This document shows, one piece after another, positions 1-64,000 of a DNA stretch of 64,000 nt (its first letter is position 1; each line of letters opens with the position of its first letter). Made by a program: the position numbers and the translations under genes. The DNA is from Dioszegia crocea (taxonomy: Eukaryota; Basidiomycota; Tremellomycetes; Tremellales; Bulleribasidiaceae), in contig BCKK01000008.1 in NCBI GenBank assembly GCA_001600615.1, positions 1,098,134 to 1,162,133 of the forward strand. Reading direction: 5' to 3'. Under the pieces are notes generated by a model. That model saw nothing but the letters and a program-made list of their open reading frames with translations. It made no database searches and had not been told where the DNA came from.

Positions 1-1019
1 CTCAAACGGTGGTTCGCGGCACACATGCTCTCGCTCCAAATCCGCTCGGAAGCTATTGAACTTATCATGGCCGCTGTATATCTCGACCCCCTCGCCCTCT
101 CCATCCCAGCTAGCGCTACCGTTGGCTTCATACGCGCCATCGAGCGCCTAGCGAGCTGGGATTGGAAGGCCGAACCTCTATTCGTACCGGTCTTTACGGC
201 TGCTAGGGAAGCTGCGACTCATTCAACGCGGACGCGCCTGCGATTCCCGACAGAATTGAGGGAAGAGGCGACGCGGCTCTATGGGCAGATGAGGGCTAAG
301 GATCCAGAGGCGAGGCATACAACGTGGGGAATAGTGACGGAGGAGGATGTCGAGGGGTTCAGATGGACCAAAGATGGGCCAAGTAGAGTCGTGGCGGGCC
401 GAGTAACGGGCTTGGCGCGAGCTACAGCGGATGCTATCAGGCAGGCAAATGAGGGCGCAAGTCTGAATGTCAAGGTGAGTTTTTTCGCGTTGCTAAAGCG
501 GACTATAGCTGACATTGCACAGAGTCTATTCAAGACCCCTCTGCACCAATACGATATTCTCCTACACCTTCGTCCTGCCTTCCTGACTCGATACTCCCAG
601 GCAGTCGATCCAGCTTCAAAGGAATGGGACGACAAGCTCAAGTTCCGGAATTTACAAGATGGCGGTGTGTACGGTGGGGAGGTCAAAGTAGACTTTGATC
701 CAGCATGGAGCTTTGCAAGGGATATACAGGTATGTTCATTATCGGCAGCTGCCCCACTGGGATTCGCTGATCAAGCTAGCGACTCTATGGTGATGCCGTT
801 CTCGTGTTCTTTGACCGACATGGTGGAAACGCTATCGGGCTCCTCTTCAACCCCACTCGGAAAGCACCTCGAGGGTTCAAACCTTTCTTGGGATACTCGA
901 CTAAGCCTGTTAAGTCCGAGTCGGCGTTGGTTGAGTTGGACACAGAGGGGGTGGTGGCGGAGATTACGAGATTAGGAGAGGGGTTGGTTGAGCGGGTCGA
1001 GAGGGGGATGGGCATTTAG
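1..1019 (+). CDS. UTP22: UTP22/Nrap family protein, C-terminal part (5' partial)
   Basis: The reading frame is open from base 1, so the gene starts outside the window. I read exons 1-474, 523-729 and 780-1019, with introns GTGAGT..CACAG and GTATGT..CTAG, both with a CTGAY branch site; the first intron is 48 nt and contains no stop. The product shows the features I associate with the end of Nrap/Utp22: KRWFAAHM..EAIELI at the start, YDILLHLRPAF in the middle, then FDPAWSFARDIQ, RLYGDAVLVFFDRHGG and IGLLFNPTRKAPRGFKPF. The family is part of the UTP-C/small-subunit processome and works in 18S pre-rRNA processing in the nucleolus; it has a tRNA nucleotidyltransferase-like fold without known catalysis. 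The stop TAG is at 1017-1019. Family call is confident; the exact splice sites are inferred. Confidence 0.82.
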
Positions 1020-1249
1020 ATGCTGTCGGAACAGGGCAAGTGACGACCATCATTCATGATAGCTCATGCACACATGTCGATAGGCACCGTCGACCTGACA
1101 GCGCGTGACATTGTTAAACGTGCATGCTGGAACAATGAACAGGGTATCTCATGCATCTCACATCAGTCTACGCTATCATACAGCTGGGTCTCCGAGCCTC
1201 TTTCCCTGACGTTCCAACTGCGCAGGCCCTGTTGATATTCTTTCGACAA

Positions 1250-1852
1250 TTACGCCGCTCCCGGCATCTGACTCTCGCGAATGTTCATGCCGTGCTGAAT
1301 GGCTGACATGCACTCTTCTTCCGTCGTGTCATCCGGCTGACTCAGCAAGACACCCATGCTTCGGTCTCGCGGGATAGCCAGCGCTCGGCTGACCTCACAT
1401 GGTCTCCAACGATGAGCGTCGCCGAAGACTTCCCGCAGCGCCTCCGGTGCAGCTTCGCTGAACTCCCTCTTCATTCGTACCGGTCCGTCCAACCACCCCG
1501 CCGGGTTGCTGACATACGCCTGAGTGACACTGGTAATCAAGGACTTTGTGAACTCTTGGGCTTTCTTTGGGGTCGTGGCGGGATTGCCCTCCGTGCCAAA
1601 GACAGTCTTGACGACCATGTTTGTCGTGCCTCCGGCGTTGAAGGTGGCGAAAAAGATGCGTGGGGTCGCGATCCAGCTCTCGAGGCTGTCGACAACGTCG
1701 ATAGTGTCATTGCTCCCATCAGAGTCGTTGGCTTCGGAGTCAGTGTCGGCCAGAGTGTCGTCGGTGTCGGTTTCGACAAGTGTTTCAGCATCGCTGTCAA
1801 CATGTATATGCTCGTCGGGGTGGCCAATGGCGGCGTTGAGCAGGCCTGACAT
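1250..1852 (-). CDS. Hypothetical protein, tandem paralogue 1
   Basis: Single-exon ORF of 200 aa when started at the Met at 1852 (MSGLLNAAIGHPDEH). The frame stays open upstream to 2338, but the extra residues are Pro/Ser/Arg-rich like translated promoter, so I use the inner Met. Residues about 20-55 are acidic (Asp/Thr/Ser-rich). The C-terminal half holds REVFGDAHRWRPCEVSRAL. The next minus-strand ORF (2513-3046) has ETVFGSDHSWWPFMITKM in the same place, so the two are tandem paralogues sharing an 'E-VFG-[DS]-H-W-P' core. No signal peptide, membrane helix or recognised domain. The function is unknown and I do not assign one. Confidence 0.55.
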   Translation of the reverse strand: MSGLLNAAIGHPDEHIHVDSDAETLVETDTDDTLADTDSEANDSDGSNDTIDVVDSLESWIATPRIFFATFNAGGTTNMVVKTVFGTEGNPATTPKKAQEFTKSLITSVTQAYVSNPAGWLDGPVRMKREFSEAAPEALREVFGDAHRWRPCEVSRALAIPRDRSMGVLLSQPDDTTEEECMSAIQHGMNIRESQMPGAA

Positions 1853-2512
1853 GCTCGAGCGTTCAGGTGCAGGTGCGGGAAATAAGACGGGGATGTGAAT
1901 GGCAGGGGGGAGAGTGTCAGGCTGCAATGATGCTAGGGAGCAAGCTTGATGACGGAGGAAGGGTGAGAGTGAGCGTGACTCGGGGTCAAACCCTGCGGCT
2001 AGTCGACACGCGCTTCGCCGAGACGCTATGCCAGCGCTGCGCAGGCAGAACAAAGGGAAGAACATAGCAACGCGGTGCGGAGAGGCCGAAAGGGCTTTCA
2101 GGTAGAACAGCCTGGGCAAGGAGGACAAAGGAACCAGGCTGGGGGGGGGGGAAGTGGGCTGGCGGCTGACACCCGACACACCATGTTGTGACCCGGCTCC
2201 TAAGATCCGGCCGGTCATCCTTAGATCATGAGTTTGCTCCAGGTACGATGTGCTACACACCAACAAGATAGCGGAGGACACCTCCCGGATGAGAGAAGTG
2301 TTGCTTGAGCGGCTGAGAACGGGCGCAGGGATCAGCATCTAAATAGATCCACGCAGAGTCGAGAATTCTACTCGTGCAATGTAACGCGCAAAGACACGTA
2401 GGAAGGCATGCATATCCCCAAAGCCTAAGCTAGCAGTCTCGCTATGAATTGAAAACTCGGTGTGGTCGTGTTGAATTCACTCAAACTACCCCGCTGCAGC
2501 TGCGCTCCCCGC
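1853..2512. other. Intergenic, with duplicated promoter segment
   Basis: No gene seen. The stretch about 1985-2130 resembles 3235-3355 upstream of the next paralogue, for example the shared 12-mer acaaagggaaga and the blocks 'ggctttcaggtagaacagcctg' versus its near match at 3320-3345. The tandem duplication therefore copied the upstream region as well as the ORF. A run of 11 G lies at 2141-2151. Confidence 0.5.
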
Positions 2513-3046
2513 TCAACCCCTCAGCTGAGAATGCGATCCGCTCGTCGCCGAAAGACACACACCTCCGAGCTTCGCTGCCCTCTTCGTGAAAGCAGCTTGA
2601 CTTTGGGCCTCGGTTGGATCGAGCACCTCAGTACGCCGGCGCCCTCCCTTGACCCGAATGTCGACCTGCATCTTGGTGATCATGAAAGGCCACCAGGAGT
2701 GATCACTCCCAAACACAGTCTCGAGGGCTGTCTTGCCGGCATCGGAGAGAGCCAGTCGCATTCCATGCATGCTGAGCATCTTCCCCTCGGAGGCACTGAA
2801 GTCTGTCTTGAACTGGTCATTGATCAGCTGGTACAGCGTATTGGCCTTTTCGGGGACCGAGGAGAACCCCCCTGGAAGGTAAACCGCGAGGTCTGCCTTG
2901 CTGCCCTCGCCATTTGGGATGAACCAGAGCTGGGGTGTGTAGTCCCATTCCACTCTGATCTGGTTGGAGTCGCCTTTGGAAGACACGAGGCCTCGGGTGG
3001 TGTCTTCTGTGCTGATCCCGCCATCAATCTGGGATGAGAGGGTCAT
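2513..3046 (-). CDS. Hypothetical protein, tandem paralogue 2
   Basis: Single-exon ORF of 177 aa started at the Met at 3046 (MTLSSQIDGGISTED). The frame is open upstream to 3298, but that part matches translated promoter in the neighbouring copy, and an AT-rich TATA-like element lies about 55 nt upstream of 3046. Middle segment: EWDYTPQLWFIPNGEG and AVYLPGGFSSVPEKA. C-terminal: MRLALSDAGKTALETVFG then SDHSWWPF, aligning with the paralogue at 1250-1852. The end is basic (RVKGGRRR). It lacks the acidic N-terminus of its sister. No recognised domain; the function is unknown. Confidence 0.55.
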   Translation of the reverse strand: MTLSSQIDGGISTEDTTRGLVSSKGDSNQIRVEWDYTPQLWFIPNGEGSKADLAVYLPGGFSSVPEKANTLYQLINDQFKTDFSASEGKMLSMHGMRLALSDAGKTALETVFGSDHSWWPFMITKMQVDIRVKGGRRRTEVLDPTEAQSQAAFTKRAAKLGGVCLSATSGSHSQLRG

Positions 3047-3676
3047 GGTGACTGAAGCAGAAGTGAGCAGAAATGCCGGGTTGGTGCCAGGTGAAGTGTA
3101 ATATAATGTGTGTATCTGAAAGTGTGTGGAAACACAAGCTCTATCTTGGGGAGCAAGATATGGCGAAGAGAGCAATTCTATGCTGCCCAGGATTGATGCC
3201 TCCCTTGCTCGAGAATCGGGTGGCAAGACGGCAAGAACCATCCCAGCCTGGCTCTTCAGCTGATGCGCGCCTCCAACACAAAGGGAAGAACTCCTCAACG
3301 CGACTCAGGGCAAACGAATGGCCTTCCGGGTAAGACAGCCTGAGCAAACAGTGCGAGGGCTCATGTGTGTCATGTGTGGACAAAGGAATGTTTCTAGGGG
3401 TGAGTACGATGTACAGGCACATGAGGTCGTATCGATTGCGCTCTAAGTCCGTCACAGCCACTAGAAAGCCTCTAATTCTGAAACATGGACGCACGGACCA
3501 CCGGTAGCCGGCGGGTATCACCGGCCCGGGCCTCCCCTTTGATGTGCCACCGTTTGTCCATATCTCCTCTAGCTATACGACTCCCTCACCCTCTACTAAG
3601 CCTGGAAGAAGACATCGCTCAGGGTGATCATAAGTCATCTCCCGAAAGGCGCGCCCCAAGAGTCGAATCTATCAGA
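3047..3676. other. Divergent intergenic region
   Basis: Lies between the minus-strand paralogue 2 and the plus-strand hydrolase. About 3235-3355 is the diverged copy of the upstream segment at 1985-2130. The frame of the hydrolase is open back to 3485 but I see no reason to call that coding. Confidence 0.4.
3100..3107 (-). promoter_or_regulatory. TATA-like element
   Basis: On the minus strand this reads ATTATATT, about 55 nt upstream of the chosen start of the 2513-3046 gene. It supports the inner Met rather than the long upstream frame. Confidence 0.35.
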
Positions 3677-5155
3677 ATGGCGACCGCTACCGCTGCCCAT
3701 CTCCGCTCTTCCCCCAACCCCACAACCCCAACAGCCCCCTCACCACTTATCTTCTCGCTCCTTGGCTACCTCACGTACCCTTACATCATCCTCGTCGGCC
3801 TCCCTCGCATTCTTGCTGCTGCTCTCTCCTACAATCTGAACCCACATCCGTTCCCTAGTTGGACCCTCACCAAAGCCGTCAGCATCGCCTACGCCAAAGT
3901 CCGAAATGGCCCCGCCGGCTTCGTCCTCCCTCCCCTGCCATCCTCAGAGGAAGAGTGGTCTCCACCCGCTACCCCATGGAACACCCTCTCAGCTGAAGAG
4001 CGGGCTGAGGTGGAGTTGAAGGTGGTGAGGGTTGACCCAGTCTCTGAGGAGTATCAGCAGCGTGGAATTACAGTTTGCCCGGGGGTTGAATCGGTTTCTC
4101 GCCCTGGGTTCTGGTTGACCCCCAAGGGGAGTAAAGGAAAGGGGGATGAGAAGGCGAAGGAGGGCGAGAAGGTCATTTTGCATCTTCATGGAGGGGGATA
4201 CATCCGGGGTCACCCATTGTGGCTTGACGCGCCGCATGGGATGGCTTTGACTTTGGGCCAACGGCTTTTCTGTACGTCCGATATCTTGTCCTCTGCCCTC
4301 GTTCCTACAATCTACGGATCTGTTTGGTGCTTGAAGGTGGCGTGGATGGTGCGGACAAGTATCCATCGACTTCTGAGGCAGGAATAGGTGTTCAGCTCGT
4401 ACAGTCTCTATTCACAGTCCATCTCCACGTCCCATTCCCAAGGTTCCAAATTTAGTCATATGTCCTGTTTCGCTGACCCAACAGCGATGAACTACCGCAA
4501 ATGCCTTTCATCCGATACCGCCTTCCCTGCCCCGCTTCTCGACGCACTTGCAGGCTACATTTACCTGACCCAAACCCTCTCATTCCCCGCCGAGTCAATC
4601 ACGCTCATTGGCGAATCGGCCGGTGCCCACTTATGCCTCATTCTCTCTCGATACCTCTCCGACCTCTCACTGCGTCAACCAGGATCTATAGTCCTCGTCT
4701 CACCTTGGGCAGACTTCACGATGGACCCTTCGGCCCTGCAAGGCTCATACGTCGCTTACTCGCCATACGACTTCATCCTCCCTTGGCGCCTTCATATGGG
4801 TATCAGATCGGCTACGAGGCATTATACTCCCGAGGCTATCCGAGGCGAGTACTTTTCGCCCGCGTTGGCAGGGGCGGGCAAATGGGCGTATTTGAAGAAA
4901 GAGGATGTGAGGGTTCTGGTGGTTTATGGGTCAAAGGAGTTGTTTGAGGATGAAGACAAGGGCGTTGTGGCGGGAATGATCAAGGACAAAGTGGACGTTG
5001 CGGTCTATGTGGTGAGTCTGACATGAGAATCAAGGAGTGAAGTCTCGGCTGATATCCAATAGGACATGGAAGGATTCCATACGCGCGTTTCGATCGAGCC
5101 CGAGGCCAACAAGGCATTCAAGAAGGGTTTGCTTGAGTGGTCTAATCAGGCATAG
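3677..5155 (+). CDS. Alpha/beta hydrolase (hormone-sensitive lipase-like)
   Basis: Exons 3677-4271, 4485-5011 and 5063-5155; introns 4272-4484 (213 nt, long for this window) and 5012-5062. Start at MATATAAHLRSS; an in-frame Met exists at 3485 but adds low-complexity sequence. Near the N-terminus is a hydrophobic segment, LIFSLLGYLTYPYIILVGL, a likely membrane anchor. The catalytic fold is shown by the oxyanion-hole motif LHLHGGGYIRGHP, then MNYRKCLSS, the nucleophile elbow IGESAGAHLC, SPWADF, and the closing VLVVYGSKELFEDE and MEGFHTRV, which carry the likely Asp/Glu and His. Such enzymes cleave esters of lipids or small acyl compounds; the substrate cannot be read. The junction LFS-MNYRKC restores the frame across the long intron exactly. 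Confidence 0.8.
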
Positions 5156-5264
5156 GTATGACATGGTATGCAACGTATATACGAATGAATCTCTAACTCA
5201 TCATACACCACGAATCTCGCTACAGTCTTTTGAGACACAGCTATGTACAACTCTTCACGCTTCG

Positions 5265-5557
5265 TCTCAGCTCATTCACCATAGTCCTAATGGGTCAGCT
5301 CGAATACCCAATCAATAAGGCAGCTAACAGCTCACCTATTCTGATTGTTTCGATAACGCATCTGCTTACCAATGTCACTCCACATTGATGTCAATCGCTC
5401 CTCCGAGCCAGAAAGTGGACGGAAGAATGGTATAGGATTCTCGCGCCTCATTTCAGCTCATCTGCAATAGCCCTATTGAGTCAGCTCTGTGTCCACCCGC
5501 GGCCATCATCTCGGCAACTCACCTGTACTGATTACTCTGACTTGCACGCTGCTTATC
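5265..5557. repeat. Two diverged direct copies of a terminal intron/exon segment
   Basis: 5265-5370 and 5452-5557 align along about 105 nt (period about 187): both have cagctcat, a cctat/cctaat + gggtcagct or gagtcagct block, a cacctgtactgatt / cacctattctgatt block and a ctgctta end. On the minus strand each copy carries a GTGAGY donor, a GCTGAC branch site and a TAG acceptor. The copy nearer the gene is used in my model of the SPO22-like gene; the outer copy looks like a decayed duplicate of its last intron and exon. Confidence 0.45.
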
Positions 5558-8500
5558 GCTCATCCTACACAAAGCCGAAAACTCTTTCCCCAGCTCCATA
5601 AACATGCGCCCATATCCTATTTCTCTCTCACTAGACAGATCAGCTCTTGTCCCTCCGCAGACCCGGTGAGAGGTAAAAACAACACTCACTTCATCAACCC
5701 CAACCCCTTATTCCAGCAGAAAGCAAATAACCAATGCACCTCATCTTGCGGATATTCACCCGCCTCACCTCTCGTCCTGGCCTGAACCATATCCCTTGCA
5801 TTGGTCAGACACGTATATTGCCTCTGGATCAACTCGGGTTCAGAGTCCAGGATCTTAATGAGGAGGTGTAAGTTCCGAGCGTAGGCGTCTACAGAGCAAG
5901 GGTCGGCGGAGAGGAGTGATAAGATCGATTCGATTAGACTTAGAATGACTGGAAAGGTCAGCTTTGATTCTGCGTTGTGGAATGGCGTCAAGAAAGCTTA
6001 CTGATGGTTGGGGTACTGGGCAGAATGAGCAATGCATCCAACATCGCTTCCAGCATCTTTGTATCGTCCGTATGACCTGCGAGATCCTATGGGTGTCAGC
6101 TGATGTGTGTTTCCATCATCACATCGGATGGTACGAGGCAGCTTACCTGCAAAGTCTTCTGCAGCTCATCCCACATCCCCATCTGAGCCAACGCCTCAAC
6201 ATTCGCAGCCTCCAACGAGATCCTCATTCCGCGCACCATCGCTGCTGATCCCGCCACACCTGATTTCTCCGCAGCGACGACTTTGGCTTGACAGACGGGG
6301 ATGTAGTCATAAATGGGAGTGAATGCTTGGGCCTGAGGGGTCAGTTGAGAGGTCATACCAAAGGCAGGATACCTCCAACTCACTCTTTGGTCCGGGTCAG
6401 ATACTTCGCGCGCTAAGAATACTGAGTGAATCAGCTTGATATCTCTTAGTGCTGCGGAGGGACTAGCCAGCTTACATTTACAACAAATACAAGCGTAGGT
6501 CGCTGTTGCTATCCGTCCGGCGATGAGCGGATCGGTTTCGGCTTCATTGGCAGGGATGAGCTGCATGATCTGTTGGGGTCAGCGCATGGTATTGTGTAAC
6601 ATTCTGGGATCCTCAAGGTGACACATACCACCGAAGCGTGATTGAAGAGATCGGCAAGGATCGAGTGGTCGAGCTTATCCGTGTTGTCCATAGCCGCCTG
6701 GAAGACTACTTTGTAAGCTAAGGAAGTCCGATAGGGCAGAATACTCCGACGCAAACCCGCAAGCTCACTGATCTTCCACAGCCATGATGTGAACTTCGGA
6801 TCCGAATTCACCAGCTCCATATCCGACTTGAGCATACCCACAACTATCATCAGCCCCCCTCATTTAGAATACACATACCAGTCCCACAATCTTCAGCTAG
6901 CTCAGCTCCTGCTCGGGTATACGCCTCACTACCACCTTCCGTACCAGCCATAACCTTAAGAGCGCCCTGGATGAGGTATCTACCCATCAGCCCAGGCTCG
7001 AATCTTACTCACTTAGACACATTCAACATCAACTCCCTCTGCCTCCCATCTCCTTCCCTTTGAAGCAGCTCCAGCATCCCTTTCACTGCTTGCCGCGCAA
7101 CCGTATCGCCCGCTTTATCCAGTGCGAGAGATGCCATCAGGTTGATCAAATCCATAGTGACGTCCGGACAATTCAGTATAGCTTTGATTGCATTGATGGC
7201 TATCATGAGCTGGTATCAGACAGGCAAGCTCACCTCCTATCTCCCTTTTCTGTTTGATAGCTACCAGAAAGAGCAAGTAATGCGTTGTCGCCTCGGCCTG
7301 ATTGCACCCATCTAACATATCCTGAGCTTTGGTGAGGTCTTGGCTGTTTATATATGCCAGTGCGGCTTTGCTACCTCGTCAGCTGAGATAGTAAGGGAAC
7401 GTACCGTCTGCAAGAGCTGAAGTTGTTGCTGGCCGCTGGAGAGATGATGGGGTCAGAAGCGAGTTGGTCTGGAGGTCAGCGATGGCCATGTGTATGATAT
7501 GATGAATGAGGAGGGTGGCCAGATGTAAGGCCAGGGCTATCCAAGGAAATGGCGTGGGGGTGAGGCGCCTGAGGGTACAGTGCACTTACAAATCGGAGCA
7601 GCCTCTTTCCACCTCTCAGTAGCCTGCAGTCTCTCCGCCACATTCATCAGGACAGTCCCACACGCCACTAGCCCATCCGCATCCGCGGCCGAAGGATCGT
7701 ATTGCGCACAGCCCGCGATAGCTGGGCATTAGCGTTTGTACGCAATCATGACAAGTCAAAACTCACCATCAAGTGCTTTCCTGACCTCTCCAACCATAGT
7801 ATCCGGAATGGCCGATGCGCGCTTAACGATGCTGAGGAGGATGTTGGGAACGTGTGGATGTCCCTCAGGTCGGCTAAGGGCAGTATCGAGAATTGACATA
7901 TACGCTGAAAATCTTCCAGGATATCTAATCAGCTCAATTCAGACAAGAACTCACTTTTTTAAACTATTGATCAAGGTGAGAATGCTGCAAGTCAGCTCTG
8001 TCCCCTTTTCTTTAACACTCCTAGAGCTCACTCATCCACACCCCTTTCAGTCCATGCCATCGACCCAACCAACCCGCCCAACGCCTCCTTGATCCGTTCT
8101 TGATTCCCATCCACATTCCCATCGGCCATACACCGGACTTGCAGTATCTTGAGTTGTTGAAGTTCGTCTTGCGTTATTGCGTTTGACGAGGGATCAGGAC
8201 CCGAAGGGTCGGTCATCATGATGAGTTGCTTGAGTGCATTGGACGCTTGGTGAGTGAGGGCAGGATCTGTGCTGGAGAGAGATGCATGTGCTGGGATTAG
8301 TCCACTGTTTGGACGAAGAAGACGTACCTAGTTCCCGAAGTAGAGCAATCTGATGATCAGCTCCGTCAAGTATGAGGACTTACTTTCACAGCTTGTTGAC
8401 TCCGATTCATAGCGTTAGGATAACGAGATTCGATCTCTTGCACTGTTCGCAAACCAGCTTCGAACCATATGAAACTCTCGTCTGAGGCTTCCGAGGTAGA

Positions 8501-9670
8501 GCTGAGGATTCGACCGGAACCGCGACATTGAGCCGCAAGGCTGAGAAGCTGTTCATTAGCCGAGTAGAGCAATGGAACGTACATCGTAATACGCAATCTT
8601 GGTCGTTTTGATGAGATCTGACATCAGTCATTCCTCGCCAGGACGCTCACCTGTAGCTTTCGATAGATGGAACTTTGCCATGATTGCGTTCTTGTCCACC
8701 ATGACCTTGATATCAGCACAAGCCTTTGGGAAGGAGGAAAGAACTTACAATATCGATCTGGGCGGTATGATATCGCATGAGCGCAGCAACTGCTTCTCCA
8801 TCGTCATTCGGGATAGTTCTGACTTTGGTCTCATACTATGACAGGTCAGCATTGCTCAGACGGGACTGTCCCCCTTCGGATGTACCATAACTCACCTCGG
8901 CGGCTTCCCCTAAGACTGACACTGCCACATTGACATTCCCGGCCCCTTCCTTCAGCTCAGCCTTGACCCAAACTCACGTCGTAAGGAAAGCGCAGTTTCG
9001 GAGGCAAAGACCAGTAGGCGTGTTTCCCCTTCCATGTCAGCTCTGCTTTTGAAGGACAAGGAAGATCACTCACAAGCCGCACGAGCCTCTTTCGAAACGC
9101 CCAGCTCGGAAGCTTGCATCATGCGCATCGCCGCTAGGCGTACTGAGGAATGAGCTCATTTCCTTATCTCAGACTCAGGAAGAGTCCGGCAGCTCACACA
9201 TCCCAGCCAGAAGTGGGTCTTCTACTGCATCGCCTACAGCATCCACCGTTGCCCTGGTTGACAATACAGCCGCATTCCACAGATTCACACCTATTTCGTC
9301 AGCTACTCGTACACTGGCTCCCATATCAACCAAAAACGAGCTTACCCTGTACTTCCAGCCACGCAGCCTCATACAACAACACCCCCCTCCCCACCCGCCG
9401 TACCAGAGTGACATTTCTAATCTCCTTGATGTAATCCTGAGCGGTCTTGCGAAGGGCTTCCAAGAGCCTTTTGAGCTTGTTTCGAGCTTCTTTACTGTCT
9501 GACAGAGTAAGAGGTAGGGCATTGAGCAAGGGGGAGATTTGAGCGTGAGAAGCTATGCGAGTTAGCGACCTGGTGTACGGACGACCAGGGAAGGAGGTGG
9601 AGAGGAAGGAAAGAAGGGAAGGAAGTTGGACATACCCTTCAGTTGGAGGAAGAGCTTCCTTTCTGACATT
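5448..9670 (-). CDS. SPO22/ZIP4-like TPR-type meiosis protein
   Basis: A chain of about 20 short minus-strand exons starting MSERKLFLQLKG at 9670, each ending in GTNNGT and preceded by a CTGAY branch site. Exon products are alpha-helical, TPR-like: DSKEARNKLKRLLEALRK, VNLWNAAVLSTRATVDAVGD, AEATTHYLLFLVAIKQKRE, AINAIKAILNCPDVTMDLIN, KLDHSILADLFNHAS. Towards the C-terminus comes YPQDEVHWLFAFCWNKGLGL. The early LWN and the late 'P-x2-E-x2-WL-x3-x-WN' are what I associate with the Spo22/Zip4/TEX11 family, which acts on the synaptonemal complex and crossover formation in meiosis. Predicted end: an exon continuing LMNEREIGYGRMFMELGKEF, then a short last exon with the stop at 5448. Exon borders are not all resolved; the family call rests on weak motifs. 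Confidence 0.5.
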
Positions 9671-9920
9671 GCTGCCGTGCTTGCAGCCAAGGCTACCACT
9701 GTTGGACTTTGAAGGGAAATGAGTGCTACTCTAGATGATCTTTACTGATGAACGACAGGGGTGTGTATGGGGAAGGATGAAGTACAAAGACAGCATCATC
9801 CTCGAGCCAAACATCGCTTCATGCCCTGTGCGGTCCGAGCGGGCGGGGTCTCCACAAATACCCCAAAATTGCCTCATCGAGTAATTCAGACCCGTTTCAT
9901 GCCCTACCATCGCCATGCCC

Positions 9921-9950
9921 TACTCTACTCTACTCTACCCTACTCTACCC
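9921..9950. repeat. Pentanucleotide microsatellite (TACTC/TACCC)x6
   Basis: Six tandem 5-mers, TACTC or TACCC, just downstream of the stop of the membrane-protein gene and within the 289-nt gap between two minus-strand genes. Confidence 0.8.
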
Positions 9951-9959
9951 TGCCCAGGC

Positions 9960-11887
9960 CTATCGTCTAGCTCTCATCCTATCAGCCCATTTCCCTCCAC
10001 TACCCGCAGTCCCACCCGAGTTGGACTGAGCACCAAGACTACCGAACCCACTCATACTTCTCTGGCTCCCCACTCCTGCCCCCGCCCCGCCCGCTATAAG
10101 CTTAGATGTAGGCCACCCATGATCCATCCCTACAGCCGGTATATCCAGCCCTTGCCCCACTTTTGTCTCCCCGCCAGGCCTCTTCTTGCCCTTCGGAGCG
10201 GGCGCCAATCCGCCTTTCGGTATACCCGGCCGATCCTTCGTAGCCTTCACTGGCAGACTCTGCTGTGCACCCGGTCCCGTGAGGTTCGATTTCTTGCCTG
10301 CTGAAGGTTTTGTTCCTAGGAGATTATGTATATCCCTCCCTAGACCAGTCTCGGGTGGTCGATAGAGTGTATCGACTGTATTGCCCCTAGGTGGTATTCT
10401 GACCTTTGCGGCGGGAGGTAATTGGGGTCCTGGAGTCGAATTGAGCCGACGAGGAGTGGGGAGTGGGTAGGATGTTTGGCGAGAGGGCGTATGGCGGGAG
10501 TGGGGGGTGGATGATGATGAGGCGGCCGAGTTGGGGGTTCGGTTGGAAGGGGGTATCAGTAATTGGCCTGTAGATGTCAGCTAAGGTTCAGATTCATGTC
10601 TCTTGTATCTGACCGGTAGATCCGAGTAACAAAAGAGAAGATTGAACGAAGGGGTTACTCACGACTATCACCCGATCCCATTCTCTCCTTCCCCCTATCT
10701 CCACCCACCCTCGCCCTCTCCCTGACCTTTTCCAATTCCTCCTTCAACCTCTCTTTCTCCCTCTCCAAATCCAACCAAGCCCTCTCTCTCTCAATAGCTT
10801 CATTAGCCTCCTTCACTTTAGCCTGTCTAACATATTCAATCCTATCCTCATCCTCCAACTGTTTCTTTAACCTTTCAGACATTTCAGCTTGTTTAAGCCG
10901 GACCGCAGCTGATTTCATACTTTGATAAGTCGAAAATACCGGATCACGAAATGATTTCCTTTTCCCTTTCTTCGGATCGGGCGTGGGTGATGGTGATGGC
11001 GATGGTGATGGGGATTGTCGATTATTCCTCCGATTCCGATCCCTCCGATTGTGATCGGGTCGATAAGAATAATCACTTTCGTCATCTGACGAATAATAAT
11101 CCCTATCCCTTCCTCGCCTATCCCTCCCTCTCCTCCTATTAGGCCTGTATCTTCGCCTATCCCTCCCCCTCCCTCTCCGTCGACTAGGCCGTATAGTACC
11201 TCCATCCGAAAAAGAATCATACTCCTCACTATCCCAATCCGAGCTGTCATCCCCTTCCTCTCTCTTCGACTTCTTCTTCCCTGCCTCTTGATCGGCCGCC
11301 TTGCCCTGCTCCTCCTTCGCAGCCTTCTCCAAACTTTCAACTTCCTTCTTCCTCTCCGCATCTTCCCTCTTCTTCCGCCTCGACCTGAATATCGCCCAGA
11401 TCCCCACTCCAACCAAAAGAGTGCCTGCCACGGCTACGCAGATGAGCTGCCACCATGTAAGATTGGAATTGGCCACTGCTTGAGAGAGAATGTTGGTTGA
11501 ATTTGAGTCGGAAGTTGAAGAGTCCGCGACTGTCGATGTTTCACTAGGCACAGCAGCAGGTCGAGGAGCGGCTGTATTCGGATTGGGAATAGCCGCTGCG
11601 GCTCCTCCGACCGGAGCTGGAGGCATAGGGTTTGGCGCAGAGGTCGCCACTACCGAAACGGGCGGTATCGTTCCAGCGGCAGGTACTGCTGAACCAGGTT
11701 TGATCGTCCCTCCCCCGGCAGTCCCAGCCACACCTCCTGTCGTGCCAACAGTAACGCCGATCCCAGCTGGTGTCGTTGCTTTACTCCCACTCCCCGCGCT
11801 AGTGGGCGTACCCAAATCCAACATGAGTTGTCTCTCCATATTCGGCCGTGAAGCACCATGATATTGCCAGTCGATAGGCAGGATCAT
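9960..11887 (-). CDS. Single-pass membrane protein with charged cytoplasmic region
   Basis: Two exons, 10663-11887 and 9960-10567 (intron 10568-10662, GTGAGT..CTACAG); 610 aa. The N-terminal ~140 residues are Gly/Ala/Thr/Pro-rich with no clear signal peptide. One strong membrane helix follows, LTWWQLICVAVAGTLLVGVG, and immediately RSRRKKR, which by the positive-inside rule puts the C-terminal part in the cytosol. Then come a Lys/Glu coiled-coil stretch, an Arg/Asp repeat region (GRGRDRRRYRPNRRRGRDRR), a PSPSPSPSPTP tract, a second coiled coil (LDLEREKERLKEELEKVRER) and a Gly/Lys-rich tail ending in RMRARR. The layout resembles fungal single-pass surface sensors, but without a Cys-rich head. 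I do not recognise a named family. Confidence 0.75.
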
Positions 11888-12346
11888 CCCATTTCCATCG
11901 TTTCAGACCTTAAATGGCGGTTTGGGGTTGAGTGCGATTGTGCCAAGGATGGGATTATATGGCTCCGTGCGTTAAGTGCTGAGCGGTAGGACTAAGGCGA
12001 GCAGATTGGAAGTGAATAAACAGGTATAGTCTGTATGTGTCAGCTACCATCATCGTCAGAGCCTAGATAGTGTATGAGGATGTGGAAAAGGACCTTGAAA
12101 CGTGTGATAGATCCAGGAGAAAGGAGTGGGACAAACAAAGGATGTAGACGCTCTAGCAAGATCACCGTCCCAGCCACTGTGAGTGACCGACCTTTCCATC
12201 CTCCTCAATTGTCACTGACGCACACTGTATAGACTGAGAAAAGACTCACATTTCCGTTCAGTCCTCAATCAAACCGTAATAGAGCGTTCAAGCGCCAAAA
12301 ACGCAAATACCGCCTCCCCTTACCAATCCGCGCCATTCTCCCAACA
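11888..12346. other. Divergent promoter region
   Basis: Between the minus-strand membrane protein and the plus-strand RRM-like gene. I see no ORF, RNA gene or repeat in it. Confidence 0.4.
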
Positions 12347-13172
12347 ATGGACATATCCCCCCTCCCCGACCTTAACCCCACTCCCTTCCATGCCCCAAAC
12401 CCCTACATCCCCCGAACCCACCCCCGACCATCCCCCTTTTCCCCCTTCATCACTTCCCTAATCTTAACCAACCTCCCACCTCATGTTCAAGGCCGACACT
12501 TGACTCATATCCTCTCTACGTCAGGAGACAGATGTTCCGATCGACATGATCATGGAATTAGCTTGTGAGCCTTTTCCTTCGCTGGCCTATGAGTCTGGAG
12601 GCCAAAGGGTGACGGTCAGTATTCGAATATACACCCANCCCCGCCTTATCCCCACTCAACCCACCCAACCCACCCGACCTACCCTCTCTCGTCTATTCTC
12701 TAATCCCCCTAATCCACGTGTCCACTGTCCAAGGTCTCACTCGGACCAGACCCACAACCCCTTGCCATCAGTCGTATCCCGTACCGGTCCCAACATCGCA
12801 AGACCACCAGCCCTCTTTCCTAGCCACTCCGCCTTGCCAGACACACAAGTCAGGGTAGAAGAAGTTCAGCCGAAACCCATACTATCGCAAGAGGAGGTTC
12901 AGTCTGTAGAAGAAGAAGATGAGGTTACGATTGCGGAATTGAGATTCAGGTCGGAAAAGTATCGTATGTTTCTCGATATCCCCATTCATCATCTCCTGTC
13001 CCTACTCTTACTTCCTATCCCAAACAGCACCTTGTCCCATTCGACTAACGACTTAGTGTATTTGGCCATCCATCAACTCCAACGATCGACGATTGATGGG
13101 CGGAAAGTCGGATTGGAAGTTAGGCATTGGGATGGGAGTGCGTTGATGAGATTATGGCGGAAGGTGACTTAG
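12347..13172 (+). CDS. Hypothetical protein with possible RRM fold (model uncertain)
   Basis: Start MDISPLPDLNPTPFHAP. The segment SLILTNLPPH looks like RRM strand 1, and the end YLAIHQLQRSTIDGRKVGLEVR like the last helix and strand of an RRM, followed by RHWDGSALMRLWRKVT and stop. Splicing is hard to settle. Exon 12347-12484 joins 12525 in frame only if a 40-nt intron with a weak GTTCAA donor is removed. A GTCAGT donor follows at 12615, and the next acceptor is unclear. A good intron (GTATGT..CTTAG) precedes the last exon. One undetermined base lies in the putative intron at 12639. The RRM idea is an inference from two motif-like segments; the gene itself is likely because both ends have good codon logic. 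Confidence 0.4.
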
Positions 13173-13510
13173 GAAGGCAAGGGGGGCTGCTGGTGCTGGT
13201 GGTGTTGGAGTATGGCGGGGGTGNACGGGGTGGGATGTCCGAGCTGAAGTATTGAGGTTTGAGCTGGAGTAGATGTAGGATATGGGAGTGTTGGAGGGAG
13301 TATGTATTGGGAGTTGTATAATGCCGTGGGGTCGTAAATACCATCAGGAGGAAGACCATGTGTGGTACATTGCTTGATTGAGACAACTGCACATCAGCAA
13401 AACTCACAAGTCGTAGACGAAAGACGTACAGGTAAATTTGGTACATACTCCACCTCCTTCTACATCGCCCATTACTCATATCCTCGATCTCCATCGCGCA
13501 CCTCCCAATT
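13173..13510. other. Convergent intergenic region with an undetermined base
   Basis: Between the 3' ends of the RRM-like gene and CWC24. Contains one N (13224) in a G-rich stretch. No feature recognised. Confidence 0.4.
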
Positions 13511-14519
13511 CTACTCCTCCCCACCTTCCTCTGCCTCTTCATCACTATCCCCACCAATCTGTATTCCTCCATCCCCACCTTCATCCCCCTCCCCACCCTC
13601 CGCCTCTTCCCTCTTATCCCTCTTCCGCTGGTTCTTAGCTTCCATCCTAGCTAGTATCTTTTCTGCTTTGCTGAATGTCCCATTGGTCGCAGCTCCGCAT
13701 GCGTAACATTTGGGGGATTTTATAAATCGAGAGACTGCACAACTAGAGTGTCAGCTACAGTCCAAACCGAGTAAACAAAAAGACTCACTTCATGCAAAAG
13801 TAATGACCACACTTAGTGACCACCGGTTCCGTAAACGGTTTCCGACAAATCAGACAAGCAAACGGTACTTCCTCTTCTTCATCCTCCACGGGCCCTTGTT
13901 GACCACCACCACCCATATCCACTTTATCCAACTGCCATCCAGCCAAATAATCCCCTCTATCATGCATAAACTTGCAAGAATCTCCATACCCACAAAACCC
14001 CGTCTCTTTATAATCCTTACACACATCAGGTTGATAATCCACCAGAGTAATCGTCCGGATATTGGCTGTAGCCCTTATAGGCGCCGTCTTCATTTTACTA
14101 TCCGTCTGTTCTCTCGTTTTGTTTATAGTGGGTAGGTAGTTGTTTAAACCACGATATACCCCATCGTCTATATCTCCATCTTCGTTCAGACGGACAGAAG
14201 TGGTTTCGCGTTTAGAAGGTGGGGGGGCTGATTCTAGATCCCAATCGCCTGATCGAGTCGCGTAGGTGTCTCCTTTAGTCAAGAGAGCTTCGTCTGCCCT
14301 GTAGTCCAGCTCATCTAGTCCTCCTCCGACCTCTTCGGTGTCGGTATCGCGTCGCCGTTTGGTTCCTTGGATAAGGGGATTGAGGAGGGATTTCTTGGTC
14401 GGTCGAACGACAGATGTGGAGGTGGACGCGTCGAGGGAGGGGGATGTGGATCGTTTTCGGGTGGTGATTGGTCGTCGAGGTGCTTTCTTGAACGCGACGA
14501 CGGGGGCGGGATTGGACAT
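13511..14519 (-). CDS. CWC24: CWC24/RNF113 spliceosome factor (CCCH zinc finger + RING)
   Basis: Exons 13789-14519 and 13511-13742, intron 13743-13788 with a GCTGACACTCTAG end; 320 aa. The N-terminus is basic and disordered. The CCCH finger is at about residues 165-190 (DVCKDYKETGFCGYGDSCKFMHDRGDY, Cys spacing C-X8-C-X5-C-X3-H). The RING finger follows (FACLICRKPF, VVTKCGHYFC) and continues across the intron as NCAVSRF and PKCYACG, so the intron sits inside the RING. The tail is acidic (GGEGDEGGDGG..EEAEEGGEE). Cwc24 binds the 5' splice site region of the activated spliceosome and is exchanged during the Prp2 step; RNF113A is the animal counterpart. The domain order and the length fit the family closely. 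Confidence 0.92.
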
Positions 14520-15008
14520 GGTGTCGGTATAGAGGAGAGGTTAGCTTAGTAAGAGTAGTTATAGCCAGTTGCTTGCTGTGAGCTCTGCTAGGTTTTTGCC
14601 ACCCGAAGTCGCACGGACTGAATCACGTGCAAGCCGCCACCGCCACACTCTATAACGCCGAAACGCCGATCCAGGGTTCTCTGGGGTAAGAAGAGGTATG
14701 TAGCAATGCATACCTCACAAGTCTATGCATAGAAAGCATAGCCTGACACCTCAGCCACAGCTCTACAGACCCGCGCGCACATACTCCAATTTTCCCTATA
14801 CCGCTAGCGTCAAAATCAAGGTGGAACGGTGAATTCCTCATTTTGGGTGGTGCCACACGCGGGTTTTCACGGACATATAAAGAGAGCAACCCCATCCGCC
14901 ACTCTCTTCCCCCTCTTCCCACAACTAACTCCGCCATTCTCCGCTGCCACACCGCCGGCGATATCTCATACACACACCTCCACCTCCAAGGTCCACCCCC
15001 AGCCCACT
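14520..15008. other. Divergent promoter region of CWC24 and the Zn2Cys6 gene
   Basis: No gene. Holds a TATA box for the plus-strand gene (14874-14881) and the short 5' flank of CWC24. Nothing else recognised. Confidence 0.45.
14874..14881 (+). promoter_or_regulatory. TATA box
   Basis: CATATAAA about 130 nt upstream of the start codon of the Zn2Cys6 gene. Confidence 0.45.
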
Positions 15009-17294
15009 ATGGAGCACACTCTCAACTCCCAACAACAAGCAGACAATGACGCATTGGCTACTGCTGTTGGGGCCGCAGCTCAGGAGTTGGGGTTAGACGA
15101 CGTCGATGATGTCGTCGTGCATGGTAATGGCCATGAACATGAGCACGAGCATGATGGGCATGTGTTTCATCATACATTGCAACAACCAGACTTTGGCCAG
15201 CACATGGATAAGGAAGAAGGGGAAGGGGAGGTGGAAGGTGAAGAAGAAGTAGATGTGGCCGGTATTGCCTTGACATCGGATGATGTCGGGGATGATTTCG
15301 GTCTCGATCTGGAAGATCTCGATACGGGTGATGATCGACCGTTGTTCTCACGACCACCAAGTATACGCAAGGGTACGTTTATGCTTCGAAAAGGTGTTTT
15401 ACCATCTTTGCTGTAGGTCAGGGACGGGGCTGACGGTATAGCTTGCGATCTGTGTCATGCTGCCAAGCAGGTAAGTCTGGCGTCTGACGTCTATCTTCTT
15501 CCCACTCTGTCCCTCATACCCTAGTCCCTGTTCCTCACTCCTCCTCTCTCTCTCTCTTTCTCTCTCTCTCCCTACTCATTGATCCTGTCCATTCCATCTC
15601 TCATCCTTCTGCCACTCTTTCTTTTCTCTTCCCTTCTCTCTTCCTCTCTGCCTTCCTCCCTTCTTCCCGTCCTACACTCTTCTCTCATTCCCTCCTATCC
15701 CCTTTCTTCCCCCCTTCTCTTCCCTCTTCCCCCCTTCCCTTGCCTTCCCTCTTCACTCCTTCCCCACCCTTTCCTTTCCTTCCCTCCTATTCCCTCCCAC
15801 TCCCTCCCTCTCTTCCCCTCACTCTGCCGTACCCACCGCTAACCCTTCAGAAATGCTCAGGCGACCGCCCAACCTGCGTCCGATGCCACGCCGGCGGCTG
15901 GCAATGCAACTACGCGCCCCGCCAACGCCGACGCACAGTCCCCAAATCCGAACGCAGCACCTCCGTTCGACTCCAGAGCGAAGCACCTACTGCAATGCTA
16001 CCCCCACCTGTACCCCAACGTGAAATGGCTCCTCCCCCTCCGCCGAAAAAACGCAAGATTGACTCTTCACGTTCTGTATCGGCTTTCGAGTCGACTATTG
16101 ATTTAAAGGCCGCGATGGCTGCGTTGGATATGGGTTTGACGGATGAGGAAGGGGAGGAAATACAGACTATGACGGATGATCAGATGGTAAATTTGGTCTA
16201 GGGCATTTGTTGTTTCATCCCTCAGCTCTTGCTGTTCTTACTCCTTCCTCCTTTATATTCTCCCTCATCTCCACCGTCTCTTTCTCTTTCTTCTTCTCCA
16301 TCCCTGCCCCTCATCACTGGCCATTCTCCCACAGTCCTCGCTAACCTCACAGCTCGAAGTAATCGCCGTCGACGGCTACCTAGCCGACTTACCCTTATCC
16401 ACATTCGTCAACAACCTGCCATACACTGCCCCTTCCAACGAGAACCCTTTCAACCCTGACGAACTCTCCACAGACGGCTTCCACGCAGCCGATATCGATC
16501 AACATACCACTTCTGCCCTCCGTGACGCCATCTTTTCTCTTAACGAGAGTACAAAAAACCACGCCACCTCCCACCCTGGCAACGGCAGCGGCGAAGAGGA
16601 AATCGACCCCCATACTGCCCTTCTCGACCTTTCGCATGCGCACGCCCAAGCCCAAGCACAGGCCCAAGCACACGCACACGCCCACTCCCACTCCCATTCT
16701 GGCGATACAGGCAATGGCGACACCCACGATTCCGACCTCCTAGACCTTACTATCGGCTGTAATCATCCTTCCCAAGTCCCCCATATCCTCGCTTTATTAC
16801 TCCACCACTCTCTCGAGCCCAAACCAGGCTACACTACTCCTCTCACTCTATCAGTCTTTGCACCCCTCGCTCGATCATTACGGTTATTCCAACTAATAAC
16901 CGATTGCCCTACTTGTTCTACATCACCACAACAGACACTACCCCAGCTCGCACTCTTGAGCCGGACGACAACAATTCTCACATTCGCTTTCCCACCTATA
17001 AACTCATCTGCCGTTGGCGGGTCTGCACAAATTACGATCCATGGTGCTCGATTAGCAGGGACGGGGATATCCGAGGCGATTGAACAGCATATAGTGGGTG
17101 TGGTGTGGGATAGCTGGCGAGCTAGCGTTAGGGAGATCTTTGCGCTGTTGGATCGGAAGGCGCAGGATGTCATTCAGCAGAGTTCACCACCTGAGGGATT
17201 GCCAGTTACTAGTGCGGAAACTCAGAGGGCTGGGTTGTTTTTCCAGGCGATGGGCAGGTTGGTTACTGCTATGGATGAGGTGGAGGGGAATTAG
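15009..17294 (+). CDS. Zn2Cys6 (binuclear cluster) transcription regulator
   Basis: Exons 15009-15372, 15442-15470 (29 nt), 15851-16186 and 16353-17294; 556 aa. The zinc cluster is assembled over three exons: exon 1 ends in IRK, the 29-nt exon gives ACDLCHAAKQ, and exon 3 adds KCSGDRPTCVRC and HAGGWQC, giving a perfect C-X2-C-X6-C-X6-C-X2-C-X6-C. This binds DNA as in Gal4-type factors. The N-terminus before it is acidic with a HEHEHEHD run. After the cluster comes a basic Pro-rich linker with a likely nuclear signal (PPKKRKID). Around 16640-16700 is a His/Gln-Ala and His-Ser dipeptide tract. The C-terminal half is helical and contains no fungal-specific TF motif that I recognise. The intron at 15471-15850 is unusually long and pyrimidine-rich. 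Target genes unknown. Confidence 0.85.
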
Positions 17295-17863
17295 GCGGGG
17301 GCGCAGGTGATGATGGGGTGAAAAGGGGTGAGGGAGATGGGAGTGGAAATGGGAGTGGAAATGGGCGGTGGGCGACGGCGGGGGGGTTCAGGCCTTCAGG
17401 CGTCTTGATGGGCAACAAGGTTAAGATGAGAATGGAGAACATGGGGCGTAGTGGGCATGGCGCACTGTATGAATGGGATGGGCATAGGGCAGAGTAGAGA
17501 AGGGACAAGAAGAGAAGGGGGTGTACAAGAAAGTAAAATAGGGCATTCTCTTCCGGGATTATTATTGTTTGTATCGTTTTCAGAGTTTAGACAAAGGCGT
17601 GTGATTCAGTGGCTTGTTTAGTAGGGGCGAGGGGCAGAAGCACGAAACCTATGCAGTCTCTGTACATTAGTCTTCTAGCCTCCTGGCTTGTTGGTGGTAG
17701 ACTTGAGATATCGGTCAGATCCGAATTCCGTATCTGGGAGCGCGACCTCCTCATTCCTTCAACGTTTGATCATTCATTCATTTATCAACATTGATGCTTG
17801 ATACAACCACATAGCTCACGTCGATAAGGAACACATCCTATTTGGGTAGAACATCCAGTCAGG
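17295..17863. other. Intergenic
   Basis: 3' flank of the Zn2Cys6 gene and 5' flank of ATG101. G-rich on the plus strand in the first 200 nt. No feature recognised. Confidence 0.4.
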
Positions 17864-19173
17864 ATGGACGCTATCAACCAGATTGAAATCGTAAGTTTAG
17901 TCAATCATCAAGGAGAGCATTCTCGCCAAGATTGACCGAATGGCCTTCTCATCGCTGATTCTGTATAGACTCTACAACCTCATCAAGTCAGACCAGCCCT
18001 TCAGAGCTTATTACTTGCAATCTTCTTTCATAGGAACTTGGATACGGTCGAGCCTGAAACACGAGAGATATTAGAGACACATGTGGTACGTCGGTACTTA
18101 TCTTATTGGACCACGATCCCACACATCATGGAGGTTTCCCCTTGAGCCTATCGGAGGTCTGATCTAAGGTCCAATCGGGTGATTAGAACCAGTGAGAGAG
18201 TCTAGCTGATACACCAGGCATGTGCACCCACTCCTGCAATCGAGAAAGAGATCAGTGACAAGGTTGAGGAATTCGGGCGGAAATATCTGGCTTCAGGAGG
18301 GGAAGGGGGTCGATATGGGAATCAAATAACTTCCGATAAAGGCGAAGTGAGCTCTGGAGATCTTACTGTGGTGAATGGCAGTTGGGCTGATATCTGTTAG
18401 ATTGCCCTCATTTTCACTCAGAAGAAATCGAGAAAGGGTTGGTTTGGGATTACAGATGTAAGCCGCCTCTGCCTGTATCTCCTCTCCTTCGCACTTTGTT
18501 GTCCTGTATGACTTTAACCTGGTGGTGACTGGACGTCAGACAGCCTTGGTCCGCATCCTACTACACGGGTTCAGCACGGAGAGCTCGAGCTGACAAGACA
18601 TAGGAAATCGTACCCTGGGAAGCCCACTTCATCACTATACATATCTCCCCGCTCATCCCCTCTTCTTCACCCTCTACAATCCTCACCGATGCTCTATTCC
18701 GCATAACGACTTTTTGCGCCGAAAGGCGGCATAGCGTTCCAGTCACTGCCCCTGGCGAAGCAGATAGGTTATCGCATCATGTATGTTCACCCAGCGTACT
18801 CCCCTTTTCATCCTACCTCACCGCCCCACTCTTGAATACAGAATAACCACTGACCCATCCTCAGATTGTCATCTCTCCACCACCACCTTCAGACCTCTTC
18901 GCCCCTTCTCCACCCTCACACGGACCCGCCCGATCCCCTCCACCTACATCTAGGGACCACACCGCCGATCGGCAATCCCGAACGAGACGAAGTAGCTCTC
19001 CCGGCCGGACAGGTGATGGGAGGGGATATGAAAGGGATAGAGAGAGGGAGAGGGAGAGGGATCATGCGCCTGTGGGCTATTTGGAGCAGGCGAAAGATGT
19101 CCTTAGGGCTACAGGGGCCAGAGCGGGGGCTGTTACGGGTTGGACGTCCAGTCCGAAGGCGCGGGGTGGGTAG
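17864..19173 (+). CDS. ATG101: Autophagy-related protein 101
   Basis: Six exons: 17864-17890, 17969-18085, 18218-18346, 18401-18457, 18604-18780, 18865-19173; 271 aa. Every exon is a multiple of three and all introns are phase 0. The Atg101 signature is in exon 2, ALQSLLLAIFFHR, followed by NLDTVEPETREILETH; then ISDKVEEFGRKY, IALIFTQKKSRKGWFGITD and EIVPWEAHFITIHI, where the WE dipeptide near the end of the HORMA fold is conserved in the family. Atg101 is a HORMA-domain partner of Atg13 in the Atg1/ULK1 complex in fungi other than budding yeast. The C-terminal ~100 residues are Ser/Pro/Arg-rich with an ERDRERERERD tract and are longer than in animals. Confidence 0.88.
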
Positions 19174-19452
19174 GTGGGCGAGTGGGTGGCTGGGTGTGTT
19201 GATGAGAATGCGTGAGAGACATGAGAGAGGAGAGTCGGGTGATGGATTGCGGGTCCCATAAGTGTTCCAGGGTGTAGGCTGGGAGACTTCTTGTAATAGG
19301 GCGACATACCTCCAAACGACTTTGGACCTCGGATGTACTCCGAGGGACATCGTCTTCCACTTGTACTCTCGAGGTGATTTGTAGCATGTATACATTATAT
19401 GACCAGTCCAAGATCAGATTCTCTTTTCCTGAACAGCCCGCCAAGCGGGCAA

Positions 19453-20423
19453 TCAATCCCACTCATCGTTATCCCTCTGACCAGCCCCAAACCCATCCCT
19501 AATCCCCGTTTTCCCTCTCCTCAATCCCGTCCCTGACCCTTCGCGCCTTTCATCCCCCTCACCCAGATCATCCAACAGATCCGAAGTCAATTCCCCAGCG
19601 AGCGTAATAGGCCCAGTGGGTAATGCTCCACTTTGCGCTAATCGGAACTCAAGCGCTTTGGACGTGAAGGCATCATCATGCCCCAGATCTTCGAAGCCGA
19701 TTAGACGATCGACACATCGGCCGTCTACGAAGATTAGGACGCAGGGGAGAACTTGGACTGAGAATTTGTTTACTAGGAAGGGGGAAGAGACGACTGATGT
19801 GCGGAGGAATAAGGTGTGGGTGTATTTGGGGGCAATGTCCTGTGGGGCGTCAGCAAGGGATTCAGCTGAACCATGAGAGGGAGAAGGCTGGGTAAAGAAT
19901 CTGGAGGAAATGATGGCTTACCTCTAATCTAGCGTCCATTATCCTACATCTGTGGAAATCTGGGTGGATGAAATTCAATAGACAATATTTCTCTTTGCTG
20001 GCTGATCAGCTGAGCTCACAAGCTTTTACAATTCCAACCTTGAGGCCTCTTATCCTTAGCCGTCTGTTAAAGAGGTGCTGGTATAGCCTCACATCTCGTC
20101 CCAGTAACTCAGACCAGACACCCCCCCACCCCCCTTCGGACAAGGAATTCACTCACGCCATCCGCTCAATCAACTTCTTTTCCTCCCCATAAGTCACCAC
20201 CCGCCCATATTCACTCTCCTGTAATACCTTCACCCTGTTCACCTCCTTCTGCAGCTCCTCTAATCTGCGCTCACGGTGCGCGGCAAGGTCGAATCGGGGG
20301 TCATCCTCTAGCGAATCGAGGAGGGCCGAGTCGGAGAGGGTGGGTGATGGAGGGGCGCTAGTCAATGAGTACAAATTCTCAATACTACAGATTGCCAGGC
20401 TGGGTGAAGGCAACATACCTCAT
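19453..20423 (-). CDS. PLP1: Phosducin-like thioredoxin-fold protein (TXNDC9/Plp1 type)
   Basis: Exons 20419-20423, 20157-20357, 19922-19997 and 19453-19839; 222 aa. The first coding exon is only 5 nt (ATGAG), giving MSAPPSPTLSDS after splicing. The protein then reads DPRFDLAAHRERRLEELQKE, GRVVTYGEEKKLIERMAKEK, FIHPDFHRCRIMDARLE, HTLFLRTSVVSSPFLVNKFS, VLPCVLIFVDGRCVDRLIGF, EDLGHDDAFTSKALEFRL. The R-R-L-E-E-L helix, the 'HP-F-RC-IMD' block and 'GFE-LG--D-F' are standard in TXNDC9. The thioredoxin fold lacks a CxxC pair, as expected. The family assists CCT/TRiC folding of tubulin and actin. The C-terminal tail is Gly/Asp/Arg-rich and ends DEWD. Confidence 0.85.
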
Positions 20424-20876
20424 ATCATGAGCTGATAGCTAGATCGGTCTCAGGTGGCTGAAGGTGATGATAGACATGGTCAAGGTCAAGGCGCGTCTTT
20501 GGTGGCGAAAATGTGAAACGCGTGCTGGTCCGTGCGTTACCTCCAAAGTGGCGGTTGGTGGCGGGTGGCGAGGGGGTGAGGTTGTCTGCTGGGACGTTGA
20601 GATGCGTAAGGAGCATGTAGGAGATGTGAAGGATCAACAGAACTGTATATTGTATGTGTAGTGACCCCAGAGTGCCAACGATAGACAAATCAGTCAGACG
20701 AAATCCACTTAATCACCCCGTACTGGCACCCCTTTTCATAAATTCTCCTGATGTTCTCCTGCGACATCCTTTGATACTGGACCCTCGCCTATCCGAAATA
20801 AGACCTGCTAGACACTGCAAGGATGTCGCCAGATTATTGTGCCTCGTCAATATCTTAACATCAAGGTCAATCAGTG
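20424..20876. other. Divergent promoter region
   Basis: Between the 5-nt first coding exon of PLP1 (minus) and the first CxxC membrane gene (plus). No further feature seen. Confidence 0.4.
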
Positions 20877-21343
20877 ATGAGCGAAGACTCTGCACCGACG
20901 ATCGAAATTACAGATGCTCCTGCGGCCGTTATCCGTGCTAAAGAAGGGTGGAACAGCTTGAGTTCAGCAGGAAAAGCTAGTGAGTCGAGGTATACGATGA
21001 TATTTTCGCTGAAATGATGCCTATTGCTGACGCCACAGGTGTTGGATTCGCTATCGCCGCTAGCATCCTCTTCCTCATCTCACTCTGTATCTGGCTCTTC
21101 CGATGGAAACGCCGCAGATGGCCATTTCAAGACCGATGCGCCGAATGCCGAGAGCCGAAGGATCTCACCAAAATGATGGTGCGCGCAAGCAGTAAAGAAG
21201 CAAAGATATTCCCCATCTCACAAGTATTCTGCTGTAGGAAGCGGAATCCTAATGAATGGGTGGCGGTGTATTTTCACGATACTTGCCTGGACAAGAAGCG
21301 GAAGTTGGAAGGATCTGATCCTGAGAAGAGAGATGAGAGTTGA
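20877..21343 (+). CDS. Membrane-anchored CxxC protein, tandem copy A
   Basis: Exons 20877-20979 and 21039-21343; 135 aa. N-terminal ~34 residues polar (MSEDSAPTIEITDA..), then one hydrophobic helix at about residues 36-56 (VGFAIAASILFLISLCIWLF), then RWKRRRWPFQDRC. Two Cys in C-X2-C (68 and 71, RCAEC), a CC pair at 99-100, then VYFHDTC with His114 and Cys117, and a charged tail. A phase-1 intron enters directly before the helix, as in copies B and C. With no signal peptide before the helix and a basic stretch after it, the Cys part is probably cytosolic (inference). The C-X2-C plus H-X2-C set could bind one zinc ion. No known family recognised. Head of a three-gene array. Confidence 0.72.
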
Positions 21344-21790
21344 GGCCAGGGACGGATGAAGATGATTGGTGCGGGTTGATAGGACTTCTGTGATGTACGA
21401 ACTTTTGAGAAGGTGATGCATGGGATAGGACGAAGTGGAAAGGTGAGGAACGCACGGGAGGAAGAAGATGAGGGACTCCGTAAAATCTACGATTGTCAGA
21501 TCATGTGCCAGGCTGGGCAAGGCTAGTGACAGTGTCTACATCAGTCCTCAAGACTTCATAACGGGAGCTGGTGTTCATCAGCTCAATCTGGCATGGGAGC
21601 GTGCCAAGTTGATTAGACGTACCTATACCTAGTCCTTTGAGTCAGCTCTCCGTGCTGGAGCTCCTGTATCCCTGTGCATCACCCTGAATTGCCATTGGGC
21701 TCAATCTGAAGACACTCAGGGACGCGTCTCGTCAAGACGAAATCGCTGCTTTCTATGCCTGCAACAACTGCAAGTCAGTGTTCAAGAACG
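21344..21790. other. Spacer between tandem copies A and B
   Basis: 3' flank of copy A and promoter of copy B. No ORF or RNA recognised. Confidence 0.4.
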
Positions 21791-22571
21791 ATGATGAGCC
21801 AAACACTCCCAGACGATGTCTCCGCGCCGGGGATCTTGCAGCAAGCAGCATCATACAAGGAAAGCCTTCCTCAAACGACGGTGATTGGTGCGTACAGCGT
21901 ACTTGCTGACTCTCATACGGTCTTTTAAGCTGACTCGACTTACAGGTATAGCAGTAAGCGTCGGTATCGTCTTCCTCCTCCTCGTCACGGCCGTTGTATT
22001 GATGTTCCTTCGGGGCATATTTTTGTCTCAACACCGGTGCGAAGTTTGCGGTCATCGCTGCAACAACAAGGTCTCAGTGTACAATATGGACGACCGAGAG
22101 TGGCACAACCCAATCCAAACGGCGAATGGCTCTTCACAAATTTGGCTCTGTAAGGGGCCATTGTGCGATGCGAGGAACTGGTGGCAGCTAGTGTTTGTGG
22201 GGAAGTCTCGAATGAAGAAGGAATTCAGAAGGATAGAGTCAAGGTCGTATCGTACATTGACAAGAGAACAGCGTTCTGAGGATCAGAGATGTATCGATGC
22301 TTACCGTAGATGCTCGAGGGGGAGTCCGATGATCTGCTTGTACATACGTGATCCGACTCAGCCGAGGTCAACAGATATTACAGTCCGGCCGCCAGAGCCG
22401 TCAACGGAATTGAGGGCATCCACTGAGAGCTCATATACCGGCAGCGCCAGACGAGATACAAAACCGGGGTACCTTTCACTTTCCGTCCTGACTCCTGAGA
22501 TATCCTTTGATCAGATATCCCTCATGTATGTATCGCTGTCGGGACGAGCACATTTCAGAGGACCGAGATAG
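21791..22571 (+). CDS. Membrane-anchored CxxC protein, tandem copy B
   Basis: Exons 21791-21887 and 21946-22571; 240 aa (Met at 21791 or 21794). The N-terminus is polar (MMSQTLPDDVSAPGILQQAA), and the phase-1 intron falls at IG, before helix residues 34-54 (IAVSVGIVFLLLVTAVVLMF). After it come LSQHRCEVCGHRC (Cys64, 67, 71) and later IWLCKGPLCDAR, matching the His/Cys pair of copies A and C but with Cys in place of His. This copy has an extra ~100-residue Ser/Thr/Arg-rich tail (RMKKEFRRIESRSYRTLTRE..). The extension could contain an unrecognised intron, but the frame is open to the TAG at 22569. No described family recognised. Confidence 0.68.
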
Positions 22572-22655
22572 TTTTAGGCAGCTCCATCGACCCACCAGCA
22601 GCAAACATCCACATTGTCTGCTCTTGACTTTTGACTCTACCGAAATCAAACAGGA

Positions 22656-23144
22656 ATGAGCGATGGAGCACCCAATGTTAACGGCAACACGCCATCTTAC
22701 ATTGAACGGGCGCAAGCATACCTGGGCGGACTGACCAACATACAGACAGCAGGTAAGTCTTGGCTGCGCCTTCAGTGTGCAAGCTCTTGCTGACTTCCAG
22801 GGATCACCCTCGGTATCGTCCTTGCCGTCATCGTGGTCTGCGCGATCTCCGCTTTGATTGCCAAATTCGGTCGATTTCCATGGCAGCACCGCTGTGTCAA
22901 CTGCGGGAAGCCGACGGGGAATCAGGAAATGGTCGCTAAATCAAACTTGGATCGCGGCACGAAATCCACTCATACCGCTAACGAAGAAGAGGTCAAAGTG
23001 TATTATCACCTCAACTACTGCGATACACGAAGCCTTAAACAAGTGTTACTGAGGGCGGATAAGGAAAGGTGGACAGACAAGACAGGGAGAGAGAAGAAGT
23101 GGGATCCATACTTCCGCGAGCGTCCGCCGTGCCCCTGGTGCTAA
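22656..23144 (+). CDS. Membrane-anchored CxxC protein, tandem copy C
   Basis: Exons 22656-22752 (97 nt, the same length as in copy B) and 22801-23144; 146 aa. Layout as in A and B: polar start (MSDGAPNVNGNTPSYIERAQ), phase-1 intron at AG/I, helix about residues 34-54 (ITLGIVLAVIVVCAISALIA), linker KFGRFPWQHRC, C-X2-C at 64/67 (RCVNCGKP), then VYYHLNYC (His102, Cys106) and a basic tail ending PPCPWC. WPFQDRC in copy A and FPWQHRC here show that the three share a common origin. The function is unknown; a metal-binding cytosolic head on a membrane stalk is my inference. Confidence 0.72.
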
Positions 23145-23691
23145 TCACATCATTGTGTCATTACTATAGCTAGATAGTCTTATACTGTAGAGCAATGCAT
23201 CTCCATCGAGCCATCTCCACATCCCCCACCCGCCCCCACCTCCGCATTCCTCTCGGCGGTACCGGTCCGGATTTGAGCGGCAACGAGCGGCTATTACGGC
23301 ACTCATCTAGGGTCCTTCCCACTACGGCCGCACTTGCCGCCGGTCCAGATTTTGTTATCATACCTCCACATTCCAAATTTTCAATCAGACATGTTCTTTT
23401 TCGGTGCTCTGGGCACTGGGGAAGCCTGGGGAAGCATACGTATCGCCCCTCTACTCCATGTGGATGATCCACAGTCTCCCCGTTCTCACCCGATTCCTCC
23501 ACTTCGGCAAGACGGCGAGCGTCCCGAAGCCCTCGAAGGCTCGGGGGCAGTGAGGGGCTCAGCTCGGAGGTCCGCTGGGCAGTCTTGGGATGTGAAAAAA
23601 GGTCGTGTGGCCTCCATGGAGGTTTGAGGGGTATAAGAGGAGGGTGATCCCGCCCCATCTTTTCCCACTTCACTCACTTTTCATACTCAAA
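23145..23691. other. Promoter region of the MFS gene
   Basis: No gene. Contains GC-rich blocks and a TATA box close to the MFS start. Confidence 0.4.
23632..23637 (+). promoter_or_regulatory. TATA box
   Basis: TATAAG about 55 nt upstream of the start codon of the MFS transporter. Confidence 0.4.
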
Positions 23692-25527
23692 ATGGACGAC
23701 TCAAAGTTGGCCATTCGGCCACAAGCTGAAGATCAGGCGTCTACTCACGCGCCGTCAATGGAGGCAGACCCCAAAGTGGAGATGGCGGTAGAGAAGGATG
23801 AGAGGCGAGTGCAGGTGGAGAAGAGCTTGAAGAGGAAGTTGGACTTGAGGTGCTCGTTGTTTGTCTTGATCTACATCATGAGTGAGTTCAGTACCCTCGT
23901 TGTCTACTTCACTGCCCATTTCCACCATGTTTCGCGCCTTCTGGTAGAATGCTGGCTGACTTGCAGACTACCTTGACCGAAACAACATCTCCGCTGCCCG
24001 TCTTAGAGGCCTGCAAGAGGACCTCAACCTGAACGACCAGCAATACAGCACCTGCCTGTCTATCCTCTATGTCGGTTATATCCTCATGCAGGTGCCGTCC
24101 AACATGATCATCAACAAGATCTCCAGGCCCAGTGTCTACATTGGCATTGCTGTAAGCTTTTCTTCTACTCCATCTGAAAGAAAGGCTCAAAGCTGATCGA
24201 AATAGATGCTGATCTGGGGCGCAATCTCCATTCTCTCCGGTATCACCACCAATTTTGGCGGTATGGTCGCTACGCGGTTCTTCCTCGGTTTCGTCGAGGC
24301 TGCCTTCCTCCCCGGAGCACTTTTGATTCTGTCTAAGGTGAGTCTTATCGTCTAGCAGTAAGAGTAACGTTGACATTGCAGTGGTACACTCGTCGAGAAC
24401 TCACCACCCGTAACGCCATCCTCTTCGCCGGTAACCTCATTTCCAACGCCTTTGCCTCTCTCATCGCCGCTGGTATCCTCTCCAACATGCAGGGCACTCT
24501 CGGCCACGCCGCTTGGCGATGGATGTTCTGGGTATGTCTCCTTTCCTCAACTCTCTACCATTCAAGCTGATGACCTAGATTGAAGGCGCAGCCACAATGC
24601 TTATCGCCCTTGTAGCCATGGTTGTCCTCCCTGATCTCCCTACCAACTCTCGCGGTTTCACAGCCGAAGAACTCCAAGTTGCCCAACTCCGACTTACCGA
24701 GGATGTCGGAGAATCAGACGAGGACGACGTGAATGCTGGCGCGTTTGACGGTCTTAAAATGGCAGTCAAGGACGTCAAGATTTACCTCATGATGATCACC
24801 CTCACAGCCTACGTCGTCGGTCTTTCCTTCAACGCCTTCTTCCCTTCCCTCACCGGCACTCTCGGCTTCTCATACGTCCCCACCCTCCTCATGTCTGCCC
24901 CACCATGGGTATTCGCCGTCATTGTCTCACTCATCAACGCTTGGCACGCCGATAGGACACAGGAGAAGTTCTGGCATATCGTCGGTCCGATCTGCCTGGG
25001 TTTGATCGGGTTCATCATCTCCATGTCTACTCTCAACACTGCGGGTCGATATGTTGCTCTGTTCCTCCAGGCTAGTTCATACGCCGGATTCATCGTATTC
25101 TTCAGGTAAGTCTAGCTTCTTGTCTCTTCCTCCTCCCCCTTCTCTCTCATTCTATTGGAAGTACAGACGCTGATCTTACAGTTGGATCTCATCCTCTTTC
25201 CCCCGACCCCCAGCAAAGCGAGCAGTAGCCATCGCAATGATCAACGCCTTCTCCCAACTCGGTAACATTGCCGGTTCCTACGTTTGGAACCTGAAGGACA
25301 ACGGCTATCGAAACTCGTACGGGATCGTCACGGCCATGTTTGGTATAACCATCGTGGGGTGCTTGGCATTCCGCCAGATTTTGGTCGGTCTCAACAAGAA
25401 GTTGGATGCTGGCGAGTCGGCATGGGAGAGCTCGGAGGCGGCTAAGGATAAGACGAGGGCGGTTCAGCATTTGGAGAATGATGATGAGGCTTTGAGGATG
25501 AGGAAGGGATTCAGGTATTTGGTATAG
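23692..25527 (+). CDS. MFS transporter, Dal5/Tna1-like (anion:cation symporter family)
   Basis: Six exons: 23692-23881, 23967-24151, 24206-24337, 24382-24531, 24579-25105, 25182-25527; 509 aa. The N-terminus is cytosolic (KSLKRKLDLR before helix 1). Then IYIMNYLDRNNISAARLRGL, the entry signature of the ACS family, LYVGYILMQVPSNMIINKIS, TRFFLGFVEAAFLPGALLIL, SKWYTRRELTTRNAILFAGN, and WRWMFWIEGAATMLIALVAM at the end of the first half. The second half has six more helices, including MMITLTAYVVGLSFNAFFPS and NAFSQLGNIAGSYVW. Relatives take up allantoate, nicotinate, biotin precursors, tartrate or other small carboxylates with protons at the plasma membrane; the substrate cannot be decided here. 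No pathway genes lie beside it. Confidence 0.88.
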
Positions 25528-25821
25528 ACATCTTAGATCTGGTAGATATAGTAGATTTATGGATTTGGGTTTCCAGTTTCCTTGCTTCTTCTATGAGTGA
25601 TGGCAGTTATCTATCGAAGCTTGACCTGAACTACTGCTCCAGTATCGAGTCACTCATACATGCTTCTGTCTGCCAGGCTACGTAGTATTTACACATGCAC
25701 GAGCAGAACATCTTGAGCACAGCGACGTGGACACTTGCTCATTTCGCTGCTCATCAGCCGCATTTCCTCAGCGTTTGGAGGTATCGTTACTCACTCACTC
25801 CGCGTTGGGTGCTGAGCACGC

Positions 25822-26105
25822 TCAGGGGAGAGGAGCAAAGAGCAGGGCGAAGCATGTCCCCATGCAAGCGCCCTGGATCGCCGAGCAAGTAGGCGCGGCA
25901 GCTGAGGTGATCAGTCAACATTCTTCTTGCTACCCAGACTCGGTCACTCACCGACAGCTGCAGGACCCATAAACCCCGCGGCGGCCACTACGCAAGTGAC
26001 AAAGCCGACATTACAGGCCGTCTGGCATGCGGCGTAAGTCAGCGGTCCGGCACTGACGAGGCCGGTTCCGAGAATGGTCAAAGTGAGAGGGGTGTAGATT
26101 TTCAT
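25822..26105 (-). CDS. Small secreted cysteine protein, 'zygote-specific' type
   Basis: Exons 25952-26105 and 25822-25901, intron 25902-25951 (GTGAGT..CTGATCACCTCAG); 77 aa. Signal peptide MKIYTPLTLTILGTGLVSAG, then PLTYAACQTACNVGFVTC, AAAGFMGPAA, TCSAIQGACMGTCFALL. The order 'Y-x-x-C-Q-x-x-C-N-x-x-x-x-x-C' then 'C-x-x-x-Q-G-x-C-M-x-x-C' matches the small fungal family labelled zygote-specific protein, widespread in basidiomycetes and of unknown function. Six cysteines remain after the signal peptide. A TATA box lies about 95 nt upstream. Expression during mating is only suggested by the family name. Confidence 0.72.
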
Positions 26106-26603
26106 TGTTTAGGTTGGGTACGTTGGCTGGTTGGTGGGTGAGTGGTGCTAGTTGAGTTTAGTGTAGTGAGATGTATGCATGGAGATGTTTGCGGAGGATA
26201 TATAATGAGGCGGGCTGAAGGGTCAGTTGATCACCTGCGTTCATGCTCGCGTCACTTGACAGATCTCAGATCTCAGATCTGCGTCTGCCAAACATCAATG
26301 TGCCTTACTCTGGCCATCTGGTAGCTTGCCGCACATTCCGTGCCTCGGTGCCTGGTCGAGCACTATCAAGTCCAAGGCAAAGCCTTTAACTGACGAGAAT
26401 TACCCACTGCCGGCGGATATGCCTGGACTCAAGTGAGACATGTCGTCAGTAGGAACGTGGATCAGCACATCAGTACAGCCTCATTATACCCAGACATCAA
26501 CGACAGACACGCCTGACGTTGGACCGTACTGCATACCGGCGCCAACAGCGAAATGCAGCTGGTCATCTCCCATTAATTCCACCCAATCTGCCTCCATCCC
26601 TCA
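26106..26603. other. Intergenic, promoter of the small secreted protein
   Basis: Contains the minus-strand TATA box and a perfect triple 7-mer (CAGATCT)x3 at 26260-26280. Otherwise the 3' flank of RPN8. Confidence 0.45.
26198..26206 (-). promoter_or_regulatory. TATA box
   Basis: Reads ATTATATAT on the minus strand, about 95 nt upstream of the start codon of the 77-aa secreted protein. Confidence 0.45.
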
Positions 26604-28170
26604 CTACTTCTTCTCCTTCTTCTCATCTTCCTCCTTCTTCTCCTTTCTGGCCTTTTCGACATCCTCCGCTTTGACACCCGCGGCCATAGCTGCTGCTTCT
26701 GCCTTTTTCTGTTCGGGCGTTTTGGCATCGTCTAGTTCTTGAAGGGCCATTTGGATACGGTTATCGACTGGAAATGTCAGCTTTGTTTCATTTGTCAAGA
26801 CCAGTCGCCCTCCAAACCTTCCCGCTTCAATCTCTTCTGTAGCCCGAGACTCGTCCTTCAATCCAGCATATCCTGCCTAGTCCCTTCAACCCACACCTCA
26901 GACCAAAACCACACTTTTCACCTCGCCCAACCCCCCCCGCAAAGAAAACCAAGACTCACTCAAATCGTGCAAAGCCAACACAGTCCTAACCAGCGCACTC
27001 AGATAGACCACCATGGAACTATCATTCACCCCCACCCTAAACGCCTTGCCCAACTCAGCGTCCCCGCCCAACTGAGGCAAAAGCCCCACAATCTCCTGCA
27101 CCTGACTAATCACCTGATGGTTGATTGGCATCTTCCCAGCTCGGACTCGATCGAGGTACTCGCCAATATCTGCCAGTCGGGCGTGCAGACCGCGCAGGGC
27201 GGACAATTGGGTGGTGACGCGCGTAGAGAGTGATTGGGTCGTGAGGAGTGAAGAGGATGGTGCACCTGAAGAAGAAGCGACGTCTCGGAGTAGGTGCTCC
27301 ACTCCGATTTCTTCTGCTTCTTCCGCTTCGATAGTCGTGGGGATGTGGGTGAATGTACGTTGGGTAGCAGTTCCGTCCTGGACATTAGCTTGGGTATGAG
27401 ATCATAGTAGAGAGACTTACATCTCGAATCTCTTCGACGGCAAAGTATGCGTCTGTGGGGATTCCAGTCTCGCCTCGACCACCCGTACTTCTCACATCTA
27501 CAATGACCATGACGGGTCGATCGCAGAATCGGCGCATGAGGTCGCTGATTTCCAAATCGGAAGATCGGAGGCGGGGTCCAGAGTGGTAGAAGCCGACAGG
27601 GCGTTCTTTGGCTGGAAGAATCAGCTTAGATTCGAACATTCAACAGTTCCAACGAAGCTGTGAGAGATACGTGAAGGGGTAGAACCCACCGTTGACTTTC
27701 CGGAACATTCTCCACATTTCTTCAATGTAGTCCAGGTCCAAAAAGAACGTCTTTGGATCCCGATCGTCCTCTTCGAACGGGACGGCAAAGCTGTACTATC
27801 AGCTAATGAAACGAATCAAGCGCCATAATCAGCTGAAGCGCGAGGACTTGAGAAACAACCTACGAATTAGCCACATTGATGATGCCCCCATTATCCTGCC
27901 CGAGCAAAATACCCAACACTCTCTTATTCCGTGAAAGCGGAACTCGCGAGGCGTGATCGACGACGGAAAGAAGGACAAGGGGGTGAATCACACTATAAGA
28001 GTCAGCTTGATGATCCTCCATCAGTCCGGTCAATCCAGCTAATCAGGTTGACCTACACATTGACGGAAGAGAGAGCGGTGACCTGAAGGATTCGTCAGCT
28101 CGTTGTTCGCCTAATTTCGGAGAAGTAGGACGAGGAGGAAGCTTACCTGTGCTGTTGTCAATCCAGGCAT
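26604..28170 (-). CDS. RPN8: 26S proteasome regulatory subunit Rpn8 (PSMD7)
   Basis: About seven exons, starting MPGLTTAQ at 28170. The MPN domain reads [99 protein letters not shown]. The His-x-His part of the JAMM zinc site is absent (FYHSGP), as is normal for Rpn8, so it is a non-catalytic partner of Rpn11 in the proteasome lid. Next come [35 protein letters not shown] and [19 protein letters not shown]. The last exon encodes a Lys/Glu-rich tail ([13 protein letters not shown]) typical of the family. The introns carry regular GTNNGT donors and close CTGAC branch sites. Confidence 0.93.
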
Positions 28171-28633
28171 GATGGTTCTATATGCTTTGAAGGTCGGAAC
28201 AAGGCTGTATCAACTGTATATGGGATGTATGAAGTGAGGAATGTTGAATAGGTGTTGGGTGGGTGAACGAGTGCGCAAGCGCAAGCGCGTCCGAAATTGC
28301 TTCTTTAGGAAATTCTGCTTCCCCACCTAACTCTTATGGAGACGTAGCATCTGATGCATAGCTTCATTTTGGGTAGGTCTACATGCTCGACTTTGGACCT
28401 ACAGCCAGCGACCCAGACCTACCATATGAGACTGCATAAAAGTATTCAGACTCAGTCGATTAGTCACACTCTGACTGTACTAACGAGACCGACATGATCA
28501 GACATGTACATCGGATTGACCTGCGTGACAGCCTCTGTCCCGATTAGTTGGGAGAACGTATCAGTACTCATTCCATTGATCATAAATACATCAACCTCAT
28601 ACTCGCCACCCCCAATCACAGCTCAACCAAACC
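28171..28633. other. Intergenic, 5' flank of RPN8
   Basis: No gene recognised. Short gcgcaagcgcaagcgc repeat near 28275. Confidence 0.4.
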
Positions 28634-29750
28634 CTACAACACCCTCCCACCCCACTGTACCAACCCCTTACCCATATCTTCCAACCCCTCCCCTAGCCTC
28701 CTTACTGTCCCCTCTAAAGTATCCGCCCTCCTGACCTCTAGAACCATATCCTTTCCGTTCCCACCCCTGCCGTACGGCTTGGCCCATATGAAAAGCTGAC
28801 ACCAGCCAGGAGTGAGCGAGACGCTGAGGTGGGCGTGGGGTAGTGGGAGGGTGGTCGATGGTGGACCGGAGGGGGAATTGGGGGTTATCAGGGTGGAGGG
28901 GATATAAGTTGGGAGGAGATCTTCAATCCTTGCGGTGGGCTGGTGGATCAGCATGAGAGTATGGCATGAGAAACACAACAGGCAAGAATCCCAATAATGT
29001 AGGTCCGACCCCTTGTCTCATTTGCCATGACGCCCCCACTTCGCACCCTCTACTCTTCCCTCTTATTCTCTTCAAGGAGAAGACGAAGCCAAAGACTCAC
29101 CTGAAACCTCGCAAATATATCCCTCTCCGCCCCACTATCCTCACTGAGCTCACTCTCCACTTTCCGTAATTCCTCCCCTACCCTAATCGCGATCCACCGA
29201 TCAAACACTGCCGTCTCTCGAGATCTGTGCACAAAGATCGAGTCTGCCGATGACGTCCCGCCACGACATCTATCCAGGCCTGGCCCTTTCGTATCTCCGG
29301 GTGGCGCGGGCGGTACGTCGAAATATGACGGATGTGAATCGTGAGGATACGCATCCGATGAATAACCCGGTTGGACCAGGTCGAGATAGGTCTGATGATA
29401 CTTCGTCCGAAGGATAGACGTAGAGACTAGTCTGTCAGCTGAAGCAAGAGACACAATGGCTAATCTCAAAACTTACCCAGCCAGAAACTCCGACACACCC
29501 CTCTTATCCTAAACAACCCCCATATCCGCCTCACACGCTCTTCATCTTCTTCCGATATCCACGCATTTGGAGTTGAACGTGGGTCCAAAGTATAGCTGAT
29601 GATCTTGAGAAGAAGTGGAAGGGGAAGAGCACCAAAGTTACGGCTGGTCGTAGTGGGGCGGTGCGCGGGAGTATAGGGTGGAGGTGGGACTGTATTGTCT
29701 TTAGCTTGTGAAGACATCAGCCCTGGGAAATCTTTCAGCTTACGCGACAT
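28634..29750 (-). CDS. Probable F-box-like protein
   Basis: Exons 29477-29750, 29101-29426 and 28634-28939; 301 aa, with frame kept across both introns. The start MSRKLKDFPGLMSSQ is followed by a Pro/Thr linker and FGALPLPLLLKIISYTLDP, then IRGVCRSFWLV. The 'LP-LLL-I--YTLDP ... CR-FW' pattern is what basidiomycete F-box-like proteins show at their N-terminus, where it would recruit Skp1 of an SCF ubiquitin ligase. The rest has VFDRWIAIRVGEELRKVESE, WCQLFIWAKPYGRGG and a helical end. No LRR, WD or kelch repeats visible, so the substrate side is unknown. The F-box call is from motif shape only. Confidence 0.55.
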
Positions 29751-30753
29751 GACTTTCCGGGTCTTAGTTGTCACCTTTCCCGCTCATTGAGCTGTGAGTA
29801 ATGCTGTTGAGGGATTGATGCGCCAGGGTGAGTAGTGGCGAGGAGGGACTCGGCAGACTTTTCGAAGCGTTTACTCGGCGGCGAATCACCGCTGCATTCG
29901 TAGCATTTAGGGCTGGGCTGGTTAAGCGGAGCCAGGCTTTCAAGCGCTCTTTGCACGTCTGCTCGGGCGACTGAAGGGCTTGTCTAAAGCTAGAGTACGA
30001 GGAGGTGTATGGGACCTGGGTCATGCGCTGCTTGCTTTGCAGGAATGGGAATGGGCTGCCGAAGATGCCGAGGTATGAACTGTAGGCCGGGCCAGTCGAC
30101 TGGGACTGGGCCTGGGCCTGCCTGGGCCTGACCCTGACATTCCACTCTTCTGCCCCTGAACATTATTCGCTTCTGCCCGACTCGCTCATCCCATGGGCGA
30201 CTGTCAATCTGTAACAGGGCAGCAAGACAGCATGACTCGCCCCATGGGATATCTCCTCCTCGTGCCTGGATCGTCGCCATTCGCTTCCGGTCTGTTCCGG
30301 TAGCTACCGGCCACATGTGGAGTGCAGGAATGCATCTTTCCGGGGAATGTCAGGGAAAACCTCATTCATACCCCTGCCAAGACGAACGGGTGACATGCGC
30401 CATACTCGCTTGCCTACTTGTTTGATACTGATATAACACACTCATGGGGTCACTGTCCAGGGCCAGGCGAGGATTTGCGAAGAGACCACCAACAGCGTCT
30501 TCGGCTCTTCTGTCTTTGGTCTGTCCACCAGACCATCGGTGTTTACAGACTTACAGCCTCTTACAGCACCACCCACATCCGAGAAACTATCTTTTGTGAT
30601 CCGACAAGCCTTCTGAGAAGTCCCCTCATCCGGTCTGATCTATATAAACGCAGCCAAAGTCGACCAGCATGCCCTTCTTCATCATCCTCTCTTCATTCTC
30701 TCCCCTCGCCCCCCCACTCCTCACTCCCATTCTCTCCTCACCCTTATCTCGCA
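29751..30753. other. Intergenic region upstream of the first secreted-protein gene
   Basis: About 1 kb. A minus-strand 86-aa ORF (29764-30024) and a 108-aa ORF (29990-30316) exist, but neither shows a domain, and I do not call them. A short imperfect repeat CCTGGGCCTG occurs around 30108-30130. TATA box at 30640. The blocks ccccatggga and nearby sequence at 30240-30250 recur upstream of the second secreted gene at 32147. Confidence 0.4.
30640..30648 (+). promoter_or_regulatory. TATA box
   Basis: CTATATAAA about 110 nt upstream of the start codon of the first secreted paralogue. Confidence 0.5.
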
Positions 30754-31869
30754 ATGTTCTTCCGATCCCTCGCCTTCTTGCTACTCGCTGCAGTTTACTG
30801 TAGCGCTCTGGCCCTCAACAAAGATCAATTGGACCTCACCAAAAGGTCCACTGGTACCCCGACAACCAACGCCGAGCGCCTCGCTCGTGGTCTAGCCCCC
30901 GCCGCTCCTCAGGCCCTCGCCAAGTATGTCCGCACCAACCCCGGTGGTTCAAGAAGTAAGTAATCCTTCGATCAAGATCTTCTCAGGCTGCAGCTAACCC
31001 ATCAGTGCGTAATGCAGCTCGTCAAGCTGGAGCATCACCTCTGCCCCCTTCTCTTCCATTCGAAATCACCAACCAAGACGACTTCTCTAGGGACTTTGTC
31101 CTACCTTTCTCTGCTCAGATCTTTGGCGCTTCTAGCCGTGTCCTTCGCATCAGTGCCGATGGGGTACGTCTCTTCTTCATCATGTATTGGATGTCCGCTA
31201 ATCTCCACCTCAGTGGGTAGGCTTCCCTGTCGTCACGCCGCAGGGCGACTCCACTATCGAACCCGACACCACCTCGACTCGTTACACCGGACTTGTCTTG
31301 GCCTTCAGTGAGTTACGCGTTATGCCCTGAGTATGCTGTAACAATGCTGATTGGCAGATTATGACCTGTAAGCTTCTATGCTCTTACCCACTCCATCCTC
31401 CCTATTCATGGCTACGCTAACACACTAGTGACTCTAGGCGACCCGGCTATAGTGTCTCTGCCACTGCAGATGCTAGCGGTGTCTCTATCCGGTGGAACAT
31501 GTACTCCTACGAATACAGGACCCCGCCCACCTCTGGCACACAGGACTTCACGGTACGTTCCTCGTCTTTGATCTCGCCGCAACAGCAGCGGCTAATTACA
31601 TCAGTTGACCTACTTGACTGCTCAGCCAGGTGTTTGGACAATCAGTTACGGCGCCTTCTCCGGGTTCGGTGATGGTAGGAATGCTAGAGTCCTTGCGTCC
31701 ACCCCTAGTGAGTCCTTTCTTCATGCATCACCTGTCGCTGAGCTGACCCATCACAGACCCTGCCAACCTCATCACCTTTTCCAGCAGGGTCGCTTTCCGC
31801 ACTCCCGACGATGGCTTGCGCGTCGTACTTGACACTGCGGCCAGCGTAGTCAGCAGCACGAGGAACTAG
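30754..31869 (+). CDS. Secreted beta-sandwich-like protein, tandem copy 1
   Basis: Seven exons: 30754-30955, 31006-31163, 31214-31307, 31358-31367 (10 nt), 31438-31552, 31605-31707, 31757-31869; 264 aa. Signal peptide MFFRSLAFLLLAAVYCSALA, then LDLTKRSTG with a Lys-Arg site that could be cut by a Kex2-type protease, then TNAERLARGLAPAAP, a block often seen after the signal peptide in basidiomycete secreted proteins. The folded part has FVLPFSAQIFGASSRVLRIS, DGWVGFP, LAFNYDL (made partly by the 10-nt exon), GVSIRWNMYSYEY, PGVWTISYGAFSG, VAFRTPDDGLRVVLD. The alternation suggests a beta-sandwich. No catalytic motif. Copy 2 lies 1.7 kb downstream with the same exon plan. The role is unknown; secretion is likely. 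Confidence 0.75.
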
Positions 31870-32457
31870 GTCTCGGCGTAGGCAAGGCTCGGCTCTTCTT
31901 GAAATTCCCCTCCTTCCTCACTTGGTATTTAGAGTCGTTAGCTTCTTCAGGGTTTATAGTGCTTGATATCTTGGTATGGACAATATTGGACAATGCAACT
32001 CGTCGTTCCTTCTTTCGATAGAGGATTAATGCTGCAGTGAGCCATGGCAAGAGCTACTTGGCGAAACGGGCGATTCTTGTCGACTTGCCCCTTGGAGCAA
32101 TTTTGGATTTCTGGTGGCCTGCCCTTCATGTCAACACTGGATACCTCGCCCCATGGGACATTTCGCTTGATCGTGTCTTCAAAGGCAAGCTCTCGTGCTG
32201 ACATGTGTATCACCGGACGGGCGAAGATCTCAGATAGGCGTCGGGCGAGAGGCCCGTAAAACTAAACGCAAACAACATGTCTACTTTGCGACGGCGTCAC
32301 GGAGTCCAACGGACGGTGTCCTACGGTGTCATGATCGGCCCGGCACCCATAACACAGCGGCCCAGCCCCACTTATATAAGTGGGTAGATGTACTCCCCCT
32401 CTTCTTCATCTCTTCTCCACCTTACCTCCCACCTCCATTCTGGTCCCACCACCCACA
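31870..32457. other. Intergenic between the two secreted-protein genes
   Basis: The 3' part (tatggacaat..ggacaatgca near 31975) has a diverged match at 33781 after copy 2, and the ccccatggga block at 32147 has one at 30240. The duplication therefore included flanking DNA. A palindrome holding the TATA box is at 32367-32384. Confidence 0.5.
32367..32384 (+). promoter_or_regulatory. 18-bp perfect palindrome containing the TATA box
   Basis: CCCACTTATATAAGTGGG, about 75-90 nt upstream of the start codon of the second secreted paralogue. The TATA core is at its centre. Confidence 0.6.
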
Positions 32458-33661
32458 ATGCTCTTCCCTACCTTCATCACCCTCCTCCTCGCCACAGTCT
32501 ACTGCAGCGCTCTGGCAATCGACAAGGCCCAGCTCGACCTTACCAAGAAGTCTAATGGTTCCCCTACGACTAATGCCGAACGTCTCGCTCGGGGTATCGC
32601 ACCTGCCGCTCCTCAGGCCCTAGCTCAGTATGTCCACACGCGTGACGGTGGCTCGCAGAGTAAGCTTAAGTCTTTACAATACAGATGGGAACAAAAGCTG
32701 ACTAGCAGTGCGCACTCCAGGTCGTCGACAGGCCGAGGCATCCCCACTTCCTATCCCGCCTCGCCCCAATACCGCTGGCCTGCCTCTTCTTCTCACCGGT
32801 CAAGATGATTTCTCGATCGATATCACTCTTCCATTCGCCGCTAGGATCTTTGATGTCACCGGCTCTACTCTCCGCATAAGCACTAATGGCGTAAGTTCAT
32901 TTAACTCTCTTTTAAGATCAATTTCGGGAGAGATAGGTCGCTGAAACATCCACGCAGTTTGTAGGTTTCCCCTCGGACAGTGCGGGTACGTTCAGTGACA
33001 CATATTATCCGGATGCACAGGACGCCGGATTCACTGCGCAAGTTTTGGGATTCAGTGAGTTCTGCATATTAACCGATCGTGGATTCTAGGAGGTAGACTG
33101 CTGACATGTTGAATAGGCGATGATCTGTAAGTCCACCTACCTGTGGAGTCCACAAACAGGTCTCCGCCCCGGCTCTACTTTCACAGAAGTCATATGCTGA
33201 TCTATCAGGGATACTCGCGACCAGGAATCGCCCGAGACAGCCCCGGCCAGGGGCTACGGGGTCTATGGCCAGTCCGATGCTACCAGTGTGACAATTCGGT
33301 ACCAGACTTACACCAATCCCGATCCCGTAATAGGCACAGAAGACTTCACCGTACGCTTCTCAGTCTAGAGTCTACGATGAGTAAAAGAGTAAAGCTAATT
33401 CATCCAGATCTACTACACCACCGCACAGCCTGGCGTCTGGTTTGTCTACTACGGAGCATATACTGGACAAGGCGATGGAGGGATGGCTACTGTCGGCGCG
33501 CAAAGTCCAAGTAAGTCCTTTTGCGTATCTGTATGGTACGCGACTGATCATCAGCCAACACCCTGTACTTCTCTCAAGCTGTCGCTTTCCGTGCCCCGGA
33601 CGATAACCTCGTTGTCAGTATTGACACCACAAGGTTTCGCACAACCAGGGCTACCGCCTAA
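32458..33661 (+). CDS. Secreted beta-sandwich-like protein, tandem copy 2
   Basis: Seven exons: 32458-32659 (202 nt, same as copy 1), 32709-32890, 32958-33054, 33117-33126 (10 nt), 33209-33350, 33408-33510 (103 nt, same as copy 1), 33555-33661; 280 aa. Signal peptide MLFPTFITLLLATVYCSALA, then LDLTKKSNG and TNAERLARGIAPAAP. Here the dibasic site is KK rather than KR. The folded part has ITLPFAARIFDVTGSTLRIS, NGFVGFP, VLGFSDDLD (10-nt exon), SVTIRYQTYTNPDP, PGVWFVYYGAYTG, VAFRAPDDNLVVSID. Intron positions and phases are the same as in copy 1. No named family recognised. Confidence 0.75.
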
Positions 33662-34205
33662 GCTATGCTGCCGATCTCGCTCGATATCTTTACGCTTGAC
33701 GTAGCCTTTATTCTTCTCCGTTGGTTTCTACCTTTTTCCGGCATTCATTAGGTTTTTCCCTCCTCCACCACACTCGTTTGATATGGACAGTAATGGACAG
33801 TAATGCAATCTTGGTTCTTCCCTCCCTCCAGGTATATGACAAGGCACCATGCCAGATCCAGAGAAGCCTCAACACCAGCTCCTATTGACAGGGTGTGGGG
33901 CGGCCAGTTGCTCCTCCACCTAAAGCGGACACCCGCCGACAGTATCCACTGATGCTTCGGAACAGTGCTTGGGTCTGGTCTTGAGACTAGTTTTGGCTTG
34001 TGACTCTCTTGAAAGACACTCGCCATGGGCAAGTTACGTCACATCGGAGATGGCTAAGATGTCCACCCATATGACGTCGATCGGTCGATCTGAGCTGTCA
34101 CTGACGGCTATGGCTACCGGGTATGTACTATATATGAGCGCGTGGAACGATCTATACATCCTCTATACATCCCCATCAACCGACAAGAAACATACACAAA
34201 CCATA
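33662..34205. other. Intergenic, carries the duplicated 3' flank of copy 2
   Basis: About 33765-34030 partly matches 31960-32160 after copy 1. A TATA box for the next gene is at 34128. No gene. Confidence 0.45.
34128..34136 (+). promoter_or_regulatory. TATA box
   Basis: CTATATATG about 75 nt upstream of the start codon of the mitochondrial-type protein. Confidence 0.45.
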
Positions 34206-35417
34206 ATGTTCACCCGACTCACTCCAGCTCTCCGCTCCGCTCGCCTCGCTCAGCGCGGCATATCAACCTCTCTCCCCCGATTCTCAGGCAATCACCCGCA
34301 ATCACCCACACCTACAAAGTCATCCGGTTCAGGGCCCGAAACCACCCAGGGACACGCAAGCGACAAGAAAGTCCAGAAGGATGTACAGTCTAAATACGTC
34401 CAAGAGGGTAAAGATCAGAGGAAGGAGGGTGCCCAAAGCTCTGCTGGGTCCGGCGAGGCGCAGCCTTTTGACGCGGCGAGGATGGATGGTGGGGAGGCTA
34501 AGTCCGCGGAGGGTAAAGGACCTTTTAAGGATCAGGTCGGAGGTCAGGAAGGAGGAGAGCAAGGTGGAGGAAAAATGGGTGGGGCTGTGGAGGCTAGCGG
34601 AGAGAGTACGGGGGCTAAGGTGCAGAAGGCCTTGGGTATGAAGGTGAGTAAAGGTTCTTTTGGGCAGTGAGGAGATAAGGTGGACTGGAGCTGGATTTGT
34701 TCAGTCTGGATGAATTTCCGTTTTGATGCTTTAGCTGACACCACAGCCATCTCGCAAATTCTCCACCTCCGCCCGCTCATCCCTCCCCGCCGCACCCGGC
34801 GGATCCGGCAATTCCATCCCAGGCGCTCGCGACCCTAAAGAGTCCCCCTCGGAGCTGCAAGGCGACCAGAATCCTCACCTGAAGCATCAATCCACCGGTA
34901 AAGACCACGCAGAGAGGAAGGGGAACGCGGCCGAGACGCCCAGTTTACCATCCAAGAACCAGGCGCCGAAGGGTACGAAGGGGTTCCACACTTCCGCTTT
35001 TGCCAGAGCGGACGCGAAATATGCTGGGTCTCACGAACCCGAAGCGAAGAAGGCTGGTTATGTGAGTCGTAACTCGCTGTGGCTCAAGAGCCGGTGTTAT
35101 CTTTGGCTCACTTGAGCAGAATGCACCATCCGAAGCCCTCCCCCAAGGTATTTCATCCGCTTACTCTAAATCCGAAGCTACCCCTCCCCCTCCTTCCGAC
35201 GCAAAACCCTCTTCCGAGGTTTCATTCTCAAGTACCGCACAGGACCCGCCGAACTCTGTGCTGAAGGAGAAGGTTCTCAAGGGCAAAATGCCCGATAAGA
35301 ACCCTCAGCCCAGCGGTGAAGTTGGGTGAGTTCATAGATCTTTGCTCTGGTAATGGCTGTTCCTGACCAAACAGTAAGCAGGGTTTGAAGGAGGGTTGGA
35401 AGAACAGGAAGGCATAG
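34206..35417 (+). CDS. Hypothetical mitochondrial-type hydrophilic protein
   Basis: Exons 34206-34643, 34747-35061, 35120-35325 and 35375-35417; 333 aa. The N-terminus MFTRLTPALRSARLAQRGIS is Arg-rich, amphipathic and lacks acidic residues, as in a mitochondrial presequence. Exons 2 and 3 contain two more short 'F-x-T-S-A' blocks (RKFSTSARSS and GFHTSAFARADAKYAG). The rest is very hydrophilic, rich in Lys, Gly, Ser, Gln and Glu (EGKDQRKEGAQ, GGQEGGEQGGGKMGG), and ends GLKEGWKNRKA. Composition is like a disordered stress or desiccation-type protein. No domain recognised; localisation is an inference. Confidence 0.65.
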
Positions 35418-35902
35418 GTAGGGAGTAGGTTTGGGCATGCGAAGATGTCAAGTCAGGGGAAACAAGAAGAAATAACGAAGTTGATTTTGCATGCACATCG
35501 GTGATTGTCATTCTTCAAGTGCTAGCCTCTGTTGATCAGCCGATGATACCTCTCTAGCGAGTCTCTTCGCCCTGTAGACGGCTCATCGTTGGACAGGGCA
35601 GCATACCGCCACACTGGCAACATGAAACATGGGTACGTAAGGTCGGACATGATCGAAAGGGAGGGACGCGTTGCAACGCGTCGAGATGGAGAGTCAGCTG
35701 CGTTCCCAGGCTTCCATTCATCCCTTCCCATCACCTTCAGCCTCCCTATGTTGCCTCTATATATCCCTATATACCTTATCAATCAGACATAAGGTAGAGG
35801 CAGCACAGAAGTAGCAGAATAGACGTCGAATCGCCCCATCTTCTGCCCGCCCTTTCCGCATCAACGCCGGGCCCGGGCCTCGCCACCCGTATCTCGACCG
35901 AG
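35418..35902. other. Intergenic
   Basis: 3' flank of the mitochondrial-type gene and promoter of the FHA gene; a tatatat stretch near 35758 could be its TATA element. Nothing else seen. Confidence 0.4.
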
Positions 35903-38900
35903 ATGGGTGACCCTAAAGCCAAAGCACTTGAGGCGCATGATGGTATGTCCTCCTCTCCCTCCTTCAGGTTCATCTCGCTGACAGGACAGACTGGTTCATC
36001 GCTCTCGAACCCGTCTCAAGTTCCACCACTACCACCAAATACATCTCCGCTCCCCTCCTTACCGCCAACATTGATCCCGCCACCCGCGAGAGGATTAAGA
36101 AGAACATCAAAGATCAAGGCGCAGGGAATACCACCACCTTACCCGCGCGATTCTCGCAGTATGGTATGGTACTTGGGCGCGGGAAAGATGATCTAGCAAT
36201 TGATGTAAGGTTTTCCATTCTTCGCTATCCCGTCAGCCCGCTGACGTCCTTTAGCGCCTCTTCTCCGCTGTGGTCTCCAAGATCCACTGTGCTCTCAACA
36301 TCACGGCTGAGGGTCACGTCTACATGACTGACCTAGCCTCGGCACACGGTACCATCATTCAGCCTCAATCTCGCGCCGGTGCCGCTTTACCCGGTCCCTC
36401 CCCTATCACTCTCGGACCCTTCACGCCCGTGCGCCTCCTACATGGCGACAAAATCACATTCGGTAAAGTCGTCATGTCGGGTATTATAACTCATGAGCCT
36501 CTTGAGCTCTCTGTCCGATTCCGATATCCCCAATTCGGGGGATCGGATCTACCACGCGGTATCAACCCTCATACCCCCGAATTCGTCTACCGGACCAGGC
36601 TGGACTATCACCTACTCCAGGCCAACATCCAGCGTGCCAAAGTCCAGCAGGAAGATGGCGATATCACTTGGGTATCTGGCGGTCCAGAGCCTACGGGCCT
36701 CAAGGATACGAGCGCCTTCTTCCCCTCATCCCCACCGGTCGTACCCGCAGGTGGCCGGTACGGCATCACCGAGTCCCTCCTCTACATCAGCGACGGCGAG
36801 GATGAAGAACCCCTTCCCAGGTCGAACTCCGCCTCACCTTCTAACGGCGGCACAGTCGACGCCGATACTCCCCAGTTCTTCACGATCGAACCCTCCCCTG
36901 AACCCGAGTTTGAATACGTCCCCTCCAGCCTGACCCAACGCCCAGCGGGCGTGAAACCTACTGTCAACGCTAGCGCCCAAGCTAAGCCTCAGTCGGGGGT
37001 ATGGTACTCCTACTCCAGCGACTCGGATGACGATTCGGACTCGGACGACAACGACCCCGTCGAAATCAGGACTACTCCTGTCCCTCGTATCTCGCTCGTC
37101 ACGCCCGAGCCTGAGTCCGAGCCCGAGACCAGCGCAGACATCGGTATGGCAGCCAATATAGCCACGGTGGCCGCTAGGGACTCTTCTCCCGATCCTTTGG
37201 CCATGGTTTTCCCAGCAAACACTCAGCCAAGGGAGAAGCCGAGCGTGCCACTCGCGCCTTGCTGGAGGAGCACCTACGATTACGATGATGAACCGTTTGA
37301 GGACGGTCCTAGCTGGAAGTATTCTGTTGAGAGAGAGACGAGGATCTGGGAGGATGCGGAGCCTAAAAGTAAGGCAAACGAGAATGAGGCTGAAGATGTG
37401 CCTGTAAGCTTTCGGCCCTCCAACTGTGACATGCGAAGAAGCTGATCATTTCAGACTGTCCAGATCACTTCATCTCACGCTGAGACCCCCGACAAAACCG
37501 ACGGGGAGATGTCAGGTCTCACTCGCTCTGTATCCCCTTACGAAGATGAGCTCATCGCGCCCCAATCACCCATCTTCCAAATGGAACCAAGCGACAGTGA
37601 GGACGAGATGCACGAGTCAGTCCTAGGTGAAGATGGAGAGGTGTCTTCTCAGGGCGATATGGAAGAAGATGAGGATGAGGCGGAAGGCATTCAGGATAAC
37701 GAGGATGGGGAAAGTCAAGATGGGTCTGATGAGGATGCGGAGGGGGATGCGGAGTCGGAATCTTCTGGAGGTTATGGGGAGATGTCTGAACGCTCCTCGT
37801 CTCCAGCCTATGGGGAGGCGCTCTCACCTCCGACAGCTGGAGTCAAGGCTTCAGGAAAGGACGAGATGGCTGGAGATGATCAGTGGAGTGAAGATGAGGA
37901 TGAGGACGCGATGGACGAGGAGGAAGATGAGTTGGATGATGATGGCTTTGGGGATGAGATCGACATCGACGTTAAGGAGGAGGAAGGAGATGAGGAGTCT
38001 GGTTCGGATGATGAGAAGGAGAGCCAGGAAGAGTATGAAGATGAGAAGGAGGAAGGCGATGATGAGGAGGAAGTGAATGAACACGAAGAGGAAGAAGCCA
38101 TCCTGCGTTCGGAAGACCAAGATGGGTTTTACCTCGGAGGTGGGAGTTGGCCACCTGCTGGTCCGGCAGCGTTGGTCGTTCCTGCGCCCCCTGCCGAAGT
38201 TGTGGAGGAGCCGACTCATGACTCTTCGGAAGCCAAGGTGGAGAAGATGGTCAAGGCCGGAATGGCGGATGAAGACAAGGCACAAAGCGTTTCCTTCATC
38301 CATACCGACCTTCCACAAGCCGAACAAGCCGAACGATGGCCTGCCCCCCTTCCCATCTCCCCCGTGACTTATCGACCATCTATGACTTTCAACCCCCCCA
38401 AACGCGTCCCCACCCCTACCTATGGTGACATGGAGGACGACTACGTCTCTCGCCTCGCTCGGTATCGTCCCCATTCGGCTATCGCCAGACCTCAGACTAT
38501 CAAACCTCACTACTCTACTCGGCCGGTAGCCGAGACTGAGACCGATCGTTTCCCCCCGATCGACTACTCCGGCCCGAAGAGGACGCACAATCCTGATAAT
38601 ACGCGTCTATTCCCTATCCCTCCTCTCCCTTCGACCACCCAGCGTATCGGCGAGTTGTACAAATACCCGCTGCACGATCGCTGGTCGCTCTCACCCGGGA
38701 ATGACGCACCGAGCTTCGGTCTCGACAATACAGGAGCTGAACGATTACTGTTTGGTGCTCAGTCCCCGTCCCTCTTTCAAGCTCAGGATGATGCCATGCC
38801 TCCAGCTCCGTGGAAGGCCATTGAGGACAACCTGGTCAGACAAGGCGAGCAAAGGAAGGCAATGGCCGCGGTCGTGCCGGGTGTCGGTCTCGGCCATACA

Positions 38901-39883
38901 GGTCTTCAAGGTCCATACACCGGTGGAGATGGGTATGGCGGGATTCACCCGGATCGGCGCAAGATGATGGAAGATAACCTGGTCCGACAGAAGGAGCAGG
39001 GAAAGGCGATGGCCACGACCGCACCGGGCTTCGAAATCGGCAATGCAGGAGGTGGACAAACATTGTTCGGCGCTCAGGGTCCGACTCTCCCTCAAACCCA
39101 GTACGGTATGACTCCGATTCATCGAAAGATGATGCAGGATATGGAGGATAGGAGGTATGAGGAGAGGAAGGCAAGGCGCGCTGGCGCTAAAGGCGCTGGA
39201 CAATCGTTATTCGGTAATCAAGCTCAACAACAATTTCGAGCACGGTACGATGGGGTGACTCCAGCGCCGCTTGAGGCCGCTGAGGAGATGCTGGATAGGC
39301 AGTACGAGCAGAGAAAGGCGATGGATAGGGGAAATGAGCATTTGTTGAAGCAGGATGCGGATCATACTCGTGAGTTTACTCATCCGTATGTTATCTGCTT
39401 AGAGGACTCAAAACTGACACTGTAGCCTCTCAACTCGATCAAGATGCGCTCGTAGCAAGTCTTCGATACACTCCAGAGCCCTACCGACGAACCCCCAACA
39501 TCACAGTCGAACCCCCAACTGCTGATTCCACATTCAACTTCCCTACCTTTGACATGTCGTCTAGCCCCGTCGCAACCACCCTCACCCCCGATAAACTCCC
39601 TATCGACCTCACTGGCTCTGACTCCGAGTCGTCAACCGGACCCATCACGCCTGAATTCCGCTTCAGGCCACTTAAGCGTACTCGGGATGAAGCGGAGATG
39701 GACGCTCCGGACCCCAGCACTATCGTCTCGCCCGCTTCACCTGAGGCTGTTCCCGCTGTTAACACTCCTGGTCGTGCGGGTAAACGACTCAAGGCGGTCG
39801 GATCGACGATCGGGTTGATTGTGCTTGGTGCCGCTTTGGGCAGTGCGGGAACCCTTTTTGGATTGAATGTGATGGTGGTGTAG
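35903..39883 (+). CDS. FHA-domain protein with acidic middle and C-terminal membrane anchor
   Basis: Exons 35903-35942, 35990-36204, 36255-37403, 37455-39369 and 39426-39883; 1258 aa. The FHA domain is N-terminal: YGMVLGRGKDDLAID, then VSKIHCALNITAEGHVYMTD and ASAHGTIIQPQS, holding the G-R, S-x-x-H and H-G-T landmarks for phosphothreonine binding (the usual N before G-T is H). About 37600-38100 encodes a very long Glu/Asp tract. Around 38740-39340 are imperfect repeats of about 50-60 aa with 'DNLVRQ-EQ-KAMA' and 'LFGAQ'. The last residues are basic then hydrophobic (KRLKAVGSTIGLIVLGAALG..GTLFGLNVMVV), a tail anchor. Tail-anchored FHA proteins such as SLMAP and Far9/Far10 exist in STRIPAK complexes, but the coiled coil expected there is not visible, so I leave it unnamed. 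Confidence 0.8.
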
Positions 39884-40452
39884 ACGGATGTGGCGCTAAG
39901 ACTGGGGTACGGGGGAAGTAAGGGGAAGTAGGGGGTGATGAGATGGCCGCAGGGTTTGGCGGATAGGGAAGGGGATAGACGAGGAGGCTGTTTCATGACA
40001 GGTGGAGCAGATGGATAGGCCGTCAGGTGGCGGAGTCAGTCGTGGTGTGGTGTGTACTTTAGGCCTCTCTTTCCCCTATTTTCGCACTTTTGTATATACC
40101 AATTTGTAAACTTTCCCCTCCCCCTGTTTGTATCGTTTCTTCTACTTCTGTGTGTATTCTGGCGACTTAAGATTCGTAGATTCTTATGTATATCGTCCCT
40201 TCTCAAATTAAGAGAATGGAGCTTTGATGCAGGCAGAGCAAAGTTGATAAATTGTGGATGGATAAAGTACAACCTTCCCAATACAAAGAACGTTTCACAA
40301 GGACTTGGGTTCTCCACCCCTCCCTCTCTCTTCTCCTCCGACAATCTGGCTATTGCAGTCATCCTCCAGCTGATCATTTATCAGCTATTGCAGAGAGAGC
40401 AGAGAGCGGCTTCCAACTCACCATGCGAGATATGTGCGTTTGGTACACAGTA
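39884..40452. other. Convergent intergenic region
   Basis: 3' flanks of the FHA gene and the PDK-type gene. T-rich from 40060 to 40200. No RNA gene recognised. Confidence 0.4.
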
Positions 40453-42541
40453 CTATTGCAGCGGTTCCCGACTAATGAGTGTCAGCTTTGACAGTACATC
40501 CATGAGTCTCGGAGAACTGACCTTGACGACAGCTTATTCAGCGAGATATACACGTCTATTTGATCAGCTTCATTTCGCAAAGCTTGTAGCTCTAGTTTTA
40601 GCTGACCTGTTCCATAACCATCCATCGAGATCAGACGTAGATCTCCACCGAAGAATCGGGCGTACTGATGTATGAGCTTCCTGCCCAAAGACTACGAGAG
40701 TACAGTCAAATTAACTCACAAGTCTCGATAGCGGAAGTCCATATCCAAACCCAGCCATTGGCGCCTTAAAGTCCGAGCTTTCTATATTCGCTTCGAGCCC
40801 TTCATCACTCATGGTAGTGTAGAGATATCTAGTGTGTCAGCTGAAGTCCCCGCACGATCTCTCGAAAGGATTCAGGGGATGAGGAAACTCACGTCCAAAT
40901 CAAAGGTATAGCCGACCGTGGAATACCTCCACCTTCATCACTGATCTTAATGGTGATATCCTCGCTCCCTTCTACGACAACAACTTTGATCGGAGGGAAC
41001 GAATCCTCATTGTCTACGCCAAACCGCTCGACTACGGCCCGAAGCGAATTCTTGAGAAGCTCAAAGAGGATGTGCGACCTGTGGAAATGTCAGCTTTATC
41101 TCCCCGGTCAGCATAGGGTTGCTAGCTTACAGATGTCCTGGAACGTAGGCGAATGTGAGATCTTTAGGGCATAGGAGTTGGATAGGTGGGCCTTTGAATA
41201 GAGCGTAGTGATCTTCACAGACAAATCTGGCGTTTTCTAACAGGTCAGCTTCTTTTCGTACTTGAAGGCGATGAACGAGGCAGCTCACCTATCGCTTCGT
41301 GGCAGATATCATGTACATTCTGGAGGTGTCAGCTTGTAAGATAGTAGCTTGTAGCCTTAGAGCTTACGGCTCGAGTACATATTATTCCAACATAATCAGG
41401 ATGAGGTGCAAGAGTGTTGAGGGCGACATCTGAAAGGTCAGCTATATACCCTGCGCCCACGTCCGAGCTCAACATGCCCCTCCTCAAAGGCCGTGCTTCT
41501 TCCGCTTCCCCAAGCTGCAAACGAAAAAGCAAGGATCAAAGCACAGACTTACGTTGTCCGATCAAGAAGCGAATACCAATACGAGACATATAGAACCGAT
41601 CTAGCCATTCCTGGATATCCCGTCCGACCGGTCCACCTTGCTTGCTCTTCTTCTTCCATTCCAGTACACCCTGTGCAACACTGGTGACGGTCGGGTCATG
41701 TCGCTTTTTGATATTTTGTAGAAGAGCAGTGAAGGATTCGTTGTATGTGTGAAGCTCGGGTGGGTAGAGGGTGGATGGTGGTGGTGGGGAAAAGTATCTA
41801 TCACAAGTCAGCAGTCTTTCACATGCTAAGATGCAGAGAGGGAGCTGACCTGCGCTCAATTGGTATCCGCAGTCTCGGTGCTCCTCCATTCCCAGGTACC
41901 TCCCTCCCAGCCCATATCGCCCTCTCCGTCGCCAATCCACTACCCGCCGGACCTTCGTGCATTCGGGGGTCGAGGGATGGGTTCGGTGTGGCGGAGGGGA
42001 AGTGACTGTGGGAGGCAATCAGCAACAAGCTCGTCGAAAGTAGATATGGCCTATGGACTCACTGTGGTGCTCGGGACCGCAGTAGCTCTTCTACATCTCT
42101 GGATAGTTTGGGTTTGGGAAATGTAATCAATTCCTGCGGGAGTCAGCATCTAAACACCATTTTCCCTAGAGCTCCGAGTAGAATCTCGCCAAGATCACGA
42201 CTTGACTGATAGGCTCACCTCAAAACTCTGCGCGTACCACTCCTTGACCTTCTCAATACTGGGCATCTTGCTGAGTCCATCCGGTAGACTTTCCAATTCC
42301 ACGACTCGGTGACTGAGTCGAATCGGTAATTCTTCGGAAAGGAATTGAGACGCTTTGAGGAGAGTGCCTTGAGATGGCTGTTGACCGAATAGGACCATCT
42401 GCTGGAGCGACACTTAACGAGTAAGCGCATAACACTGCGAGGAAGCGCGCCGCAAGATGTGGACTTACCGCCTGTTTGTGGGAATGACGCAAAGTGGTTT
42501 ATGCGGTCCCACAATGCCGGAGAGATCTTGAAACGAGACAT
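40453..42541 (-). CDS. Mitochondrial pyruvate/branched-chain dehydrogenase kinase family
   Basis: About twelve short minus-strand exons from MSRFKISPALWDRINHFASF at 42541. Family landmarks in order: LPIRLSHRVVELESLPDGLS, WYAQSFEELITFPKP, then VLEWKKKSKQGG, FYMSRIGIRFLIGQ, then the GHKL ATPase boxes: SHILFELLKNSLRAVVERFG (N box), KISDEGGGIPR (G1), MAGFGYGLPLSRLYARFFGG (G2), and the end DVYISLNKLSSSREPLQ. These kinases phosphorylate and shut down the E1 subunit of the PDH (or BCKDH) complex in the matrix. PDK and BCKDK cannot be separated safely; there is no typical presequence in the first exon. Last introns use GTCAGY donors; stop TAG at 40453-40455. Confidence 0.88.
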
Positions 42542-42828
42542 GGAAAGTATGTTATATGTGTAGTATATCCCCTAATGAAGTGTGTACTAGGGTGAATGTG
42601 TAGCGCCGCTGCAATGATTGAGAGAAGAGGATGAGCGATAGATGGGTCACATACCAACTTTCGTCATGGCCATCCGCCGAGTGAAATCGATAAGTCCGGT
42701 GATTCCCGAGGCATCAGCGGGACCGGCTATTCTTTATACGCGAACAACTGCAAGCTATATACATCTTGATCATATCGGAATTATCGCTACAGGTCACCTA
42801 CTGAACGTTGAGTCTACAGGGCATCGCT

Positions 42829-44095
42829 TCACTCAGTCTTCTTCACGCCAGCTCCTGCGTCCTTCAGAACCCCTGACACCTCAGTCTCAATTCTCGCCTG
42901 GTTTCCGGTCGGACGATTAGGAGTGGAGTATGTAATTTTTGCATGAGCGCGACGGGTGGGAGTGCGAGGTGGGTCTGCGGCAGCCTGATACAGCTTAGCT
43001 AGATTTCAATTTCGCGATTCCGCACTTACTGATGGGGAGACTGTTCCATCTGAGCTCTTCCTAGCTCGCTTAACCGAACTCGCCGGGGTCAGTTCACCTC
43101 GTCGTTTTGCGCCAATCTGAGCGGCTAATGGAGGAGTCGAGGGGGATGGGAATGAGGGGGGCGGGGTAGCTGACTCGGCCGGTGACGACGGTGGCACCCA
43201 AGGGGCGATCTCCCGAGTCTCGGGATACCTTGACACCTGGAGTTTCCGTGTCATTCTCGCTTCACTAGCAATGCGTCCTATACTGATCAGCTGCTACTCA
43301 AGCTCCCGCGCAGGCAAACTAAGCATCAAGACTCACGATGGCATACGCAACTCCTATCTCTCCGCAAGAACACCCTGACTCTACGTCGCGGCTTGGTGAA
43401 GACCCGACCACGACGCGTGATCTTCGCCATAGGGATCTTAGGCGGGGGCGAGGCGGTTGGTGGGGTTGCGGCTTGACTACTGCCTTCTTTGCTTGAGCCC
43501 CATCCCTCATCGTCACTCTCCTCTTGCGACTCATCGGACGATTCCGTCTCGCCTCCACCGTCGGAACCAGAGTTCGACGGGGTTTCCCCGGAATGGAATA
43601 CCTCTACTAACCAAGCTTCACCCTCTCCGTCTTCAGCAGCTGCTGATATAGAGCTTACGCCCTCGGAGGTGTCTTCGGAGCTCTCAGAGAGAGTCGATGT
43701 GGACTGGGTGGGATGGAAGCCTGCTGCAACTGAAGCGAGCTCAGCAGGGGTAGGAGGGTACAACTTCCACCGATCGGCAAAGGCTGGAGGGAGGTTCAAA
43801 CTCGGCATCACCTCGCTTGATGTCTATACAGCTGATCAGCGTGTGTCAGACTCGACGCTCAAATCCAACAACATACGTGGATTGAGGTCAATCTCTCATC
43901 ATCACTACTCACAGCTTCTGACGCTCGCACTGTAGCCGATGCGGCCACACCAGCCGCCCAGACCCTTACACCTGCCCTCCCTTGCTGATGGATCACGGCG
44001 AATTGATACAGGGGAGAAAGTGGATCGTTATACGGCAATGTTGGTGAGTTGGGCGCGGCAAGCTCATCTGTAGCCAGGGGAATCGAGGTAGGCAT
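42829..44095 (-). CDS. Hypothetical protein, acidic middle and basic nuclear-type segments
   Basis: Exons 43877-44095, 43337-43823, 43030-43277 and 42829-42984; 369 aa, with frame kept through every GTNNGT..CTGATCAG..TAG intron. The start is MPTSIPLATDELAAP; first exon has SPLYQFAVIHQQGRAGVRVW. Exon 2 has AFADRWKLYPPTPAEL, a long Ser/Glu/Asp tract, then KITRRGRVFTKPRRRVRVFL. Exon 3 carries KRRGELTPASSVKRARKSSD, a likely bipartite nuclear signal, and the last exon RTPTRRAHAKITYSTPNRPT. No domain recognised. A minus-strand ORF upstream (44181-44414) ends at a good donor but does not join in frame, so I leave it out. Confidence 0.62.
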
Positions 44096-46365
44096 TCTTG
44101 AAGAAAGTCTGACAGGAACATTAGCGATTGTTCAGTCTGTGGGGCAAAGATGGGTGTTATAGTTGGATGCAATCTACGGTTTACGACGAAAGGCTCAGCT
44201 CACTCACTTTTGGAGCTACGGGCGAGATTCTTGCCTCCGGGGGGTCTGCTGGAGCTGTACAGTACGCTGATAGGTCGTACGGACAGGTATCTGGAGTGTA
44301 GACTGTGAGTGTAGTGAGGTGTAGATGAATGGGGGTAAGGAATGTGTTGTTGTGCCTGGTTGACTCAGCTTTACGGCAGGCGGCCATGTCCGTGCGCAGC
44401 CACGAAAGTGGCACTTCTGATCCCGCGTCCTTTGCTATATCACTCAGTCATGCCCTGGTCCATACCATACATACTCCCTCCTACTACCATGAAAGTCAAT
44501 AAGTGATGTTAGACCCAAGTCGAGCGGGAAGTCATCGAACTGAAAAATTGTATCCGGGGCCCACGTGATTTGCCACCCGGTGGCAAAATGATGACTCACG
44601 GGTGACAAATCAATGTCTCAGATTACTCTGTCAGCATACATCCGCTGACACACCTGCCTATCAAAACAATGAGTCATGCGAGCCTCAGGCGGGACTGTCC
44701 GCTATCTTCAGGCCGATGGCCGAGCTGCCACAAAATGCTATTGCCGAAAAGCCGAATACCGCGCTCCTGGAGGGCGCGACTAGATGCTCACTTTGGCTGA
44801 TTTGTGGAATCCTTGCGCCTACTGGATGTTAATCACTGGCAATACTTTCTGAGCCGCGAAATCAATTTGGCTGTACCTTCCTGCCGGAAGTAAAGATGGC
44901 GACAAACCTCCAAGGCTATAGGAGTCTAAAATAATCCAAAGACCTCCCAGTGCAAAAGGGACTAACTATGCGACAAATCTCCATGGAATGGGAGTCTAAA
45001 TAAACCCGCCACTCTCCCCAAAAAGTCCACGTGAGAATGAGTATCCTGAATCGACGGTGGGACGGAGCAAGTAGCCTGAAAGGGTAAAATACGACTGCGA
45101 TCTCAAGATAGTATGCCTATACGGCGGACCACCCCGACAGGCTCAGGACCACATAAAAGTATACGAGTTGAACAAGTATATCTTTTGCTACCTCCCCGCT
45201 GTATGTACTGTTGTTATGCCCACACTTGATGAGATGTCGGCTAGAGAGAGCCAGCACATTTACGTCGTATGTGACGGCAGAGGTCGCATGAGTACTCACA
45301 TGTCACATATCGCCCCGGTTATTTGGGCGCAGCGATTTTTAGGGTGACGCTCCGCCGTCTCAAAGAAGTGTGACAAGCATGGACTTCAAGAAGGTTCATA
45401 TCAACACTATCGTCCAGAACAAGGCCAGAGACATGAAGCTGATGCTTAGAGCTGTGTGGAGTCCACCAGAAGTGTAATTTGCCACCCAACACCATAATAT
45501 CCGGGAGATGGCCCGTTCTAACGTCCATCTCCGCCACACGCTTATCATCCCCCAATCTCCGATGGGCGCATTGACAATTCTGACTGCAAGGTCTCTGTCT
45601 CTCCGTAATTCTCTACGCTACTACAGACTCGGTGAAGCAAACCCCGCGGCCTGCTCTTGGCCCTTGGGTGTTCGACACACCCCCTTGCAAGTTGCAGCGC
45701 AATCTTGGGCATCCTGGAACGCAAGCTAGAGAGGAATGACTAGACCTCGAAAAGATGAAGGTATATACTAGGGTCGGCAGGGCTGATGGGAGTCACCAGA
45801 ACCGGCTTCTGTAGACTCTATGAACACTTCAAAATATCCAGTCGACTGTCCAAGGCTGAACGGAATCTGAATCTTTTTGCTCCTGCTTCTGGAGCTCGTC
45901 GCAAACTTCGCTTCCGCCACCTATATCAGTTGACTGCTCTAGTGACCTCCCCATGGTAGCCGCTGCGGCACAGCCCCGAGGTTGGAAGGGTTGGGCTCTG
46001 GCGGATGATGTTCCCGCGGTTGCAGAGGCGCGATGGACCGGCCCTACATCCCGGTCCGGGCGCCCGTTACGTCCTGTGGATCAGCCTGTCCCTCCTGTAC
46101 CCCCACCAGCTCCAGCCGTACCACCTCCGCCACCTCCATCACCGCCCGGACATGTTCTGTACTCCTCATGCTGACGAAGCACATTCGGAAAGACGGTAGT
46201 CGCTCTCTCCAGAGACAGAGAAGATACATTCAAATTAACCTACAGACAATGCTAAATGATATGATTAAAACGAGACAGTACATCTCTCGTTCCCTACACC
46301 TGATCCAAACCCTCGAACCCCACTAGCGACCAGACGTTCCTCCCAACACCCCCTCCCTCGATCCC
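44096..46365. other. Gene-poor 2.3-kb region
   Basis: No supported gene. Holds a 19-nt palindrome TTTGCCACCCGGTGGCAAA (44569-44587) beside an E-box CACGTG (44562-44567), a two-copy repeat (44899-45000), and short ORFs without domains (44181-44414 minus, 45319-45555 minus, 45953-46174 plus). TTTGCCACCC recurs at about 45478. Composition is less GC-rich than in the genes. Confidence 0.5.
44899..45000. repeat. Two direct copies of a ~31-nt motif
   Basis: 44899-44930 and 44970-45000 both read GCGACAAA-CTCCA..GGGAGTCTAAA or close, about 71 nt apart. The context is gene-free; origin unknown. Confidence 0.6.
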
Positions 46366-48703
46366 TCAATCCTCCATCCCATCATCCCCATGTCCCTGCG
46401 CGGGGAACTCGAACTGCTGGAACATGGCGGCGTATTGGTCCGATTCCGGATCGTACGCTTGGCCGAATATGCCTGGGAGCTCATGAGGCCGAGGTGGGGG
46501 ATATCGCTGGAAGTTTTGCGAATCACCTGTGAAGTCAGCATTTGAGATACAGAGTGGGCACGATAGGTATAGGCGTAGTGATAAGTGGAATCGAGAGCTA
46601 GGATCCAGGTGAATGAGGTAGAGAGTGGTAATACAGTAGAAATGAACCACGAAAGTGATGTCTGGAAAGCTCTCGGGAGTCTGAGATCCTGGAGGGGATG
46701 GTCTGAGGGGATGCGAGAAGGACAGAAGTGGTACTGAAAACTGGTGGCGAAGGGTATGGACAGAGAGTGAGGGATGGAGAGGAGAGGTTGGGATAGGCAA
46801 GGAATCTCGAAGAGGGATCTGTCGACCTGAGGAACGAGGGGAAGGTATAATAGAGGTATAGATGGATAGTGTCTGGCTCTGCACCCATCCCTGCCTGACA
46901 AAAACGCCCGACGTCCCAGACCACCTCAATACCCGCCATCACTGCCCAGAGTCCAGAGTCCCAGAATCTAAAGTCCAGAGAAGAAAGACGACTCACCCAT
47001 ACTGACAACCCTCGGTACGATCGGCGCCCCAATTTCCTTCCTCTCCAAACTTCCCCAATCCACACCCGCAAACCAAGCATGCGTCATGACGTCCTTCGCC
47101 CCGCCCCTTAGGTTCCCCAACCGCTTCGTCCTATCCGCCGTCAAAAGCCCCTTAATCATCTCCTTCGCGTACGGGTCAATATGACTCGGGAACGCAATCT
47201 CATTCCTGAGGATCTTCTCGTATATCCCCAATGTATGATCATCAAAGAAGGGTGGATAACCCGCCAGCATCTCAAATGCCAATATTCCCAAAGCCCACCA
47301 ATCCACTGCCTTCCCATGACCCTGACTCAGCACAATTTCAGGTGCAAGATACTCTGGTGTCCCGCACAGAGTATACGTCCGGTCTTCGATATGCTTTGCG
47401 AATCCGAAATCTGCTATCCTAAGATAACCCGACCTGTCCAACAAGAGATTCTCAGGTTTTAAATCTCGGTAGATGATATTGTTGGAATGGAGGTAGTCGA
47501 TCGCTGTGATTATGCTGGCGAGGTAGAACCGGGTGACGTCTGCAGAGAACCGACCGGCTCGACGAAGATGTGAGAAGAGCTCTCCTCCGGGGATATATGA
47601 GAGGAGCATGTAGACGTTAAGTGTGTCCTGGTATGTTGCGTAGAGCTCAACGACGAATGGATGTCGGATCTGAGCGAGGATGGCACGTTCAGAGTTGATA
47701 TGTTCGACCTGCTTCAATCGGACAATTTCGGATTTACGCAACACCTTCATTGCGAAGTGGGGTAGACCGCCATCGGCTTGTTGTGTTGAGGCGGGGGAAG
47801 GGGAGAGGGGATCGGTCGATTGGAAGAGGTGGGGGAAGATGGGGTGGTAAGGTGTTAATCGGTAATTGGGGCGTTGACGGACTAGGAGAACTCGGCCGAA
47901 AGTACCGGTACCGAGAGTTTCGACGATCTCCCAGTCTTCAAGCCGAGCTCGTCCGCCCGTGGATCGTTGAGAGTGAGTGGCGCTGCCTCCGCCTGAGCCG
48001 AAGGTATAGCCACCGGCGGCAGAGTTGGTTGAGAGGGTGGAGTGGGATTGACGGTGCACTTGCTGTCGCTGTGCCCATTCGCGAGCGGCAGTGACTGAGG
48101 CAGCTTCGACGCGTTCGCCAATGGAGGGATGGGGAGGTGGACCGGAGGATGACCCGACGGACATGGCGTCCCATGAAGGTGGAGGGGTCGAGACGATAGA
48201 TGGAGGAGGGGAGAGTGGGAGATTTTGCGTAATGTTGACGGGTGGTGGTGGTGGTGGCATGTACCTATGGGATGTCGTTTGAGCTATACTGTCAGCTACA
48301 ATACACTGTCCAGTAGAGGTATAAACTCACCCTCTGCACCTTGACGTCCGCTCTGATCACCCATACTGCTCGTTTGCCTCGTCGCCTTCGCCCCAGTCGC
48401 CGGCCCGCTAGACCTCACTGTCGCTTCCCACTCCTGATGTCCTGATCCCGAGTAAAACCCCTGCCCCTCGGCACTTCTCATCTGCTGCTGCTGTTGTCGT
48501 TGAGCCTGCTGCTGTTGCTGCTTCTGCTGCTCCCTCAGCGCCCGCTGCTGTTCCTTCTGCTGCTGCTGGTACGACTCGCGCTCGTGGGGTAGGAGGAGGG
48601 ACATGGGGTCGAGTTTGAACTTGCGGGATGATTCGGAGGGGGTGCCGGAGGTAGTAGTGGTGAGTGAGGAGGCAGATGAGCGAGGACGATCGACGTCCAT
48701 CAT
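46366..48703 (-). CDS. PKA1: cAMP-dependent protein kinase catalytic subunit
   Basis: Exons 48331-48703, 46997-48283 and 46366-46526; 606 aa. Exon 1 is a Gln-rich head (poly-Q/R stretch at about residues 45-75). The kinase starts WEIVETLGTGTFGRVLLV; an unusual ~40-residue insert separates it from the catalytic lysine in FAMKVLRKSEIV. Then VYMLLSYIPGGELFSHLRRA, IIYRDLKPENLLLD, RIADFGFAKHI, and the activation loop TYTLCGTPEYLAPEIVLSQG. The AGC tail runs APIVPRVVSMGGDSQNFQRY across a 470-nt intron and ends with MFQQFEF and an acidic tail. It acts in cytosol and nucleus, held by the regulatory subunit until cAMP binds; in Cryptococcus the orthologue controls capsule, melanin and mating. The 1.9-kb gap upstream suggests a long promoter. 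Confidence 0.92.
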
Positions 48704-50617
48704 GGCTGAGAGCGGTGGTTGTCAGGTTGGTCGAGTGGGTAGGAGGGGCGGGAATTTGACTTTGAGACGAGTCAATGGTCGTGGGGCATGGGCAATAGAC
48801 AGTGCTAATTCCCAGAGACGTCGGCCTATCCTTTCAGATACGATCTGAACCGAGTAGCCACGCTGCCGTCTGGGCTGGCTGACGTGTCAGGGAGAGGGAC
48901 AAATGCGTGGGGTAAGGTGGAGGTGATGAAACGCGATAAGGGGTCGATAAGGGAGGTAAGCTCGAAGGGATGGTGTTAATCAACCTATGAGCGTTCGCTA
49001 TGGGGGATTAGGATTCGCCAGGATAAGATGTGTCGAGGGGCAAGAAGCTTAGAAGCTCACACGACCGATATATATGGGCTTGGTTGTTGATCGGAATAGG
49101 GCTTGGCCGCGGTGATGGAATTGTAGTCCTCCTCGGTGGATAAGGCTTCTTCTTTTTCCGCGGGAAGGATTGCTTTTGATGACTGCCAGCACTCCCAGTG
49201 ACTATCCTTATCTGTCTAGATGACCGTTGTGGGTGAGAATGAATGATCAAAGAGATGGTATGACCGGTTGTCGAGATGAAAACAAGCTTTCGGGGCCTAA
49301 TTATGAATTACCGCAAACGGCTCGTGCCTGGAAGAACAAATTATGTAATTCCCGATTTGCCGCCGAAGCTAAAAGTCATGCGAATGGGGCTCCCTTGCCC
49401 AGCCTTGCCCTGATCGAGCCTATCAGTCTGGCCATTGCCTATACCTCGTACCTTACCATTCAGACATGAACGCTGCTGATCAGGCACTGGGGTATCTGAA
49501 GGCGACGACGATCCCATTCTCGAGTGTCTGGGCAGCAGGGGTATGTTGGTCAATGCATGCCAGCGGCCAGCCTCTGCCCTTCTCTGTTACGGTGTAGGCT
49601 CGACGCAAGCCGCACCTGGGTCGGGAAAAGAACCTCCCTGGGTTCTTTTCTTCTTCCGACCAAGGAGTGGCTTGCGACAAGCCTAGTTACGGTGTCCCGC
49701 AGGCGGTATCCCGACCTGTACATCCAATAGAGTTACACTGACCCTGCACCCTGGTATCGGTCGAATGGACTCACTTGACTGACTTTTCGGGGAGCGCACG
49801 AAAGAGGAAGAATGACATCCAAAGTCCGGGCGCTGGCAGCTGATCATCTGACAAGCACCTATTCACGCCCGCGACAGCTCTGACATGTCACATATGCCCA
49901 AGTATCAATTATCCTCGATGTTGCCGACTCCCAGGGCACATCGAAAAGCCTTGTCTCCTCTGAGGGGAGGAGGAAGAGCTTGAAGGATGAGCTGAGATCG
50001 TCCCGTTTTGGGTAAGGAGGTTAGTTTACCTGAGAGCAACGTGGCAGATGTGCACGTTGTAGTGGGAATGACTGATTGATCAAATCACTCTCCACAACGT
50101 AAGCGGTTGGGGAGTAAGCCGGTCTCCGTAGGAGATGCGTAGGTGACAAGCAGGATGAAGGGACGGGAGAGCAAGGACGGCGGCCAGGGGGCAGGATCAC
50201 GAGAAGTTAGAAAAAGGTAGAAGCCACAAAAGGGAAGGTGAAATTCAGAGGGAGAGAAGGGGGTGCGAGGGGGAAAGACATGTTGAGGTCAAACTAGGTC
50301 TTATACGGGTAGACGGGTAGACAGAGAGATACTTACTGCACAACATCTACTTGACCAGGCTCGGGTATATGAGAGAGGCTTGGTCAAACGTTTTGATGAT
50401 TAGTCGTTTGCCTTTCAGACTTCGGTGAGCTCGAGGATCTGACCATCGTATCCACTAAATCAATCTGTTAAGATTGAAGAAAGGGTGAATGAGGGTGAGA
50501 AAGGGTGAGGAAGGGTGAGGAAGGGCTAAGAGGAACATACATATGGACGATCTACATGACCAACCCCAGGCCTACTCTCACGAACACTTCAACGACTCTT
50601 CGCACTTGCGCAGTACA
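48704..50617. other. 1.9-kb region between PKA1 and HIR1
   Basis: No gene. It is the 5' flank of PKA1 and the 3' flank of HIR1. It contains a candidate miniature foldback element (49586-49695) and short G/A-rich blocks near 50465-50530 (aagggtgag repeated four times). Confidence 0.45.
49586..49695. mobile_element. Candidate ~90-bp MITE-like foldback element with flanking direct repeat
   Basis: The 10-mer GTTACGGTGT occurs at 49586-49595 and again at 49686-49695. Between them is a 90-nt imperfect inverted repeat: the left end AGGCTCGACGCAAGCC pairs with the right end GGCTTGCGACAAGCCT, and the inner arms (ggtcgg-aaaagaacc / ggttcttttc-ccgacc) continue the stem for about 30 bp. One T is shared, so the target repeat is 9 or 10 bp. 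Terminal inverted repeats with a 9-10 bp direct repeat are typical of Mutator-like non-autonomous elements. It could also be a chance hairpin. Confidence 0.5.
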
Positions 50618-53600
50618 TCATAAAGCCTGAGTCGCATCCATCAGTCTTCTCAGTTCCCTCTCGTAGCTCTGCACAATTGGCCGGAGGCTCTCGAACTGGC
50701 CTACGCTCGTCAGCTTAGTTGCACAACCATGGTTCGAGTACGAGGAAGCTCACCCATGATCTGCACAACTCTCCCTATCAATTCCATCTTATTCGCCTTG
50801 GTCAACATCGAGTATCCTCCAGATCTGACAAGGTATCAGCTTACGCCCTGGATCCGCAATCCGTCACGTCACAACTCACTCTTTATCCTCACTGACAGAC
50901 CCAACCAACTCCTCCATGAGCTCCTCAGCCCTTCCCACAAACTCCTCTTGACCCAAATACCTCGCATACTCTCCAACCCAATGCCCATACTCCCTCGAAC
51001 TACCCAACACCTGCGCTCCTTTCATGCGCATCTCCAAATGACCCAATGTAAGGCTTTCATCAAACCATTCAGGCTTATCACCCTTGGTTGTGTCTTTCCC
51101 CTTACCCCTGAGCTGAGCCTCGATGAGCGCAAGAGGTCCGGCAGGGCCGTTGGACGCCATGATGGGCGATGAGGACAGTTGGAAGGGTGTAATGAAGGGT
51201 ATCCAGGCTCCGGCGAACGGGTCGAGAGCGTATGCGGCTGGTTCCGAGGTGATGATGGCGCAAGTGCCAGAAGGGTAGGATTGGAATTGGATGATCTCGT
51301 AGGGTTTGGCCGATTCAGAGTCGAGTAGGTGGGAAGATGATGTAGAGGGGATGATGAGTTTGCCAGTTCTGGCATTGAATGTTCGGGCTTCCGAGTCGGC
51401 AGTGAGGACGGCGACGGTATGGCCTGATATGGAGATGTCGACGGGCATGGTGCTAAGTCTTGAGCTGGACAAGCTATGGGTGTCAGTTAATCGCTACAGC
51501 GGTAGATGGTCTAGGGATAACTTACTGTCTTCCAGCCGCAGAGTAAATCACTAACATCCCATTCTCACACCCCACTACCGAGTGTCTCCGTCCCACAGCA
51601 AGCGCCACCACCGGTGCCGGGAGGTAGTCCACCCAAACATCTTCTCCATTTACATTGTAAACCACCATATTCTTCCCCTTATCATCCGCCGCGTTATTCG
51701 CTTCGAGGTATACTGACGTACCATCCTCCATCTCCAACTCCGACGGTTTGGCACGAAGAACAGATTGAATAGTAGGAAGGGGAAGGCGGCGAGAGGAAGA
51801 GGAAGACCCGGCAGTGCCGATTTGTGGTGTCCGAGCCGCTCTGATCTCCTTCACCACCACCTCGGCCCCTCCACCTATACCCATCATCCGACCCTTGGAC
51901 GGTCTACCACCCAGCATATCCACCGCCTTCCTCTTACTCCCTGCTCTCGTCGGAGAACCTGCCCCAAATGCCGCACCCACATCCTTGAACATCCTCGCCG
52001 TACTCGCTTGCGCTTGGCCCGGACTGGCAAAATCGGACGAGAACGGCGCGTCAAACATTGACGGAGAGTGTCCTCCGTACCCTCCATCCCCATGCCCATT
52101 TCCGGCCGCAGAGACTGCCGGACGACCCAGTGGAGCTCTAGAGAATCCGGCACCTCCCCCACCGCTGGGTCCAGCCATAGCTGACGGCGCAGATTTGGCA
52201 GGGATGATTCGCCGTTGATCTCCCGTCTTCTTCTTTCGGGCTTGAATGACATTGACGGTGGTCGAAGAGGACGTGGAAGCGCCAAACCCGTTCGAGACGA
52301 TACCGACAGGTGGTGGACCGGGTGGAGGAAGTCGGCGTTGGAGGGGTTGATAGTCGTACTCCTTCAAAACCGTCTCGGTCTGATCGGGCGTACCGAGATC
52401 CGGAATTTCATGGTCGTCGAAAGAGATGGCGCAGATCGTGCCATCTTCGGAACAGCCGTAAAGCTGATGTCCGTCATTTGACCTAAATGAGAGTCAGCAT
52501 TGACCCCAACGTACAAGGAAAGAGCTCACCAGCACAAGTCTAGGAGAGAGTGCTCAAAGAGGTTATGTAGCACGACAAGAGGGGTATGACTTGTATTTCT
52601 CCAGATTGAAATACTGAAGTCGTCTGCGCCCAGAGCAAGCATACATGAGGCAGTACTTCTCGCTGGCTGCTCGTCGGGAGGGAAGAACAAGCGGGGATTG
52701 AAGGCCTACAGTGTGAGCTTAAGTGCGGGAAAAAACCGCTATATGTAACTTACCGCAACTTGGATGGTATTGGCATGGCCGACGAAGGATATCTCCGAGG
52801 TCCACTCGTCTCGATCGATAACGGCCGCGACGAATACAGGTCCGTTCTTGGCGTTCGAGGCAGCAATGAATGCGCCGTCGGGAGACCAACTGAACAGGTC
52901 AGCTTGTTCTCGCCCTGTCAATGGATCTACGAGCCATACGAAACTGACCTCAATCGCCTGAAGAAGGTGGCGTGTCCAGAACTGGCAAATGGCTCGGAGA
53001 CGCTGTTGACGAGTTCCCAAGTGTCCGTGTTCCAAATCTTGACAGTCTTGTCGTCTGACTACAGGAGATCAGCTATTGACCATAAAGACTTGGGCCCCGG
53101 GCAGCTAACCTGAGTAGCAAGATAGTTGCCCACTGGATCCCAGCAGACACCTTTGACAAAGCCTTGGTGTCTGTCGAGCTTCTTGATACGTTCTGCTGGT
53201 CAGCTTTTGGTATGAGAAGGGAGAAGGCATATGGGACGTATGTGTCAGGGGGGTGAGGATTAGGATGAAGGACTGATAGAGCGCGCGGATAGAAATAAGA
53301 GGAGAGAAGAGAACACGAGAACCTGAAAGAAAGAAGCCATGATGGTTGAAGAAAAGAAGCGAATGTAAACAACCGTGCGGGTGGGAAACCTACCGAACGT
53401 CCGACCATCCCATATCCAGACCGTACTGTCCAATCCTACAGATGCCAGCATAGAGTCATCCCTTGACCATGCCATGTCGATGATATCTATAGATCAGTCT
53501 TAGTGCCATGTAGTGTATGAAAAATCAAGCGGGCCAAACTCACCCGCAACATGGGCGACCAGCCGCATGACAGGTTTCCAATTCTCCACGTTGACCTCGT

Positions 53601-54185
53601 CAGAGCCCCATAGTCTGCCTCCCCCATCACTGACTGTGTAAGCTAAGCCCTCTTACAACGATACGCGTGGAAGCGAGAACATAACGTACGGGTCTAAAGC
53701 CCAGATCATGGCTACTTGATCGTCTGCTCCGCTCGCTAGATATCGACCATTATGTGCCCATCTGACAGCCAACACCGATCCTGTGGATGATTCAGCTGAT
53801 AGTCACAGAGCACCTAACCTCGGGATGCATTGTGTAGCTGAAGACTCACCAGTATGTTCCGACATTGTGCACAAAAGTTTATGGTCCGCCGTATCCTTTT
53901 CTCCATTTGGATCAAGGATAGGGATCGTTGACCATATCTTAATTTTTCGGTCTGCTTCATTAGCTCCGTCTCTAGTCCTCCGCAGTCACTCATACCAAAA
54001 GGAAGAGGACTCACCCATTCCGCCCGTAGCCAGCCTTGTACCGTCCGGATGAACCGACATGGAATAAACGGGACATTTTGACTTCTTCTCACCGCCTATA
54101 GGTGTCAGCTAACTCTTCAACAAAGAGATTATAAAGCACATAGCTCACCTGTATGCTCCACCCAAGAAGGCTTGACAACTCTCAT
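50618..54185 (-). CDS. HIR1: Histone chaperone HIR1/HIRA
   Basis: About twelve exons from MRVVKPSWVEHT at 54185 to LRRLMDATQAL and the stop at 50618. The N-terminal half is a seven-blade WD40 propeller: CPVYSMSVHPDGTRLATGGM, RWAHNGRYLASGADDQ, MAWSRDDSMLASVGLDSTVW, FVKGVCWDPVGNYLATQ, LSWSPDGAFIAASNA, LLDLCWSNDGHQLYGCSEDG. A low-complexity linker holds RRIIPAKS, RMMGIGGGAE and the RAARTPQIG area, where a B-domain (Asf1-binding) would be expected. The C-terminal HIRA part has VVYNVNGEDVWVDYLPAPVV, TFNARTGKLIIPS, LGHLEMRMKGAQVLGSSREY and YSMLTKANKMELIGRVVQIM. HIR deposits H3.3/H4 outside S phase and silences histone genes. Introns are mostly ~50 nt, with one of about 200 nt near 53190-53390. Confidence 0.92.
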
Positions 54186-54605
54186 CCTTCTTCTTTCCCT
54201 CCGTTTCCTTGATAGGAGGTCAAATAGGAGTGAGCGTGGGCAAATGTTATCCCTTGGTCTAGACCGGGATTGGCACGACTACTTCCCTCCACTTTCCTTC
54301 GCGGACCTTGTACCGGTGTGGGTATACACTCTAGGGGGGTGGCGCGCAGGTGTGAAGTGGACGGATAGGGAAGATAGATGATGGATGATTGATGTGAGTG
54401 ACTGGACAATAACTCTCTCATGACTTCCTTCGAACGCGTCCGTTTCCGACGGAAGGCGGAGTTACGTTACGCTGGGTCCTTGGTGGCCATACAACGCCGT
54501 AATGTACAGCTGCAGAGCATGTGAGGGTACGATACTATGATAGCTGGGTATTAAATATAGACAGCTTAAGTATATACACAGCCTTCGACATGCTCGTTAG
54601 GCATC
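54186..54605. other. Intergenic between HIR1 and MTW1
   Basis: 5' flank of HIR1 and 3' flank of MTW1. No further feature recognised. Confidence 0.4.
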
Positions 54606-55903
54606 TCATCTCCCCACAGCCTTCAACAGCCCCTCAACACCCTCAACCCCACCTCCGATCTCTGCCTCCCTCTCCACCTCCGCCATCTCATCCGTGACTC
54701 CAGTCCCCTCATGGCCCTGATACTGGCCCACAGCCTTACCGACCGCCCAGCTCAAATACGCCTGCCGTCCCATCTCCCACGCCTTAAGATTCCCGCCTGA
54801 CGTTCCCTTATTTGGCGGGACCGACGGATGGGGATCTTCCATTGTTGACAGGAGAGTTTGGAGGGTGGTAAGGGATGATCGGTAAGCCTCAGATTTAGGA
54901 GCGAGTGGATGTACTACATGATATCAACAATAATCCTCATCCATTCACCATGCCAGACTTACGGTTGGCGGTTGCTATGACTTGTGAAACAAAGCTCATA
55001 TCTGATTTACGCTGCTGCGCTATTTCCAAACGTTTGTCTAGCAGTTTCTCGGCGCGTTCGAGTTGTTGAGATAGGTAGCGGCCCTGATGACGTTAGCTGG
55101 CGTGTAAGATCTGCGGACAGAAGGCCATGACCTTGACTCACCTGTTCAACTTTCCGCCGCATATCATCCAGCTCGCTCAAGATGGTATTCTCGCCATCAG
55201 GTAAAGCAGCGACATATTGTCCTCGCTCAAAGTCCAAATCTTTATGCCATGGCTAGATTATCAGCCCACATCTACGCGTTATTAAGGAGTCATCCAGACT
55301 CACAAGCACAAGCTCTATGTCCGATGGCGCGTCGAAAGGATTTCTCAACGCCCAGGCAGTGAATTTATCAAAAGCCTTATCGACCTGAGATTCAAGTAGA
55401 GTTTCCAGCGAATGCAAACCCTAGAACACACGTCAGCTCAATCCTCTGCTTCCGAGCGGGGAAACTTACAATATCCACTTCCATCCTATATTCATCTCCT
55501 AGCATCCCTGTCTTGCTCTGTCCCCAAGCCTCGACCAATCCCACAGTATCATACACGTTCTGCCTTGCGACTTCTTGGACTAGATCAAAGAGTTTTCGGG
55601 GATAAAAGCCGACCAACTATTGGATGATCAGCGCCGGCTTCATCCCTTTCTTTCCGAGCAAAGACATACCTCATGTATCAATATACCACGCTCATCGTCA
55701 TCTAAGACCCTCGGCTCAAGCTTCTGCCGCTTGAAAGCAGGAGTGACGCTCTCAGGCATTGAGATTGCCGGTAAAGATTTAAAGGTTGAGGTAGGCGCAG
55801 ATGGCGTACGAGCGCGCTTCGATCCCGACGCTGATGTTGACGCGTGTACATCATCTGGCCGAGCGGCAGCTGCCGAGCGTGAGAGGGACTTCCGAGGCGG
55901 CAT
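54606..55903 (-). CDS. MTW1: Kinetochore protein MIS12/Mtw1
   Basis: Five exons from MPPRKSLSRSAAAARPD at 55903. The first exon is Ser/Arg-rich and holds ERGILIHEV. Then VGFYPRKLFDLVQEVARQNV and YDTVGLVEAWGQ, DEYRMEVDI, GLHSLETLLESQVDKAFDKF, TAWALRNPFDAPSDIELVLP, and the coiled coil ENTILSELDDMRRKVEQ. The 'F-P--L-D---' opening, the 'L-S-V-K-FDKF' stretch and 'LRNPF--P-DI' are standard Mis12 landmarks. Mis12 forms the MIND/Mis12 complex that links inner centromere proteins to Ndc80 and KNL1. The last exon encodes QAYLSWAVGKAVGQYQG and an acidic end. N-terminal Ser/Arg-rich extension seems longer than usual. Confidence 0.82.
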
Positions 55904-56373
55904 AGTGTTATAGAGAGGTAAGGTGGATAGTTGTGCTCTGAATGGCAGGCGTTTGTTTACGCGACCCGCCAAAATGGCTTTACGGCATGGTGAGGAATGT
56001 GTTGTCCGTGCGGAAAGTGGCGGCGAGCGATAAGTCAAGGAAGCTCCTTGCTGCTGGTACAGTGCTGCTGAGGACTAGATGTACAATATAGCCGAGGTGA
56101 TGGTCTCAGCATGACCAAAGTCTCCTAAATATATGGTGCAGCTAGAAAATCTTGAACTCCCGCAGAGGTGAATTTGCGCCTGACTGTCCCTCGGGAGGGA
56201 TGTTAAGCCTTTCTGCTCGTTCAAGATTGGCCCTCGGAAAGCCTTGTAGTTACTTCAGATCATTCATTTCATCTTTTATTACTTCGCACAACTAATTAGA
56301 TCACACCTATGCCGCTTCATCTTCCCCTTCTTTCCCCTTTCCTTCCCCATACTCCCAGTCTCCAGAACTCAGA
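55904..56373. other. Intergenic, 5' flank of MTW1
   Basis: Also the 3' flank of the next minus-strand gene. No feature recognised. Confidence 0.4.
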
Positions 56374-59300
56374 TTATGCCTCTACACAAATCAGCCTCAC
56401 CCCTTACTTATTAAACTCTACCGATAGATGGAAGAACTCACCACCATGTTTCATCTTCTCTCCAAGCGCAATCTTGCTCTCATCATGCTTCATTTTCCCA
56501 CTGATAATCTTCACTTCCCCCTTCAACTTCTGCATAAACCCAACCTTCTTGCCTGTAGATCCGGAACTTCCAGTCCGCTTATGCGCATCTCCGCTCTTCT
56601 CAAGGCTCTTCCGTCCTGCAGGGCTGATGGCAGACGCAGCAGCCGGAGTTGACGCAGAGGTTTTGCTAGGGGTTGCAGGCGCAGCGTGACCGTTGGCGGT
56701 GGCTGGAGTAACGTCCTTGTTGGGGGTGGCGCCGGAAGTAGGAGCGGTAGATGGCGCAACGGTAGATGATTCCGACGCGTGACTGTCTTCCTTCTTATGC
56801 GCCGACTCGCCAACTGCGGGTCCGGCAGCATTGGCAGAAGGATAACTTCCGGGTGTCCGACTGGTCCCTTCCATCTCTTTAGTCTCTGGATACCCGACTC
56901 CGTGCGCCTCAGCACCGGGGGATAGGGATAGAGTATGGTTGGGTCCCGTACCCCGTGTGGTACTCTTCTGACCGTCGGTGATATCGTCGTTGGAAGGCAG
57001 AGTGGCCAAAGGGCTCGTCTCGCCAGCGTGGTCCCTAGATCCCGCATGTCCGTGCCTAATAGCAGTAACGCTAGCTAGGCTTTCCGTCCGGTTGTTAGGC
57101 TCTCGGCCGGGGCTGAGTAGGCTAGTGGCGGGGCTAGAGTCGAGGGCGGACGCAGCGGTGGTAGGTGCTGTGGAGGATGCAGTGGAGGCATCAACGCCGC
57201 GCGTAGCTTCAAGGTCCGTGGCACCGTGGGCTGCACCAGTACCGAGGATAGTGGCAGGGAGGGCGGCGGCGAGGTTGTAGTGGCTGTTGCCGGCCGCAGT
57301 GGTCGCGGACAGATCAGGGAGACCGGAGGAGGTGGTGGAGGCACCGGTTGTGAGGCCAGAGCCGGCGCCTGTACCAGCGCTCGCGCCGACTGGCACAGTG
57401 GTGGTACCCGTAATGGCATCGACGATGGTGCTAGCGACGGAGTTGACAGAGTGGTTCTTCAATCCGGAGACGTTATCGCCAGAGCGCGGTTCGCCGAGGA
57501 TAGCTGCAGCAACAGCGCCTGCCCCAGCGCCCGCACCAACCAGGCCCCCGAGTCCACCAAGTCCGGACGATGAGCCCGATGTGGAGGAAGTTGGGCCGGC
57601 GGTAGAAGTGGCAATGAGGCCACCTGCGGATCCTTCTGAGTCTGACATATCAGTGATCTGTGGATTCTGCTCGGGTAGAGTCCGACTTGCCTCTTACAGC
57701 TGGAGGAACGGCTACGCCTGCTTCGCCGAGCTTGCCTGGAAGGGCTCCAACACCGCCTGTGACTTCTCCTGGACGCGCGCCTTGGTTTTCCTCCGAAGGG
57801 AGAGAAACGCTAGGCACAGCAGCCGAAGACGCGGTAGGCGGAGCTGAGATGATCAGTCAGGATCTCGATAGAAGGCAGACTGTGATTTCCAATCAATTTG
57901 GAGAAGAACGGACTGAGAACGGGAGAAGGTTGGGTGGAAAAAGCGGGTTTAAAAGGAATCAGGAAAGTATTGTGAAGTGATGAGTTTAACTTACTGCGTC
58001 CTGCAACGACTGGCACAGTACCGAAGGCGTATCGTTGTGCGGGCGCTGTACTATTAGCTGATGTAAAGCTAGAGAAGAAGGGGAGGGAAGGGTCATGTCG
58101 ACAGGGTATGTGAAGATTAGACTAGCATGGGAGGCTGGTACGCCGCAACCGCGGGAAGAGAATGGGGAAAGCTATCCATGCCTCGTAGTAGTTCGCAAAA
58201 CTTACAAGCGAAAGTTGTCCCACCGGCTGAATCTCCAGGGTCCTGGAACGCAGCACTGACGAAGCCCTTGACCTGGGACAGGACGCCTCCTTCAGCAGTG
58301 CTCTTTGAGGCTAAACTATCAGCATCTGCCCTCTTCCTGAAGGTAAGGTTCAGTAAAGAAGGCGACTCACCCGCCGAGTTCAGAGTAGACTGCACATCCT
58401 GACTCAATCTCTTGGCCTGAAGAGTGACAGTATCCAGCACCGAGGCGCGACGGGGGCTGGTCGACGCAGGGTCAAGGTTGGCGTTGATTGGCGCAACGTG
58501 CCCGTCCTTCAGACCTGAGATGGGTCCAGGGGTGGTTGAGCCGGCAGGCAAGGTGGTAGATCCGGGCGCGTCGGGATCGTAGACTACTGCTTCCTTCACG
58601 GTGTGTGCGAGGTCTGTACCGATTTTGGTGGCTTGGACACGGACGTTCTCGAATAAAGCTGAGGATGTCAGCTGGCAACTTATTGAAGGCGCATTTGAGG
58701 CGCGTAAAAGAGGAGGGCAGCGACAGAATCAAGGTAGGTAGAAATGTGGGATACGGGGGTAGGGGGATGGCGCTGTGCAGCCAGCTAATTTCCAGGTTGA
58801 ACAAGACTCCAGAGATTGTAGCAAACTGGTAGGGGACGCAAGGCAGAAATACTCACCCGCTGCAGATCCCCTCCTCGCCTTGACGGGACTTCCCTCAACA
58901 CCCTTCCCCTTCGGCTCAGCAAAGATATCCTTGACGCCAGCCGGCACAGATTCGTACGCCTTCTGTCCAATCTCTCTGACCGTTTTGCTCACATCCTGTC
59001 GTCAGCTCAACCCCTTATCCTACACATACCTCAACGATAGAGCCCCTTCTCGCAGTGGGCGAACCCGGAACGCCCAACCCTGCGCCTACTCCCGTACCCG
59101 CCAGCTGCCTTGCCGCCTGATCCCTACCCGACAAATCCGGAGCAGCAAAGTTCTGCCTAATGGCAGATTCACGCCTCAGCTCAATGCCCGTCGGAGCCGG
59201 CGCCAGCAGACCTTTTCCTTTCTCTTCAATTGCCTCAAGCTCCGCCCGAGTCAGACCTTCAGCGTGAGATTGGCCAGTAGCGGGATTGACAGACGATCCA

Positions 59301-59680
59301 GGGATAGGAACGTTGGGTGAAGTGCCCAAAGCGCCCATTAGTCCACTGGACTGCGCTCCGCCCGCTGCGGCTGCTTTACGAGCTTCGAGCTCTGCCCTGG
59401 TAATACCGGCAGTATGGGGCAGGCCGGTAGATGGGTCCAAGGTCGTTCCGGGCGCAGGAACGTTAGGGGATGATGCTAATCCGCCTGGAACTCCGCTTGC
59501 GCCGAATCCACCAAAGCCTGCAAAGGCGGAGGAAGGGGGGATATCGCTGGTGGTGGAGGAGGCAGAGACGGCAGAAGCGGTGGTTGGGGCTGGAGCGACG
59601 GGATCCATGGCTGCTGCGGGAGGTCGAGAGGGGTCGTAGTTGGCTAAAACGGATTGGAGAAAGCCGCCGGAGTTTTGCAT
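56374..59680 (-). CDS. Large low-complexity Ala/Ser/Thr/Gly-rich protein
   Basis: About eight exons from MQNSGGFLQSVLANYDPSR at 59680; predicted last exon only 8 nt (56374-56381, giving ..GEA and stop). Near the N-terminus two repeats of ~45 aa carry SPNVP-PG, 'P-TG--H--G-TRAELEA' (TAGITRAELEARKAAA and AEGLTRAELEAIEEKG). The middle has helical pieces TVREIGQKAYESVPAGVKDI and ALFENVRVQATKIGTDLAHT. The last big exon is Ala/Thr/Gly-rich and ends MQKLKGEVKIISGKMKHDES. A GC-AG intron (57642-57690) joins VRDSEGSAGGLI; without it a separate ORF starting MSDSEGSAGG at 57648 would be possible. No TM helix. Function unknown; the C-terminal 'KGE-KIISGK' block recalls small basidiomycete stress proteins, but I would not name it. 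Confidence 0.6.
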
Positions 59681-60243
59681 CTGTGTGAAGTTGATAAAAG
59701 CTGGAGTGTTTGCAGAGGTGGATGCTCTGCTATCTGTACTCTAAAGGGGTAAGATGTATTGATGAGATATGGAAGGTATAGATAGATGGCGGTAAGGTGC
59801 ACAGTTTGAAGTGCCGGGATGATCATGACGTCACGGGATTCCTTTGGGACCGAGGATCTTTCCACTTTGGGCAATTCCGAAACAGGCGGCTTATCGGCCC
59901 CGATAGTCCGAAAGTGGCACTACAGCCTTCCAGTGGCAAAGACAAGTCAGTGACCTGTGGAAGCTCCATGCATTGTCTGGGCTGGTGATCCAGTGCATGG
60001 TAGGTGGCACATTCTTTAATCATCAGGGAGTGTAGACAACTGCAACTAAAGGTTGGGATACAGCTACTTGCTGTACTTCCTTTTATCCAGAGTGCCTCGA
60101 AGCGAGGGCCTATCTTTGTTCTGTCCCTTTATTGTCAACCTTGCCAAGAATTCCCTGATATTGCCTGACAGATACATGATATAGCTGTGACATCGCTCGA
60201 CTGGTCCTCGCGTTGTCCAGCATTGTCAAGACGGCCTCGCACG
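59681..60243. other. Divergent promoter region
   Basis: Between the low-complexity protein (minus) and the four-TM protein (plus). A short inverted repeat around CCATGCA..TGCATGG lies at 59968-60001. No gene. Confidence 0.4.
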
Positions 60244-61377
60244 ATGACCAAGCTCAGTCGCCCGATGTCCCTCCTCGACCGCCCCCCAACCCAAAATGTA
60301 TCCCTGGAATCACGACCGTCTTCACTCAACATCATCTCCGGGTCAGTCAAAAGTTTCGATAACATACATTACCAAGATAGCATGGAGACACTCGTCTCGG
60401 CTCATCTACCCGCGGCCGACCATCAGGCGGCGGCTGGCTTCAACCCTTCGACCTCACCATACCTGAATCACGGCCACGGCACCGCTGATAGGCCCTACGC
60501 TACGGGTGTCGCTTGGAACTCCAGCACTACACTCAGACGTACTTCCTCCCATGGCAGCCTGAAGTCCAAGTGGGATTTGGCGGCCGATGAGCGTGAGGAT
60601 AGGTGGGCGAGCTGGCAAGGGGATGAGAATGATAAGAAGTATGAAGAGGGTGATACACAGGCTATCAAGATTCGATATGCCTTAATGGTGAGTTGGGGCT
60701 TCTCCGCTTGATGTGACTAGTAGACTTGGTCAACAATGCCACGAGCGCGAGAAGAAGCTTAGGCTGATGCTGAATATTAGATGCTTCACACTTCGCTGCT
60801 CGTCGTCAAATTGGCCCACACAGTGTACCTCCGGGACCCCTTGCTGCTTATTCTTATCCTCCTTAAATTGATAGCTTTCCTCATCTATATCCCGGCAGCA
60901 TTCGGCTTAAGTCTCGCGCGGAAGGGCTCGCACTTTGATCACGCAGGTGGAGAAGTGGCGTATCTCGTTGTTCAGACCGTACTGTGGACATGTGAGTCTC
61001 ATTTAGTTTCAATCAGTACTTTGTCATATGACATGTTATCAGTATTAGCAAGCTAATCGTCAGTCTCCACATACTGGGCATTGGACATGTTGATAGGCAC
61101 GGACTGTTCGGAGGAATGGGATTGGTTCGAGAAAGGCGTATATGCTGGAATAGGCAATAATAAGCCGTACTGTACGAACCAGGGTGTTTCGGGAGGTATA
61201 TCACTCTTACACTCTCTTGTTCTATTTGGATGGGCGGCGTGGGTAGTTTGGCTAGTCGTTAAGCGCGGAAAAGAGGAGCCTGGGAAAGGCGGTATCAGGC
61301 GGTGTTTCCAAGTTTCGACACATTGGCTTTTGAGAGGGTGGCCAATTACGGGTGGGATATCAGGACCGCCTTATTAA
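60244..61377 (+). CDS. Four-TM membrane protein with Ser-rich cytosolic head
   Basis: Exons 60244-60687, 60781-60991 and 61064-61377; 322 aa. The first exon is a hydrophilic Ser/Asp-rich head (TSSHGSLKSKWDLAADERED). Then MLHTSLLVVKLAHTVY, PLLLILILLKLIAFLIYIPA, AYLVVQTVLWTFSTYWALDM, a loop with two Cys (GTDCSEEWDWFEKG, NNKPYCTNQG), and LLHSLVLFGWAAWVVWLVVK. The four helices, the extracellular loop with two cysteines before the last helix and the cytosolic ends are like a MARVEL-type membrane protein, but no signature is decisive. Likely plasma membrane. Frame is exact across both introns. Confidence 0.65.
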
Positions 61378-61723
61378 GTATAAAGAGCCGATGACCATGT
61401 ATCCTTGACCTACAAAGCCAATGAAGGAAGCTGTAGACCTCTGTGGACGCGTCGCGATGATACATATGGCCGGATGTGGTAACCCGCCATGTGACCGCTT
61501 TTGGCTGCAAGCGTGCCTGAAGCGGACCAAAGGTTACGGCATCGCATCCCTTTCCCGCCAAAAGAGCACAAAGTCTAAAATCTCCCCCATCCTCGTGCTT
61601 TCACTCATCCACTTTCATCTCTTCATACATACCTTCCCTATCGACAGCGCAAGGATATCCCTCTCCATCCTTGTCTGTTCCTTCTTCCCACTTCTGTACA
61701 TAATCGACGCGTAATCACCCCTC
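61378..61723. other. Intergenic
   Basis: 3' flank of the four-TM gene and promoter of the transporter. A CT-rich tract lies close upstream of the transporter start. No other feature. Confidence 0.4.
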
Positions 61724-63113
61724 ATGGCCGGTCCAATCTCCCACGACGCTCCGGCGTCAAACGCAAAGATTGTGGGTTGTTCGCGTCTCTTCCCATACAA
61801 GGGCACTTACATACCTCAACGAGCTATCGCTGACTTTTCAGGCTGGAGTCGTCTCTTTCTACATTGTCGCTGCCATTCTTGTAAGTATCTAACTCACACA
61901 GAGCGGCCAGTATTGCCAGTACAGCTTCAGCTGACAAGGTCTGATGGTGACAGTCAACAAATGGGTCCTTCTCACAAGTTCCATCCCCGTCTTCTTCCTC
62001 TTTATCCAACTATCAATCGCCGTCATCCTCCTCCTACTCTGCCAAACCTTTAAACTACTCACTATCCCACATTGGGACTCCAACACTGCCAAGCGCCTCT
62101 TACCCCTCATCGCCATCAACGTTTCAGGCCTGATTTTCAATAATCTCTGCCTCCAATATGTCGATGCGAGCTTCTATCAGATCGCCCGCGGTCTCGTCTT
62201 GCCCATCACTGTCGGATTGGCATTTGCCTTGCAGCAGAGTCCTCCAAGTACGCGCGCGACAGCATGCTGTATTGGAGTCACGGCTGGATTTGCGGTGGGT
62301 GTTATGCTTGATACCCACTCATCCCGTGGTGCAAAGACTACCAGCTTGTAAGTGTTACACTATCACTTGGGGTGAAGCTGACGACTCGCAGTATCGGTGT
62401 CATCTTTGGTGTCCTATCTTCCTGCACCACCGCCCTTCACTCTATCGTGATCAAATCGTCCCTCCCCCACGTCAACAACTCGGCCGTCCAGCTCGCTTGG
62501 TACACCAACCTCCTATCGGCCATCGCGATCGTGCCTATCTTTATCCTAATGGGCGAGGTTAAGGGAGTCATCGCCATGTTCGGCGACTCGGTCGAGCTGG
62601 GCAGATTTGCATGGGGAGGTGCCATCACTGTGAGTCTTGAATCCTTCGCTTGAACCAAATCCGAAGTAAGGCGGAGAGCGGCGCTGGGTGCCCAATACGA
62701 GGACGTGTCTAGTTGCAACACATATACAGCGCTGACACTTATCAGGGCGTCGTCGGTTTCCTCATCTGCATCGCCGGCTTCCTATCCATCAAAGTCACTT
62801 CACCCGTCACACACATGGTCTCATCAGCGGCCCGAGGAGTTGTTCAGACATTATTGAGTGTTTGGCTATTTGGAGATGTCATTACAGGGTACGTATCTCG
62901 CCTCTCCAAGAGTCTCTATCGCAAAGGGGCTTCAGCTGACCGGCTAGCGCCCGAGCCACATCAATCTTCCTCATCACCCTCGCGTCAATGTCTTACGTCT
63001 GGGTAAAGCACAATGAGCAAAACTCCGCACCACCACCGGCGCAAAGTGTATTGTTTGATGAGGAAAGGGACGATGAATTGCCACTTATGGATCGTAAGAA
63101 GCAGGACGTCTAA
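61724..63113 (+). CDS. Nucleotide-sugar transporter, SLC35C1 (GDP-fucose)-like
   Basis: About six exons from MAGPISHDAPASNAK; stop TAA at 63111. Helices: GVVSFYIVAAIL, MVTVNKWVLLTSSIPVFFLF, IAVILLLLCQTF, LLPLIAINVSGLIFNNLCLQ, DASFYQIARGLVLPITVGLA, CIGVTAGFAVGVMLD, FIGVIFGVLSSCTTALHSIV, then VIKSSLPHVNNSAVQLAWYT, NLLSAIAIVPIFILMGE and SPVTHMVSSAARGVVQTLLS. FGVLSSC..AL--I--K--LP-V--S---L--Y-N---A----P is closest, from memory, to SLC35C1, which moves GDP-fucose into the Golgi. The C-terminus is cytosolic (DELPLMDRKKQDV). The junction near 61880-61950 is unresolved: the expected frame needs an acceptor before ATG at 61945, where no AG is present. Substrate is inferred. Confidence 0.72.
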
Positions 63114-63440
63114 TCGGGCTGTTGGCCCGATGGAACGCGTAGAATAGAGGGAGGGGGACGGGTTATCGGTGCGATCTAGACAGGCTCCCTAGACAGGCTC
63201 ATTTTATTTCATTCTTTGTTGTTTCGGAAAGTGTCAATGCTGCCTTGCTCTCATTGTTGGCCCAAGCAGCAGCCAGCACATGGGTTGCAAATGCCGAGAC
63301 ATGTGAGACTGAGGAATGTATGGCCGAAGAGGCGGGACAATAGGGCCAAGGAAAGATCGCCGTAAAGGGGAATTTTTCACGTGCCCTCGCGAGGGCGCGA
63401 TTGAGTTTTTGATATCCACTCTTACCCATCATCACTTATC
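63114..63440. other. Intergenic, promoter of the last gene
   Basis: No gene recognised. Confidence 0.4.
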
Positions 63441-64000
63441 ATGAGTAGCCGTATGGACTTCAGCGCTCTACGCGCCAGGTTCGCCAATCAACTACAGCAT
63501 GGCTCGCTCTTCACTCGAGGAGCACTATCGAAACGGTCCTTCTGGTGCCTTGTCGCCCTCTTGCTATCGTTCGTAATCTTTACGTCGAGCTCCATGTTCG
63601 CGTCTAATACCGCGACGCCAGCATGGCACTCTGGACTACTCAATACATTTGCATGGAGTAGTCAGCACGCGACGCTTAAGGAAGGTGTACATCCCGATAA
63701 ACACTATCTCGTCACGCTGTTCAGAGAAGGGTAGGTGTTTTCCTTCGTGTTGGTCAGTTGGACGATAGCTGATTCTCCTAGGTGGACAAATCAGGTACGC
63801 AGATCTTACTTGAGATCAAGATTACTTGCTGACTCTTCAGGTTATGGATCTTATGGGATGTACGTACAACTGGCAAAGCATCGTACTATCGCTAATCTAC
63901 AGCCGTCCACCTCGCTCTTTTGAGCAACCGTATACCCCTCTTGAACGCGTTCATTGCCGATCCCGTACATTTCCGAGTCCCCACGGACCGGTTGCTAGTT
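63441..64000 (+). CDS. O-fucosyltransferase-like type II membrane protein (3' partial)
   Basis: Exons 63441-63730, 63782-63794 (13 nt), 63841-63859 (19 nt) and 63903 to the window end. The N-terminus is basic and short, then one membrane helix (SFWCLVALLLSFVIFTSSSM), so a Golgi type II topology is likely. After a stem comes KHYLVTLFREGWTNQVMDLM, then SVHLALLSNRIPLLNAFIAD. The order G-[WF]-x-N-Q followed by 'A--L-NR--LL' is what starts the catalytic part in fungal/plant GDP-fucose O-fucosyltransferase-like (GT65/GT68-related) proteins. The gene runs out of the window. It follows an SLC35C1-like transporter on the same strand. The family assignment is from a short segment. Confidence 0.5.

What the first reader, a model, noticed from the sequence alone, without database searches (positions are those of the whole stretch)
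20877..23144. Tandem triplet of membrane-anchored CxxC proteins with a shared exon plan
Three consecutive plus-strand genes (20877, 21791, 22656) encode proteins with the same order: ~34 polar residues, one membrane helix entered through a phase-1 intron in exactly the same place, a basic/aromatic linker (RWPFQDRC, FLSQHRC, FPWQHRC), C-X2-C, then a second metal-like pair (H-X2-C, C-X4-C, H-X3-C). Only the architecture is conserved; the loops and tails differ strongly and copy B has a 100-residue extension. That suggests fast divergence under a structural constraint, possibly zinc or redox. I know no named family like this. What they do, and whether they act together, is unknown.
Basis: partly seen in the sequence, partly recalled or inferred. 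Interest (0 to 1): 0.75.

Follow-up and report, generated by a model that had tools for sequence, protein, structure and literature searches.

The report
Three tandem membrane-anchored Cys/His proteins
Three neighbouring genes of a basidiomycete yeast appear to be old, strongly diverged copies of one small membrane protein that carries a probable zinc-binding knot of cysteines and histidines beside the membrane, and the searches made here matched them to no known family.

Summary
Three plus-strand genes (20877-21343, 21791-22571, 22656-23144) splice to 135, 240 and 146 aa: phase-1 intron, one membrane helix, Q[HD]RC-x2-C, then H-x2-C, C-x4-C or H-x3-C. They are paralogs: B and C align gaplessly over 126 residues (0 of 20000 shuffles); in their module, codon positions 1 and 2 are conserved while position 3 is at chance; exon-1 ends match in register. 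A is tied in mainly through C. The window is most likely from a Dioszegia yeast (one gene, Rpn8, 97% to D. hungarica). The protein database holds Tremellales, yet A and C found no relative (B not searched); Pfam and NCBIfam gave nothing near a cut-off, PDB nothing convincing. Best reading: an orphan family of single-pass membrane proteins with a cytosolic, zinc-stabilised Cys4/Cys3His docking module. Zinc, topology and function are inferred; the structure models are too poor to show a site (pLDDT 56-57). Silent sites of B/C are saturated, so the duplication is old; 'fast' divergence is not shown. B's long tail is unproven.

The parts
20877..21343 (+). Gene A, two exons (20877-20979, 21039-21343), 135 aa
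   Evidence: the start is the only ATG of its open frame ahead of the intron
20980..21038 (+). Gene A intron, phase 1, 59 nt
21041..21097 (+). Gene A membrane helix, residues 36-54, KD 2.53
21137..21148 (+). Gene A C68-x2-C71
21275..21286 (+). Gene A H114-x2-C117
21791..22571 (+). Gene B, two exons (21791-21887, 21946-22571), 240 aa; tail beyond about residue 126 unproven; an earlier in-frame ATG lies at 21755
21888..21945 (+). Gene B intron, phase 1, 58 nt
21954..22010 (+). Gene B membrane helix, residues 36-54, KD 2.95
22038..22049 (+). Gene B C64-x2-C67
22149..22166 (+). Gene B C101-x4-C106
22656..23144 (+). Gene C, two exons (22656-22752, 22801-23144), 146 aa, ends in CPWC
   Evidence: the start is the only ATG of its open frame ahead of the intron
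22753..22800 (+). Gene C intron, phase 1, 48 nt
22803..22859 (+). Gene C membrane helix, residues 34-52, KD 2.98
22893..22904 (+). Gene C C64-x2-C67
23007..23021 (+). Gene C H102-x3-C106

Best explanation
The three genes are an old tandem triplication of one small single-pass membrane protein. A short N-terminal segment with a conserved P-x5-A-x6-L run ends at the intron; a helix anchors the protein; about ten residues past the helix a Cys4 (B) or Cys3His (A, C) module begins. Most likely the N-terminus faces the lumen or cell exterior and the module faces the reducing cytosol, where it binds one structural zinc ion in a treble-clef-like or zinc-ribbon-like knot and serves as a membrane-side docking surface for a protein partner. 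The copies have kept anchor, spacing and ligands while their surfaces diverged, so they probably hold different partners or form a mixed complex. Shown: open frames with a common gene structure, homology, selection on the protein (B, C), a CxxC in all three. Likely but not settled: the second pair as a common feature. Inferred: zinc, topology, fold, docking role, joint action.
For: Gapless B/C homology over 126 residues, 0 of 20000 shuffles. Codon-position identities 29/30/12 of 62 between B and C; 12 of 17 shared residues use different codons. Exon-1 ends in register, 0 of 2000 for the triple. Same intron phase and place. Positions C64, C67, C106 have identical numbers in B and C; A has C68, C71, H114, C117. 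Exchange of His and Cys between copies (A H114, B C101, C H102) suits metal binding better than a disulfide or thiol catalyst (inference). Net charge of the 15 residues after the helix is +5/+1/+3 against +1/0/0 before it (A/B/C), which favours a cytosolic C-terminus. The low-confidence model of A has a hairpin and then a helix starting at H114 (exon-2 residue 79), the order of a treble clef (fold knowledge recalled).
Against: Models are poor (pLDDT 56.0, 56.8) and disagree: the model of C puts its second pair in a strand and has no helix there. The spacing of the second pair varies (x2, x4, x3); four alignments pair A's C99/C100 with C106 instead (two, do not); a B/C profile does not extend into A's second half. 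A/B likeness alone is weak. B has only a weak charge bias. Codon usage is neutral for all three. No expression data.
Confidence: 0.5

Rival explanations
1. The module lies in the secretory lumen or outside the cell and its cysteines form disulfides or act as a thiol-redox site (CxxC; copy C also ends in CPWC).
For: C-x2-C is also the redox motif of the thioredoxin class (recalled); copy C ends in CPWC; B shows almost no charge bias (+1 after, 0 before).
Against: His stands in place of Cys at the second pair in A and C, which would break a disulfide pairing; charge bias of A and C points to a cytosolic C-terminus; no redox family was listed by Pfam at E up to 10; terminal CPWC is absent from A and B.
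Confidence: 0.2
2. The gene models are incomplete: B and C, only 84 nt apart, or all three, belong to one longer transcript or have further exons, so the proteins are larger than drawn.
For: 84 nt between the B stop and the C start; an acceptor-like ACAG lies just before the C start; the tail of B has the least gene-like codon scores; four Dioszegia genomes average 5.4-6.2 exons per gene (PMC9713403 Table 1, section 13 read) against two here.
Against: Each copy has an ATG in the corresponding place, the only one ahead of the intron in the open frame of A and of C (B has one more upstream), and exon 1 itself looks homologous among the copies, as expected of three separate genes.
Confidence: 0.2
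3. They are decaying relics rather than working genes.
For: Neutral codon usage; very low identity; no relative of A or C found in the protein database.
Against: Three intact frames and splice sites; in B/C the third position is at chance while first and second are conserved (0.0004 and 0.0002 of codon shuffles), the mark of long selection on the protein.
Confidence: 0.05
4. Copy C, and so the family, is a relative of ribosomal protein eS26, whose RCxNC and YCxxC zinc site it resembles.
For: Best PDB sequence match of C is an eS26 (E 0.14 and 0.17); against this genome's own eS26, 26 of 2000 shuffles reach the score.
Against: A (225 of 2000) and B (1358 of 2000) show nothing; the E-values are at chance for a search of 177635 sequences; the second Cys of eS26's YCxxC is missing in C.
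Confidence: 0.03

Closest known systems
Single-zinc treble-clef fingers such as zf-PARP (PF00645) and LIM fingers (PF00412)
   Same: A C-x2-C pair followed, after a hairpin-length stretch, by [HC]-x(2-4)-C; a LIM chain is the top PDB profile match, but only at E 1.2 and only around the CxxC. Works like: plausible.
   Different: Anchored by a membrane helix; 42, 33 and 34 residues between the pairs in A, B, C (from the positions); neither family was listed by Pfam at E up to 10. Membership not shown.
Ribosomal protein eS26 (PF01283)
   Same: RCxNC and a YC-containing strand in copy C
   Different: Copies A and B do not resemble it; half of its second knuckle is missing; similarity at or near chance level
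LITAF/CDIP-type membrane zinc ribbons (recalled, no call)
   Same: Small membrane protein with a cytosolic Cys/His zinc site
   Different: There the hydrophobic stretch lies between the two Cys pairs (recalled); here the helix lies before both

Membership tests
zf-PARP (PF00645) | Pfam profile match | tested here: not met
   Not among the families listed at E up to 10 for whole proteins, modules or exon-2 parts (HMMER's filters drop most weak matches)
zf-PARP (PF00645) | C-x2-C-x28-30-H-x2-C ligand spacing (recalled) | tested here: not met
   A x42 H-x2-C, B x33 C-x4-C, C x34 H-x3-C (positions)
LIM (PF00412) | Two zinc fingers, eight ligands (recalled), profile match | tested here: not met
   Not listed by Pfam at E up to 10; at most four ligands are shared by the copies; a LIM chain in PDB at E 1.2
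eS26 (PF01283) | Sequence homology including the second CxxC | tested here: not met
   no second CxxC at that place in any copy
Thioredoxin-class redox proteins | Profile match | tested here: not met
   None listed by Pfam or NCBIfam at E up to 10
Thioredoxin-class redox proteins | Redox-active CxxC in a thioredoxin fold | not testable with these tools
   Models of pLDDT 56-57
Single-zinc treble-clef fold in general | Four ligands close in space in a knuckle-hairpin-helix fold | tested here: inconclusive
   The order is seen in the poor model of A only, not of C; Foldseek found no PDB chain for the model of A

The most novel reading that the evidence does not exclude
A protein family restricted to Dioszegia or near relatives, with a metal-binding fold of its own, whose three old paralogs sit together because they build one mixed membrane complex with a zinc-held cytosolic face.
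Probability: 0.15. Interest if true: 0.5.

Novelty: new variant of a known kind. Interest (0 to 1): 0.35.

Why it matters
Small tandem genes without any database relative are easily dismissed as noise. Here codon-position conservation, intron register and ligand plan show a real protein family that routine searches do not link to anything, nor to each other: own-genome searches with exon 2 of A, C and B found each copy itself and no sister copy. If the zinc reading holds, it is a compact membrane-tethered Cys/His module in a yeast genus known from cloud water and leaf surfaces (abstracts of PMC9713403 and PMC6597690, the latter as shown in the listing). The interest is modest until a function or orthologs are known.

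Tried and rejected
Paralogs elsewhere in the genome: protein searches with exon-2 parts of A, C and B found themselves, plus for C one weak match at E 1.55 that I take for chance (its open frame printed). The pattern for Q[HD][RS]CxxC gave 20 hits and that for H[RS]CxxCG 21 hits against 8 for the reversed control. Only our copies show a helix upstream in the same frame: by eye; by hydropathy, where 14 of the 21 had no 19-residue open frame upstream and so could not be scored. A profile of the three against 1370 open frames of the window found the three it was built from (next best E 0.19). In the same call a scan for a hydrophobic stretch before CxxC gave a fourth frame, 26577-26732, a leucine-rich low-complexity stretch without the rest of the plan. 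Viral and prokaryote contigs: 38 and 31 pattern matches, none confirmed.

Protein database: A, 10 word-sharing candidates, none at E up to 0.01; C, 6 candidates, none at E up to 1; B was not searched, the third search went to the control. The control, Rpn8 of the same window, gave 4216 proteins, 120 listed; of the first 28 rows 26 bear a name, all of them Tremellomycetes (class by my knowledge). The database needs shared 5-residue words, and A, B and C share none among themselves, so relatives under about 50% identity may be missed.

Literature: six searches, capped listings seen only; nothing on such a family in what was listed. PMC9713403: abstract and sections 7, 13 and 14 read. eS26 kinship rejected. 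Cryptococcus amylolentus as source, my first guess, dropped after (its Rpn8 is 82% identical). Rfam and tRNA scans of the window: nothing. (donor-motif scan) led nowhere.

Full report
What is there. Each has one short intron with GT-AG ends and CTGAC motifs, in phase 1, after codon 34 (A) or 32 (B, C). Behind it comes a 19-residue stretch of hydropathy 2.53, 2.95 and 2.98, then RWPFQDRC, IFLSQHRC or RFPWQHRC, C-x2-C, and a second pair: H114-x2-C117, C101-x4-C106, H102-x3-C106.

Is it more than chance? Yes. The DNA pattern for Q[HD][RS]CxxC occurs 20 times in the 20.57-Mb genome against 7 for the reversed pattern, three times within 1.8 kb here; of the 20 translations, read by eye, only these three follow a hydrophobic segment. 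H[RS]CxxCG gives 21 sites against 8; 7 of the 21 had enough open frame upstream to be scored, and only B and C exceed a hydropathy of 0.81. B and C align without any gap over residues 1-126 with 25 identities; 0 of 20000 shuffles reach the score, whole or within segments. Local alignment of whole proteins: A/C 0, B/C 0, A/B 6 of 1000 shuffles; of the parts behind the helix: A/C 1, B/C 0, A/B 591 of 1000. So A joins the family mainly through C. The 20 residues before the intron align in register in all three (0 of 2000 for the triple; A/C 67, B/C 109, A/B 1600 of 10000 for pairs), which supports exon 1 and the intron place.

Are they coding? In the B/C module the codon positions agree at 29, 30 and 12 of 62; the third is at chance while 12 of 17 shared residues use different codons. 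That is long selection on the protein with saturated silent sites, hence an old duplication. The shorter A/C stretch gives 14, 15 and 12 of 26, with the third position slightly above chance (0.022), and A/B 11, 9 and 9 of 26, little above chance (0.03, 0.21, 0.19). Against coding, the codon usage score is neutral for all three (-0.005, -0.044, -0.013 bits per codon), below each of the seven reference frames that I chose and trained on (0.015 to 0.225). The tail of B beyond about residue 126 has no counterpart, the lowest codon scores, and an openness that 6.8% of sampled frames of that length share; it may hold an unseen intron.

Whose genome? An Rpn8 gene of the window, spliced by hand, matches Dioszegia hungarica at 97% (288 of 296 columns, one gap) and next Saitozyma at 87%. 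The window's G+C is 52.9%, and the assembly has 20.57 Mb in 17 contigs. Table 1 of PMC9713403 gives 57.2% and 20.96 Mb for D. hungarica, 53.2% and 20.60 Mb for D. crocea, 53.6% and 19.34 Mb for D. aurantiaca. A Dioszegia near D. crocea or D. aurantiaca is likely; this rests on one gene and on composition, and the species is not proven.

Relatives. With that control the empty results mean something: the database holds D. hungarica, Saitozyma, Kwoniella and Cryptococcus proteins, yet A and C find nothing. Limits: shared 5-residue words are needed, candidates must be of similar length, gene callers may miss such small genes, and B was not searched. Orthologs under roughly 50% identity may be missed (estimate). 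Pfam listed only unrelated families well below their cut-offs (best Med24_N, E 0.039), NCBIfam one at E 0.11. PDB sequences: A best E 0.28, the profile 1.2, a LIM chain, around CxxC only, C 0.14, an eS26 (0.17). The B module reached E 0.0053 with a designed propeller, as the sum of six weak repeat matches of about 20-30 residues, none significant alone; I do not take it for kinship. The eS26 likeness of copy C is not shared by A and B.

How it may work. The His/Cys exchange at one place of the second pair, with Cys kept at the other three, is what zinc sites tolerate and disulfides do not (inference from general knowledge). The charge behind the helix (+5, +1, +3) favours a cytosolic module. 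The model of A has a hairpin and a helix beginning at H114, but at pLDDT near 50 there; the model of C shows strands only. Both models were built on three-row alignments that pair A's C99/C100, not H114/C117, with C106 of B and C. So a treble-clef-like zinc module is a reasoned guess, not a result. On the pairing itself the alignments differ: two runs chose H114/C117, four chose C99/C100, and a B/C profile reached only the CxxC part of A. I prefer the first, because it keeps the strand V-x-[VI]-[YW]-x, the [HC] and the D after the last Cys together; it is not settled. The most likely role is a membrane-side docking module; a lumenal disulfide or redox protein is the main rival.

Verdict. A real, old, tandem family for which no known relative was found; ordinary in kind (small membrane-anchored Cys/His proteins), new in sequence. 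Interest moderate.

Noticed in passing
window 22572-22655: Only 84 nt separate the stop of B from the start of C, with an acceptor-like ACAG just before the C start; C's promoter must overlap B or the two share a transcript.
   Followed up: partly
window 23130-23141: Copy C ends in CPWC, a second CxxC at the very C-terminus, absent from A and B.
   Followed up: no
window 26910-28170, minus strand: Proteasome subunit Rpn8, 97% identical to Dioszegia hungarica over the part compared; it points to the genus of the window.
   Followed up: yes
L026, L030, L039 (G000 C1:255700, C1:2735599, C4:1640082): Three places give the same translated stretch around HRCKSCG, so probably a dispersed repeat or mobile element in this genome.
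   Followed up: no
window 26577-26732: A leucine-rich open frame with a hydrophobic stretch before a CxxC, the only other such frame in the window; it lacks the rest of the plan.
   Followed up: no
window 12638 and 13224: Two unresolved bases (N) in the window.
   Followed up: no
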